A stretch of 43,698 nt of DNA from NCBI GenBank assembly GCA_017938885.1, contig JAGBAS010000124.1, positions 1 through 43,698 on the forward strand. Direction: 5' to 3'. Shown here piece by piece: positions 1 through 43,698 of this stretch; positions within the stretch are counted from its first letter, which is position 1; each line of letters opens with the position of its first letter. The notes below the pieces were generated by a model that was given only the letters and a program-made list of their open reading frames with translations, had not been told where the DNA came from and did not search any database. Source of the stretch: Clostridia bacterium. Its GTDB lineage: Bacteria; Bacillota; Clostridia; Oscillospirales; CAG-272. Made by a program: the position numbers and the translations under genes.

Positions 1-60
1 CTATAAAGCACTATCAGGAAAGGTTTTTATATGGAGGAAAGCAGATCATTTCCCTTCGGG

Positions 61-163
61 AAATGTCCATTTATCGGCTACTCATCCACCGCTTCGCGGT
101 CCCCCTTCCCTCACAAGGGAAGGCTCACGAGGAAACCTAACAGCCCGCTAAACCCCAATTTTC
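61..163 (+). repeat. Conserved-end leader repeat, copy 1 (degenerate)
   Basis: The left end AAATGTCCATTTATCGG resembles the AAATTGCAGTTTATCGG end of the copies at 20868 and 19198. The right end AAACCCCAATTTTC (150-163) matches their AAACCCCAATTTGA end. The interior is unrelated to the other copies and holds a small CTTCCC/GGGAAG hairpin. The right end stops 7 bases before the AAGGAGG of the next gene, as in the other copies. Nothing else is seen in 1-185 apart from a CATTTCCC/GGGAAATG hairpin at about 48-65. Confidence 0.5.
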
Positions 164-185
164 CTAACGAAAGGAGGCCTCCCTC

Positions 186-1079
186 ATGCCCCGAAAACCG
201 CTCCCCATCGAAGGCACCGTCACCCCCGCCGAGGCTCTGCGCTTTGCCGCCGTCGCCGAGGAGGTCATGGCCTCCCCCCAATACCGCATGGGGAGTCACG
301 CCTCCCCCGCCGACGCCCCCCTCATCGGAACCCTCCGTGAGAAACGCCTCCACGCCGCCGTCAAGCTGTACCTCTGCCCCGATAAGACCTGCCACGAGCG
401 TCCCGTGGGGGATCTTTTGCGGGAGGATACCGACAAGCCCCGCCGCATGGTCGCCGATATTCTGACCGACGGCCACATCCTGGAGGTGCAGACGGGAGGC
501 TTTTTCCCTTTGCGGGAGAAGATCGGGTGGTATCTCACCCACACTCCCTGCCGGGTCACGGTGGTGCATCCCATTCCTGCTGTGAAGTATCTCTCCTGGA
601 TCGACCCAAACGACGGAAGCATCATCAGCCGCCACAAGTCCCCCAAGCGAGGGCGTGTACGGGACGTAGCCCGGGAGCTGTATTGGGTGTCCGATTACGT
701 TGGCAACCCTCGTTTTGCGGTAAGGCTTCTTCTCCTGGAGCTGGAGGAATACCGCATGGCCGATGGCTGGAGCAAGGATGGCAAGCGGGGCTCCAATCGC
801 TACGAACGGTTTGCGACCGCGCTTCTGGGAGACGTGACCCTCTGGACGGCCGCCGATTACGCCGAGTATTTTTTGCCGCCTGCGTTGACTGCCCCTGATG
901 CCGAAGGGGTTCCTCCCCGATTCACCGCCGCCGCTTACGCCAAGGCCGCGGGGATTCGGGGGAAGGCTACCTACAGTACGCTCCATCTGCTGGAAAAGCT
1001 GGAGCTGATTCGGGAGAGCGAGGAGCGGGTGGGGCGGGGCAAAGCGTGGTACGCCACGGGGCAGAAGGACACAGACTGA
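186..1079 (+). CDS. PD-(D/E)XK nuclease-like protein with C-terminal winged helix
   Basis: 297 aa. The ATG at 186 follows AAGGAGG (171-177) at good spacing. Residues about 45-160 look like a PD-(D/E)XK-type fold: an early Glu in LREKRLH, then ADILTDGHILEVQTGG, which supplies the acidic residue and the E-x-Q variant of E-x-K, then FFPLREKI and further strands. Residues about 220-290 read as a winged-helix domain (YAEYF, FTAAAYAKAAGI, STLHLLEKLELI, then a basic wing). The pairing of nuclease-like core and DNA-binding tail suggests a protein acting on DNA, but the substrate cannot be inferred and catalytic competence with Q instead of K is uncertain. It stands alone, convergent with the HAD gene across a shared terminator. 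No family name is assigned. Confidence 0.75.
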   Translation: MPRKPLPIEGTVTPAEALRFAAVAEEVMASPQYRMGSHASPADAPLIGTLREKRLHAAVKLYLCPDKTCHERPVGDLLREDTDKPRRMVADILTDGHILEVQTGGFFPLREKIGWYLTHTPCRVTVVHPIPAVKYLSWIDPNDGSIISRHKSPKRGRVRDVARELYWVSDYVGNPRFAVRLLLLELEEYRMADGWSKDGKRGSNRYERFATALLGDVTLWTAADYAEYFLPPALTAPDAEGVPPRFTAAAYAKAAGIRGKATYSTLHLLEKLELIRESEERVGRGKAWYATGQKDTD

Positions 1080-1110
1080 CCCCCGCCGCCGGGATCCTGC
1101 AACCGAAAAG

Positions 1111-1147
1111 ACCGCCCGCCACGGGTTATTCCGTGACAGGCGGTTTT
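1111..1147. terminator. Bidirectional intrinsic terminator
   Basis: The stem ACCGCC/GGCGGT has an inner CACGG/CCGTG stem, AAAAG on the left and TTTTT on the right. It lies between two convergent genes and can serve both. Confidence 0.8.
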
Positions 1148-1162
1148 TCGTATGGTGAAGCT

Positions 1163-1882
1163 TTACGCCTGATTCAGAAGCGTCTCGATATAAGCGTTCA
1201 GCTCATCAAAGGACCCATGCGGATAGTCGTTTACGTCCGCGCCCGGGGTGTTGATGAGGCAATCCGTCAGCAGAAACCCGCGCAGACCCGCTTGGGCTCC
1301 CGCCATCATGTCCTCGGCTATATCGTTGCCCACCATGAGGCAGTTGGCGGCATCCAGTCCCGCGCGGCGAAGCACCTCTTTGTAGTACGCGGGGTTGGGC
1401 TTGCAGAAGCCGATGTCCTCGTAGGTGGTGTAAAACTCGAAATCCTCGGGCTGAAGTCCCGCCCAACGGATGCGCTTCTGGGTAGCGATCTGGGGGAACA
1501 GGGGGTTGGTGGCCAGGATTACCCGAATGCCCCTCCGTTGGAGAGAATGGACCAGCTCGGCGGCCTGGGGATTGCATCCGCAGACAGCGGCTACGTCGTC
1601 GAATTCTTCATTGTAGAACCTCTCAAAGACGGGCATATGGTTCAGAATTTCCTTTCCGCTGACTGAGGTATAGGCTTCCCAGTAGGCTTCCTCGTTGGTA
1701 CGGGTGCCGTTGTTTGTGACCATGGCGGCGATGCCCTTTTTCATGGCGGCGAGGAAACCCTCGGGGGTGTAGCCCAGGGGGACGAGACGGCGGATGAGGC
1801 GTCCGAAGTAGTCCTGCATGAAAACATTCTGATCCATGGGGAGCAGGGTTCCGTCGAGGTCGAAGAGTACGGCTTTGAGCAT
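1163..1882 (-). CDS. HAD-superfamily hydrolase (phosphatase)
   Basis: 239 aa from the ATG at 1882, preceded by GAAAGGAA; a longer in-frame reading to 1945 has no ribosome site. Motif I is VLFDLDGTLL at residues about 4-13, with the nucleophile and general acid Asp. Motif II is LATN in the VILATNPLFP stretch, motif III the Lys in GFCKPNP, and motif IV GNDIAEDM with the metal-binding Asp pair. A helical cap lies between motifs I and II. The family dephosphorylates small phosphorylated metabolites in the cytoplasm; this member's substrate cannot be told. It is the last gene of a leftward set, 59 bases after the small membrane protein. Confidence 0.88.
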   Translation of the reverse strand: MLKAVLFDLDGTLLPMDQNVFMQDYFGRLIRRLVPLGYTPEGFLAAMKKGIAAMVTNNGTRTNEEAYWEAYTSVSGKEILNHMPVFERFYNEEFDDVAAVCGCNPQAAELVHSLQRRGIRVILATNPLFPQIATQKRIRWAGLQPEDFEFYTTYEDIGFCKPNPAYYKEVLRRAGLDAANCLMVGNDIAEDMMAGAQAGLRGFLLTDCLINTPGADVNDYPHGSFDELNAYIETLLNQA

Positions 1883-1941
1883 GGCGTGGAGGTTCCTTTC
1901 GCGGTGGAATGGGATGATTATACACCATTTTACGGCGGTTG

Positions 1942-2496
1942 TCAATGCGCAGAAGCATCATTTCCGCACTTCTCCGCCTTATTTCGCCGCCGATCCCGGT
2001 ACCGCAGGAAAATATGAGGCAGGAGCATGGAGGCAAGGGACAGGGACACGGCGATCAGGGTGCGGCGCACGGGGGTGTGTATGACCGTGACGGAGGGGAA
2101 CAGCACGGCCAGCAGGGCCGAGAACAGATTATTCGAATCGGGGAACACGGCTCCCGCGACCTCGTACAGGACGGCGCATCCCGCAAGCAGCAGTATTTGC
2201 CTCCAATCACGGCGAAAAAACTCGCCGACTGCGCGTAAGGGATAGAGCCCTCCCTCGGGTTGCAGTGGAGTGAGCCGACAGGCGGGCTTGGTGAAGATCA
2301 GGTAATACACGGCGGCGAAGACCAGATGCTGTGTCCGGCCCAGGATGGAATAATCCCGCAGATGAGGCATGGTCTCGCTAAAGAAGAGCCTCAGCATGAG
2401 AAATTCACAGGCGCAGTAGGCGACCCAGCAGATCAGCCACAGCTTCAAGCATTTCCCCCAAAAGGCGCGGCGTTGCTTTGGCGCTTGTTGCTTCAT
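1942..2496 (-). CDS. Small multi-pass membrane protein of unknown function
   Basis: 184 aa. The ATG at 2496 follows AAAGGAGG. There are about four to five hydrophobic segments (roughly residues 17-38, 55-70, 98-118, 123-138 and 146-165), a basic N-terminus and a charged Arg-rich C-terminal tail, so it is an inner-membrane protein with little outside the bilayer. It starts 12 bases after the stop of the larger membrane protein upstream, implying one transcript. I recognise no family. Confidence 0.7.
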   Translation of the reverse strand: MKQQAPKQRRAFWGKCLKLWLICWVAYCACEFLMLRLFFSETMPHLRDYSILGRTQHLVFAAVYYLIFTKPACRLTPLQPEGGLYPLRAVGEFFRRDWRQILLLAGCAVLYEVAGAVFPDSNNLFSALLAVLFPSVTVIHTPVRRTLIAVSLSLASMLLPHIFLRYRDRRRNKAEKCGNDASAH

Positions 2497-2508
2497 GATG
2501 CGCCTCCT

Positions 2509-3723
2509 TTACGTCGGTTCCAAAAGATGCAGGAAGGAATTCGGACTGTGTACGGTATATCCGAAGGAACGGGATCCAACGTCCAGCTCCCAAAAGCATT
2601 CCTCTTCATCCGCCATTTGCTCCGCGATCACGGCGGGGAAGGGCTCCACCAAAAGCACCCCCTCGCCCTCACCCTCGGGAAGGTCGAAGGCCTTGCTCTC
2701 AAACCACGCGTACATGGGCTTGTGGATGATCCGCCCGCGGCTCCCCGATTGGAAGAACAGCCCCTGCCCCGGGAGCTTATGCATAAGGCGGTACACCTGA
2801 TTCCAACAGAGTATCAGGATGCTTTTCCGCCGTCCGCCGCGGATCAGACCGACGCGGTATACGGTCTCATGACGCAGATTGCTTACGTTGGTGCGATGGA
2901 CCACGGTCACGCCCGCGTACAGCCGCGAGGAAAGGAGGGAGAGGTAGGGATGGCCCTCCACGGTGTAGGTGACGGCGCCCCGATCCGCCAGCTGCTCCAG
3001 ACGGGACAGGAATCGGCGGCGGGCCAGCATCGCCACAATGAAGCGAGTGAGCCCATCGGCCAACAGAAGGAGAAGGGCGATGCCGATCAGCCATAAGGGG
3101 ATATGGGGGAGGAGTCCCGCATATTTGACGATCTGGTGCCCGCACATGGCCAGTCCGAACCACACGGCCAGACACAGAGCCAGGAAAAAGACGGCCGCGT
3201 ACAATACGCGGGACAGAGCGGAGCGGTGCTTCTCGCGCCCCGTGACCAGCTCCTTTTGCATCGCCCATAGGGTGCGCAGACGAGCCAGAAGGAGGATCCG
3301 CCCGCCGACGGTAAAGCCCACCGCCCCGATCGCGGCGAGGATGGAGGAGACGACGCGGTGCAGTCCCGTCTCGGACAGGAGACCGTACAGCGGGAAGCAC
3401 AGAACGGGAGCGGCGGTCAACACAGTGACCGTCAGCCCTGCGCTGTGGGCGGTGAGCTCCCACAGAGGACGGTCATCATTCCCCTGGCAGAAGTCGGCAA
3501 AGCCTCGGTCGTCGATGGAGTCGTAGTACAGCCACAGGCAAATAAACAAGATCATGACCGTGAGCAGATGAACTGCTTCGGTCCACAGGGAAGGAGGCAG
3601 AGCCAATCGGCGGAGCATCTGCCTCACGGCCAGGCGGGTCAGAATATCCAATGCCAGAAGCTGGATGGATATGAGCAGGGAGATCAAGCTCCCTCTGCGG
3701 CGGGGGGACATGGGGGCGCGCAT
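2509..3723 (-). CDS. Membrane protein, paralogue of the next gene upstream (unknown function)
   Basis: 404 aa from the ATG at 3723, which follows AAAGGAGG; an upstream in-frame GTG at 3756 lies before that site and is unlikely. Hydrophobic helices fill roughly residues 15-245, followed by a soluble C-terminal domain. It shares a scaffold with the protein at 3841-5115: LYYDSIDDRGFADFC versus RYYDNVDDRSFNRFC after the second helix, a matching VTVL-A-PV helix, and near the C-terminus the LPEGEGEGVLLVEP block and FGYTV-x3-NSF-x2-LLE. The pair arose by duplication. The conserved C-terminal part probably forms a cytoplasmic beta-rich domain, but its role is unknown. Confidence 0.75.
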   Translation of the reverse strand: MRAPMSPRRRGSLISLLISIQLLALDILTRLAVRQMLRRLALPPSLWTEAVHLLTVMILFICLWLYYDSIDDRGFADFCQGNDDRPLWELTAHSAGLTVTVLTAAPVLCFPLYGLLSETGLHRVVSSILAAIGAVGFTVGGRILLLARLRTLWAMQKELVTGREKHRSALSRVLYAAVFFLALCLAVWFGLAMCGHQIVKYAGLLPHIPLWLIGIALLLLLADGLTRFIVAMLARRRFLSRLEQLADRGAVTYTVEGHPYLSLLSSRLYAGVTVVHRTNVSNLRHETVYRVGLIRGGRRKSILILCWNQVYRLMHKLPGQGLFFQSGSRGRIIHKPMYAWFESKAFDLPEGEGEGVLLVEPFPAVIAEQMADEEECFWELDVGSRSFGYTVHSPNSFLHLLEPT

Positions 3724-3840
3724 GGGCAACGGCTCCTCCTTTCGGTAATAGAGCACCCCAAGCCTCAGCAGAAAGCCGGGTGAGATGCTCTACTTATATG
3801 AGTCGCTGAACTCCGAAAAGGTTCGGCTTTTTCGGAAAAA

Positions 3841-5115
3841 TTACGTTCTTTCCAGCAGATTCACGAAAGAATTCTTCCCGTAGACCGTATACCCGAAGAT
3901 CTCGGAGTCGTTGTCCAGGGTCATCAGCTCTCCCTCCCGATAGCCGTACATACAAAGCATACGGGGGGCGGGGTCTACGAGCAGGATGCGTTTCCCCTCT
4001 CCCTCGGGGAAATCAAAGGAATGATTGGTGTGGAAGGAGGCTACGGGCATGGAGACGATCCGGGAGGAGGCCACCGACAGCCCGCCCCAGTTCTGCTGGG
4101 CGATGGTGCGGAAGTTGATGGAGTATACGAATCGGTAGACGTTGTTGGGGCAGAGGATCACAAGACCTCTGCGGTAGCGGCAGTTGGCGAAGGCGACCTT
4201 GTAGGTCACGTCCTTTTTGCGGTGTCCGTCGGGGTGGGGGGCATCGGTAATGGTGAGGCCGAAGAAGATGCGCTCGGAGAAGACCGACAGGTAGGGGGAG
4301 CCATGAACCTCATAGGAAAGCTCTCCCCGTTCCCTCATTTTGGCCAGCTTCTTCATGAATTTGCGGCGGTCGATGATGCGGCGGACTGAGCGGATGACGA
4401 AGAGCCAGAGGAAGAGGATCCCGCCGATGATGAGGATGGGCTTCCAGAGCAGGCGGAGGATGCCGAGGATGAGGGAGCCCCAGAAGGGGACCAGGGTGGA
4501 GAAGCCAAAGAAGAGCAGGGCGTAGATCGCGCCGAAGAAGATCACCGCATAGAAGATGCGGCGGCCCCAGCGAGTCTTCTCGTTGCCCGTGCGGAGGTCC
4601 TTTTGGACGATCCAGATCACCGAGCGGCGGTGGAGGCGCAGGACCGAAAGGCCCACCACCAGTACAAGGGCGGCGGCGGTGGCCACGGCGGTGTATTCCC
4701 CGTGGCGCATACCCGTGAACTTCAGAGCGGGGATCAAAGAGGCCGAGATGACGGGGGTGGCGCAGAGGACGGTCACAGCGAAGCCCACCGCGTAGGGAAC
4801 CTCCTTCAGAAGGTTGGGAGCTTTGGTCTGATCCTTGTAGGTATCGCAGAAGCGGTTGAAGCTGCGGTCGTCCACGTTGTCGTAGTACCGCCACAAAAAG
4901 AAGAACAGGAGAATCAGGGTAACGGGGTGGATGAGGGACAGGAGCACCTCGGCGGGCTCTCCCTCGCGGACCACCAGCTCGGTGTACAGAAAGCTCATGA
5001 GATTTCCGACCGACTTCATGGTGACGTAGTGGAATACCCAAAGCTGGGCGGCGCAGAGCAGGGCCTTGCAGCCATGCCAGAGAATATCCTTGATGCGGGT
5101 CTTTGTCGGGTTCAT
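3841..5115 (-). CDS. Membrane protein, paralogue of the next gene downstream (unknown function)
   Basis: 424 aa. The ATG at 5115 follows AAAGGAG. About six hydrophobic helices lie in residues about 17-250, including a long pair around 185-245, then a charged Arg/Lys-rich connector (RRIIDRRKFMKKL) and a C-terminal soluble domain ending in FGYTV-x3-NSF-x2-LLERT. It is homologous to 2509-3723 throughout. A strong promoter (5165-5193) drives this gene and probably the whole leftward set; 117 bases separate it from the second paralogue. No known domain is recognised. The order paralogue, paralogue, small membrane protein, HAD phosphatase suggests a membrane-associated function. Confidence 0.75.
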   Translation of the reverse strand: MNPTKTRIKDILWHGCKALLCAAQLWVFHYVTMKSVGNLMSFLYTELVVREGEPAEVLLSLIHPVTLILLFFFLWRYYDNVDDRSFNRFCDTYKDQTKAPNLLKEVPYAVGFAVTVLCATPVISASLIPALKFTGMRHGEYTAVATAAALVLVVGLSVLRLHRRSVIWIVQKDLRTGNEKTRWGRRIFYAVIFFGAIYALLFFGFSTLVPFWGSLILGILRLLWKPILIIGGILFLWLFVIRSVRRIIDRRKFMKKLAKMRERGELSYEVHGSPYLSVFSERIFFGLTITDAPHPDGHRKKDVTYKVAFANCRYRRGLVILCPNNVYRFVYSINFRTIAQQNWGGLSVASSRIVSMPVASFHTNHSFDFPEGEGKRILLVDPAPRMLCMYGYREGELMTLDNDSEIFGYTVYGKNSFVNLLERT

Positions 5116-5164
5116 GGCGGGTCTCCTTTGGTGGATTTGGAGGGGACTTTACCTATTTACCTAT

Positions 5165-5193
5165 AGGATAGCATATTTTCGGGTGAATGTCAA
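5165..5193 (-). promoter_or_regulatory. Sigma-A promoter of the membrane-protein set
   Basis: On the minus strand this is TTGACA, 17 bases, TATCCT. Just downstream are two head-to-tail copies of ATAGGTAA in TATAGGTAAATAGGTAAAG, at about +1, with a CCTATAGG palindrome overlapping them. These could be an operator. Confidence 0.75.
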
Positions 5194-5232
5194 TCGCGGT
5201 TTGGTTGAGGGGAATTGCCGCAAAATGAGAGA

Positions 5233-6432
5233 TCACTTCTTGAACATGACCCTCTCGCTGTTGAAAAGCCTCGTCAGCACCACCACGAATACCCCTGCGG
5301 TGACGAGGTTCGCCGCTACGGTCAGAATGATCTGCATGGGCTCGTAGCTCATGGAGAACACCCCGCTGATGCACTGGACGCTGTTATACACGGGAATGAG
5401 GAACAGGGCGAGGTGGGCGGCACCGCCGCTGAACATACCACTGACGCCGATGACCGTGACCACCAGCATGAGGGGGGAGATCAGGGTGGAGGCCTCCTTG
5501 ACCGAGCTCGCCAGGGCCGACAGCGTGGCGATGAGGGAGACGAAGACCAGGATGGTGGAGAGGATCACGCACAGGATCATGGCGTAGTCCCCGACCGTGT
5601 AGATGGAGGCGTCCACGGCGCCCAACTCCTCCCCGCCCATGAGCTTGGGCAGAGCCAGAAGCACGCCCGCGAAGCTGCACAGTCCCCCCAGCAGGGACAT
5701 GACCGACAGGGCGGCGATCTTGCCCAGAGCCAGCTCGCTCCGCTTGATGGGGGTGATGAGGAGGGTGGCGATGGTGCCTCTCTCCTTCTCGCCCGCGATG
5801 GATTCGGCGGTCATGGCCATGCAGGAAGAGAACATGAGCATGATGAGGAGCAGGGGCATGAGCATGGAGAAGAGCATACCCGTCAGATCCTCCTCGGTGG
5901 CCACGTCAAAGCCCGCGTCGGGGGAGACGTTCACGTCGAAGCGGTTGGCCATGGAGGATTCCAGGGCGTTCAGGAGAGCCAGCAGGGTGGAGTAGGCCGC
6001 CGAGGAATCGGCGTCGGAGGAGTTGTAGTAGATCTTGACCTCGGGGGCGGGCAGACCGCCGGCGGGATCGTAGGTCATGACGGCGTTATCAAATCCCTCG
6101 GGGATGACCATGTAGGCGTGGTAACTCCCCTCGCTGATGCCCGTAGCCGCCGTGTCGCGGTCGTGCTCCTCGGTGCAGTCGGGGCATCGGTAGTAGGTGA
6201 TGTTGACCCCGCTGTTCAGGGTCACGGCAGAGATCATATCCGAGGAGCCGTGGAGCAGGACGCGGTATTCCATATCCTCCCCGCCGCCTCCCACCGCGTC
6301 TGTCAGGGCACCTCCCATGAGGGAGTAGACCACGTAGATCAGCAGGCCGGGAAGAATGAGGGTAGCCAGCATACGCCGATCCCCGAAGAAGCGGCGCAGC
6401 TCCTTTTTCATGATGGTGAGAATGTTCTTCAT
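5233..6432 (-). CDS. ABC-2 type transporter permease, NatB-like
   Basis: 399 aa from the ATG at 6432 after GGAGGAGG, which overlaps the end of the ATPase gene. The architecture is that of NatB-type permeases: a basic N-terminus, one helix at about 20-40, an outside domain of about 150 residues, then about five helices from about 180 to the end. The conserved SIAGEKERGTIATLLITP block, linking membrane and ATPase, sits after the second helix. Together with the ATPase it should form an exporter in the cytoplasmic membrane. NatAB homologues export Na+, but relatives handle drugs or peptides, so the substrate is open. It is the last gene of the LURP-one/ATPase/permease operon. Confidence 0.88.
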   Translation of the reverse strand: MKNILTIMKKELRRFFGDRRMLATLILPGLLIYVVYSLMGGALTDAVGGGGEDMEYRVLLHGSSDMISAVTLNSGVNITYYRCPDCTEEHDRDTAATGISEGSYHAYMVIPEGFDNAVMTYDPAGGLPAPEVKIYYNSSDADSSAAYSTLLALLNALESSMANRFDVNVSPDAGFDVATEEDLTGMLFSMLMPLLLIMLMFSSCMAMTAESIAGEKERGTIATLLITPIKRSELALGKIAALSVMSLLGGLCSFAGVLLALPKLMGGEELGAVDASIYTVGDYAMILCVILSTILVFVSLIATLSALASSVKEASTLISPLMLVVTVIGVSGMFSGGAAHLALFLIPVYNSVQCISGVFSMSYEPMQIILTVAANLVTAGVFVVVLTRLFNSERVMFKK

Positions 6433-6433
6433 A

Positions 6434-7210
6434 TCACGCCTCCTCCCCCTTGCAGTCCTTGTACAGCTCAAAGAAGCGATCCTCCAGGCTCAGCCCTCCG
6501 CAGACGGCGGGGAGGGTATCGCAGGCCACCATGCGGCCGTCGATGATGATGCCCACGCGGTCGCAGAGCTTCTCCACCAGGCTGAAGATGTGGGTGGAGA
6601 GAATGACGGTCTTGCCTCTTTCCCGCAGCTCCAGCAAAAAGTCGGTTACCACCTTGGCGGTGAGGACGTCCAGACCGTTGGTGGGCTCGTCGAAGATGAT
6701 GACGTCGGGATCGTGCACCACCGAGATCACCAGGGAGACCTTTTGCTTCATACCGGTGGACAGGTTGCCGACCTTGACCTCAGCGAAGCGGTCAATGCCG
6801 AATTTTCCGAACAGCTCAGCCTTCCTTTGCGCGGCGGTGGCGGAACTCACTCCGTGGAGGTCGGAGAAGAAGTCAAAGAGGTAGTTCGGGGTGAAGAAAT
6901 CCTCCAGCTTCAGCTCGCCCGTGAGGAAGCCCACGCGGGAGCGGACGGCGTCGGGGTCCTTCACCACGCTGATCCCGTCCAGGGTGGCATCTCCCTCATC
7001 GGGGCGGATGAGGGTGGCCAGCATACGCAGGGTCGTGGTTTTTCCTGCGCCGTTGGGCCCCAGGAGACCGAAGATCTCCCCCTTATTGGCGGTGAAGGAA
7101 AGACCGTCCACGGCTACCTTGACTTTTTGGTTGGTTTTCTCCATCTGTTGCTGCTTTCTCGACAGCGTAAAGGTCTTGCGCAGATTTTGCGCGGTCAGTA
7201 TGGGTTCCAT
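6434..7210 (-). CDS. ABC transporter ATP-binding protein, NatA-like
   Basis: 258 aa. The ATG at 7210 is 5 bases after AAAAGGAG; a GTG two codons earlier overlaps that site and is unlikely. Walker A is GPNGAGKTT at residues 51-59, the signature LSTGMKQ at about 150-156 (a variant of LSGGQ common in the NatA branch), Walker B VIIFDEP at 170-176 and the switch His in STHIF at 207. The Q-loop region reads GFLTGELKLEDFFTP, also as in NatA. It energises the permease encoded 1 base downstream. Spacing of 12 bases to the LURP-one gene upstream indicates a single transcript. Confidence 0.93.
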   Translation of the reverse strand: MEPILTAQNLRKTFTLSRKQQQMEKTNQKVKVAVDGLSFTANKGEIFGLLGPNGAGKTTTLRMLATLIRPDEGDATLDGISVVKDPDAVRSRVGFLTGELKLEDFFTPNYLFDFFSDLHGVSSATAAQRKAELFGKFGIDRFAEVKVGNLSTGMKQKVSLVISVVHDPDVIIFDEPTNGLDVLTAKVVTDFLLELRERGKTVILSTHIFSLVEKLCDRVGIIIDGRMVACDTLPAVCGGLSLEDRFFELYKDCKGEEA

Positions 7211-7222
7211 ATACACTCCTTT

Positions 7223-7696
7223 TCAATGATGATCCTGCTCGATGGCGCAATCAATGGCCAGCACCAAGGCCAGGGCTTGCAGCTCGTCGCGGGGCGCGCG
7301 GATATCCAGAACGTAACAGTCGCCCCAGGTAAACCACGCTTTTTGGATGCTGACGACGGGCTCTCCGCGGCGGAGGACCGAGTAGTCGTGCTCCCAGAAA
7401 TCCCCCTCCACGTCCCAGTCTGCGCCCTCCACGGTATAGTGGGGGCGGAAAAAAGAAAATTCCCGCACGACCTCTCCTATGAGCTTACCCTCCGCATAGA
7501 CGGCGTAGCGGGGCCGAAAGGTGAAGAGCTGCTGCTCGACGTAGGCGACCTCCCGCCCGCTCCGGTCGCAGACGTGGAGCTTCTTGCCCCAGGAGAAGAG
7601 CTCACCCTCGACGAAATAGCGGTCGGTCCCCGTTTCATCCCGCACCGAAAAGCGGTCGTTCCAGGAGAATACCCGTTCTTCAATCAGCAGTTTCAT
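7223..7696 (-). CDS. LURP-one-related (YxjI/tubby-like) protein
   Basis: 157 aa. The ATG at 7696 follows AAAGGGTGAT. The protein is a series of short amphipathic strands with Trp/Phe-rich turns (FSWNDRFSVRDETG, ELFSWGKKLHVCD, EQQLFTFRPRYAVY, FSFFRPHYTV and so on), typical of the twelve-stranded LURP-one/tubby barrel, ending in one hydrophobic helix (LQALALVLAIDCAIEQ). In this family the C-terminal helix plugs the barrel. The biochemical role is poorly known; tubby relatives bind membrane lipids. As the first gene of an ABC exporter operon it may sense or assist the exported compound, which is inference. Confidence 0.85.
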   Translation of the reverse strand: MKLLIEERVFSWNDRFSVRDETGTDRYFVEGELFSWGKKLHVCDRSGREVAYVEQQLFTFRPRYAVYAEGKLIGEVVREFSFFRPHYTVEGADWDVEGDFWEHDYSVLRRGEPVVSIQKAWFTWGDCYVLDIRAPRDELQALALVLAIDCAIEQDHH

Positions 7697-7741
7697 GGAA
7701 ATTCATCACCCTTTCATAAAGTTTATTGTTTGATTTACTGT

Positions 7742-7770
7742 ATTATACCACATAATCGCGTGATTGTCAA
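7742..7770 (-). promoter_or_regulatory. Perfect sigma-A promoter of the LURP-one/ABC operon
   Basis: On the minus strand, TTGACA, 17 bases, TATAAT. The leader to the ATG at 7696 is about 40 bases. This shows that the hairpin at 7862-7912 is not needed as this operon's leader. Confidence 0.85.
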
Positions 7771-7861
7771 TAGTTTTCTTGTAAAATTGTTAAAAAATCT
7801 TCAATTTATTTTATGGAATTAAAGTCCCGCTTTCTGAAGGGCGCGGATGCTTTCGGAGGTA

Positions 7862-7933
7862 TAAAAAAACCCCGCTTCACGGACTCCAGAGCCAGAGTAC
7901 CGTCAAGCGGGGGACAACCGAGGTTGTGGCTCT
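7862..7933 (-). ncRNA. Putative small RNA with its own promoter and terminator
   Basis: A perfect TTGACA-17-TATAAT promoter (7934-7962) points leftward. Only about 65-70 bases after the expected start comes a long hairpin, CCCCGCTT-x-ACGG / CCGT-x-AAGCGGGG with an inner ACUC/GAGU extension (7870-7912), followed by TTTTTTT (7863-7869). The 5' part holds a second hairpin, ACAACC/GGUUGU. No ribosome site and start codon fit in the transcript. The AGAGCCA just upstream of or at the 5' end can pair with UGGCUCU in the terminator loop, a possible pseudoknot if transcription starts early enough. The next operon has its own promoter, so this appears to be an independent unit. No known RNA family was recognised. 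Confidence 0.6.
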
Positions 7934-7962
7934 ATTATAACTCTTAATTGCTAAGATGTCAA
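7934..7962 (-). promoter_or_regulatory. Perfect sigma-A promoter of the putative small RNA
   Basis: On the minus strand, TTGACA (7957-7962), 17-base spacer, TATAAT (7934-7939), followed by AGAGCCA. The match to consensus is complete. Confidence 0.8.
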
Positions 7963-8002
7963 TAGGTAAATTCGTAAATTTTCCGAATAAAAAAGAAAAG
8001 GG

Positions 8003-8041
8003 CCTCACATATCTTACAATATAAGAAAAAGAACTGTGAGG
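8003..8041 (+). promoter_or_regulatory. Dyad covering the leader and ribosome site of the XRE gene
   Basis: CCTCACA (8003-8009) and TGTGAGG (8035-8041) are a perfect inverted repeat; inside it TCTTA pairs with TAAGA. The right arm holds the ribosome site GTGAGG of the ATG at 8049. It may be an operator for autoregulation or, if transcribed whole, a hairpin hiding the ribosome site. A TACAAT (8015-8020) lies in the loop, but there is no good -35. Confidence 0.5.
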
Positions 8042-8048
8042 TACTTGT

Positions 8049-8387
8049 ATGGAGCGTATTCCCGATCTCGGCCGTATACTCAAAAACACCCGCGAAGATT
8101 TAGACCTCACCCAGCTCCGGGTTATGGAGCTGACCGGCATCAACCATAAGACTCTGTCGGGCTACGAGAACGGCGTGGCCGAGCCGGATCTCCAAGCCTT
8201 AGCGACCCTTTGCCGTCTGTACCGTCTCTCGATGGACGCAGTTCTCGGCCTCAAGCCGACTCCCGACGTGCTGATGCTTTCCAAGCAGGAAAAGACCCTG
8301 ATCGGCCAGTACCGCAGGCTTCCCGCCGAGGGGCAAAAGGCACTTTCGGTGCTTCTGCGCAGCCTGGACGGAACCGACCTCACATGA
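8049..8387 (+). CDS. XRE-family HTH transcriptional regulator
   Basis: 112 aa. The ATG follows GTGAGG with 7 bases between. The Cro/CI-type helix-turn-helix spans residues about 8-65: LGRILKNTREDLDLTQLRVMELTGI, the recognition helix around NHKTLSGYENG, then the typical PDLQALATLCRLYRLSMDAVLGL helices. A C-terminal helical region (SKQEKTLIGQYRRLPAEGQKAL) resembles dimerisation tails of SinR-like repressors. It is a cytoplasmic DNA-binding regulator, single-gene, closed by a strong terminator. The dyad over its leader suggests autoregulation. Confidence 0.88.
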   Translation: MERIPDLGRILKNTREDLDLTQLRVMELTGINHKTLSGYENGVAEPDLQALATLCRLYRLSMDAVLGLKPTPDVLMLSKQEKTLIGQYRRLPAEGQKALSVLLRSLDGTDLT

Positions 8388-8401
8388 TGCCGCAAAAATC
8401 T

Positions 8402-8439
8402 GAGTCCTCCCGCACGATTGCGCGAGAGGACTCTTTTTT
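8402..8439. terminator. Intrinsic terminator between convergent XRE and putP genes
   Basis: GAGTCCTC/GAGGACTC stem with inner CGC/GCG and TTTTTT on the right; on the minus strand it is followed by AGATTTTT, so it can serve both genes. Confidence 0.9.
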
Positions 8440-8460
8440 ATGCTGTAGGACTCTGAGGAA

Positions 8461-10041
8461 TCAGAAGCCCTTGCAGTTTTCCTTGACCTCGTCGTACTGG
8501 TTGGTGATCTCCAGGGAGGGAGCGGGAGTCAGCAGGGACACGACGATAATGACGATGAGACCCACGATGAAGGCGGGGAGCAGCTCGTAGAAGTCCAGCA
8601 CCGTACCCGCAAAGTTGGTACGGATGAGGAACTTCCAGATAAAGACGGTGATACCGCCCGCCAGCATACCCGCAATGGCACCGTACTTGTTGGCACGCTT
8701 CCAGAACAGGGCACAGAGGATGACGGGACCGAAGGCCGCACCGAAGCCTGCCCAGGCGAAGGACACGATGCGGAAGACGGAACTGTTGGGGTTGGAAGCC
8801 AGGAAAATGGCTACGATGGAGATGACCACCACCGACAGGCGGGCGATAATCATGTTGGTCTTGGCGGACATCTTGACCCGGAAGGTCTCTGCGATGATGT
8901 TCTGGGACACCGAGGAGGCGGCGGCCAGGAGCTGGGAGTCGGCGGTGGACATGGTGGAGGCCAGGATACCTGCCAGGATGATACCGCCCGTGATGGCGGG
9001 GACGAAGCCGTAGGTACTCAAAAAGCGGGCGATGTCCACGATGATGGTTTCGGAGGCGGAGGCGTTGGCGTAGGCGGGAAGGATGCCGTTCTTCATGAGG
9101 GAGTAGCCCACCACACCGATGAGGACGGCCACGCCCATGGAGATGACCACCCAGACAGAAGCCACGCGGCGGGAGGTCTTGAGCTTGTTCTCATCCTCAA
9201 TGGCCATGAAGCGGAGCAGGATGTGGGGCATACCGAAGTAGCCAAGACCCCAGGCCAGGGTGGAGGCGACGGGAAGGGCACCGTAGGAGCCCGCAGAGCC
9301 CGCGCTCACCACGACGTCGCCCACCTGCTCGGGCACCACGGTGTGACCCTTAAAGAGGTCGAGGAAGCCGTCCAGCTCGGCGACGTTGGCGAACACCGCG
9401 TCGAAGCCGTGGACCAGACCCTCGGTGAAGCCCACCACCACGAAGAGGGCGATGGTCATGACGATGGACTGGACGAAGTCGGTGGTGGAGGCGGCCAGGA
9501 ATCCGCCCAGGGTACAGTAGATGACGATGACCGCCGCGCTCACCACCATGGCCAGCATATAGTCGATGCCGAAGAGGGAGGAGAAGAGCTTACCGCAGGC
9601 GGCAAAGCCCGAGGCGGTGTAGGGGATGAAGAAGATGACGATGAACAGGGCGGAGACAATGGTCAGCACCCGATTCTTGTCCCCGAAGCGGCGGGAGAAG
9701 AAGTCGGGGATGGTGAAGGCGTCGATGCGGTGGGAGTAGACGCGGAGCCGCTTGGCCACGAAGAGCCAGTTGAGGTAGGTGCCGATGGCCAGACCGATGG
9801 CGGTCCAGGAGGCTTCGGCGAGGCCCCCCATCATGGCGACGGCAGGCAGTCCCATGAGAAGCCAGCCGCTCATGTCCGAGGCCTCGGCACTCATGGCGGT
9901 GACCAGGGGACCCAGCTTACGGCCACCCAGGAAGAAGTCACCTGCGGTCTTGTTCTTTTTGGAAACGGCCACGCCAATAGCCAGCATCATGCCCATGTAC
10001 AGGACGATGGTCGCCAGCATGATCCAATCAGAGGTATGCAT
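8461..10041 (-). CDS. putP: Sodium/proline symporter (SSS family)
   Basis: 526 aa from the ATG at 10041, after GAAAGGAA; the open frame extends 70 codons upstream, but that stretch is AT-rich and lacks a ribosome site. About 13 hydrophobic helices span the protein, as in PutP (about 500 aa). EASDMSGWLLMGLP in helix 2 supplies the Asp and Ser that in E. coli PutP (D55, S57) bind Na+ and proline, and MSTADSQLLAAASSVSQN is the second sodium-site motif of helix 9. GDFFLGGRKLGP is the family start block. It imports proline with Na+ across the cytoplasmic membrane. It is a single gene, transcribed leftward from a promoter near 10076 and ending at the shared terminator. Confidence 0.93.
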   Translation of the reverse strand: MHTSDWIMLATIVLYMGMMLAIGVAVSKKNKTAGDFFLGGRKLGPLVTAMSAEASDMSGWLLMGLPAVAMMGGLAEASWTAIGLAIGTYLNWLFVAKRLRVYSHRIDAFTIPDFFSRRFGDKNRVLTIVSALFIVIFFIPYTASGFAACGKLFSSLFGIDYMLAMVVSAAVIVIYCTLGGFLAASTTDFVQSIVMTIALFVVVGFTEGLVHGFDAVFANVAELDGFLDLFKGHTVVPEQVGDVVVSAGSAGSYGALPVASTLAWGLGYFGMPHILLRFMAIEDENKLKTSRRVASVWVVISMGVAVLIGVVGYSLMKNGILPAYANASASETIIVDIARFLSTYGFVPAITGGIILAGILASTMSTADSQLLAAASSVSQNIIAETFRVKMSAKTNMIIARLSVVVISIVAIFLASNPNSSVFRIVSFAWAGFGAAFGPVILCALFWKRANKYGAIAGMLAGGITVFIWKFLIRTNFAGTVLDFYELLPAFIVGLIVIIVVSLLTPAPSLEITNQYDEVKENCKGF

Positions 10042-10075
10042 AGTTATGTTCCTTTCAATTTCATAAAGATGTAGT

Positions 10076-10104
10076 ATTATAGCACAAATCAAAACAGACT
10101 GAAA
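10076..10104 (-). promoter_or_regulatory. Probable promoter of putP
   Basis: A TATAAT on the minus strand (10076-10081) lies 35 bases upstream of the start codon; the -35 (TTTCAG) is poor. The region to 10306 is AT-rich and holds only this and the TetR terminator. Confidence 0.45.
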
Positions 10105-10132
10105 TACAGAACGGATTTTATACGGAAAACGG

Positions 10133-10177
10133 AATAAAAATCCGTTTGGATTCAAATTATCATTGAAACCAAACGGA
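10133..10177 (-). terminator. Terminator downstream of the TetR gene
   Basis: On the minus strand, TCCGTTTGG, a loop with an inner TTCAA/TTGAA stem, CCAAACGGA, then TTTTTATT. It ends leftward transcription from the TetR gene before the putP promoter. Confidence 0.75.
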
Positions 10178-10306
10178 AAATCAATTAGACCGAAGTTCAC
10201 AAAATTACTGTATACGAAAAATGACTCGAAAATTTTGTGAAAAATTCCCAAAAATAAATTATGAAGGACAGCGGCGGCAGAGCTTGCAACGGGCTACCTG
10301 CCCCGA

Positions 10307-10903
10307 TCACGCCTTACCCATCGCCGTATATCCCCCGAGGAACAGGGGCAGGGTGCGGCGGCCGTACTCGGCCAGAGGGTATTCTCCCCCCACCAGACAC
10401 CAGTCGTAGAGGATAGCCCGCTCCCACAGGGCAAAGGTCTTGACCATTTCGTTGATGGAATAGGCATCCCCGAATTCTCCCGATTGCTGACCCTCCGAAA
10501 AGATGGTGCGGAGCAGACGGTAGTAGGTGCGGCTGTGATCCAACAGGTGCTTCTCGCTCTTGGTAATCAGCTGTGTGGACAGAAGACGGGCCAGGAGATC
10601 GAGGGAAATGGAATTTTCAATGAGGCGGAAGAGCTCGTAGTTGAGGAACAGCAGCTTGTCTACGGCGGTCATATCAGGGGTGAGGCTTTCGGTCAATTCC
10701 TCATACTTTTCGTCGAAGAGATAGGACAGAGAGGACAGGAGGGCGTCCTTGCCGCTGAAATAGTGGTAGAAAGACCCCTTGGAGGTACCCGACTCGTAGA
10801 CGATATCGTCCACGGTGGTGTCCTCGTAGCCCTGCTCGTAGAACAGCTTCCATGCCGCCGATACGATCTTGGCCTTGGTGGTCTGGGTGCGCTTTTTTCT
10901 CAT
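10307..10903 (-). CDS. TetR/AcrR-family transcriptional regulator
   Basis: 198 aa. The ATG at 10903 follows AAGGAGG. The N-terminal HTH (residues about 8-55) has the family pattern: KIVSAAWKLFYEQGYEDTTVDDIVYESGTSKGSFYHYFSGKDAL in order, with the recognition helix around TSKGSFYHYF. The C-terminal about 140 residues are helical and would hold the ligand pocket and dimer interface. The ligand is unknown. Divergent from the alpha/beta hydrolase across a repeat-bearing intergenic region and upstream of putP in the same direction, it might control either, which is inference. Confidence 0.9.
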   Translation of the reverse strand: MRKKRTQTTKAKIVSAAWKLFYEQGYEDTTVDDIVYESGTSKGSFYHYFSGKDALLSSLSYLFDEKYEELTESLTPDMTAVDKLLFLNYELFRLIENSISLDLLARLLSTQLITKSEKHLLDHSRTYYRLLRTIFSEGQQSGEFGDAYSINEMVKTFALWERAILYDWCLVGGEYPLAEYGRRTLPLFLGGYTAMGKA

Positions 10904-10914
10904 GGTGGTCCTCC

Positions 10915-11031
10915 TTCAAATTTGGGTGTATCGAACAGATACAAGATACAGAACGGCTGTTGCCGCAAGGTCATTTCATATCTTGTATCTTTGTATCATG
11001 TAACTTGTATCTCACCGAAAAACTGCAATTT
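10915..11031 (-). repeat. Conserved-end leader repeat, copy 2
   Basis: On the minus strand it starts AAATTGCAGTTTTTCGG and ends in ACCCAAATTTGAA, directly against the GGAGG of the TetR gene. The interior is made of repeated GATACAAG/CTTGTATC units closely similar to copy 4 (20868-21008), which lies in the opposite window orientation. Confidence 0.75.
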
Positions 11032-11091
11032 CTCTTTTCTACCACAGTATACCACACAAACCCGTTTTTCGCAAGAGTAAACCGAAAAATC

Positions 11092-11120
11092 TTGCATTTT
11101 CACGCAAAATATGCTACAAT
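11092..11120 (+). promoter_or_regulatory. Promoter of the alpha/beta hydrolase gene
   Basis: TTGCAT, 17 bases, TACAAT, followed by AGAGCCA. The leader of about 22 bases reaches AAAGGAGG and the ATG at 11149. Confidence 0.75.
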
Positions 11121-11148
11121 AGAGCCATCAACCCCAAAGGAGGCCCCC

Positions 11149-11922
11149 ATGCGTCCCGACTACACCCTCTCCGACCGCGATTTCATCAACCCCGATACCA
11201 TCAACCTGTACTGCAACACCAATGCCCATCTGATGACGGCTCCTCCCACCGCCTTCGTGCTGGAGCTCCCCGGCCTGGGCGGCGGCTCCTGTCTGGGCGG
11301 GTGCATGGACATCGCCCCCTATAACGGCCCTCTGTCGGGGATCCTTGCCGAGAAGGGGATCCTCCAGGCTTACCTCTTCCCCGGACCCTGGAGCTGGATG
11401 AATCGGGGAGCTGTGCGTATGGTGAACGCGCTGGTGGATGCTTTGCGGGAGAAGTACGGCCTCTCGGAGCAAGCTCCCTGGGCGGTCATGGGCGGCAGTA
11501 TGGGCGGCTCGGGTGCCCTCATCTACACCGCCTCCCACGGCGGCGATCCCGCCTACACCCCCACCGCCTGCCTGGCCCACTGCCCCTGCGTGGACATCCT
11601 GGATCGGGTGTACTGCGCCCCCGACGTCCCCCGCTCCCTCTTTCGCGCCGTGGCTGACTATGAGATGCCCATCAGGGATGCTCTTAAGACCATATCGCCC
11701 CTTTGCCGCGCGGACGATCTGCCCTATATTCCCTACCATATTATTAATGACCTCGCCGACGAGCTGTTCCCCCCCGCGCAGATGGACGCTTACGTGGAGA
11801 CACTGTTGGCCAAGGGTCACGACGTCACCTGCCACCGTCTGCCCGGTTGCCGTCACGGGGAGCTGACGGGGGAGGAATGGGACTGTATCCGTGCATTCAT
11901 ATGCAAGCACCTGGGTGTATGA
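11149..11922 (+). CDS. Alpha/beta hydrolase (prolyl-oligopeptidase-like fold)
   Basis: 257 aa from the ATG at 11149, 5 bases after AAAGGAGG; the open frame continues upstream through the repeat, which is not coding. The nucleophile elbow GGSMGG gives Ser117, the acid is probably Asp204 (DLADELFP) and the base His236 (GCRHGE). PGLGGG at 41-46 is a likely oxyanion loop. There is no signal peptide, so it is cytoplasmic. The family includes esterases, deacetylases and peptidases; the substrate is unknown. It is a single gene with its own promoter, convergent with the GH99-like gene across a strong terminator. Confidence 0.85.
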   Translation: MRPDYTLSDRDFINPDTINLYCNTNAHLMTAPPTAFVLELPGLGGGSCLGGCMDIAPYNGPLSGILAEKGILQAYLFPGPWSWMNRGAVRMVNALVDALREKYGLSEQAPWAVMGGSMGGSGALIYTASHGGDPAYTPTACLAHCPCVDILDRVYCAPDVPRSLFRAVADYEMPIRDALKTISPLCRADDLPYIPYHIINDLADELFPPAQMDAYVETLLAKGHDVTCHRLPGCRHGELTGEEWDCIRAFICKHLGV

Positions 11923-11936
11923 GCCCGGCTTCCGAA

Positions 11937-11978
11937 AAAACGCCGCTGACAGGCAGAAATTCCTGTCGGCGGCGTTTT
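11937..11978. terminator. Bidirectional terminator
   Basis: ACGCCGC-GACAGG / CCTGTCG-GCGGCGT stem with an A run before and TTTT after, between convergent genes. Confidence 0.85.
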
Positions 11979-12006
11979 GATACGGAAGGGAACGGCGGCG
12001 CGGGGA

Positions 12007-13956
12007 TCACTTGTCCATCTGGTACAGGTAACTGAGCCGGCCCATGGGGAGGGAGCGGCCGCTTACGTAGTAGTCCATGATCTCGGCGGGGTCGGAGACA
12101 CCGTCGGCGACCTTGAAGTAGAAGTCGCCGCCCGCCTCCAGGCCCAGAGCGGCGCGGGGGATCTTGATCTGCATGACGTTGCCCTGCACCGTGTAGGCGG
12201 CGGTTGCCTCCTGAGTCTCTCCCGTGTAGTCGGGGTTCAGCTTCTCGATGGCGGCCGCAGAGCCGTTACGGGTGCGGTTGATGGCGAAGTCGTAGCTTTC
12301 CCAGCCTTTGACGGCGGGGGACGTGCCGATGCCGACGAAGAGGTTCATCCAGTTCGCCTCGTCGGCGGTAACGATGTCACCCTCGCACTTGATGTAGAAG
12401 TATAGATTCTCGTCGTCATTGGTGACACGCACCTCGGTGATGCTGTTGCGGACGGCCTCCTGGGTGTACTTTACGGTGGGCGCACCGCCCACGCTGTTGC
12501 GGGAGCCGTCGTCCTTGCCCACGCGGCGGTAGACGGCGTTGATATCCTCCCATTGGGCGGCCGCGCCGTGGACGTCAATGGTCTTGCGCACCGTATCTGC
12601 GATCATGCCCTCGGCAGATTCGTACTTGAACTGACGGATGTAGTACATCATCTGGATGTAGTAGGCATCCTCATACCCGCCCTTCATGGGCTCGGCGTCG
12701 CGGGAATACTCCAGATCCACACCGTCCACGAAGGCGTACTCCCCCTCGTACATATTCTTCTGGGCGACCCACTCGTTCCAGCCCGTTACCATGACGAAGC
12801 GGGGATCGCGGAGCAGGGCAGTGCGCCACTGGTAGTCGAAGAAGGTTCCGCTCATAGCCCCCTCAGCACTGTTTTCCTTGCGGCGGGGATCGTAGCCGCG
12901 CCCCCAGTTCATGCGGCCCTCATGGGTGAGGGAGAAGCTGAAGGGCAGGGCGGGGTGGGTGGCGATGGAGACCGAGATCATATCCGTCCGCATGGGCTGG
13001 GGGTACTTCCACTCGGTGTAAGGCCAGGCGTTCTTCACGCCGTCCCCGCTTTCATAAGGCCACAGCACCTCGCGCATATAGAAGAAGTCTTGCAATTCCT
13101 GCGGCAGATCCCCGGGCTTGTAGGAGGTGTCTCCGCGAGAGGCGGCTTCGTTGAGGTCGTCGATCTCCTCGGTGTAGCCGATCATCATGGGCTTGCCGTC
13201 CACGCGGTACCAGGACTCGGGGTACAGCTCCTTCTTGTAGACGTCGTTGTACAGAGTCTTGATGGTCTGGATGGAGCGGCTGTGGGTCAGGTAGGTGATC
13301 TGAGGCGCATCCCAACCCTCGGCACGGAGCTCGGTGATGACCTTCATGACCTTCTCGGCCACCGACTGGTAGGTAAAGCAGTTGGTCACGTCAAAGACCA
13401 GGAAATCTACCCCCGCCTGCGTGAGCATCTCCAGATGACGGCGGATGACCCACTCGTCGGAGCTGTTGTAGTAGCCGTACAGCGGCTCGCTCCACCAGTG
13501 GAACTGCCCGGCGGGGCTGGCCTTGCGGTCGTCGGTGTGGAACAGGGTGTCCTTACCGTACTGCTCCAGAATGATGGAATTATCGTAAATATCGGGCGCA
13601 CCGTGCTGACCCAGCCAGAGGAAGTAGAAGATGCCTACCTCCTTGTCGGCCTTGCGGGCGGAAACGGGGGTCAGGGAGCGGCCATACTCGTCAAAGCCCA
13701 CCAGCATATTCATATTGTAGCCGTCACCGTACATATCGGTCACCGTCCTTTCGGGCTTGGGAGCCTCGGTTTCTTGTTCGGTAGGAGCCTCTGTGGGGGA
13801 TTCCGTGGAAGCCTCTGTGGGGGTCTCTGCGGGAGCTTCGGTGGGAGTCTCCGCCGTGGTATCCCCCTCGGTCGCGGGGGTGTCGGGTGCAGGGGTACAG
13901 GCGGCGGAGGCCAGCAGCATCAGCACCGCCAGCAGGAGTGACGTGAGTTTTTTCAT
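12007..13956 (-). CDS. Surface lipoprotein with GH99-like catalytic-type domain
   Basis: 649 aa from the ATG at 13956, 9 bases after GGAGG. It has a lipoprotein signal (MKKLTSLLLAVLMLLASAAC), with Cys20 lipidated, then a Thr/Glu/Pro/Ala linker to about residue 70. The region at about 90-430 resembles the GH99-like/WbsX domain: GIFYFLWLGQH, W-x-EPLYGYY, DEWVIRRHLEMLTQAGVDFLVFD and later VTGWNEWVAQ. Such proteins act on mannan-like or other polysaccharides, or are non-catalytic relatives. The last 170 residues look like a beta-sandwich sugar-binding domain of the CBM9/DOMON type. It would be membrane-anchored outside the cell. The substrate is unknown. It has its own promoter and no partner genes nearby. 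Confidence 0.75.
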   Translation of the reverse strand: MKKLTSLLLAVLMLLASAACTPAPDTPATEGDTTAETPTEAPAETPTEASTESPTEAPTEQETEAPKPERTVTDMYGDGYNMNMLVGFDEYGRSLTPVSARKADKEVGIFYFLWLGQHGAPDIYDNSIILEQYGKDTLFHTDDRKASPAGQFHWWSEPLYGYYNSSDEWVIRRHLEMLTQAGVDFLVFDVTNCFTYQSVAEKVMKVITELRAEGWDAPQITYLTHSRSIQTIKTLYNDVYKKELYPESWYRVDGKPMMIGYTEEIDDLNEAASRGDTSYKPGDLPQELQDFFYMREVLWPYESGDGVKNAWPYTEWKYPQPMRTDMISVSIATHPALPFSFSLTHEGRMNWGRGYDPRRKENSAEGAMSGTFFDYQWRTALLRDPRFVMVTGWNEWVAQKNMYEGEYAFVDGVDLEYSRDAEPMKGGYEDAYYIQMMYYIRQFKYESAEGMIADTVRKTIDVHGAAAQWEDINAVYRRVGKDDGSRNSVGGAPTVKYTQEAVRNSITEVRVTNDDENLYFYIKCEGDIVTADEANWMNLFVGIGTSPAVKGWESYDFAINRTRNGSAAAIEKLNPDYTGETQEATAAYTVQGNVMQIKIPRAALGLEAGGDFYFKVADGVSDPAEIMDYYVSGRSLPMGRLSYLYQMDK

Positions 13957-13987
13957 TGTGTCCAACCTCCATGGAGTGATTGGCTCT

Positions 13988-14017
13988 ATTATACCATCCT
14001 CGGGCGGTGGGTGTCAA
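13988..14017 (-). promoter_or_regulatory. Promoter of the GH99-like lipoprotein gene
   Basis: On the minus strand, TTGACA, 18 bases, TATAAT, followed by AGAGCCA. Confidence 0.75.
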
Positions 14018-14189
14018 GGGGCGGGGGAAAGTTTGCAGGTCTTGTACAAACGGCAGCGGAGAATTTTGTTTATTCCGCCAAACTTTTGGATCAAAAGAGA
14101 TTCTTTACAGAATAACAGCAGATTTGGGGTATGGGATTCGTTATACTGTATGAAGGACAAAACTCGCGATTGAAAGGAGGAGGATCACC

Positions 14190-14759
14190 GTGAACGACCG
14201 AGACGAATACCTACTGGGTCTATACTTCAAGCGTGACGAGCGCGCCGTCACCGAGACACAGCGGGACTACGGACGCTTCTGCCTTGACCTCGCCCTCCGC
14301 ATTCTGGGACGGGATAACCTCCCCGACGCCGAGGAGTGCGTCAACGACGCCTACCTGAAGCTCTGGCGGACCATCCCACCCCGACGCCCTAAGCCTCTGA
14401 GGGCTTACCTGGCCGCCGTCCTTCGCAACATCGCCATCGACCGCTACCGCCGGAACCGCCGCAGGGCCGAGAACCGCGAGCTGGAGGAGGCCATCCTGGA
14501 GCTGTCCTCTGCCATTTGGGTACCCGACTCCGCCGAGGAGGAGCTGAAATACCTACTCTCGGATTTCCTGCGCAAGCTCCCCGAGGAGGAACGGATCCTG
14601 TTCATGGAGCGGTACTGGTACGGCCACGCCGTCAGCGATCTGGCACGGTATTACGATCTGACCCCCAACGCCGTCACCAAGCGGTTGGGGCGCACCCGCG
14701 AAAAGCTGCGGAATTATCTCAACGAAAGGGGCTACGGTTATGAAACGACCAACCGATAA
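14190..14759 (+). CDS. ECF-type RNA polymerase sigma factor
   Basis: 189 aa with a GTG start at 14190 after AAAGGAGGAGG. Region 2 is at about 20-95: YGRFCLDLALRILG, then DAEECVNDAYLKLWRTIPP and LRAYLAAVLRNIAIDRYRRNRR, the -10 binding part. Region 4 is at about 125-180: LLSDFLRKLPEEERILFMERYWYGHAVSDLARYYDLTPNAVTKRLGRTREKLR in order, the -35 binding HTH. The protein overlaps the next gene by 20 bases, the usual sign of sigma / anti-sigma co-translation. A TATACT at 14142-14147 is a possible -10, with no clear -35. It should direct a small regulon, possibly including itself. Confidence 0.9.
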   Translation: MNDRDEYLLGLYFKRDERAVTETQRDYGRFCLDLALRILGRDNLPDAEECVNDAYLKLWRTIPPRRPKPLRAYLAAVLRNIAIDRYRRNRRRAENRELEEAILELSSAIWVPDSAEEELKYLLSDFLRKLPEEERILFMERYWYGHAVSDLARYYDLTPNAVTKRLGRTREKLRNYLNERGYGYETTNR

Positions 14760-17403
14760 GGACCTCCGCTTATTTGCAAGCCTGTCCGACGTGGACAGCG
14801 ATCTGATCCCGGACAGCACCATCCCGCTCGGGCCTGTGACTGTTCCTTCCCCCCAAAAAAACGAACGATTCTCCCTGTGGGCGGTTCTGCGCCGTCCCCG
14901 GTACGCCTCGGTGGCTCTGGCCGCTCTGCTTGTCACCCTGACCGCAGTAGCTCTGCTGGTCACGGGCATCACAAACGGCCCCCGGACCGAGCCGCCCCCT
15001 CACGGCACCCATACCACCGACCCCATTGGATCGGTCAAGACCCCCACGGCCGAGGATGCCGCCGCCCTCCGCAAGGGCATGAGCCTCTCCGAGCTGGTGG
15101 CGCTCATGGGAAATGACTACACCCAAGAGGGCACCCGCTACACCTTCACCCTGGACACGGGGGAGCAGCTGGCCGTGGACACCGCACTCTCTGACGGTGG
15201 ACAGGATGGCTCCCGTATCACGGGCTTTGAGTGGCTGGGGAGCGCGGGGAAGACCTACAACCCCATGGGAATCCCCGCCGAGATCCTGCAAAAGGTGCAG
15301 GACTACGCCACCGATACGGTGATCCCCGTATACGCCATGAGCTCTCTGATCGGGCAGTATGACAGTGCCACCCCTCCCACGCTGGACGAGATACTGAAGG
15401 ACGCGGAGGTGCATTATCTCCGCACGGGTGCCGACGGCGAGACCGCTCTGCTGGACGGAGAGGGTCACGGCGCGGGTGGATATACCCAAGATGAAGCATT
15501 TCCCTTCCTTGAGGACGTCTCGGCCCTCTTCGACGAGTCGGTTCGGGTCAAGGGCTACTACCCCATCATGACTTCAAGCGAGCGGGGAGCGGTCTACTTC
15601 TGCACCTCCATCGGGGACTATATCCTGTACCTACACGGAGAAGTCTTTACCTTGGTTCCCGAGGGAAGCGAGCCGACACTGGCCGACCCGATCCCCTACC
15701 TGCTGCCTGCGGCCAAATTCCACGAGTTTGCCTACGGTGTGGTCAGCGATCAATGTCCCGATTATGGAATCGGCTGGATGTTTTCTGACAAGCGCATGGC
15801 TGTCATCGAGCCCTACCAAATGACCGCAGAGGGCTACCAGAAGCCTGTCAACATCGCCACCCCCGAGGCCGCCGAGCAGATCAAGGTAGGCGAGAGGATC
15901 ACCGATCTCACCGAGACCCTGGGCGTCTGCCGCCGTTGCGCCGGGTCGAGAGCCCTGTATTACGATAAGGAAAGCGGAGAGTATATACTGCCCACTCCCC
16001 TTCCCTTGGGACTCCATTACTGGGAGCTGACCGATGGAAGCGGGCTGGTGATCTACGGTGACACGGTAACAACTGTCCCCGACGAGTCCTCGTCCTTGGT
16101 CTATCTCGATTTCCATATCACCTACAAGGAGCGGGTGGACGCCGCTGTTCTGGATGATATGGGCACGCCTACGCTGGGGACCTGTGCTTTGATCACCGAG
16201 GGGATGGAAAAATCCGTCGTATTCGCCATACTGGGTGAGCCCCTGGCCTACAACTGGAGCGCTGAAAACTCCAACTTCGTCTGGAAATGGATGGAGGACG
16301 GTCAGGCGCACACCCTGCGGGTCTACTGGTCGGGAGGCTACGGTGATCCCGATCTGACCGTTGCTTCCACGGAGTATTCCGTAACGTCTGTTGAGGAAGC
16401 GCTCGAAGAGATTCGGGTAGGCTCGTCCTTCGCGGACATCGTGGCACGGCTTGGCCCTTGCCGCGACGGCCACAAGGTGGACAGCTTTGGCGGGACAGAC
16501 AAGAGCGGCTACCACTTCTGGACTCTTCCCGACGGCCGCTGTCTGGCCGCCTATATCGGGTATGACATCCCCGCGCTGACGGATCCTCTGGGCTTGAACT
16601 TCGAGCATCACTTCGATATGACTGCCATGCATCTGCTGTATCCGGATTCCCCCGATCGCGCAAGCATCATCGGCACTCCCGGCCTGTCCATGGCCGCAGA
16701 GGTGCAGACGGGCATGAAGGAAGAGCTTGTAAAAGCGCTCATGGGCGATCCCACCGTCACGGTGGAGGGTCTGCAATCGGTCTGGGAGTGGAGCGAGGGC
16801 GGCAAAACCTATATCCTGACCGTCTACTGGAAGGACAACGCCCCCGTAGGCTTCCACAGGAATTTCAACACGGTCTCCCGCTATGAGCTGGATGCGGAAA
16901 CCTCCTCCGCGCCTCTCATTCCCGATAAGATCCCCACCCTCGCCAACGCGCAAGTCATCACCGAGGGCATGACGGCCTCCGAGCTGCTCACCATCATGGG
17001 AAGTGGTGCCGAGGCTTCCACGGGCGTGGGCTTTACCTACTATATCTGGACTCTCTCCGATGGGCAGGCCTTCTGCGCCGTCACCGAGGATGACGTGATG
17101 AACGCGGAGCAGTCCGAGCGCATCGTCACCTACACGTATTTCCGTGACTCTGTGGAGGAGATGGCCATCCCCACTGTCCAAAACGTGGAAGCCGTCACCG
17201 AGGGCATGAGCATCGCTACCGTACACGCTCTGTTGGGAGGCGAGCATGTCTACCAGGAAAAGATCAGCGAGAAAAGCTATACGTGGTACACACCCGAGGA
17301 CGTGTGGTGGGAGATCACGGTCACCTTTGAGGCCGTTGAGTATCCCGAGACCAACCGATCCCGAGCCTATGTCGTCTCTGTCTATATTGACAAAGGAATA
17401 TAG
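14740..17403 (+). CDS. Anti-sigma-like membrane protein with about seven SmpA/OmlA-like outer repeats
   Basis: 887 aa. The ATG lies 20 bases inside the sigma gene. Residues 1-50 are a short cytoplasmic part with LFASLSDVDSDLIPDS, a pattern I associate with anti-sigma partners; one hydrophobic helix follows at about 56-76. The rest is outside the cell. It is built of repeats with a core like x-EGM-x7-LMG (RKGMSLSELVALMG, TEGMEKSVVFAILG, QTGMKEELVKALMG, TEGMTASELLTIMG, TEGMSIATVHALLG and two weaker ones around KVGERITDLTETLG and RVGSSFADIVARLG), each followed by a Trp/Tyr-rich strand set. This is the helix-plus-strands layout of SmpA/OmlA/BLIP folds. A sensor role through protein or ligand binding outside is inferred. 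Confidence 0.75.
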   Translation: MKRPTDKDLRLFASLSDVDSDLIPDSTIPLGPVTVPSPQKNERFSLWAVLRRPRYASVALAALLVTLTAVALLVTGITNGPRTEPPPHGTHTTDPIGSVKTPTAEDAAALRKGMSLSELVALMGNDYTQEGTRYTFTLDTGEQLAVDTALSDGGQDGSRITGFEWLGSAGKTYNPMGIPAEILQKVQDYATDTVIPVYAMSSLIGQYDSATPPTLDEILKDAEVHYLRTGADGETALLDGEGHGAGGYTQDEAFPFLEDVSALFDESVRVKGYYPIMTSSERGAVYFCTSIGDYILYLHGEVFTLVPEGSEPTLADPIPYLLPAAKFHEFAYGVVSDQCPDYGIGWMFSDKRMAVIEPYQMTAEGYQKPVNIATPEAAEQIKVGERITDLTETLGVCRRCAGSRALYYDKESGEYILPTPLPLGLHYWELTDGSGLVIYGDTVTTVPDESSSLVYLDFHITYKERVDAAVLDDMGTPTLGTCALITEGMEKSVVFAILGEPLAYNWSAENSNFVWKWMEDGQAHTLRVYWSGGYGDPDLTVASTEYSVTSVEEALEEIRVGSSFADIVARLGPCRDGHKVDSFGGTDKSGYHFWTLPDGRCLAAYIGYDIPALTDPLGLNFEHHFDMTAMHLLYPDSPDRASIIGTPGLSMAAEVQTGMKEELVKALMGDPTVTVEGLQSVWEWSEGGKTYILTVYWKDNAPVGFHRNFNTVSRYELDAETSSAPLIPDKIPTLANAQVITEGMTASELLTIMGSGAEASTGVGFTYYIWTLSDGQAFCAVTEDDVMNAEQSERIVTYTYFRDSVEEMAIPTVQNVEAVTEGMSIATVHALLGGEHVYQEKISEKSYTWYTPEDVWWEITVTFEAVEYPETNRSRAYVVSVYIDKGI

Positions 17404-17410
17404 CCGTTCA

Positions 17411-17438
17411 GCCCCCGCCACACGGCGGGGGCTTCTTT
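17411..17438 (+). terminator. Terminator of the sigma / anti-sigma operon
   Basis: GCCCCCGCC, ACAC loop, GGCGGGGGC, then TTCTTTAT. It lies between convergent genes. Confidence 0.8.
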
Positions 17439-17441
17439 ATA

Positions 17442-17915
17442 TCAGATCTCCCGAAGCAGCCTCTCCAGCGCCTCGTACTGCTCCTGCTCCTCCCGTATGA
17501 TCTCCCGCAGCTCGGATATCACGGCGGCGTCCCGCGCGGCGGCAGATAGGGATTCCAACTCGGTGATGGATGCCGCCTCGGCCGTAAGATCCTGGCGGAG
17601 CATCCGCCGCACCACGGGGAGGGCACGGCAGGAGGCGTCCCCCGACAGGTCGATCCGCGGGGTCCGCATCCGCATGGTCACCCCGGGGTCGCCCCCTAAA
17701 GCGCGGATGAGGCGGCCTAAGGTGTGGAAGTGAGCCATCTCCTCCCGCGCAAGCCGCAAGAACAGCTCCGAGGCCTCGGTGTCCAGGCCCTCGGTGAGGA
17801 GGTGCTGGTAGGTGTAGGTAATGACCTGGTTCAGCTCGTCGTTGTAGGCCCGCATCATACGGGCGGCGAGGCGGGGGTCGGGACGGATCATGGGGGTGGG
17901 GTAGGGTTGGTTCAT
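17442..17915 (-). CDS. Ferritin-like diiron-type protein
   Basis: 157 aa. The ATG at 17915 follows AAAAGGAGG. Four helices are predicted. Helix 1 has Glu27 (YNDELNQVITYTYQ), helix 2 REEMAHFHTLGRLI, a classic E-x-x-H metal pair at Glu59/His62, helix 3 Glu113 and Glu119-121, and helix 4 IREEQEQYEALERL, where the expected E-x-x-H is E-x-x-Q. This is the ferritin-like / spore-coat or bacterioferritin-type fold; residue differences in helix 4 make an active diiron centre uncertain. A 7-base inverted repeat (17932-17957) lies just upstream. The single gene has no functional neighbours. Confidence 0.75.
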   Translation of the reverse strand: MNQPYPTPMIRPDPRLAARMMRAYNDELNQVITYTYQHLLTEGLDTEASELFLRLAREEMAHFHTLGRLIRALGGDPGVTMRMRTPRIDLSGDASCRALPVVRRMLRQDLTAEAASITELESLSAAARDAAVISELREIIREEQEQYEALERLLREI

Positions 17916-17931
17916 GGGGGGCCTCCTTTTG

Positions 17932-17957
17932 CTGCATACTGCTGACAGATTATGCAG
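17932..17957. promoter_or_regulatory. Palindrome upstream of the ferritin-like gene
   Basis: CTGCATA-12 bases-TATGCAG. On the minus strand it overlaps a CATAAT with a GTGGCA 17 bases upstream, so it may be an operator over the promoter. Confidence 0.45.
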
Positions 17958-18028
17958 AAAAGCCCCTCTCTGCCACTATGGCGAATCGCCGAAATTCTCC
18001 CTGCCGGCGGTTTTCTGTGGGGAATATC

Positions 18029-18057
18029 TTGACATTTCGGACGGTTTGCGGTACAAT
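18029..18057 (+). promoter_or_regulatory. Promoter of the N-acetylhexosamine kinase gene
   Basis: TTGACA, 17 bases, TACAAT. Confidence 0.85.
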
Positions 18058-18093
18058 AGTGGTATGAAATAACCCTGTGAAGGAGACCATACC

Positions 18094-19200
18094 ATGCTCA
18101 ATACCGAATTCATTCTGTCCGTGGCCGCCCACTTCGATCTGGGCGGGACTCCTGTCTGCGTCAAGGAGCTGACCGCAGGCAATATCAACGTCACCTACCG
18201 TCTGGACATGGGGGAGGACAAGGCTTCTCTTCGTTACGTGCTCCAGCGCATCAACACCTCCGCCTTCAAGGACCCCGTCTCCCTCATGGAGAACGTCGGG
18301 ATGGTCACCGCCCACATCCGCCGGAGCTACGAGGCCGAGGGGATCGATCCTGCCCGCCGCGTGCTGTCCTTCGTTCAGGCCGACAACGGCACGCTGCTGT
18401 ATCAGGACTCTGAGGGCGGCGCATGGCGTTGCTACGTCTACGTGGACAACGTCACCGCCTACGATGCCATCGAGTCCGCCGCGCTCTTCCGGGAGGCCGG
18501 CGTGGGCTTCGGTGAGTTCCAGACCAGACTTTCCGACTTCCCCGCCGCGCGTCTGACCGAGACCATCCCCGGCTTCCACAACACCGCCCGCCGCTTCGAG
18601 ACCTTCATGACCTCGGTGGAAAAGGATGCCGCAGGGCGTGCGGCCTCGGTGGCCGAGGAGATCGCGTTCTTCACCTCCCGCAAGGCGCTGATGTCCTCCA
18701 TCGTGGACAGGCTGGGGGGTGAACTGCCCCTCCGCGTGACCCACAACGATACCAAGCTCAACAACGTCCTCATCGACAACGAGAGCGGCAAGGCCCTCTG
18801 CGTCATAGACCTGGACACCGTCATGCCCGGCTCGGCCCTGTATGATTACGGCGACGCCGTCCGCTACGGTGCCTGCACCGCCGCCGAGGACGAGCCCGAT
18901 ACCTCTAAAATCGGTTTTGACATGGAGCTGTTCCGAGCCTTCACCGAGGGCTTCGTATCCGCCACCGCCGGCAATCTCACCGACACCGAGATCAGGCTAT
19001 TGCCGTTAGGCATAGCTGTCATCACCTGCGAGCTGGCCATGCGTTTCATGACCGACTATCTGGACGGCGACGTCTACTTCAAGACCGCCTACGAGGGCCA
19101 CAACCTGGTCCGCGCCCGCGCCCAGATGAAGCTGCTCACCGAGGTGGAGGCCAAGATGGAGGAGATGTACGCCTTTGTGGAGGGACTGCTGAACAAATAA
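18094..19200 (+). CDS. Phosphotransferase, N-acetylhexosamine 1-kinase-like
   Basis: 368 aa. The ATG follows GAAGGAG. It has the aminoglycoside-phosphotransferase fold: an N-lobe to about residue 110, then the catalytic loop THNDTKLNNVL (Asp base) and the metal motif VIDLDTVMPG. The N-terminal block, including ITAGNINVTYRLD-like TAGNINVTYRL and YVLQRINTSAFKDPVSLMENV, resembles bifidobacterial NahK (YILQQMNTSIF-type), the kinase making GlcNAc-1-P or GalNAc-1-P from free sugars. Older databases call such proteins mucin desulfatase. The next gene is a phosphohexomutase, supporting a sugar-1-phosphate product. Exact sugar specificity cannot be read. Its stop codon is the first base triplet of repeat copy 3. 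Confidence 0.8.
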   Translation: MLNTEFILSVAAHFDLGGTPVCVKELTAGNINVTYRLDMGEDKASLRYVLQRINTSAFKDPVSLMENVGMVTAHIRRSYEAEGIDPARRVLSFVQADNGTLLYQDSEGGAWRCYVYVDNVTAYDAIESAALFREAGVGFGEFQTRLSDFPAARLTETIPGFHNTARRFETFMTSVEKDAAGRAASVAEEIAFFTSRKALMSSIVDRLGGELPLRVTHNDTKLNNVLIDNESGKALCVIDLDTVMPGSALYDYGDAVRYGACTAAEDEPDTSKIGFDMELFRAFTEGFVSATAGNLTDTEIRLLPLGIAVITCELAMRFMTDYLDGDVYFKTAYEGHNLVRARAQMKLLTEVEAKMEEMYAFVEGLLNK

Positions 19201-19404
19201 ATTGCAGTTTATGGGAGAACGGGAGAACGGCCTCCGGCGGCTTAGAACCTTTTTGCAAAAAGGTTCTAAGAACTCCAAAAACCTTCAAAAAACATTGATA
19301 AATAATCCCTTCTGAAAGTTCTTGAGGAGAGTCCAGAGAGGAACTTCTTTCAAGAAGTTCCTCTTTGGCGTTCTCCCGTACTCCCCGATAAACCCAAATT
19401 TGAA
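19198..19404 (+). repeat. Conserved-end leader repeat, copy 3
   Basis: It begins TAAATTGCAGTTTATGGG, its TAA being the kinase stop, and ends AAACCCAAATTTGAA before the AAGGAG of the mutase gene. The interior is different from copies 2 and 4: it has two strong hairpins, TTAGAACCTTTTT/AAAAAGGTTCTAA and GAGGAACTTCTT/AAGAAGTTCCTC, and GGGAGAACG/CGTTCTCCC near the ends. Confidence 0.75.
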
Positions 19405-19436
19405 ACCATACGCAACAAACAATAAGGAGATCCCCT

Positions 19437-20861
19437 ATGATCCAATTCGGCACCGGCGGCTGGCGCGCCGTTATCGGCTCTGATTTCATCGAGAAGAACA
19501 TCTGCCTCGTCACCGAGGGCATCTGCGCCCTCATGAAGGAGGAAGGCAAGACCGACAAGCCCGTCATCGTGGGCTACGACCACCGCTTTTTGTCCGACTC
19601 GGCGGCCAAGTGGATGGCTGAGGTTTTCGCGGCTTACGGCGTGACCGTGTGGTTCATGAACCGCTCGGCCCCCACCCCTCTGGTCATGCACACCGTCAAG
19701 CGGCAGAACCTCCACTACGGCGTGGAGATCACCGCCAGCCACAACCCCTCGGCCTACAACGGCATCAAGCTCATCGTGGAGGAGGGGCGAGACGCCCCGC
19801 TGGAGACCACGGCACGGCTGGAGGAGCTGATCGCCGAGACGGAGGCGCGGGGTGTCCCCTCCCCCCGCAAGTCCTTTGCCGAGGCGGTGGAGCAGGGACT
19901 TGTGATCTACCGCAAGAACCCCTTCAACGATTTCATCGACGATATCCTCTCTGTGCTGGACGTGAAGACCATCCGCGACCACGGTGCCCGCGTGCTGTTC
20001 GATCCCATGTACGGCTCGGGCACATATCCTCTGCTGGTCATCCTCTGCACCGCCCGCTGTACTGTGGACATGATCCACAACACCCGCGATGCCCACTTTG
20101 GCGGCAACCTCCCCGCTCCCTCGGTCAGCGGTCTGGAGGAGCTTCGCACCCGGGTGGTGGCAGGGAAGTACGAGCTGGGCATTGCCTTTGACGGCGACGG
20201 CGACCGCCTCGGTATCATCGACGGAAACGGCCGTTATCTCAATGCCAACGAGATCCTGGTCATGCTCTACTGGTATCTCCACCAGATCAAGGGCTGGCGC
20301 GGCCCTGTGGTGCGCAATCTGGCCACCACCCATATGTTGGACGTTATGGCAACCGATTTTGGCGAGGTCTGCTATGAGGTCCCCGTGGGCTTTAAGTACA
20401 TCTCCTCCAAGATCGACGAGGTGGACGCCGTTCTGGGCGGCGAGTCCTCGGGGGGACTCACGGTGCGCGGCCACATTCACGGCAAGGACTCCATCTACGC
20501 CGCCTCCCTTTTCGTGGAGATGATCTCGGCGGTGGGCAAGTCTCCCAGTGAGATCATGGATGAGTTGGAGAAGAAATACGGCCGCTTCGAGCTGGTGGAG
20601 GACAACATCACCTTCACCTTTGAGCAGAAATCCACCGTCAACCGTATTATTTTCGAGGAAAAGAAGATCCCCTTCTTCGGCGCGCCCGTGACCCGTGTCA
20701 GCTACGAGGACGGCTGTAAGGTCTACTTTGCCGACGGCAGCTTCGTCATCTGCCGCTTTTCGGGCACCGAGCCTCTCCTCCGCATCTTCGCCGAGGCAGG
20801 GGACGAGAAGACCGCCAGAGGGTACATTGAGGCGTTCAGAGACCTCTTGGCGTTGGAGTGA
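19437..20861 (+). CDS. Phosphohexomutase (phosphoglucomutase/phosphomannomutase family)
   Basis: 474 aa. The ATG follows AAGGAG. All four family signatures are present: TASHNPSAYNG with the phospho-Ser at 101, the Mg2+ loop DGDGDR at 252-257, the sugar loop GGESSGG at 334-340, and the phosphate loop RFSGTEPLLR near residue 440. It moves phosphate between C6 and C1 of a hexose. Behind an N-acetylhexosamine 1-kinase it could convert the 1-phosphate to the 6-phosphate entering central metabolism, which is inference; UDP-sugar supply is the alternative. Cytoplasmic. It is separated from the kinase by a 200-base repeat, so co-transcription is possible but not certain. Confidence 0.92.
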   Translation: MIQFGTGGWRAVIGSDFIEKNICLVTEGICALMKEEGKTDKPVIVGYDHRFLSDSAAKWMAEVFAAYGVTVWFMNRSAPTPLVMHTVKRQNLHYGVEITASHNPSAYNGIKLIVEEGRDAPLETTARLEELIAETEARGVPSPRKSFAEAVEQGLVIYRKNPFNDFIDDILSVLDVKTIRDHGARVLFDPMYGSGTYPLLVILCTARCTVDMIHNTRDAHFGGNLPAPSVSGLEELRTRVVAGKYELGIAFDGDGDRLGIIDGNGRYLNANEILVMLYWYLHQIKGWRGPVVRNLATTHMLDVMATDFGEVCYEVPVGFKYISSKIDEVDAVLGGESSGGLTVRGHIHGKDSIYAASLFVEMISAVGKSPSEIMDELEKKYGRFELVEDNITFTFEQKSTVNRIIFEEKKIPFFGAPVTRVSYEDGCKVYFADGSFVICRFSGTEPLLRIFAEAGDEKTARGYIEAFRDLLALE

Positions 20862-20867
20862 GGAAGG

Positions 20868-21008
20868 TAAATTGCAGTTTATCGGTGAGATACAAGTTAC
20901 AAGATACAAAGATACAAGATATGAAAAAACCGTTATGTCATAATCCGTTCTATATCTTGTATCTTGTATCTCAGTATCTTGTATCTGTTCGACAAACCCC
21001 AATTTGAA
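20868..21008 (+). repeat. Conserved-end leader repeat, copy 4
   Basis: It begins TAAATTGCAGTTTATCGG and ends AAACCCCAATTTGAA, 22 bases before the AAAGGAGG of the lipoprotein gene. The interior holds several GATACAAG/CTTGTATC units able to fold back on each other, like copy 2. Confidence 0.8.
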
Positions 21009-21045
21009 TCCCCCAAAATACGACCCACCGAAAGGAGGAGCACCC

Positions 21046-21537
21046 ATGAGCCCCATCACAAAAGCCTTGTGCCTGTGTCTGTCGGTACTCCTCCTGTTTT
21101 TCTCCCTGGCCGCCTGCCGCAATAAGGACTTTAATCCAGCCGTGCCCCCCTCCGACGGGGAAAACGGAAACGGCGATCTTCCCGCCGATCTGCAATGCTG
21201 GGTCAAGCTCCCCGACGGCACCGAATACCCCCTCGCAGGTGACAGGGCCGCCGAACTGTATACCGCCGTCCAGAAGATCTACGAGTCCTCCGACACGGTG
21301 GAGGTCATTCCCGACCGTGGAGACGGTCTGCGCCTCATCTTCTGCATGGGCGGTACCGCCCCCGAGTCCTCCATCCCCGCCTACCAGCTCCCCAACGCCA
21401 CCCTCTACGGGGTCTACACCGTCTTCCCCGACGATACGGGGTGGTACGGTGACAACCTCATCACCGCCCACGTGCATAGCTTTAAGCTGAAGGAGGGGAG
21501 CTTCGCGTCTCTCCTTGCCCAGGCGGATCAACCTTGA
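21046..21537 (+). CDS. Small lipoprotein of unknown function
   Basis: 163 aa from the ATG at 21046 after AAAGGAGGAG. A lipoprotein signal (MSPITKALCLCLSVLLLFFSLAAC) places lipid on Cys24, followed by a Pro/Gly/Asn-rich linker. The remaining about 115 residues look like a small alpha/beta domain (DLQCWVKLPDGTEYPL, DRAAELYTAVQKIYES, GLRLIFCMGG). It is anchored to the outer face of the membrane. No family was recognised. It stands 30 bases before fucO, so the two may share a transcript. Confidence 0.75.
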   Translation: MSPITKALCLCLSVLLLFFSLAACRNKDFNPAVPPSDGENGNGDLPADLQCWVKLPDGTEYPLAGDRAAELYTAVQKIYESSDTVEVIPDRGDGLRLIFCMGGTAPESSIPAYQLPNATLYGVYTVFPDDTGWYGDNLITAHVHSFKLKEGSFASLLAQADQP

Positions 21538-21567
21538 AATCTTTTTTCACAGAAAGGAAATATCACT

Positions 21568-22713
21568 ATGAACAAGTTCATGCTCAACGAGACCTCCTAC
21601 CACGGCGCGGGTGCCATCACCGCCGTCGTCGATGAGATCAAGGCCCGCGGCTTTGCCAAGGCCTTCGTCGCCACCGACCCCGACCTCATCAAGTTCGGCG
21701 TGGCCGCCAAGGTCACCGACCTTCTGGACGCCGCCGCTATCCCCTACGCCGTCTTCTCGGACATCAAGCCCAACCCCACCATCGAGAACGTCCAGAGCGG
21801 TGTCGCGGCCTTCAAGGCAGCCGAGGCTGACTGCATCGTGGCCATCGGCGGCGGCTCCTCCATGGACACCGCCAAGGCCATCGGCATCATCATCACCAAC
21901 CCCGAGTTCGCCGACGTCCGCTCCCTGGAGGGCGTGGCTCCCACCAAGAACCCCTGCGTGCCCATCATCGCCGTCCCCACCACCGCCGGCACCGCCGCCG
22001 AGGTCACCATCAACTACGTCATCACCGACGTGGAGAAGAAGCGCAAGTTCGTTTGCGTGGACGCCCACGATATCCCCGTCGTCGCCGTGGTGGATCCCGA
22101 CATGATGGCCTCCATGCCCGCCTCCCTCACCGCCGCCACGGGTATGGACGCTCTGACCCACGCCATTGAGGGCTACATCACCAAGGGTGCCTGGGCTCTG
22201 TCGGATATGTTCCACATCGAGGCCATCCGCATCATCGCCGCTTCCCTGCGCGGGGCCGTGGCCAACACCCCAGAGGGCCGCGAGGGCATGGCTCTGGGCC
22301 AGTATGTGGCCGGTATGGGCTTCTCCAACGTGGGTCTGGGCGTGGATCACTCCATGGCGCACACCCTTTCCGCTTACTACGATATGCCTCACGGTAAGGC
22401 CTGCGCCACCCTCCTCCCCGCCGTCATGGCCTACAACGCCGAGGCTACGGGTGAGAAGTACCGCGAGATCGCCCGCGCCATGGGTGTGCAGGGCGTGGAC
22501 AGCATGACCCAGGCCGAATACCGCGCCGCCGCTGTGGAGGCCGTCCGTCAGCTGGCCGAGGACGTGGGCATCGTCACCTCCCTGAAGGGTGTCGCCCGCG
22601 AGGAGGACATCCACCAGATGTCTGTGGACGCCTACAACGACGCCTGCCGCCCCGGCAACCCCCGCGAGACCTCCGTGGAGGATATCGAGGCTCTGTACCG
22701 CAGCCTGATGTAA
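21568..22713 (+). CDS. fucO: Lactaldehyde reductase (iron-containing alcohol dehydrogenase)
   Basis: 381 aa. The ATG follows AGAAAGGAAA. It aligns end to end with E. coli FucO, with long shared stretches such as NPEFADVRSLEG, PTTAGTAAEVTINYVITD, KRKFVCVD and GQYVAGMGFSNVGLG. The NAD-binding loop is GGGSSMD at 94-100. The Fe ligands are retained: Asp194, His198, His261 and His275, against D196, H200, H263 and H277 in E. coli. It reduces L-lactaldehyde to 1,2-propanediol, regenerating NAD+ during fucose or rhamnose fermentation. No other fucose gene is in the window. Next to a GlcNAc/GalNAc-type kinase it fits use of host glycans. Confidence 0.93.
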   Translation: MNKFMLNETSYHGAGAITAVVDEIKARGFAKAFVATDPDLIKFGVAAKVTDLLDAAAIPYAVFSDIKPNPTIENVQSGVAAFKAAEADCIVAIGGGSSMDTAKAIGIIITNPEFADVRSLEGVAPTKNPCVPIIAVPTTAGTAAEVTINYVITDVEKKRKFVCVDAHDIPVVAVVDPDMMASMPASLTAATGMDALTHAIEGYITKGAWALSDMFHIEAIRIIAASLRGAVANTPEGREGMALGQYVAGMGFSNVGLGVDHSMAHTLSAYYDMPHGKACATLLPAVMAYNAEATGEKYREIARAMGVQGVDSMTQAEYRAAAVEAVRQLAEDVGIVTSLKGVAREEDIHQMSVDAYNDACRPGNPRETSVEDIEALYRSLM

Positions 22714-22732
22714 TTTTGGGTTGATATAGGAA

Positions 22733-22772
22733 CGCCACCCCTGACCGTGAATGGTGAGGGGTGGCGGTTTTT
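22733..22772. terminator. Terminator after fucO
   Basis: CGCCACCCCT/AGGGGTGGCG stem followed by GTTTTTATTT, between convergent genes. Confidence 0.9.
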
Positions 22773-23013
22773 ATTTGATCTCTTGCTCCAAATTGTCGAA
22801 CAGGGGTGAATTGAAGAAGTCCTGGATGGTAATTTCCAATCCGTCGCAGATCTTTTTAATGGTATTGATCTGGGCATTCATGCTTTTGCCCGTCACAATA
22901 TTGCTCAAGGTGGATTGCGTAATCCCGCAAATGTAAGATAGTCCATTGACCGTGATCAGTCTTTCTCGGCAGAGCTCAAATATGCGTAAGCGAACGGCTT
23001 CACCAATCGTCAC
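22771..23013 (-). CDS. XRE-family HTH regulator, second of a tandem pair
   Basis: 80 aa with a GTG start at 23013, 7 bases after AAGGAG and 4 bases after the stop of the first XRE gene. A longer frame to 23106 would overlap that gene and lacks a ribosome site. The HTH has RIFELCRERLITVNGLSYICGI, the recognition helix around TQSTLSNIVTGKS, then IKKICDGLEITIQDFF. It is a HTH-only protein of the type that binds DNA as a dimer. The two regulators are translated together. Confidence 0.85.
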   Translation of the reverse strand: MTIGEAVRLRIFELCRERLITVNGLSYICGITQSTLSNIVTGKSMNAQINTIKKICDGLEITIQDFFNSPLFDNLEQEIK

Positions 23014-23017
23014 AGCC

Positions 23018-23233
23018 TTACTCCTTCTTCTTCGGGTCTGCGTACTCCACGAACAGATCGTTGGGTGTACACTCCAGAATGTCGCAAAGTGCCTGTAGAT
23101 TCTCAAATTTGATCCCGTTTGTCTGATTGTTGACCATCTTGTTGAAGTTCTGGTAGCTGAGTCCTAGCTGAATGTACAGCCAGTATTTGGTCTTTCCCTT
23201 CTCTTCCAATATCTCCAGTATGCGTAGCTTCAT
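23018..23233 (-). CDS. XRE-family HTH regulator, first of a tandem pair
   Basis: 71 aa from the ATG at 23233, 8 bases after GGAGG; an in-frame GTG five codons upstream overlaps the ribosome site. It is HTH only: MKLRILEILEEKGKTKYWLYIQLGLSYQNFNKMVNN in order, then IKFENLQALCDILECTPNDLF, the compact layout of YozG-like Cro/CI proteins. It is divergent from a small zinc-ribbon gene, with imperfect inverted repeats (23265-23277 and 23321-23333, ATTATATATCAGA / TCAGATATATAAT) flanking the intervening promoters, plausible operators. Confidence 0.85.
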   Translation of the reverse strand: MKLRILEILEEKGKTKYWLYIQLGLSYQNFNKMVNNQTNGIKFENLQALCDILECTPNDLFVEYADPKKKE

Positions 23234-23284
23234 GATCCAAACCTCCACATTATCTAATGCAGAAATTATATATCAGAAATCCTA

Positions 23285-23313
23285 TTGACAAATAGATTTT
23301 CACATGATATAAT
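23285..23313 (+). promoter_or_regulatory. Perfect sigma-A promoter of the zinc-ribbon gene
   Basis: TTGACA, 17 bases, TATAAT. It lies between two near-inverted AT-rich repeats that may be XRE operators. Confidence 0.85.
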
Positions 23314-23357
23314 GTACACATCAGATATATAATATGCACAAAAGAGGTGTAATCAAT

Positions 23358-23621
23358 ATGTCACTCAAAAAATGCACCGAATGTGGAAAGGTGGTCTCCA
23401 CCCAAGCCCGATTCTGCGTTCATTGCGGGAACGAGCCTGCGGGGCGGTGCAGTACCTGCATCGACTACTGCACCGAGGATATGGCCACCTCGGATCGCCC
23501 TGCCTGCTATACTCATCATCCCGCCTGCCCCGCCTATATCTACGATGACCCCGAGGCGGTGGAAGCCTTCAGAAGGAAGCCAAAAAAGGTGGTGAAGCGA
23601 GTGCTTCCCACCTACCGTTGA
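23358..23621 (+). CDS. Small zinc-ribbon protein
   Basis: 87 aa from the ATG at 23358, after AAAGAGGTG; an ATG at 23334 lies too close to the expected transcript start and has no ribosome site. Cys6/Cys9 and Cys20/Cys23 form a typical zinc ribbon (CTECG, CVHCG). A second Cys/His-rich part follows (CSTCIDYC, CYTHHPAC). The C-terminus is basic (FRRKPKKVVKRVLPTYR). It probably binds zinc and perhaps nucleic acid or a partner protein. It is divergent from the XRE pair and may be under their control. Confidence 0.75.
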   Translation: MSLKKCTECGKVVSTQARFCVHCGNEPAGRCSTCIDYCTEDMATSDRPACYTHHPACPAYIYDDPEAVEAFRRKPKKVVKRVLPTYR

Positions 23622-23692
23622 CCCTCCGACACGGCAAAAAGCGCGACCGGTGCGGAAAAAGCGATCGGAAAGCTGTTTTTTGCGAAAACCTG

Positions 23693-23721
23693 TTTACAAA
23701 TCCGAAAAGATATGGTATACT
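23693..23721 (+). promoter_or_regulatory. Promoter of the surface nuclease gene
   Basis: TTTACA, 17 bases, TATACT. Confidence 0.7.
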
Positions 23722-23760
23722 GAAAAGAGCGAAATTCTATCTGTAACGGAGACTGTACAC

Positions 23761-25620
23761 ATGAAGCATACAACCTATAAGCTGACAGCACTCGCCCTCG
23801 CCGCACTGATGCTGCTGTCCTCCCTCTGGATCGTCATCACCGCAGCCCCCGCCGACTATTCCACCCAATCCAACTCGGGCAAGCGGGATGAGGTCTGCGT
23901 TTCCCTGGACGGTACGAGCGCATCCGCCTACTATACGGGAAGCTACACCTTCGACAGCCTCGCGGTACTATCCCCGAGCAGTCTGAAATCATCCCTGCAT
24001 ACGCTTATGACCAATACCCACAAGAACATCACCAGCTACGCCGACTGCCGCGACTACGTCTTCCGCGTGGACTGTGAGGAGAACGACACCACCCACGCCA
24101 CCACCCTGTACACCGACTACAGCATGACCTCCGCCGATTGGTCCCCCTCCTGGGCCTGCAACCGTGAGCACGTCTGGCCCCAGAGCCTGGGCGGTAACAA
24201 CACCAGCGGCGGCGGAGCCGACCTCCACCACATCCGTCCCGCCGAGGCAGGGGTGAACTCCTCCCGAGGCAACAAGCCCTACGGGGAGACTACCTCCAAG
24301 GGCTTCTACGAGCCTGCCGATCACGTCAAGGGCGACGTAGCCCGCATCATCCTGTACGTGTACGTCCGCTGGGATGCCGCCTGGGGTGCCACCGACGTGA
24401 CCGAGGTGTTCGAGAGCGTGGACATCCTCTTGGCCTGGTGCGAGCTGGACCCCGTGGACACCTGGGAGATGGGCCGAAACGAGGTCGTGGAGAGCATCCA
24501 GGGTAACCGCAATACCTTCATCGATTACCCCGAGCTGGCGTGGCATCTCTTTGGCCGCGAGGTTCCCGAGGGTATGGTGACTCCTTCGGGCTCGGCTCTG
24601 AACGGTGAGATCCCCACGCCCCCCGCAGAGCCCGAAACCACGCCCGCTCCCCCTGCCGAGGAGGAGACCGAGGATCCCTCTGCGACGGCGGGAAGACTGG
24701 CGCTCTTTGATTTCGGCGCGAACGGCGGCGCATCCCACAACGACGGCTCGGATATTACGGGCACCAAGTCCTATACCGCCGGGGGCTACACCCTGACCCT
24801 GACCGGCCCCACCAAGCTGTACGGAGGCGCACGGGACGCCAAGGGCAACTCCTGCCTGAAGCTGGGATCCTCCAAATCGACGGGCTCCTTCACCTTTACC
24901 GTGGGAGACGACGTGGACGAGGTCGTCATTCATGCGGCGCAGTATAAGGCAAACAAGACCGTCGTCCGTATCAACGGAACCCAATATTCCATCCAGACAT
25001 CCTCCAACGATGGAGAGTATACCCCCCTGACTCTTGACACGACCCAAACCAAGACGGTTACGGTAGCCACCGTTTCGGGATCTCCCCGATGCATGATTAA
25101 TACCATCGAATTCCGCAGCAACGCGGCCGAGCCTGATACCGAAGCACCTACCGAAGAACCCACCGAAGAGCCCACCGAAGAGCCCACCGAGGAGCCCACC
25201 GAAGAGCCCACCGAAGAACCCACCGAAGAGCCCACCGAAGAGCCCACCGAGGAGCCCACCGAAGAGCCCACCGAGGAGCCCACCGAGGAGCCCACCGAAG
25301 AGCCCACCGAGGAGCCCACCGAGGAGCCCACCGAAGAGTCCACTGAAGAGCCCACCGAGGCGCCCACCGAGGAGCTCACCGAGGAGCCCACCGAGGAAGT
25401 GACCACCGAGGCCGCTCCCGTTGAGTCCGAGACCGAGAAGGCTACGGACGAGCCTGCCGAGAGCGATCCCGCCACCTCTGCGGACACCGCCGCCGGGGAA
25501 GCCACCGAGACCGACCCCGCCGACACGGGCTGTGGGTCTGTATTCGCGGGTGGGGTGGTGATGATCTCTCTGCTGAGCCTTGGCGTGTTCGCCGTGGCGC
25601 GGAAGCGGAAGGAAGACTGA
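23761..25620 (+). CDS. Secreted endonuclease I family nuclease with TEEP-repeat stalk and membrane anchor
   Basis: 619 aa from the ATG at 23761, about 40 bases downstream of the -10; a longer frame starts upstream of the promoter. The signal peptide covers about residues 1-29. The endonuclease I (EndA/NucM, His-Me finger) domain is at about 60-290: NREHVWPQSLGG with catalytic His137, GADLHHIRP, and NSSRGNKPYG supplying the metal Asn. Residues about 310-455 form a beta-sandwich-like module. Then come about 20 Thr-Glu-Glu-Pro repeats, and a C-terminal DTGCGS motif, hydrophobic helix and RKRKED, a surface-anchor tail. It would degrade nucleic acid outside the cell, for phosphate, nucleotides or biofilm turnover. 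Transcribed alone. Confidence 0.88.
   Translation: MKHTTYKLTALALAALMLLSSLWIVITAAPADYSTQSNSGKRDEVCVSLDGTSASAYYTGSYTFDSLAVLSPSSLKSSLHTLMTNTHKNITSYADCRDYVFRVDCEENDTTHATTLYTDYSMTSADWSPSWACNREHVWPQSLGGNNTSGGGADLHHIRPAEAGVNSSRGNKPYGETTSKGFYEPADHVKGDVARIILYVYVRWDAAWGATDVTEVFESVDILLAWCELDPVDTWEMGRNEVVESIQGNRNTFIDYPELAWHLFGREVPEGMVTPSGSALNGEIPTPPAEPETTPAPPAEEETEDPSATAGRLALFDFGANGGASHNDGSDITGTKSYTAGGYTLTLTGPTKLYGGARDAKGNSCLKLGSSKSTGSFTFTVGDDVDEVVIHAAQYKANKTVVRINGTQYSIQTSSNDGEYTPLTLDTTQTKTVTVATVSGSPRCMINTIEFRSNAAEPDTEAPTEEPTEEPTEEPTEEPTEEPTEEPTEEPTEEPTEEPTEEPTEEPTEEPTEEPTEEPTEEPTEESTEEPTEAPTEELTEEPTEEVTTEAAPVESETEKATDEPAESDPATSADTAAGEATETDPADTGCGSVFAGGVVMISLLSLGVFAVARKRKED
25141..25400 (+). repeat. In-frame 12-base tandem repeat coding for TEEP
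   Basis: About twenty copies of GAAGAGCCCACC, with GAA/GAG and AAG/GAG synonymous variation, encode a Pro/Glu stalk. The near-identity of units suggests recent expansion and copy-number variability. Confidence 0.9.
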
Positions 25621-25634
25621 TCTGAATACCCTTT

Positions 25635-25662
25635 GAGGGGGGCGGTTGCCCCTCTCTTTTTT
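25635..25662 (+). terminator. Terminator of the nuclease gene
   Basis: GAGGGG/CCCCTC stem followed by TCTTTTTT. Confidence 0.8.
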
Positions 25663-25668
25663 GGCACA

Positions 25669-25740
25669 CGGTAGGGGCGCACCTATGTGTGCGCCCTCTC
25701 CCCTACAAAAAAGGGCGCACACACAGGTGCGCCCCTACCG
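25669..25740. repeat. Long near-perfect palindrome
   Basis: Two 29-base arms (25669-25697 and 25712-25740) match at 28 positions around a 14-base loop. The core is GTAGGGGCGCACCT and GTGTGCGCCC. It lies between convergent genes and looks like a dispersed intergenic repeat rather than a terminator, as a U run is missing. Confidence 0.8.
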
Positions 25741-25783
25741 CAATGGTCAAAATGTCGCAGACCATACGAAGGATCAGCCCCGG

Positions 25784-26125
25784 TCACACCTCACAGCTCG
25801 GCACCGACTTGAGATATACCTCCAAAAGCCCCAAAGCCGTTTCCCGCTCCTTGGGCGGGCAGGCGTTGAGCCGCTCCCACAGCTCCTCCTGTCTGGCGGT
25901 CAGGGAGGGGTTATCCTCGGTCAGGATCTCGTCGGGGGTGACGTGGAGGGTATTGCAGATGCGGAGGATGGTCTCGATACGCATATTCACGCTTCCCCGC
26001 TCGATATCGGCATAGGTACGGTCGGAAACCCCCGCCGCCTCGGCCACCTCGGCCTGTGTCATGCCCGTCTGCTTGCGGATGGCGTAGAGCTTGTTGCCAA
26101 TGGTGTGGAAATCGAATATCAGCAT
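25784..26125 (-). CDS. XRE-family HTH repressor
   Basis: 113 aa. The ATG at 26125 follows AAAGGAGG. The HTH at about 8-66 reads IGNKLYAIRKQTGMTQAEVAEAAGV, recognition around SDRTYADIERGS, then IETILRICNTLHVTPDEIL. The C-terminal 45 residues (LTARQEELWERLNACPPKERETALGLLEVYL) are a helical dimerisation tail. An 18-base palindrome upstream (26152-26169) touches both its own promoter region and the -35 of the divergent gene, so it probably represses both. Its codon use is GC-rich, unlike the AT-rich divergent gene. Confidence 0.88.
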   Translation of the reverse strand: MLIFDFHTIGNKLYAIRKQTGMTQAEVAEAAGVSDRTYADIERGSVNMRIETILRICNTLHVTPDEILTEDNPSLTARQEELWERLNACPPKERETALGLLEVYLKSVPSCEV

Positions 26126-26151
26126 TATAATTCCTCCTTTTTGGTTTTATA

Positions 26152-26169
26152 TAGGAATTATAACTCCTA
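26152..26169. promoter_or_regulatory. Probable XRE operator
   Basis: TAGGAATTATAACTCCTA is an 18-base palindrome with one mismatched pair, 6 bases before the -35 of the rightward promoter and 27 bases upstream of the XRE start codon. A partial copy (GGAATTATAATG) overlaps the XRE start. Confidence 0.6.
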
Positions 26170-26175
26170 AAAGGG

Positions 26176-26204
26176 TTGACAAACAGGAGGTTTTGTGGTA
26201 TAAT
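26176..26204 (+). promoter_or_regulatory. Perfect sigma-A promoter of the frameshifted membrane-protein gene
   Basis: TTGACA, 17 bases, TATAAT, directly beside the XRE operator. Confidence 0.85.
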
Positions 26205-26275
26205 TTGTGGCAGATTAGTTCCTATTTGGTAAAGAAAAGGGGAATTGGTCGAGTATAAATGTTTTGGAGGAATAT

Positions 26276-26883
26276 ATGGTCTATATCATTATTGCAATCA
26301 TTTTCGCTATTGCTTTGGTTTGGGCAATATATGATACGTATCCTGTGCTTGTTATTGTTGCAGGCTGTATCCTTGTTTTGGTGGGCATTGTTAAGCTTGT
26401 GCGTTGGATTAAGGCCAAGAACATAGAGATAGAAGAAGAAGAACGAAAAAAAGAAAAGAAGAACAGTATCGTGCACAGGCACAAAAGAGGAAGGAAAACT
26501 TTCGAAATAGACTTCCATCAAACATCATCATTACCGATGTAGTTCCTCAAGTTGGAAAAAAATGGGCAACCGAACTAATTGAGGAGTTTCAATCCTACAC
26601 ATATATGAAGCGTTCTCTAAATGTAAAAGTTTTTGATGATCAGATCAGCATTGGTTCTACAAGTATATATTTTAATCAATATGGACTCAAAAACCTATAT
26701 GATGATGACCGTATGGATGTTTATAGCGCTGTGATATCTGCATTAGAAGCATCTGTTAATGCGGAACTCAAAGCGCGGGTGAACACACATTATTTTGTCT
26801 ATTCAGAATATGAGCATTCTTATACTCTACCATATGGATTTATAAAATGCACCCTCGGTATCGACACAAGACAAAGCTGGTAA
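26276..26883 (+). CDS. AT-rich membrane-protein gene interrupted by a -1 frameshift
   Basis: The ATG at 26276 is 5 bases after GGAGG. The first frame gives two hydrophobic helices (about residues 2-20 and 23-43), then a highly charged helix (IEEEERKKEKK), and would stop at 26542. The rest of the protein is in the -1 frame and continues to 26883 without a stop: EQYRAQAQKRKENF, PSNIIITDVVPQVG, then the stretch around 26605 with SLNVKVFDDQIS and a C-terminal domain. The switch point is A46-A52 (26446-26452), where AAA AAA can slip to AAA AAA one base back. Either a one-base indel in a homopolymer (mutation or sequencing error) or programmed slippage explains it. The joined product has no recognised family. 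Its base composition is much more AT-rich than its neighbours, suggesting transfer. Confidence 0.65.
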
Positions 26884-26892
26884 ATCAAAACA

Positions 26893-26924
26893 GGGAGCCC
26901 CCATCTGCGGGGCTCCCCATTTTT
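26893..26924 (+). terminator. Terminator after the frameshifted gene
   Basis: GGGAGCCCC/GGGGCTCCC stem, then CATTTTTAT. Its position supports one transcription unit from 26204 to here. Confidence 0.85.
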
Positions 26925-26971
26925 ATGAAAGGAAAAGAAGAAGAAAAATCTATGGCACACTCCGAGAAGTC

Positions 26972-27127
26972 TCACTCTTCCTTCTCGAAAGCATCCTTAC
27001 CCAGTCCGCAGACGGGGCACTCGAAATCCTCGGGCAGATCCTCGAAGGGAGTGCCGGGCTCGATGCCGTTGTCGGGATCGCCGACGGCAGGGTCGTACTC
27101 GTAACCGCAGGGGCAAACGTATTTCAT
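26972..27127 (-). CDS. Rubredoxin with a one-residue-short first knuckle
   Basis: 51 aa from the ATG at 27127, after AAGGAGG. The sequence follows rubredoxin closely: [18 protein letters not shown] and [14 protein letters not shown]. The second iron knuckle is the normal C-x-x-C-G, but the first reads V-C-P-C-G, with one residue between the cysteines instead of two. It carries single electrons in the cytoplasm, here most likely to reverse rubrerythrin for peroxide or oxygen reduction. It is the last gene of the leftward oxidative-stress cluster; about 95 bases separate it from ferritin. Confidence 0.92.
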
Positions 27128-27222
27128 GGGAATATCCTCCTTATATGATGGTATGATGTGTGTATATAAGCTTTTCCCGGGCGGCAGGGTTTTATACCGC
27201 CGTGTAGGCAAATGGCTTCGTG

Positions 27223-27732
27223 TTACAGAACCAGGCTGGGGGGACTGTAGATGCGGCCGGCGTACTCCTGATCCAGAGCGTACAGGCCCTTGGGATCGCT
27301 TCCGAAGAGCTTGTAGCGGTTAATCATGGAGTCGGCGTTGTCCTCCTCCTCCATCTGCTCGTCCACGAACCAGTCGAGGAACTTCATGGTGCGGTAGTCT
27401 CTGTCCTCGTAGCACTCGTGGTAGATGGCGTTGATGAGGGAAGTGACGTAGCGCTCGTGCTCGGCGGCAACCTCCAAGGGCTCCAGGATGGAGCTGTAGG
27501 TCTTGTCGGGCTTGTCGATGGCCTCCAGGGTCACCTTCAAGCCGTTGTTCTGCATATATTTCAGGAAGAGCAGAGCGTGGTCGCGCTCCTCCTGGGCCTG
27601 GATCATGTAGTAGTTGGCATAGCCATCCAGATCCAACTCGTCGTAGTAGTTGGCGATGTCCACGTAGAGGTAGGCGCTGTACAGCTCCTTATTGATCTGC
27701 TGGTTGAGCAGAGCCTTGATCGTATCGTTCAT
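27223..27732 (-). CDS. Ferritin
   Basis: 169 aa, the usual bacterial ferritin length. The ATG at 27732 follows GGGAGG. The ferroxidase residues are visible: Glu17 ([10 protein letters not shown]), Glu50 and His53 (EERDHALLF), Glu94-like [10 protein letters not shown], and [15 protein letters not shown] with Gln and Glu of helix 4. It oxidises and stores iron in a 24-subunit shell. Next to rubrerythrin and rubredoxin, it limits Fenton chemistry during oxygen exposure. Confidence 0.93.
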
Positions 27733-27781
27733 AACAGCCTCCCTTTCGATTCTGTGTTGATGGGGTATCGTTTACAAGGAT

Positions 27782-27817
27782 CGCTCCAACCGGCCGGGAG
27801 ACCGGTCAGTCGGAGCG
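27782..27817 (-). other. Stem-loop between reverse rubrerythrin and ferritin genes
   Basis: CGCTCC/GGAGCG outer and ACCGG/CCGGT inner stems without a U run. Possibly an mRNA-stabilising or partial stop hairpin within the leftward operon. Confidence 0.45.
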
Positions 27818-27827
27818 ACTGATGAAA

Positions 27828-28376
27828 TTAGCCGAAATATCTCTCCAGCAGACCGGCAAAGGCCTTGCCGTGGCGGGCCTCGTCGCGGGCCATCTCGTGG
27901 ACGGTGTCGTGGATGGCGTCCAGGTTCAGCTCCTTGGCCATCTTGGCCAGCTCGAACTTACCGGCGGTGGCACCGTTCTCGGCGGCGACGCGCATCTCCA
28001 GGTTCTTCTTGGTGGAGTCGGTCAGGCACTCACCCAGCAGCTCAGCGAACTTAGCGGCGTGCTCGGCCTCCTCATAGGCGGCCTTCTCCCAGTACAGGGC
28101 GATCTCGGGGTAACCCTCGCGGGCGGCCACGCGGGCCATAGCCAGGTACATACCGACCTCGGAGCACTCGCCCTCGAAGTTGGCGCGCAGGCCCTCGATG
28201 ATGGCGTCGGGTGCGCCCTTGGCCACGCCGACCACGTGCTCGGCGGCCCAGGTCATCTTGTTGTCGACGACCTCTTCAAACTTGTCCTCGCCCTTGACCT
28301 TGCATCTGGGGCACTGCTCGGGGTAGTTCTCGCTCTCGATGATCTCACCGCAAACCTTGCATCTCCACTTTTTCAT
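27828..28376 (-). CDS. Reverse rubrerythrin (NADH peroxidase-type)
   Basis: 182 aa. The ATG at 28376 follows AGGAGG. The order is reversed relative to classical rubrerythrin: an N-terminal rubredoxin-like iron site (WRCKVCGEI at 6-9 and CPRC at about 22-25), then the four-helix diiron domain ([43 protein letters not shown]). In Clostridium acetobutylicum such proteins (Rbr3A/B) are the terminal H2O2 and O2 reductases fed by an NADH:rubredoxin reductase. That reductase is not in the window. It probably shares a transcript with the Rrf2 gene 74 bases upstream. Confidence 0.93.
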
Positions 28377-28450
28377 GTTGTAATTCCTCCTGAAATTTGA
28401 ATTTTGTTGTGGGCTTCCCGCCCAAAAGTTACGTTGTGTTGGGATACGCG

Positions 28451-28903
28451 TTACCGAATGATGCCCAAGAGGTCTCCCAGCCCCACTCCCTCGTCCACCA
28501 CCGTGGCTATCGTGAGCCGATCCAGCCGCTCGGTGATGTGGCGGTTCAGCTCCTCGAAGACGTGGTGCAATCGACAGCAGTCTTTATTGGGGTTGTTGAG
28601 ACATTGGTGGGTATCCGACAGGCACCGATTGATCTCGATAGGCCCGTCGATGGCCTCGATGACCCGTCTGACCGTTAGGGTCGTGGGGTCAGTGTTCAGG
28701 CTGTAACCTCCCGTGGCTCCCCGGCTGGTCTTGACCAGATCAGCCCCCGAGAGCTTGTTCAGGATCTTGAGCCCGAACCGGGTAGGGACGGCCACGCCCT
28801 CAGCCAGAGTCGCCGCGCCCACGGGGGTGTTTCCCCGGGCGGTCTCCTTGGTCAGAAGGCACATCATGCGCAGGGCGTAATCCGCTTCCTGTGTGATCTT
28901 CAT
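28451..28903 (-). CDS. Rrf2-family transcriptional regulator
   Basis: 150 aa. The ATG at 28903 follows GAAAGGAAAG. The N-terminal winged helix is [14 protein letters not shown], then the wing [11 protein letters not shown] cysteine cluster at Cys94, Cys101, Cys109 and Cys110 falls where IscR and NsrR ligate their Fe-S clusters, so a redox-sensitive cluster is likely. It heads the reverse rubrerythrin / ferritin / rubredoxin cluster and has a dyad in its own leader, pointing to an oxidative or iron-responsive autoregulated operon. Confidence 0.9.
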
Positions 28904-28931
28904 GGTCGGCCTTTCCTTTCGGCATTTTTAA

Positions 28932-28952
28932 ATCGCACCGTTTTGGTGTGAT
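28932..28952. promoter_or_regulatory. Probable Rrf2 operator
   Basis: ATCGCACC-5 bases-GGTGTGAT, a dyad with one mismatched pair, lies just downstream of the Rrf2 promoter -10, where binding would block transcription. Confidence 0.65.
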
Positions 28953-28955
28953 ATT

Positions 28956-28984
28956 ATTATACACCGAGCCATGGGATTTGTCAA
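28956..28984 (-). promoter_or_regulatory. Perfect sigma-A promoter of the oxidative-stress operon
   Basis: On the minus strand, TTGACA, 17 bases, TATAAT. Confidence 0.88.
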
Positions 28985-29114
28985 GGGGTTTTTCAAAAAA
29001 AATCGAAAAAATTTTTGCGGCCTGCTTAGCATACGGAAAGCCGTGTCAGCCGGGGGCTGTACGAAAGCTGCTTTTCCCTTGTTTGGAAGCCGCCGTATTT
29101 TTGTGCGGGGCATA

Positions 29115-29143
29115 TTGACTTTTCCTTCGGCGTATGGTATCAT
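29115..29143 (+). promoter_or_regulatory. Promoter of the DmpA / transglutaminase pair
   Basis: TTGACT, 17 bases, TATCAT, followed by AGAACCA. Confidence 0.7.
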
Positions 29144-29173
29144 AGAACCAGACTACTTCTAACGGAGGCTTTC

Positions 29174-30289
29174 ATGAATCCTACCCGCATCCGCGATCTC
29201 CGGATATCCGTCGGCCGTCTGCCTACGGGGAAATACAATAAGATCACCGACGTCCCCGGCGTCCGCGTCGGTCACGCGACCCTGGACACCGACCGCCAAA
29301 AAACCGGTATCACCGTCGTCCTTCCCGCCGAGGGAAATCTCTTTACCCATCCGCTCACCGCCGCTTGCCACGTTATCAACGGGTATGGGAAATCGGCAGG
29401 GCTCATGCAGATGCAGGAGCTGGGGACGCTGGAGAGCCCCATCGTCCTGACGGGGACCCTGAACGTGGGCAAGATGCACGATGCTTTGGTGAGCTATACC
29501 GTCGAGCGGTGTGCCGCCGAGGGGAAGCTCTGCCGATCCGTCAACCCCGTAGTGGGGGAGACCAACGATGGGACTCTGTCCGTGGGGAGCGACCGTCCTG
29601 CCGACAAGACCCATCTGGATGCCGCTATCGCCGCCGCCTGCACGGACTTTGCCGAGGGCGACGTGGGGGCAGGGAAGGGAACCGTTTGCATGGGGCTCAA
29701 GGGAGGCATCGGCTCGGCCTCCCGCGTTATGGAGCTGGGAGAGCGCCGCTTTACCCTGGGGGTTCTGGTGCAGACGAACTTTGGCTGTGTGGAGAATCTG
29801 CGGATCGACGGACTGCCTGTGGGAGAAGCCGTGGTGGATATGCTCCGAGAGGAAGCCGCCCGTGACGCCCGCCGTAAGACGGATGCCATCACGGAGCAGG
29901 ATGATATCGGCTCTATCATGATCGTGGTGGGAACGGATCTCCCTGTCTCCGAGCTCCAGCTCACCCGCATCCTCCGCCGCGCCACCGTAGGGCTGGCCCG
30001 CACGGGCTCCTATATTGGACACGGAAGCGGTGATGTGGTCATCGGCTTTACGACGGCCAACCGACGGGGAGAGGATGGGACGTTCCGCACCGTGGAGCTT
30101 CTCTGCGACGGCCAACTGGAGACAGCCTTCACCGCCGTGGCCGAGTGTGTGGAGGAGGCGATCTACAACTCCATGATCGCCGCCGATACGGTCACGGGCT
30201 TTAACGGCCGGGATACTGTCACGGTCCGCGCGCTGAACGAATTTCTTCCCGAGGCTCTGGAGCGTGCCCGCGCCAAGGTCGGGGGATGA
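29174..30289 (+). CDS. P1-family (DmpA-like) N-terminal nucleophile aminopeptidase
   Basis: 371 aa, typical length. The ATG follows ACGGAGG. N-terminal KITDVPGVRVGH is the family start block, with NPVVGETNDG and TNFGCVENLRIDG in the middle. Gly284-Ser285 in YIGHGSGD is the autocleavage site, after which Ser285 becomes the nucleophile. Such enzymes remove N-terminal residues, often D- or beta-amino acids, from short peptides. No signal peptide, so cytoplasmic. Its stop overlaps the start of the next gene by 4 bases (ATGA), so the two are translated together. Confidence 0.93.
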   Translation: MNPTRIRDLRISVGRLPTGKYNKITDVPGVRVGHATLDTDRQKTGITVVLPAEGNLFTHPLTAACHVINGYGKSAGLMQMQELGTLESPIVLTGTLNVGKMHDALVSYTVERCAAEGKLCRSVNPVVGETNDGTLSVGSDRPADKTHLDAAIAAACTDFAEGDVGAGKGTVCMGLKGGIGSASRVMELGERRFTLGVLVQTNFGCVENLRIDGLPVGEAVVDMLREEAARDARRKTDAITEQDDIGSIMIVVGTDLPVSELQLTRILRRATVGLARTGSYIGHGSGDVVIGFTTANRRGEDGTFRTVELLCDGQLETAFTAVAECVEEAIYNSMIAADTVTGFNGRDTVTVRALNEFLPEALERARAKVGG

Positions 30290-31401
30290 TGACGGGCGGG
30301 CTTACGAAAATCATCGGATACACGAAAAACGCAACCGTACTGCTTCTGACGGTTGCGTTGTTGCTTTTGTGGGGGGACTGCGGGGGGCTCCTGCCCGTAT
30401 CGGCGGAGGACAGCGACCCGACGGCGATGCTCTTGGAGGGGCTGGTTGCTTGTCGGGAGACCGTTTCCCTGGCGGGTGCTTCGCTCCCCGTCTCCGAGCT
30501 GGGCGGGCTGTATCTGTCCTTGCTCCATGACCGCCCCGAGCTGTTCCACGTAGCGCCCCGCCTGTCCTATGGCTATACCGAGACGGTGGTGAACGGCACT
30601 CCCTGCCGTACCGTGACCGAGGTCTACCCTGTCTACACCCTGACCGGCCGGGAGCTCGCCGTCGCCCGGGTCTTTTACCGCGATACCCTGGCGGGAATTC
30701 TCACCGAAATGGAGCTTTCCTTCGGGGAACAGCCCCGCACTGAGGCCGACACCGTCCTCTACCTCCACGACTGTCTGGCCGACCGCTACGCCTACGACAC
30801 CCGCGCGGAGAATCCCAATGCGGATGCCTACACCTTTCTTCGGGATGGACGCGGTATCTGCCAGGCCTACGCGCTCACCTTCCTGGCTCTCTGCCGGGGG
30901 GCGGGGCTGGAGGCCGATCTGGTGGTGTCGGATGCCATGAACCACGCCTGGAATCATGTCCGTGTGGAGGGTGTCTGGTACCACGTGGACGTAACCCGCG
31001 ACGACCCCATTCCCGCCGCCGAGGGACGGGACGAGGTCAACCATACCCGCCTCCTCCGCTCCGACGAGGGAATGGCACGCCTGGGCTACCACGGCTATAC
31101 CTGTACTGCCGGGCACACCTGTATCGATACGCGCTATGAGACGGTTGCGGGTGGATCGGGATGGGGCGGTTTTTCGCAAAAGCTCCTGTTTTCGGAAGGG
31201 AAGTGGATGGGAATGGATAAAAGTGGAGGAATGGTGGCGATCAAGCTTCAAAAAACGGGCGTTATTTTCGGCCAAGTGGGGGATGTTGATTTGAATGGCG
31301 TGGCGGACCCTGCCGATCTGCTGGCGATCTATGACCCCGCCTTCCCCGAGGCGTGGCGGAGATGGATGCGGGACGCGCTGACCCAAAAGACAGGGACCTG
31401 A
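30286..31401 (+). CDS. Transglutaminase-like surface protein with a degenerate dockerin-like tail
   Basis: 371 aa. The ATG overlaps the previous stop. A hydrophobic segment at about 16-40, ending in PVSA, looks like a signal peptide or anchor. The transglutaminase-like core is at about 150-245, with Cys192 in RGICQAYA, His220 in NHAWNHV and Asp235 in YHVDVTRDD, an intact triad. Such domains act as peptidases or crosslinkers of cell-surface proteins. The last 45 residues include GDVDLNGVADPADLLAIY, which matches one calcium-binding half of a dockerin; the second half is not clear. Coupling to a cytoplasmic peptidase suggests a peptide-release and breakdown pair, an inference. Confidence 0.85.
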   Translation: MMTGGLTKIIGYTKNATVLLLTVALLLLWGDCGGLLPVSAEDSDPTAMLLEGLVACRETVSLAGASLPVSELGGLYLSLLHDRPELFHVAPRLSYGYTETVVNGTPCRTVTEVYPVYTLTGRELAVARVFYRDTLAGILTEMELSFGEQPRTEADTVLYLHDCLADRYAYDTRAENPNADAYTFLRDGRGICQAYALTFLALCRGAGLEADLVVSDAMNHAWNHVRVEGVWYHVDVTRDDPIPAAEGRDEVNHTRLLRSDEGMARLGYHGYTCTAGHTCIDTRYETVAGGSGWGGFSQKLLFSEGKWMGMDKSGGMVAIKLQKTGVIFGQVGDVDLNGVADPADLLAIYDPAFPEAWRRWMRDALTQKTGT

Positions 31402-31421
31402 CCGATGGGGTCAAGTCCCTG
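31391..31421. terminator. Possible terminator between convergent genes
   Basis: CAGGGAC/GTCCCTG with inner TGACC/GGTCA, followed only by TTCTAT, so weak. Confidence 0.45.
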
Positions 31422-31443
31422 TTCTATATGAAGCGATCCCGCA

Positions 31444-32319
31444 TTACGGCTTGTGAACGACGATCTCACACCCATGCCCGTCCACGGGTGCGCGCTCGTG
31501 GACGATCTCGCCCACCGAGTCCGCCTCGATCCGTCCCGAGGCGGGGCTTTTGATGCTGTCCACATGTCCTCTGACGGTGGCGGTGACCGAGCTGTTTTCA
31601 AAGGAGAGGTCACATCCCACCATTTCACAGTCGATGAGGATGAGATTCTTGCAGTAGCACAAGGGCTGGGTGCCCTCAATGCGGCATCGTACAAGCGTCA
31701 AGCCCTCGGAGTACCAGGCCAGGTACTCACCCTTGACCACGCTGTCCGTGACCGTGACGTTCTTGGCGTGCCAGAAGGCGTCCTTGGTGTCCAGCACCGA
31801 ATCCGTCACCGTGCAGTCCTCCACGTATTGGAAGGAATACTTACCCTTCAGCTCTACCCCCTGGAGATGCAGTCCGCGAGCCATGAAGAAGGGGTATTCG
31901 CCCTTCATTTTGCTGTGAGACAGCTCCACGCCGCGACAGAGCCAGCCGAACTCAGCAGAGTCGATCTCGCAGCCCGACAGGGTCACGCGGTCACACTCAC
32001 GGAGAGCCTTGATGCCCCCCAGGGTGCTGTTTTCAATGGACATATCGGCGGCGTACCACAGAGCGGCGCGGCAGGTGTCGGTGAGGGTGCAGTCCGCTAT
32101 GCGTCCTCTGCGGATATGCCAGAAGGGGTAGCGCAGACGGAAATCGCAGTGCTCGACAGTGACGTCCGAAGCCTCCTTGAGCGCGGATTCCCCGTCGGCG
32201 GGGCCGTCAAAGAGACAATTCTTCACGGTGGCATGGGAGATGCCGTACAGGGCGCGTTCCTCGTCCAGAGTTAGAGCCTCGTAGAGGATGCGGGCGGGTT
32301 GGGTAAGGGTTGCGTTCAT
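31444..32319 (-). CDS. DUF3737 family protein (right-handed beta-helix)
   Basis: 291 aa. The ATG at 32319 follows AAAAGGAA. The family start is seen in FDGPADGESALKEASDVTVEHCDF and in regular strands of about 20 residues each with Cys/Asp/Ser turns (ENSTLGGIKALRECDRVTLSGCEIDSAEF and onward), the pattern of a parallel beta-helix. Many rungs carry Trp-His or Tyr pairs (FWHIRRG, FWHAKNV, AWYSEG). No signal peptide. The function of DUF3737 is unknown; its fold resembles enzymes acting on polysaccharides. Single gene with its own promoter. Confidence 0.88.
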   Translation of the reverse strand: MNATLTQPARILYEALTLDEERALYGISHATVKNCLFDGPADGESALKEASDVTVEHCDFRLRYPFWHIRRGRIADCTLTDTCRAALWYAADMSIENSTLGGIKALRECDRVTLSGCEIDSAEFGWLCRGVELSHSKMKGEYPFFMARGLHLQGVELKGKYSFQYVEDCTVTDSVLDTKDAFWHAKNVTVTDSVVKGEYLAWYSEGLTLVRCRIEGTQPLCYCKNLILIDCEMVGCDLSFENSSVTATVRGHVDSIKSPASGRIEADSVGEIVHERAPVDGHGCEIVVHKP

Positions 32320-32463
32320 GGAATGGTTCCTTTTTCAAATACAGCAGTTATGACAATGTGCGGTCGGGAGCGGACAAAGGAGCACCGCCTTCACAGCGGC
32401 AAGCAACACGGGGCGGACGTATGGTGCAGAGCAGGTTCCTCTGCGGACGTCTGCCACACACTT

Positions 32464-32492
32464 ATTGTACCACACACGCCGTCGGATGTCAA
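32464..32492 (-). promoter_or_regulatory. Promoter of the DUF3737 gene
   Basis: On the minus strand, TTGACA, 17 bases, TACAAT, giving a leader of about 135 bases in which I see no known riboswitch. Confidence 0.75.
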
Positions 32493-32522
32493 TGTATTGG
32501 GGAGAATTTCAGCAATTTACCC

Positions 32523-32551
32523 TTTACAAAATGCCGCCGCTGTGCTATAAT
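32523..32551 (+). promoter_or_regulatory. Promoter of the YgjV-like / cca pair
   Basis: TTTACA, 17 bases, TATAAT, followed by GAAGCCA. Confidence 0.8.
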
Positions 32552-32583
32552 GAAGCCAACACCTACCGAAAAAGGAGGCGTCC

Positions 32584-33135
32584 ATGAGTCCGTTGTTCAT
32601 GCTGGGTCAGCTCTGGGGGCTTTGCGCCATGGCCCTCATTGTGATCTCCTTCCAATGCAAAAAGCCCGCGCGTCTGTGTATCATCCAGGTCTGCGCCTGT
32701 GTTTTCTTCGTGCTGCATTACCTCTTCCTGGGACTGAACGGCGATGCCGCCGCCTACGCAGGCATGACCCAGAACGCCGTGGGGCTCCTCTTCCGAGGGG
32801 TGCTGGCTCTGTCGGAAAAGAAGAAGGCTCTGCTCTCCCCCCTCGTGCTGGCGGGTCTCTGCGCGGTCTCCGCTGTGGTGGCGATCTTGACCTACCCCGG
32901 CCGCCTCATTGCCCTGCTGCCCACCGTAGCCAACTTCGCTTGCATCGGCTGTATGTGGACGAAAAACTCCGATACCATCCGCGTGACCCAGCTTATGGTC
33001 ATCTCTCCCTTCTGGATCATCTATAATATCACCACCCTCTCCATCGCGGGAATCCTGACCGAGAGCTTCAACCTGGCGTCGATCGGGGTGTATTATATCC
33101 GGATGCATCGTGAGAAGAAAAAACGTAAACTCTGA
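32584..33135 (+). CDS. YgjV-like inner membrane protein
   Basis: 183 aa. The ATG follows AAAGGAGG. Five to six short hydrophobic helices fill the chain, with GQLWGLCAMALIVISFQCKKP at the start and SIGVYYIRMHREKKKRK at the end. The pattern (FQCKKPARLCIIQ, LHYLFLGLNGDAAAYAGMTQNA, FWIIYNI) matches the YgjV family of bacterial inner-membrane proteins, whose function is unknown. It lies 23 bases before cca and shares its promoter. Confidence 0.85.
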   Translation: MSPLFMLGQLWGLCAMALIVISFQCKKPARLCIIQVCACVFFVLHYLFLGLNGDAAAYAGMTQNAVGLLFRGVLALSEKKKALLSPLVLAGLCAVSAVVAILTYPGRLIALLPTVANFACIGCMWTKNSDTIRVTQLMVISPFWIIYNITTLSIAGILTESFNLASIGVYYIRMHREKKKRKL

Positions 33136-33158
33136 AATCCCATGAAAGGAGCCTCGCC

Positions 33159-34412
33159 GTGATCTCTGTGCCTGCCTTCTTGATCCCTCTGCTCTCCCTT
33201 TTTAACGCCCACGGTGAGCGCGCCTACCCTGTCGGCGGCTGTGTGCGGGATACCCTTATGGGAGTTCCCCCCCATGACTGGGACGTGGCCGTGACCTCTT
33301 CCCCCGAGGCTACCATGGAAATCTGCCGCGCCTCGGGCTATCGCGTGATCCCCACGGGGCTCAAGCACGGTACCGTTACGGTACTGGTCCCCCACAGCGG
33401 CGATCCCGCCGACCGCGAGGGAAGCTATGAGCTCATCGAATGTACTACCTGCCGTACCGAGGGGGGCTACACCGATGGCCGTCACCCCGACGAGGTTTCC
33501 TTCACGGGGCGCATCGAGGACGACCTCTCCCGCCGCGATTTTACGGTCAACGCCATGGCCTTCATGCCCGACGGGGAGGATCTGGCCGTTCTGGATCTCT
33601 TTGGCGGTCAGGATGACCTGCAAAACGGGATCATCCGCGCCGTGGGCGATCCCGACACCCGCTTTGCCGAGGATGCCCTCCGCCTCATGCGCGCCGTCCG
33701 TTTCGCGGTCAAGCTGGGCTTTGTGATCGAAGAAAACACCTGCGCCGCCATCAACCGTCGGGCTGCGGGGCTTGCCCGCATTTCTCGGGAACGCATCAGC
33801 GACGAGTTTCAAAAGATCCTCGTTTCCCCCGAGCCCGAGCGAGGCGTCCGAATGCTGACCGACCTGGGGCTTTTGCCTCATATCCTGCCCCACGGGATCT
33901 CCCCCGAGGGGATGGGTGCGCTCTCCTCTCTCCCGGCTGATTTTACCGCCCGCGCCGCCTGCCTCCTGTGGGGGCAAGCCGCCGACAAAGCCGATGAGAA
34001 TCTGGCGGGACTGCGCCTCCCCAACGCAGAACGCAAGGATATTCTGGCCATCATCTGCTCTGCCGCCATGGAGATCAAGGCTACTCCGAGAAAAGCCCGC
34101 GAGTGGCGGCACTACAAGGGCGACCTTACCCTCACCGCCCTGGCCGTTCGCCGCGCCCATATCCGCAACCGCCCCGAGGAGGCTGGCGAGCTGGATGCCC
34201 TCGCCGAGCTGGTCAAGTCCTCCATCGCCCGAAACGAGCCCGTCTGTATTTCGGATCTGGATATCAACGGCAAAGACCTCATTGCCCTGGGCTTCAAACC
34301 CGGCCGCTTGCTCCAGGACATTCTCTGCGATCTGTTGGAGGTAGTCTGGAACGATCCCGCGAAAAATTTCCGTGAAAAGCTGATTCAAGAAGCCCTCAAG
34401 CGGAAATACTGA
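33159..34412 (+). CDS. cca: CCA tRNA nucleotidyltransferase
   Basis: 417 aa with a GTG start after AAAGGAG. The class II nucleotidyltransferase head has YPVGGCVRD at 23-31 and the catalytic Asp pair in HDWDVA (Asp40, Asp42). RRDFTVNAMAF and RFAEDALRLMRAVRFA are the neck motifs that hold ATP/CTP and tRNA, followed by a helical tail to residue 417. It adds or repairs the 3' CCA of tRNAs. It is 150 bases before tRNA-Gln, whose CCA is itself encoded, so the enzyme serves other tRNAs or repair. Confidence 0.94.
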   Translation: MISVPAFLIPLLSLFNAHGERAYPVGGCVRDTLMGVPPHDWDVAVTSSPEATMEICRASGYRVIPTGLKHGTVTVLVPHSGDPADREGSYELIECTTCRTEGGYTDGRHPDEVSFTGRIEDDLSRRDFTVNAMAFMPDGEDLAVLDLFGGQDDLQNGIIRAVGDPDTRFAEDALRLMRAVRFAVKLGFVIEENTCAAINRRAAGLARISRERISDEFQKILVSPEPERGVRMLTDLGLLPHILPHGISPEGMGALSSLPADFTARAACLLWGQAADKADENLAGLRLPNAERKDILAIICSAAMEIKATPRKAREWRHYKGDLTLTALAVRRAHIRNRPEEAGELDALAELVKSSIARNEPVCISDLDINGKDLIALGFKPGRLLQDILCDLLEVVWNDPAKNFREKLIQEALKRKY

Positions 34413-34417
34413 TGATA

Positions 34418-34440
34418 GCCCCCCCGAGTCCTCGGGGGGC
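34418..34440 (+). terminator. GC-rich hairpin after cca
   Basis: CCCCCCGAG/CTCGGGGGG with a 2-base loop. There is no U run, so termination is uncertain. Confidence 0.35.
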
Positions 34441-34516
34441 ACAGGGCCCCCTTCCGAGGACATTTGAAAATATCGAAAAAAATCGAAATTTTTTTCAATT
34501 TTTTTCCGAAAAGCCC

Positions 34517-34545
34517 TTGACAAATTCCAAGTTATCTGCTATAAT
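34517..34545 (+). promoter_or_regulatory. Perfect sigma-A promoter of tRNA-Gln
   Basis: TTGACA, 17 bases, TATAAT, 18 bases before the mature tRNA. Confidence 0.9.
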
Positions 34546-34563
34546 ATCGTCTGTTGAAAATAG

Positions 34564-34639
34564 TGGGGCATCGCCAAGCGGTAAGGCAACGGACTCTGAC
34601 TCCGTCATTTCCTAGGTTCGAATCCTAGTGCCCCAGCCA
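34564..34639 (+). tRNA. tRNA-Gln (anticodon CUG)
   Basis: The acceptor stem TGGGGCA/TGCCCCA, D-arm GCC-AAGCGGTAA-GGC, anticodon stem ACGGA/TCCGT around loop CTCTGAC (anticodon CTG), and T-arm CTAGGTTCGAATCCTAG are all intact. Discriminator G and an encoded CCA follow. It is transcribed alone between its own promoter and terminator. Confidence 0.95.
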
Positions 34640-34640
34640 G

Positions 34641-34672
34641 AAAAAACGACAAGTTTCGACTTGTCGTTTTTT
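34641..34672 (+). terminator. Terminator of tRNA-Gln
   Basis: AAAAAACGACAAG/CTTGTCGTTTTTT with a TTTCGA loop. Confidence 0.92.
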
Positions 34673-34676
34673 CAAC

Positions 34677-34850
34677 GAAATTCGCCTTGCGGCGAGTGAA
34701 ATTTGGCTTCGCCAAGTGAAATAGCTTCGCTGTGAAATATTTGCTTCGCAAATGTGAGGAGGCGAATTTCATTTCACATCGAACAAAGTGAGATATTTCA
34801 CAATTTCCGTAAGGAAATTATTTCACATTCGGCAACGCCGAATATTTCAC
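34677..34850. repeat. Array of small hairpins joined by GTGAAAT / ATTTCAC
   Basis: Three GTGAAAT spacers (34696, 34716, 34732) and four ATTTCAC spacers (34771, 34795, 34820, 34844) alternate with short perfect hairpins of differing stem sequence: TTGGC-TTC-GCCAA, AGC-TTC-GCT, ATTTGC-TTC-GCAAAT, AATTTCC-GTAA-GGAAATT, ATTCGGC-AAC-GCCGAAT. The left half is itself closed by GAAATTCGCC (34677) and GGCGAATTTC (34761). No open frame of note. It may be a mobile or amplifying intergenic element. Confidence 0.8.
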
Positions 34851-34857
34851 TAAAACC

Positions 34858-35331
34858 GGTTTGAGTTCGAAACCTTATTAAAGATTGCCCAAAATATCTT
34901 TTTCGTAGCCTTTATACACACCTTACTAATTTGAACCTACTTTGATGGTAGGCGGGTTAGTAAGGTTTTTTCTTTGTGAGAATTCAACCGTGGAAATTCA
35001 GGGGTTTTCACCTCAATAGTTGCTTTCACTTCTACTGGAATATCGGAATCCTTGTTGTATATTTCTCCAATAAAATATGCTTCAGGGTTAAAGCCTCCCC
35101 TTTGTATTGGTCGCAATCAGTCAACCCTCGTTGAACGGCTACGGTCAACCTTACACAAAGCCGAAAGTTATAGCAGGAAAGCGGTATTTCCCCTTGCTTT
35201 ACAAAGGTTTTTCATTCTTGTATCAGCGAGAACGATCTTGGCTTTTCCCATTACAATATAGCACATTTTTAAAACGTCAATGCGAATAATGACTCAAAAG
35301 TACATTTCTAAGGCAAAGGGAGTTTTTAATC
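34858..35331. other. Gene-poor stretch after tRNA-Gln
   Basis: I find no intact gene here. The stretch is moderately AT-rich. On the minus strand one frame (about 35118 down to 34942) reads as a plausible protein tail (GFNPEAYFIGEIYNKDSD, then VKATIEVKTPEFPRL) with no convincing start, perhaps a gene remnant. A weak minus-strand promoter-like TTGACG lies near 35275-35281. Confidence 0.4.
34921..34971 (+). terminator. Orphan intrinsic terminator
   Basis: CCTTACTAA/TTAGTAAGG with an inner CCTAC/GTAGG stem, then TTTTTT. No gene precedes it on the plus strand except the tRNA, which has its own terminator, so an upstream unit may have been lost. Confidence 0.7.
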
Positions 35332-35499
35332 AGTGACCACCTTTACAGAGTTTGGTTCATGCCGGGAGTCAACGGCAAATGCATCTCGGGGAATGTGTAT
35401 GCTAAGACACGAGAGGAATGCGAGGAATAGCTCACCGAGCTGATCCAAACCATAAAAGCGGAAATCGCTGAGATGAAGAAACAAGAGAAGAACGCATAA
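35332..35499 (+). pseudogene. Probable integrase N-terminal remnant
   Basis: The frame from about 35332 reads through VNGKCISGNVYAKTREECEE, a TAG at 35428, then LTELIQTIKAEIAEMKKQ and a stop at 35497. NVYAKTREECEE-x-LTELI resembles the arm-binding N-terminal domain of tyrosine-type integrases (NVYGKTKKECEEKL pattern). It lacks the catalytic domain. Near a tRNA gene this suggests an old integration event. Small size keeps confidence moderate. Confidence 0.5.
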
Positions 35500-35505
35500 C
35501 GTCCA

Positions 35506-35590
35506 GAGGGGCGACCACATATTTCGGCATAGCCGAAATGGGTCGCCCCTCAAAAATTGCGTCGGAGGAAACAAAGAAAAAGCAAATTGG
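35506..35590 (+). repeat. Terminator-linked repeat, copy A
   Basis: The hairpin GAGGGGCGACC/GGTCGCCCCTC, with inner ATTTCGGC/GCCGAAAT, is followed by AAAAATTGCGTCGGAGG and AAACAAAGAAAAAGCAAATTGG. The tail after the hairpin is shared with copies B and C. Confidence 0.75.
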
Positions 35591-35619
35591 TTGAAAAGTT
35601 CACAAAAATATGGTACAAT
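35591..35619 (+). promoter_or_regulatory. Promoter of the Crp/Fnr-family gene
   Basis: TTGAAA, 17 bases, TACAAT. Confidence 0.7.
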
Positions 35620-35653
35620 GGTATCAACAAAATCACGATAGGACGGAGATGTT

Positions 35654-36319
35654 ATGTCTTTACACGCCTTCTACGAACAATACTTTCCGTTCTGGAAAGC
35701 ACTAAAGGAAGAAGATAAAAACTATCTGTGTGAGAATACCGCAGAGGAACACTTTGACAAGGAACAGCCCGTTCACGACAATATGGGATGCACGGGGCTT
35801 TTCATCGTGCGCTCGGGCAGGCTTCGTCTCTATATGCTTTCCGAGGACGGCAAAGAGATCACCCTCTACCGCCTCTCGCCGGGTGACATATGTATGCTAT
35901 CGGCTTCCTGTGTTTTGCAGAGCGTGACTTTCGACGTATACGTAGACGCAGAGGAGGAGAGCAACTGTTATCACATCCGTGCATCTGCCTTTAGTGACAT
36001 CAGCAACCGCTATCTTGAGGTAAAGAATTACGCCCTTGAGACCGCCGTCAGTCGCTTTTCGGATGTGATGTGGATCATGCAACAGATCGTTTTTATGAGC
36101 ATGGACAAACGGCTTGCCATCTTTCTGCTTGAAGAGACCCAAACGAACGGCACCGACAGCGTGAATATGACCCACGAAACCATCGCCCGCCACCTGGGAA
36201 CCGCCCGCGAGGTGATCACGAGGATGCTGAAGCATCTTGCCGCCGACGGCGTGATCGAGGTTACCAGAAAGGGCATCCGGATCACGGACAAAAAGAAGCT
36301 GCGGAGTATTGCCTATTGA
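35654..36319 (+). CDS. Crp/Fnr-family transcriptional regulator
   Basis: 221 aa. The ATG follows GGACGGAG. The cyclic-nucleotide-binding-type beta-roll is at about 30-120 (VRSGRLRLYMLSEDGKEITLYRLSPGDIC), then a long dimer helix, and the HTH at about 170-200 with the recognition helix GTAREVITRMLKHL. Arg185, Glu186 and Arg190 sit as R180, E181 and R185 of E. coli CRP, the residues that read TGTGA. The cAMP-pocket residues of CRP are not obvious. Cys26, Cys46, Cys80, Cys86 and Cys105, especially the C-x5-C pair, could make it a thiol or persulfide sensor, which is inference. Two TGTGA-N6-TCAC boxes lie near the rhodanese genes 3 kb away. Confidence 0.88.
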   Translation: MSLHAFYEQYFPFWKALKEEDKNYLCENTAEEHFDKEQPVHDNMGCTGLFIVRSGRLRLYMLSEDGKEITLYRLSPGDICMLSASCVLQSVTFDVYVDAEEESNCYHIRASAFSDISNRYLEVKNYALETAVSRFSDVMWIMQQIVFMSMDKRLAIFLLEETQTNGTDSVNMTHETIARHLGTAREVITRMLKHLAADGVIEVTRKGIRITDKKKLRSIAY

Positions 36320-36335
36320 CAACACCCCGCAGGTA

Positions 36336-36731
36336 TTATTCGGTTACCGTTCCGTATTCCCAATCATTGATACCGCCGAATTCCTTGATATTCGTATAGC
36401 CTAACGCCGCAAGCTCATTTGCGGCGTTTTTGCTACTCCTGCCGCTTCGGCAATAGACGAGGATCAGCTGATCTTTATCGGTGAGAATGCTCTCGGCTTT
36501 CTCTCGGATCTCATAATCGGGAATGAGAATAGCCTCCGCGATATGACCTGCCGCATACTCCTCGGGGGTTCGCACGTCGAGAATCACGTATCCGTCCTCG
36601 CTATCCATAAGTGCTTTTGCCTCGGCAGGCGTGATCTGCTCGTAGGTGTTCGTATGATCGACACCGTTACATCCCACAAGCAGAGGAATGAGCATCATCG
36701 CAACCGATACGGCAATGAAAATGCGCTTCAT
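36336..36731 (-). CDS. Rhodanese-like lipoprotein
   Basis: 131 aa. The ATG at 36731 overlaps the thioredoxin stop by one base (TGATG). A lipoprotein signal ends in LIPLLVGC with Cys21. The rhodanese domain at about 35-130 has YVILDVRTPEEYAAGHI and the active loop VYCRSGRSS with catalytic Cys94. It would handle sulfane sulfur or disulfides at the outer face of the membrane. It is the last gene of the CoA-disulfide reductase / thioredoxin operon, and nearly touches the convergent Crp-type gene. Confidence 0.92.
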   Translation of the reverse strand: MKRIFIAVSVAMMLIPLLVGCNGVDHTNTYEQITPAEAKALMDSEDGYVILDVRTPEEYAAGHIAEAILIPDYEIREKAESILTDKDQLILVYCRSGRSSKNAANELAALGYTNIKEFGGINDWEYGTVTE

Positions 36732-37033
36732 CACACAAGCTCCGCAAGAATGGCGGCCTTGGGTCTTGCTCCGACGATCCTTGTTTTTTCTTTTCCGTCC
36801 TGAAAGACGATCAGCGTGGGAATACTCATCACACCGTATTTCATGGCAAGGGCGTTTTCATCGTCTACGTTCACCTTGCCAACGGTAATGTCCCTTCTTT
36901 CCTCGGCGATCTCGTCCACGATGGGGGAAACCATACGGCAAGGTCCGCACCAATCGGCGTAGAAGTCCACGAGAGCCGTGCCGTGTGCGATTGCGTTATG
37001 AAAATTATTTTGATTCAGTTTTTGTACTGACAT
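36731..37033 (-). CDS. Thioredoxin
   Basis: 100 aa. The ATG at 37033 follows GGAGGTATATCTT-type leader sequence. The canonical active site WCGPC has Cys29 and Cys32, the cis-Pro lies in SIPTLIVF, and ALVDFYADWCGPCRM is typical. It reduces disulfides or persulfides in the cytoplasm. It is 18 bases downstream of the CoA-disulfide-reductase fusion and upstream of the rhodanese lipoprotein, so it probably acts as reductant for these sulfur-transfer proteins. Confidence 0.95.
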   Translation of the reverse strand: MSVQKLNQNNFHNAIAHGTALVDFYADWCGPCRMVSPIVDEIAEERRDITVGKVNVDDENALAMKYGVMSIPTLIVFQDGKEKTRIVGARPKAAILAELV

Positions 37034-37051
37034 AAGATATACCTCCGTTTT

Positions 37052-38734
37052 TCATTTACATTCGGTGCAGATATACTCAGGCACCGTTCTTTCGTTTATG
37101 ACTGATTCATAGAGCCGCCATCCGCCTGCGAGATTGTAACACTCAAAGCCGTTGCCGGCAAGAATGCGGCAAGCGATATAAGAGCGCAAACCGCTGTGAC
37201 AATGCACGTACACGGGCTTGCCTGCGGGGATCTCGTGGATGCGCTCACGCAACGAGTCCAGCGGAATGTGCATAAATCCGTCGATCCTTCCGCGCGCGAC
37301 CTCGGTATTGGTGCGGGTATCGAGGAGGGTCACGCTTCCGTCGCGGGGGAGATTTTCCACGTCGTGCCAGAAGAATTGGCCGATCTTGCCCGTGATGACG
37401 TTTTCGGCAACAAATCCTACCATATTCACGGGATCCTTGGCAGAGCCGAAGGGCGGCGCGTAGCAAAGCTCCAGCTCGGCCAGGTCGGTCACCCTTGCCC
37501 CCAGCCGCATGGCGGTGGCGATCACGTCCATGCGCTTATCCACGCCGTCAAAGCCCACGATCTGTGCGCCGAGGATCTTGTGCGTTGCCTTATCCCACAG
37601 CACCTTGATCGACATCATGGACGCCCCGGGATAGTAGGAAGCGTGGGATGCGGAATAGGTGTAGGTCTTATCGTAATCGTAGCCTGCGGCGGCCGCGCTC
37701 TTTTCGTTCAGGCCCGTGGTGGCGACCGTCATATCAAAGAGCTTCAGCACCGATGAGCCTTGCGTGCCCTTATACTCCGAGGAAATACCGCAAATATTGT
37801 CCGCCGCGATGCGTCCTTGCTTGTTGGCGGGGCCGGCAAGGGGAATGAAGGACGGCTCACCCGTGACGAAATTCTTGACTGTCACAGCATCGCCCACGGC
37901 GTACACGTCGGGAGCGCTCGTCTGCATTTTCTTATTTACCATGATACTGCCGCGCCCGTCAGTTTCAATGCCCGAGGCTCTCACAAATGCGGTATCGGGG
38001 CGAACGCCTACGGAGAGGAGTACCATATCGGTGTCAATCGCGCCTTTGCTCAGTTCAACGGTCAATCCCTTGCCATGATCCTTGATGGCAACAACGCCGT
38101 TACCAAGAGCGAGCTTAATGCCTTGCGACTTGATGTATCTGTGTACGTCTGCCGCCATATCGAAATCAAGGGGAGCGATCAGGTGGTCGGATAGCTCAAC
38201 GATCGTCACTTCAAGACCTGCCTTGGCAAGGTTTTCAGCCATTTCCACGCCGATGTATCCGCCGCCGACAACCACCGCCGATTTTGGATGCTTTTCCTCG
38301 ATATACTGCTTGATCCGCATGGTATCGGGAATGTTACGCAGGGTGAATACCCGGTCGCTGTCGATCCCATCGATCCTCGGACGAATGGGAGAAGCACCCA
38401 GAGAAAGAACCAAACTGTCGTACTGTTCGGTGTATTCCGCGCCCGTTTTCAGATCTCTGACCGTAACGGTCTTATTTTCCGTGTCAATGGCGACCGCCTC
38501 GCTGAATGTGCGAACTTCGATATTGAAACGAGCCTTGAAGCTCTCGGGTGTTTGCAGAGTAAGATTTGACTTTTCTGTGATCTCACCGCCGATATAATAA
38601 GGAAGTCCGCAGTTTGCAAAGGAGATGAACTCTCCACGCTCCAGAATGACGATCTCGGCTTTCTCGTCAAGCCGTCTGAGTCTGGCCGCGCAGGACGCAC
38701 CGCCTGCCACGCCTCCTATGATTAAGGTCTTCAT
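37052..38734 (-). CDS. CoA-disulfide reductase / rhodanese fusion (FAD-dependent oxidoreductase)
   Basis: 560 aa from the ATG at 38734 after GGAGG; a longer reading covers the promoter region. The FAD-binding start is LIIGGVAGGASCAARLRR. SFANCGLPYYIGG places the redox Cys at 42, as in CoA-disulfide reductases. The NAD site is VVGGGYIGVEMAENL at about 150, followed by the FAD motif VYAVGDAV and the dimerisation domain to about 450. A C-terminal rhodanese domain has TLLDTRTNTEVARGRI and the Cys loop VHCHSGLRS, and the chain ends in YICTECK. Enzymes of this layout reduce CoA disulfide, CoA persulfide or polysulfide with NAD(P)H. It is first in an operon with thioredoxin and a rhodanese lipoprotein. 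Confidence 0.92.
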   Translation of the reverse strand: MKTLIIGGVAGGASCAARLRRLDEKAEIVILERGEFISFANCGLPYYIGGEITEKSNLTLQTPESFKARFNIEVRTFSEAVAIDTENKTVTVRDLKTGAEYTEQYDSLVLSLGASPIRPRIDGIDSDRVFTLRNIPDTMRIKQYIEEKHPKSAVVVGGGYIGVEMAENLAKAGLEVTIVELSDHLIAPLDFDMAADVHRYIKSQGIKLALGNGVVAIKDHGKGLTVELSKGAIDTDMVLLSVGVRPDTAFVRASGIETDGRGSIMVNKKMQTSAPDVYAVGDAVTVKNFVTGEPSFIPLAGPANKQGRIAADNICGISSEYKGTQGSSVLKLFDMTVATTGLNEKSAAAAGYDYDKTYTYSASHASYYPGASMMSIKVLWDKATHKILGAQIVGFDGVDKRMDVIATAMRLGARVTDLAELELCYAPPFGSAKDPVNMVGFVAENVITGKIGQFFWHDVENLPRDGSVTLLDTRTNTEVARGRIDGFMHIPLDSLRERIHEIPAGKPVYVHCHSGLRSYIACRILAGNGFECYNLAGGWRLYESVINERTVPEYICTECK

Positions 38735-38794
38735 AAGCTTACCTCCGTTTTTCTTTCTGTGAGTATATTTTACCATACCTTTTTCGGTCTTCGC

Positions 38795-38810
38795 TGTGAC
38801 TTTTGTCACT
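38795..38810. promoter_or_regulatory. CRP-like box 1
   Basis: TGTGACTTTTGTCACT fits TGTGA-N6-TCACA. It covers about +1 to +16 of the leftward promoter, a blocking position. Confidence 0.75.
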
Positions 38811-38817
38811 CAAGCAT

Positions 38818-38846
38818 AGTATACCACATTTTGCGCCGCATGGCAA
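38818..38846 (-). promoter_or_regulatory. Promoter of the CoA-disulfide-reductase operon
   Basis: On the minus strand, TTGCCA, 17 bases, TATACT. Confidence 0.7.
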
Positions 38847-38868
38847 CACAAATATTTGTGTGACAAAA

Positions 38869-38884
38869 GTCACGGAAAAAACAC
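38869..38884. promoter_or_regulatory. CRP-like box 2
   Basis: TGTGACAAAAGTCACG, the reverse complement of box 1 in its central 14 bases, centred 74 bases (about seven helical turns) from box 1. It overlaps the -35 region expected for the rightward TACAAT at 38896-38901. Confidence 0.75.
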
Positions 38885-38934
38885 CCCCTTTGTGTTACAA
38901 TAAAGCCGTAATCAAAATACAAGGAGGATACAAA

Positions 38935-39255
38935 ATGAGCATTTTTAATATATTCGCACGCAAGGATATTAACGAGGGAGTCCGAAGCTTCCGTGAAAGC
39001 AAAAACGCAATTCTTCTCGACGTCAGAACGAGAGAGGAATACGCAAGCGGACATATTGAGGGAAGCCGAAATCTTCCGCTTGACGAGATCGACAAAGTGG
39101 ATTCGGTTATAAAGGATAAAAACACTCCTCTGTACGTCCATTGCCTCAGCGGAGGACGAAGCGCCCGCGCGGCGGCTTATCTGAAAGGCAAGGGATATCG
39201 GGAGGTTCATGACATCGGAGGTATTGGGTCATACAGAGGCAAGATCGTTGTTTGA
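38935..39255 (+). CDS. Rhodanese-like sulfurtransferase
   Basis: 106 aa from the ATG at 38935 after AAGGAGG; the longer open frame to 38803 is the intergenic control region. Single rhodanese domain: AILLDVRTREEYASGHIEGS and the active loop VHCLSGGRSARAA with Cys70. No signal peptide, so cytoplasmic. It is divergent from the CoA-disulfide-reductase operon and shares its two CRP-like boxes, so both sides are probably controlled together. Confidence 0.93.
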   Translation: MSIFNIFARKDINEGVRSFRESKNAILLDVRTREEYASGHIEGSRNLPLDEIDKVDSVIKDKNTPLYVHCLSGGRSARAAAYLKGKGYREVHDIGGIGSYRGKIVV

Positions 39256-39263
39256 TATACAAA

Positions 39264-39334
39264 GAGGGCTGGCAGAAAACGATCTGTCAGCCCTCAAAAA
39301 TTGAATCACAGAAAGCAAAGAAAAGGGCTTACGG
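39264..39334 (+). repeat. Terminator-linked repeat, copy B
   Basis: AGGGCTG/CAGCCCT hairpin (39264-39295), then AAAAATTGAATCACAG and AAAGCAAAGAAAAG. It lies between convergent genes and runs a few bases into the end of the acetyltransferase gene. Confidence 0.75.
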
Positions 39335-39883
39335 CTGCATCACCTTAATAAAGCGGAACATCTCATCAGGTTCTTCATCGGGATCACGTTCGTCTGCATC
39401 GGGCATCGGATGGTCCGGCTGAAAATATTCACACCAAAACTGATCGATCTGGAAACCGCACTTGTTCACGTAAAAATGGATATTACGCTTCTCAAAATAG
39501 GGTGTGCAGGTTTCCCACACTTTCGTTTCGGGATGCAGAGCCTCAACCGATTGCCATGCGCCGTAGCCAATGCCTTTACTGTGCGCTTCGGGCAGTACAA
39601 AGAGAATATCCAAGTGGTTATGATGCGTTTCCTTGTCAATCGTGAGTATCAAGCCACCAACCTTCTCACCGTCAAGCATGATGCGGTAGGTTTCGCTTTT
39701 GGGATTGTCGATGGATTTTTCAATGGTTGTGCGAGAGATGATCTCACCGTTATTGTCAATATGGTCGTCACGCTCACCGAACTCCATCATCGCACCGTAC
39801 TTGAACGTCCATTGATTGTCAAGGATAAATTGCTCACGGTCATCTGCTGTGAGGGGAACGAGAGAAACTTTCGTGTTTTTCAT
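39329..39883 (-). CDS. GNAT-family N-acetyltransferase
   Basis: 184 aa from the ATG at 39883, after GGAGG. The GNAT core runs VSLVPLTADDREQF, then YRIMLDGEKVGGLIL, NHLDILFVLPEAHSKGIGYGAWQSVE (motif A, with the acetyl-CoA loop HSKGIGYG) and HFYVNKCGFQ (motif B). The acidic tail (DADERDPDEEPDEMFRF) is unusual. It transfers an acetyl group to a small molecule or protein amine, target unknown. Single gene, convergent with the rhodanese. Confidence 0.9.
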   Translation of the reverse strand: MKNTKVSLVPLTADDREQFILDNQWTFKYGAMMEFGERDDHIDNNGEIISRTTIEKSIDNPKSETYRIMLDGEKVGGLILTIDKETHHNHLDILFVLPEAHSKGIGYGAWQSVEALHPETKVWETCTPYFEKRNIHFYVNKCGFQIDQFWCEYFQPDHPMPDADERDPDEEPDEMFRFIKVMQP

Positions 39884-40048
39884 AATTACCTCCAAAATAA
39901 AAAATAGAGCTCAGGCTTTGCGAATGCAATAACCCAAGCTCACTTGGACACCTAATCCGGCATTACGGTACTACGGTACACAGCCTCCGGTGACAAATAT
40001 TTAACACAGAAATTTTACCACAAAAATAGGTATATGTCAAGCAAACGA

Positions 40049-40077
40049 TTGAAATATTCATAAAAATATGATATAAT
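40049..40077 (+). promoter_or_regulatory. Promoter of the P-loop kinase gene
   Basis: TTGAAA, 17 bases, TATAAT. Confidence 0.75.
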
Positions 40078-40114
40078 GAACTCATCGATAAATAAGAATT
40101 TGACGAAGGTGTGA

Positions 40115-40612
40115 ATGATGAAAACATTATATATGATTGGCGGCACGATGGGAGTGGGAAAAACAACCGTGTGCCAACAGCTAAAACGAGATTTACAGAA
40201 TAGCGTATTTCTTGACGGAGATTGGTGTTGGGATGCAAGTCCGTTCCAAGTAACCGATGAAACAAAAGTAATGGTGACGAATAATATTTGTTACTTACTT
40301 AATAATTTTCTGAAGTGTTCTGCATACGAGAATATCATTTTTTGTTGGGTGATGCACGAGCAGAGTATTATCAATTCTATACTTGAGAAGCTGGATACAC
40401 AGAACTGTGAGGTGAAAAGCATCTCGCTTGTAGCGGATGAAAAGACCCTGTGCGAAAGATTATCAATGGATGTGGAAAGAGGTATCCGTTCTGAAGATAT
40501 AATTGAGCGAAGCATAGCAAGAATACCGATGTATCAAGCACTCAATACCATTAAAATTGATACCAACGCCAAAACCGTGGCTGTAATTGCCAATGAGATA
40601 AAGCAGTTGTAA
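40115..40612 (+). CDS. P-loop nucleoside/small-molecule kinase-like protein
   Basis: 165 aa; the start may be this ATG or the next codon, also ATG. Walker A is GGTMGVGKTT at about 9-18. VFLDGDWCWDA gives a DGD motif, and DEKTLCERLSMDVERGIRSEDIIERSIAR resembles the lid and base-binding region of gluconate- or shikimate-type kinases and AAA_33 proteins. The likely reaction is ATP-dependent phosphorylation of a small substrate; identity unknown. Single gene. Its codons are AT-richer than in the left part of the window. Confidence 0.75.
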   Translation: MMKTLYMIGGTMGVGKTTVCQQLKRDLQNSVFLDGDWCWDASPFQVTDETKVMVTNNICYLLNNFLKCSAYENIIFCWVMHEQSIINSILEKLDTQNCEVKSISLVADEKTLCERLSMDVERGIRSEDIIERSIARIPMYQALNTIKIDTNAKTVAVIANEIKQL

Positions 40613-40658
40613 TACTGACAAATTCCAATTTGTCGAGCAGACAGCAACAGACAGTTGC

Positions 40659-40687
40659 TTGTCAATACAGACAGTCCGTGATATAAT
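40659..40687 (+). promoter_or_regulatory. Promoter of the HTH / zinc-ribbon gene
   Basis: TTGTCA, 17 bases, TATAAT. Tandem ACAGACAG-type units lie in and before the spacer. Confidence 0.75.
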
Positions 40688-40716
40688 ATAACCACAAAAA
40701 TTCAGGTGGTGATTTT

Positions 40717-41376
40717 ATGGAAACGAAAGATATAATCTACGAATTAAGAACGAAAAAACGACTCTCTCAAGAGGAGCTTGCGGAAAAGATATTTGTAACA
40801 AGACAGGCAGTTTCTCGATGGGAAACCGGCGAAACGATACCGAATATAGATACGCTCAAGCTCCTTTCCAAATTGTTTGACGTGTCAATCAATACGCTCC
40901 TCGGTTCTCCAAGAGAGCTTATCTGCGAGTGTTGCGGAATGCCAATTGATGATTGCAATCTAAGCCGCGAGAAAGACGGACATTTTAACGAGGAATACTG
41001 CAAATGGTGCTATGCCGACGGTGAGTATACTCTTGACATCTGGAAGCGATATGCTGAAATCGGTGGGAAAGAAAAGCTCGAAGAATTTAAGGCGCAGCTG
41101 ATTCACGAATTCAACACGCTTTTGCACATCGAAGGATTACCCAAGGTAGAGAATCTAAACGTGCTGTCAGGTGAATTTATCAATATGGAATATACGCTCC
41201 CAAATGGAGAAAAGGTAAAATTCCTTGATGATAAGCAAACCTATCTCGGCAGTCAACTCGAAAGCGAATTTGGCGGCAGATGCTTTGGTATAGCAGCGAA
41301 CATGGACTTCCTTCTGGTATGTACCTACGAAGAAAATGGAGAGAATCCCGAACTTGTGATTTACAAGAAAAGATAA
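40717..41376 (+). CDS. HTH regulator with zinc-ribbon domain
   Basis: 219 aa. The ATG follows AGGTGG. N-terminal Cro/CI-type HTH at about 4-62: IIYELRTKKRLSQEELAEKIFV, TRQAVSRWETGE, IDTLKLLSKLFDVSINTLLG. A zinc-ribbon-like segment follows at about 68-100 (CECCGMPIDDC and YCKWCYADGEYTLD). The last 80 residues (YTLPNGEKVKFLDDKQTYLG, FGIAANMDFLLVCTYEENG) form an unassigned domain. Such fusions are common single-gene regulators in Clostridia. It may bind DNA and sense metal or a small molecule; target unknown. Confidence 0.82.
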   Translation: METKDIIYELRTKKRLSQEELAEKIFVTRQAVSRWETGETIPNIDTLKLLSKLFDVSINTLLGSPRELICECCGMPIDDCNLSREKDGHFNEEYCKWCYADGEYTLDIWKRYAEIGGKEKLEEFKAQLIHEFNTLLHIEGLPKVENLNVLSGEFINMEYTLPNGEKVKFLDDKQTYLGSQLESEFGGRCFGIAANMDFLLVCTYEENGENPELVIYKKR

Positions 41377-41380
41377 CGCA

Positions 41381-41449
41381 GAGGGCTGAGGAAATCAATC
41401 GTCAGCCCTCAAAAATTGAGTCGCAGTAAGCAAAGAAAAGCAAATTCGA
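41381..41449 (+). repeat. Terminator-linked repeat, copy C
   Basis: GAGGGCTGA/TCAGCCCTC hairpin (41381-41410), then AAAAATTGAGTCGCAG and TAAGCAAAGAAAAGCAAATTCG. Both copies A and C are followed by TTCACAAAA(A)TAT and a promoter. Confidence 0.78.
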
Positions 41450-41468
41450 AGAAATTCACAAAATATAC

Positions 41469-41497
41469 TTGTTTTTTTCTGTAAACAGGTGTATAAT
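41469..41497 (+). promoter_or_regulatory. Promoter of the thiazole operon
   Basis: TTGTTT, 17 bases, TATAAT, about 20 bases before the riboswitch. Confidence 0.75.
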
Positions 41498-41517
41498 GTA
41501 CTCACAACTTAATAAAC

Positions 41518-41607
41518 GGGAGCTTGTATACAGGCTGAGAGGAAGGTGTGACCTTCGACCGAGAACCTGATTTGGATAATGCCAACGTAGGGATGCCTGA
41601 TACAAGG
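41518..41607 (+). promoter_or_regulatory. TPP riboswitch (THI element)
   Basis: All core TPP aptamer pieces are present in order: CTGAGA (41536), the P3 stem GGAAGGT/ACCTTC, ACCTGA, GGATAATGCC and CGTAGGGA. P1 is closed by CTTGTAT/ATACAAG (41523-41529, 41600-41606). A terminator hairpin follows at 41634. When thiamin pyrophosphate binds, the terminator should form and shut down the thi genes. Confidence 0.95.
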
Positions 41608-41633
41608 ATATTGGGAGGAACAACAGATTTTTT

Positions 41634-41662
41634 GGAGTTACCGAATCGGTAGCTCCTTTTTT
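41634..41662 (+). terminator. Riboswitch-controlled terminator
   Basis: GGAG-TACCG / CGGTA-CTCC stem followed by TTTTTT, 25 bases upstream of the thiS start. Confidence 0.88.
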
Positions 41663-41686
41663 GTTGCAATTTTGGAGGAAAAGAAA

Positions 41687-41881
41687 ATGGTAAAGGTAAA
41701 CGGAACAGAGCTTGATATTGCCGGTAAAACGCTTACGGAGTATCTTGCAACCACGAACTATGATATGAAGCGAATCGCTGTCGAGCGCAACGGAGATATC
41801 GTTCCCAAGGCACAGTACGGTGAAACCGTGCTTCAGGACGGCGACAGCATGGAGATCGTCAGCTTTGTGGGAGGTGGTTGA
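41687..41881 (+). CDS. thiS: Sulfur carrier protein ThiS
   Basis: 64 aa from the ATG at 41687, 8 bases after GGAGG. Ubiquitin-like beta-grasp protein: MVKVNGTELDIAGKTLTEYL at the start and GDSMEIVSFVGGG at the end. The C-terminal Gly-Gly is adenylated by ThiF and turned into the thiocarboxylate that gives sulfur for the thiazole ring. First gene of the operon. Its stop abuts the GTG of thiF. Confidence 0.94.
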   Translation: MVKVNGTELDIAGKTLTEYLATTNYDMKRIAVERNGDIVPKAQYGETVLQDGDSMEIVSFVGGG

Positions 41882-42517
41882 GTGATTCCAACGAAAGAAG
41901 AATGGAATAAGGCTTTAGAGGAACGCCACGGCAAAGAGTTGCATCGGGCGTTTGCATCGGCTACGGTTGCCATCTGCGGTCTTGGCGGTCTTGGCTCTAA
42001 TATCGCCATAGCACTTGCGCGTGCCGGAATCGGCAAGCTGATCCTGATTGACTTTGACCGTGTGGATATTACCAATCTCCACCGCCAGCAGTATAAGGCA
42101 GAACAGATCGGTATGTATAAGACGGTCGCACTTGCGGAGAATCTCAAAGAAATAGCTCCGTATATTTCACTTGAAATACATACAGAGCGCATTACGGAAG
42201 ATAATGCAGTAAAGCTCTTGCAAGGCGCGGACATCGTCTGCGAATCCTTTGACGATGCGGAATGTAAAGCAATGCTTACAGATACCGTGCTTACCGAAAT
42301 GCGAGATAAATACCTCGTAGCAGCTTCGGGTATGGCAGGTCTTTATGACGCCAATCGCATCAAAACAAGAAAAGTAACGAGCAAATTCTATTTGTGCGGC
42401 GACGGAGAAAGTGACGTATCAGAAGGGATAGGGCTTGTATCGTCCCGTGTTATGATTTGCGCCGCACATCAGGCACATACTGTACTGAGAATTTTAGCAA
42501 ATAGTTTTGAAGAATAA
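41882..42517 (+). CDS. thiF: ThiS adenylyltransferase ThiF (short form)
   Basis: 211 aa with a GTG start directly after the thiS stop; GGAGG lies at the end of thiS. The E1-like Rossmann site is [23 protein letters not shown], and [15 protein letters not shown] is the ATP/Mg2+ motif with Asp and Arg. It is shorter than E. coli ThiF, and no zinc-type C-x-x-C pairs are seen, as in the short family found in anaerobes. It adenylates the ThiS C-terminus. Confidence 0.93.
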
Positions 42518-42530
42518 AGAGGAAAAAGAA

Positions 42531-43301
42531 ATGAACAACGACAAACTTATTATCGGCGGTCACGAATTCAACTCCCGTTTCATTCTCGGCTCGGGCAAAT
42601 ATTCGATGAAGCTCATCGAAGCGGCGGTAAAAGATGCGGGTGCTGAGATCATCACCTTGGCAGTCCGCCGTGCCAACACCAAGGAACACGAAAACATTCT
42701 CGATTACATCCCCGAAGGAATCACACTTCTTCCCAACACCTCGGGAGCAAGAAACGCAGAGGAAGCAGTCCGTATCGCTCGCCTTGCCCGTGAGCTTGGA
42801 TGTGGTAATTTCGTAAAGATCGAGATTATGCGTGACTCCAAATATCTCCTTCCCGATAACGTGGAAACCATCAAGGCAACCGAGATCCTTGCAAAAGAGG
42901 GATTTGTGGTCATGCCGTATATGTATCCCGATCTGAACACCGCCCGTGACCTTGTGAATGCAGGTGCGGCAAGTGTTATGCCTCTTGCATCCCCCATCGG
43001 CTCAAACAAAGGACTTGCAACCAAGGAATTCATTCAGATACTCATTGACGAGATCGATCTACCCATCATCGTAGATGCAGGCATCGGCAGACCTTCGCAG
43101 GCTTGCGAAGCCATGGAGATGGGTGCGGCGGCAATCATGGCAAATACCGCGCTTGCAACAGCAGGCGATCTTCCCATGATGGCATCTGCATTCAAGCAGG
43201 CAATCGAAGCGGGTCGTAAGGCATACCTTTCGGGACTTGGCAGAGTTCTTACCCGTGGAGCATCTGCATCCGATCCCTTGACAGGCTTCCTTCGTGATTA
43301 A
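42531..43301 (+). CDS. thiG: Thiazole synthase ThiG
   Basis: 256 aa from the ATG at 42531 after GAGGAAAAAG; 8 extra in-frame codons upstream overlap thiF and lack a ribosome site. TIM-barrel enzyme: [47 protein letters not shown], the Lys of FVKIEI that forms the Schiff base with deoxyxylulose phosphate, and [11 protein letters not shown] for phosphate binding. It joins deoxyxylulose 5-phosphate, ThiS-thiocarboxylate and dehydroglycine into the thiazole phosphate. Confidence 0.96.
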
Positions 43302-43311
43302 GGAGAGCAAT

Positions 43312-43698
43312 ATGGAAAATCAATTTTTCGTTGATTCGGAGCATCTGTCACCCGAAGCACTTGCAAAAAAGCACCGCATCGAAAACGATCCCACAAGCCG
43401 TAAGAATCATATGGAATATCTGCCCGGTATGGAGATCATCGAGTCGGACGTGTGTTCCCAAGTAATGTCGCAGATGAACTCTTACGATTACAGCAAATAC
43501 ACGGCAAGAGATGTTCGTGCAGCTCTTGAACATACGACTTGTTCTATTGAAGATTTCAAGGCACTTCTGTCACCTGCGGCAGAGCCCTTCCTTGAACAGA
43601 TGGCAGAGAGAGCAAGACTTGAAACAAGTAAGCATTTCGGAAATACCGTGTATCTCTTTACACCCTTGTATATTGCCAACTATTGCGAGAACTATTGC
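43312..43698 (+). CDS. thiH: 2-iminoacetate synthase ThiH (partial, cut by window end)
   Basis: 129 residues are visible from the ATG at 43312 after AAGGAG; the gene runs off the window. KYTARDVRAALEHTTCSIEDFKALLSPAAEPFLEQMAERAR and then LFTPLYIANYCENYC in order are typical of ThiH. The first two cysteines of the radical-SAM C-x3-C-x2-C motif are reached at the edge. It cleaves tyrosine to dehydroglycine under anoxic conditions, supplying ThiG in place of the oxygen-dependent ThiO. Confidence 0.95.
   Translation, partial: MENQFFVDSEHLSPEALAKKHRIENDPTSRKNHMEYLPGMEIIESDVCSQVMSQMNSYDYSKYTARDVRAALEHTTCSIEDFKALLSPAAEPFLEQMAERARLETSKHFGNTVYLFTPLYIANYCENYC

Follow-up and report, generated by a model that had tools for sequence, protein, structure and literature searches.

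A hairpin array behind a tRNA-Gln gene of a Clostridia bacterium, probably a non-autonomous copy of an S23-type mobile DNA module

The window analyzed here, a stretch of 43,698 nucleotides from the genome of a Clostridia bacterium (contig JAGBAS010000124.1), harbors an array of seven different hairpins separated by a constant 7-base word. This feature is probably a non-autonomous copy of an S23-type mobile DNA module, inserted after the CCA of a tRNA gene. In its complete form, such a module would comprise, behind a tRNA or tmRNA ending in CCA, its own terminator hairpin, an array of four plus three hairpins, a promoter, and an S23 gene, often with a coupled cargo gene; the copy in the window would have lost its S23 gene or never had one. 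Only the left half of the array is already known, as Gut-1; taken as a whole, the element resembles a piece of mobile DNA that inserts at the 3′ ends of tRNA genes and travels with S23, a small ring-forming protein.

Architecture of the array and its likeness to Gut-1

Seven exact words, GTGAAAT three times and then ATTTCAC (i.e., GTGAAAT on the reverse strand) four times, alternate with seven hairpins at positions 34675-34850 of the window, and the pattern GTGAAAT-N(5-30)-GTGAAAT has five matches in the window vs. 0.00 in 100 shuffles. Thus, the array of constant words and differing hairpins and the flip of word orientation midway, both reported in the preliminary description, are real. The same is true of the 10-base inverted repeat enclosing the left half, where GAAATTCGCC (34677-34686) pairs with GGCGAATTTC (34761-34770); the arms are complementary in six of seven distinct versions. 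The folding z-scores of the array against shuffles are −6.3 as RNA and −7.3 as DNA.

The element starts earlier than first noted, namely, with the word ACGAAAT (34675-34681, forward strand), a variant of GTGAAAT; one of these two words opens most full elements. It is followed on the same strand by hairpin H0 (TCGCC-TTGC-GGCGA, 34682-34695), the word GTGAAAT (34696-34702), H1 (TTGGC-TTC-GCCAA, 34703-34715), GTGAAAT (34716-34722), H2 (AGC-TTC-GCT, 34723-34731), GTGAAAT (34732-34738), and H3 (ATTTGC-TTC-GCAAAT, 34739-34753), which is seen again in many elements. A degenerate fifth word, GTGAGGA (34754-34760), stands where most elements have GTGA.., and the right arm of the closing stem ends the half. 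The second half begins with ATTTCAC at 34771-34777 (a reverse-strand word, like the three that follow) and continues with the imperfect hairpin H4 (ATCGAACAAAGTGAGAT, pairing ATCGAAC..GTGAGAT, 34778-34794), ATTTCAC (34795-34801), H5 with its GNRA loop (AATTTCC-GTAA-GGAAATT, 34802-34819), ATTTCAC (34820-34826), H6 (ATTCGGC-AAC-GCCGAAT, 34827-34843), and the ATTTCAC forming the right end of the array (34844-34850). H3 is evident from the sequence, and the other six hairpins are backed by the covariation of their slots (see below).

The left half (34673-34743, forward strand) matches the Rfam model Gut-1 (RF01706) with 71.4 bits (E 7e-14), above the gathering score of 50, and the right half, an inverted and weaker counterpart, gives a sub-threshold match on the reverse strand (34766-34852) with 39.8 bits against the same gathering score. 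Gut-1 comes from a metagenome survey of 2010, where it was rated certain as RNA, assigned to “Human gut only”, and listed as a non-coding RNA without known role (PMC2864571). No further account of it was found in the open-access literature (bioRxiv preprints aside), and one may exist elsewhere. The likeness resides in the above-threshold match of the left half, but the Gut-1 model spans 77 nt, whereas the element takes up about 176 nt with an inverted second half. Moreover, the element is mobile, is flanked in most cases by a terminator and a promoter, and is part of a larger set that includes, with other words, members outside Gut-1. Another Rfam match, to EF0408_EF0409 (28.5 bits, gathering score 440), was discarded as fortuitous, such matches being attributed to the long palindromes.

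Spread of the arrays and insertion beside tRNA 3′ CCA ends

The genome of the window (3.03 Mb, 95% complete) contains 15 Gut-1 matches. A scan of this genome and its relatives for word pairs, as proposed in the preliminary description, returned 29 matches on nine contigs of the genome vs. none in the reversed control, with a few isolated pairs probably due to chance, and arrays (at least one run of three words) in 57 of the 146 genomes of the family vs. none in the control; arrays were found in other families as well. The pattern scan of contigs also gave scattered single matches in unrelated phyla, which are chance-like, and the statistics below refer to full two-half elements. The genomes are mostly metagenome assemblies, and arrays break contigs. 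The opposite picture considered at the outset, i.e., a single copy with stems not kept in orthologs, is contradicted by the many copies with covarying stems.

The plan of the full elements is mostly fixed, with four left-hand and three right-hand hairpins, so the stepwise growth suggested earlier does not hold as a general rule. It is seen in one relative, whose ten-word array (G113:C8, L268, 2393-2578) contains a repeated three-hairpin unit of approximately 61 bp, a clear case of tandem growth. A second class of GTGAAAT elements (L178, L091, L138, L256) has neither a tRNA nor a T-run; its left side carries a GCGTACCTGC-type hairpin, and its right flank, TATATGCATTTGTG..CAAATGCAGTGC, is conserved.

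At 90-96% identity, the array of the window recurs at unrelated sites: behind the tRNA-Trp gene of a different genus (G121), behind a 3′ fragment of tRNA-Gln (G005), in another family (G057), downstream of an apparent rpsI (G017), and behind tRNA-Ala (G045). In the window, the insertion target is a tRNA-Gln(CTG) gene ending in CCA (34564-34639, forward strand; predicted with ARAGORN), and the BLAST homology to congeners ends at 34639-34645, approximately at this CCA. The site is empty in the congener G002, which reads CCAGCCAGACCTTACTAATTTG where the window reads CCAGCCAGA-[~278 bp]-ACCTTACTAATTTG. By this comparison, the whole insert occupies 34642-34919 of the forward strand (BLAST edges 34641 and 34917; boundaries ±1-3 bases), and the target duplication amounts to at most 1-2 bases at this one clean empty site examined.

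Immediately behind the tRNA, a perfect, bidirectional terminator hairpin (GAAAAAACGACAAG..CTTGTCGTTTTTTC) is situated at 34640-34673 on the forward strand. It is not the native terminator of tRNA-Gln because the empty site of the congener lacks it; the native one (ACCTTACTAA..TTAGTAAGGTTTTTTC, approximately 34920-34973, forward strand) directly follows the tRNA in G002 and was pushed away by the insert. Hence, the earlier statement that the array sits just after the tRNA-Gln terminator is correct as to its location behind tRNA-Gln but not as to the hairpin, which came with the insert. Near-identical terminator–array units stand behind different, unrelated tRNA genes, so the terminators travel with the array. 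The insert closes with a tail (34851-34918, forward strand; ..GAGTTCGAAACC..AAAATATCTTTTTCGTAGCC..) that is common to several other arrays; G005, G057, and G121 have it together with the array, and G007 has it by itself. In other loci (L243, L248, L249, L245), this conserved tail, GAGTTCGAA..AAAATATCTTTTTCGTAGCC, is found behind arrays or between them and often leads into a ATATCATC-type array.

Among the orthologs of the tRNA-Gln flank in 11 congeners, three or more word families are represented, along with other inserts and the one empty site. The arrays there use GTGAAAT, AATGATG, or AACATCATT, some word arrays lack hairpins, and one insert carries a repeated tRNA 3′ end. In each case, the homology of the congeners ends at CCA or within a few bases of it. 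Over the 39 elements with enough upstream sequence, 19 are within 70 nt of a sense tRNA and none is near an antisense one; a further element behind tmRNA raises the count to 20, which bears out the suspected association with tRNA genes, while about one third of the elements lie away from recognizable tRNA ends. A T-run precedes 28 of the 39, and a promoter-like sequence follows at once in 18. A position between terminator and promoter, found in many loci, would also be expected of a DNA insulator or regulatory palindrome, selected between the tRNA and the next promoter and not mobile, but unrelated sites in different genera and families carry nearly the same copies, which, together with the empty site, renders this very improbable.

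The preference for tRNA 3′ ends also brings to mind a site-specific tyrosine recombinase moving gene cassettes at these sites, with the array as its recombination site and a functional analog of integron attC. Indeed, arrays bracket cargo genes in tandem at several loci (L157, L136, L298, L301), tRNA 3′-end fragments with GTTCAGAATCC occur in some of the loci, and the strand-biased hairpins recall the recognition of single-stranded attC. This explanation is nonetheless unlikely, considering that the right junction in the window displays no duplicated tRNA 3′ end, several elements are away from tRNA ends, and no integrase tied to the module, including an integron integrase, was seen in the regions mapped around arrays, nor were attC core sites. 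Integron cassettes share with the element the palindromic modules that bracket single cargo genes in tandem and the strand bias of the hairpins; they differ from it in that the element uses a tRNA 3′ end as its platform, brings its own terminator and promoter, and has seven hairpins. The tRNA 3′-end fragments mentioned above have an extra T-loop base (GTTCAGAATCC for GTTCGAATCC) at L254/L255 (G005), L236/L259 (G011), and upstream at L284. They stand before arrays or at the far ends of inserts, and they are possibly scars of an integrase cutting in the tRNA T-loop.

A REP-like origin with a tyrosine-type transposase, raised in the preliminary description, was checked as well. Elements of the REP/BIME type, moved by a Y1 (RAYT or IS200) transposase, are likewise short intergenic hairpin repeats that form inverted pairs, reach many copies, and are often found beside terminators. 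However, Y1_Tnp had no matches in the 95%-complete genome (5 of 14 control genomes were positive), on which ground this route was rejected for this genome, barring a copy in the missing 5% of the assembly. In addition, the word is constant and the hairpins vary in the element, the reverse of REP, where a conserved hairpin bears a short 5′ tag; an origin of this kind is therefore scarcely credible. MITEs, e.g., ERIC, BOX, and Correia elements, resemble the element in being short, intergenic, and non-autonomous with inverted termini; terminal inverted repeats of this type are represented by the AACGAAAT / ATTTCACT ends together with the inverted halves. Unlike them, the element has no clear target duplication at the clean empty site, its interior consists of ordered covarying hairpins, and its partner is S23, with no transposase known.

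Covarying stems, strand-specific loops, and changing words

The earlier suggestion of selection for structure is upheld by the stems, which covary in every slot tested, and by the strand-specific loops. Because MAFFT aligned the left halves of full elements wrongly, the count of covariation used hairpin slots anchored at the flanking words, with the 3′ arms shuffled. Kinship among the elements persists in such shuffles. In slot H0, 104 of 112 cells are paired (shuffle mean 43, maximum 60), and the other slots show 99 of 108 (H1; shuffle maximum 53), 77 of 100 (H2; 49), 160 of 192 (H4; 108), 186 of 198 (H5; 121), and 157 of 168 (H6; 112). The variety of pair types is nevertheless large, with up to four Watson–Crick types per stem position.

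The loops obey a rule that depends on the strand. Across seven word families, GNA or GNRA loops are found on the ATTTCAC-type strand in 149 of 282 hairpins and their mirror in three, and the loop-closing pair is C-G in 266 cases vs. G-C in seven; C(GNA)G and C(GNRA)G thus prevail among the loops of this strand. Exceptional stability is a property of C(GNA)G triloops in DNA and of GNRA loops in RNA. Because the halves are inverted and the rule appears in only one half of each strand, a DNA element with two like ends fits better than one RNA.

Relatives keep the plan of the element with other words, e.g., GTGATGT, GTGAAGT, GTGATAT, GCTAAAT, AATGATG, GATGAAAT, and TGAATTG, among more. Within an array, most copies of the word, in both halves, have changed together. 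Such concerted replacement would be required by a reader acting in trans and would not be required by pairing between the halves alone.

These observations bear on the possibility that the locus is transcribed into a functional structured RNA (Gut-1), the repetition and mobility of the array being secondary. The Rfam listing of Gut-1 as an sRNA gene, the verdict of “certainly” RNA in the 2010 survey, the 71.4-bit match of the left half, and the covarying stems all speak for it, but covariation alone cannot separate RNA from single-stranded DNA. The gap in which the array sits needs no transcription, as follows from the T-run terminators before and the promoter-like sequences after it, and neither strand is consistently the “RNA” strand, because the loop rule tracks the strand of the word and reverses in mid-element. 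With the concerted word changes across both halves also counting against it, a transcribed RNA is a doubtful explanation of the array.

The S23 partner and its proposed role

Several arrays are followed by a TIGR02436/PF05635 gene (S23, or 23S_rRNA_IVP; a four-helix bundle; E ~1e-28). The relatives of S23 by sequence in PDB are 2RLD (E 1.5e-21) and, weakly, 2GSC (named XCC0516 there); the crystal structure of S23 from X. campestris is described as a toroidal homopentamer (PMC4990558). The gene is linked to the arrays: when 40 S23 genes were drawn from the list in sequence, regardless of arrays, 29 proved to be directly behind a hairpin array. The overall figure is 43 of 60, usually behind a tRNA, with the class judged by eye and the 60 made up of these 40 and 20 more, three of which were picked with an array known. 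By genome, arrays and S23 co-occur (46/11/42/47 of the family genomes with both, arrays only, S23 only, and neither; Fisher p 6e-5). On a tree of 67 S23 rows, the word changes 21 times vs. 50.9 times after shuffling (0 of 200 shuffles as low), and the S23s of hairpin arrays form one well-supported group, with one exception. The words hence follow the S23 tree, which could result from plain co-inheritance without binding.

In the genome of the window, a single S23 gene was found; it is on contig C42, and the array in front of it has the word of the window. The insert in the window contains no S23 gene beside its array, whereas relatives of the same architecture have one; among some 40 full GTGAAAT elements, only about eight are next to S23. 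Homology of the S23 modules ends at the S23 stop codon, a TGA that several modules share with the ATG start of an unrelated gene. This stop/start overlap (ATGA) was noted with different unrelated genes at L337, L301, L300, L293, L298, L303, and L312, as if the S23 modules carried translationally coupled cargo.

Contiguous words with a period of seven flank most S23 loci without arrays, passing the threshold upstream in 21 and downstream in 19 of 43 loci vs. 3.3% of control stretches; the repeat signal is at lag 7, with at most one locus at any other lag. Such words accompany array-less S23 genes in several phyla, including Nostoc, Planktothrix, Bernardetia, and Treponema plasmids. Two S23 loci (L350, L352) have a period of 11 (TAGTTAAACGA) vs. 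7 elsewhere, so word length may differ between S23 lineages. Other S23 genes, with 7-base repeats, are encountered between cas2 and cas1 of CRISPR loci on Nostoc and Anabaena plasmids (L370, L371), and one has a DISARM gene on one side and a restriction enzyme gene on the other (L373).

In the intervening sequence (IVS) of Coxiella, tandem heptamers GACAGAT stand just 5′ of the S23 gene (PMC4990558), the same arrangement as in the array-less S23 loci. Beyond these heptamers, no link of S23 with word arrays was found in the open-access literature (bioRxiv preprints aside), and a report may exist elsewhere; a paper on heptamers of Xanthomonas and Nostoc does not mention S23. The likeness of the 23S rRNA IVSs to the element thus consists in an S23 gene (PF05635/TIGR02436) beside 7-base repeats and in a mobile element located at a stable structured RNA. 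In contrast to the IVSs, the element is inserted after a tRNA CCA (that of tRNA-Gln in the window) and not inside 23S rRNA, its words are separated by hairpins, and terminator, promoter, and cargo are added; the copy in the window lacks S23.

The four-helix bundle also invites a comparison with Avd, a four-helix-bundle pentamer. In a retroelement, an RNA copy could be primed from the tRNA 3′ CCA and reverse-transcribed, with S23 in the part that the accessory protein Avd plays in diversity-generating retroelements; the insertion next to the CCA of tRNA or tmRNA would suit this route. It is quite improbable, since RVT_1 is absent from the genome of the window, which led to the rejection of a reverse transcriptase, and is present in only 36 of the 146 family genomes vs. 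88 with S23.

In the S23-type mobile module favored here, S23 would recognize the repeated 7-base words on a single-stranded nucleic acid from which the intervening hairpins loop out as spacers. Word reading would mark both ends of the module, which a host enzyme or another enzyme would then capture at tRNA 3′ ends, and solo arrays such as that of the window would be acted on by S23 in trans. A match between five words per half and the pentameric S23 ring is only suggestive, given four or five words in the left half and four in the right.

A broader proposal may be put forward tentatively. The S23 proteins could be sequence-reading rings for iterated 7-base words, defining widespread small mobile elements without a classical transposase or reverse transcriptase of their own. 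The IVSs in 23S rRNA, the contiguous heptamers of cyanobacteria and others, and the hairpin arrays at tRNA ends, including Gut-1, would then be three forms of such elements, the hairpin form being read in single strands with hairpins of strand-specific GNA loops as spacers.

If true, this would explain together the Gut-1 candidate RNA without function, the long-puzzling four-helix-bundle protein S23/IVP, and many intergenic heptamer repeats. It makes testable the view of S23 as a word-reading, nucleic-acid-binding ring driving a mobile element, and nature would provide the pairs of S23 protein and cognate word that can be swapped in binding tests. For gut Clostridia, the 3′ ends of tRNA and tmRNA genes would be added as a docking site for small gene modules.
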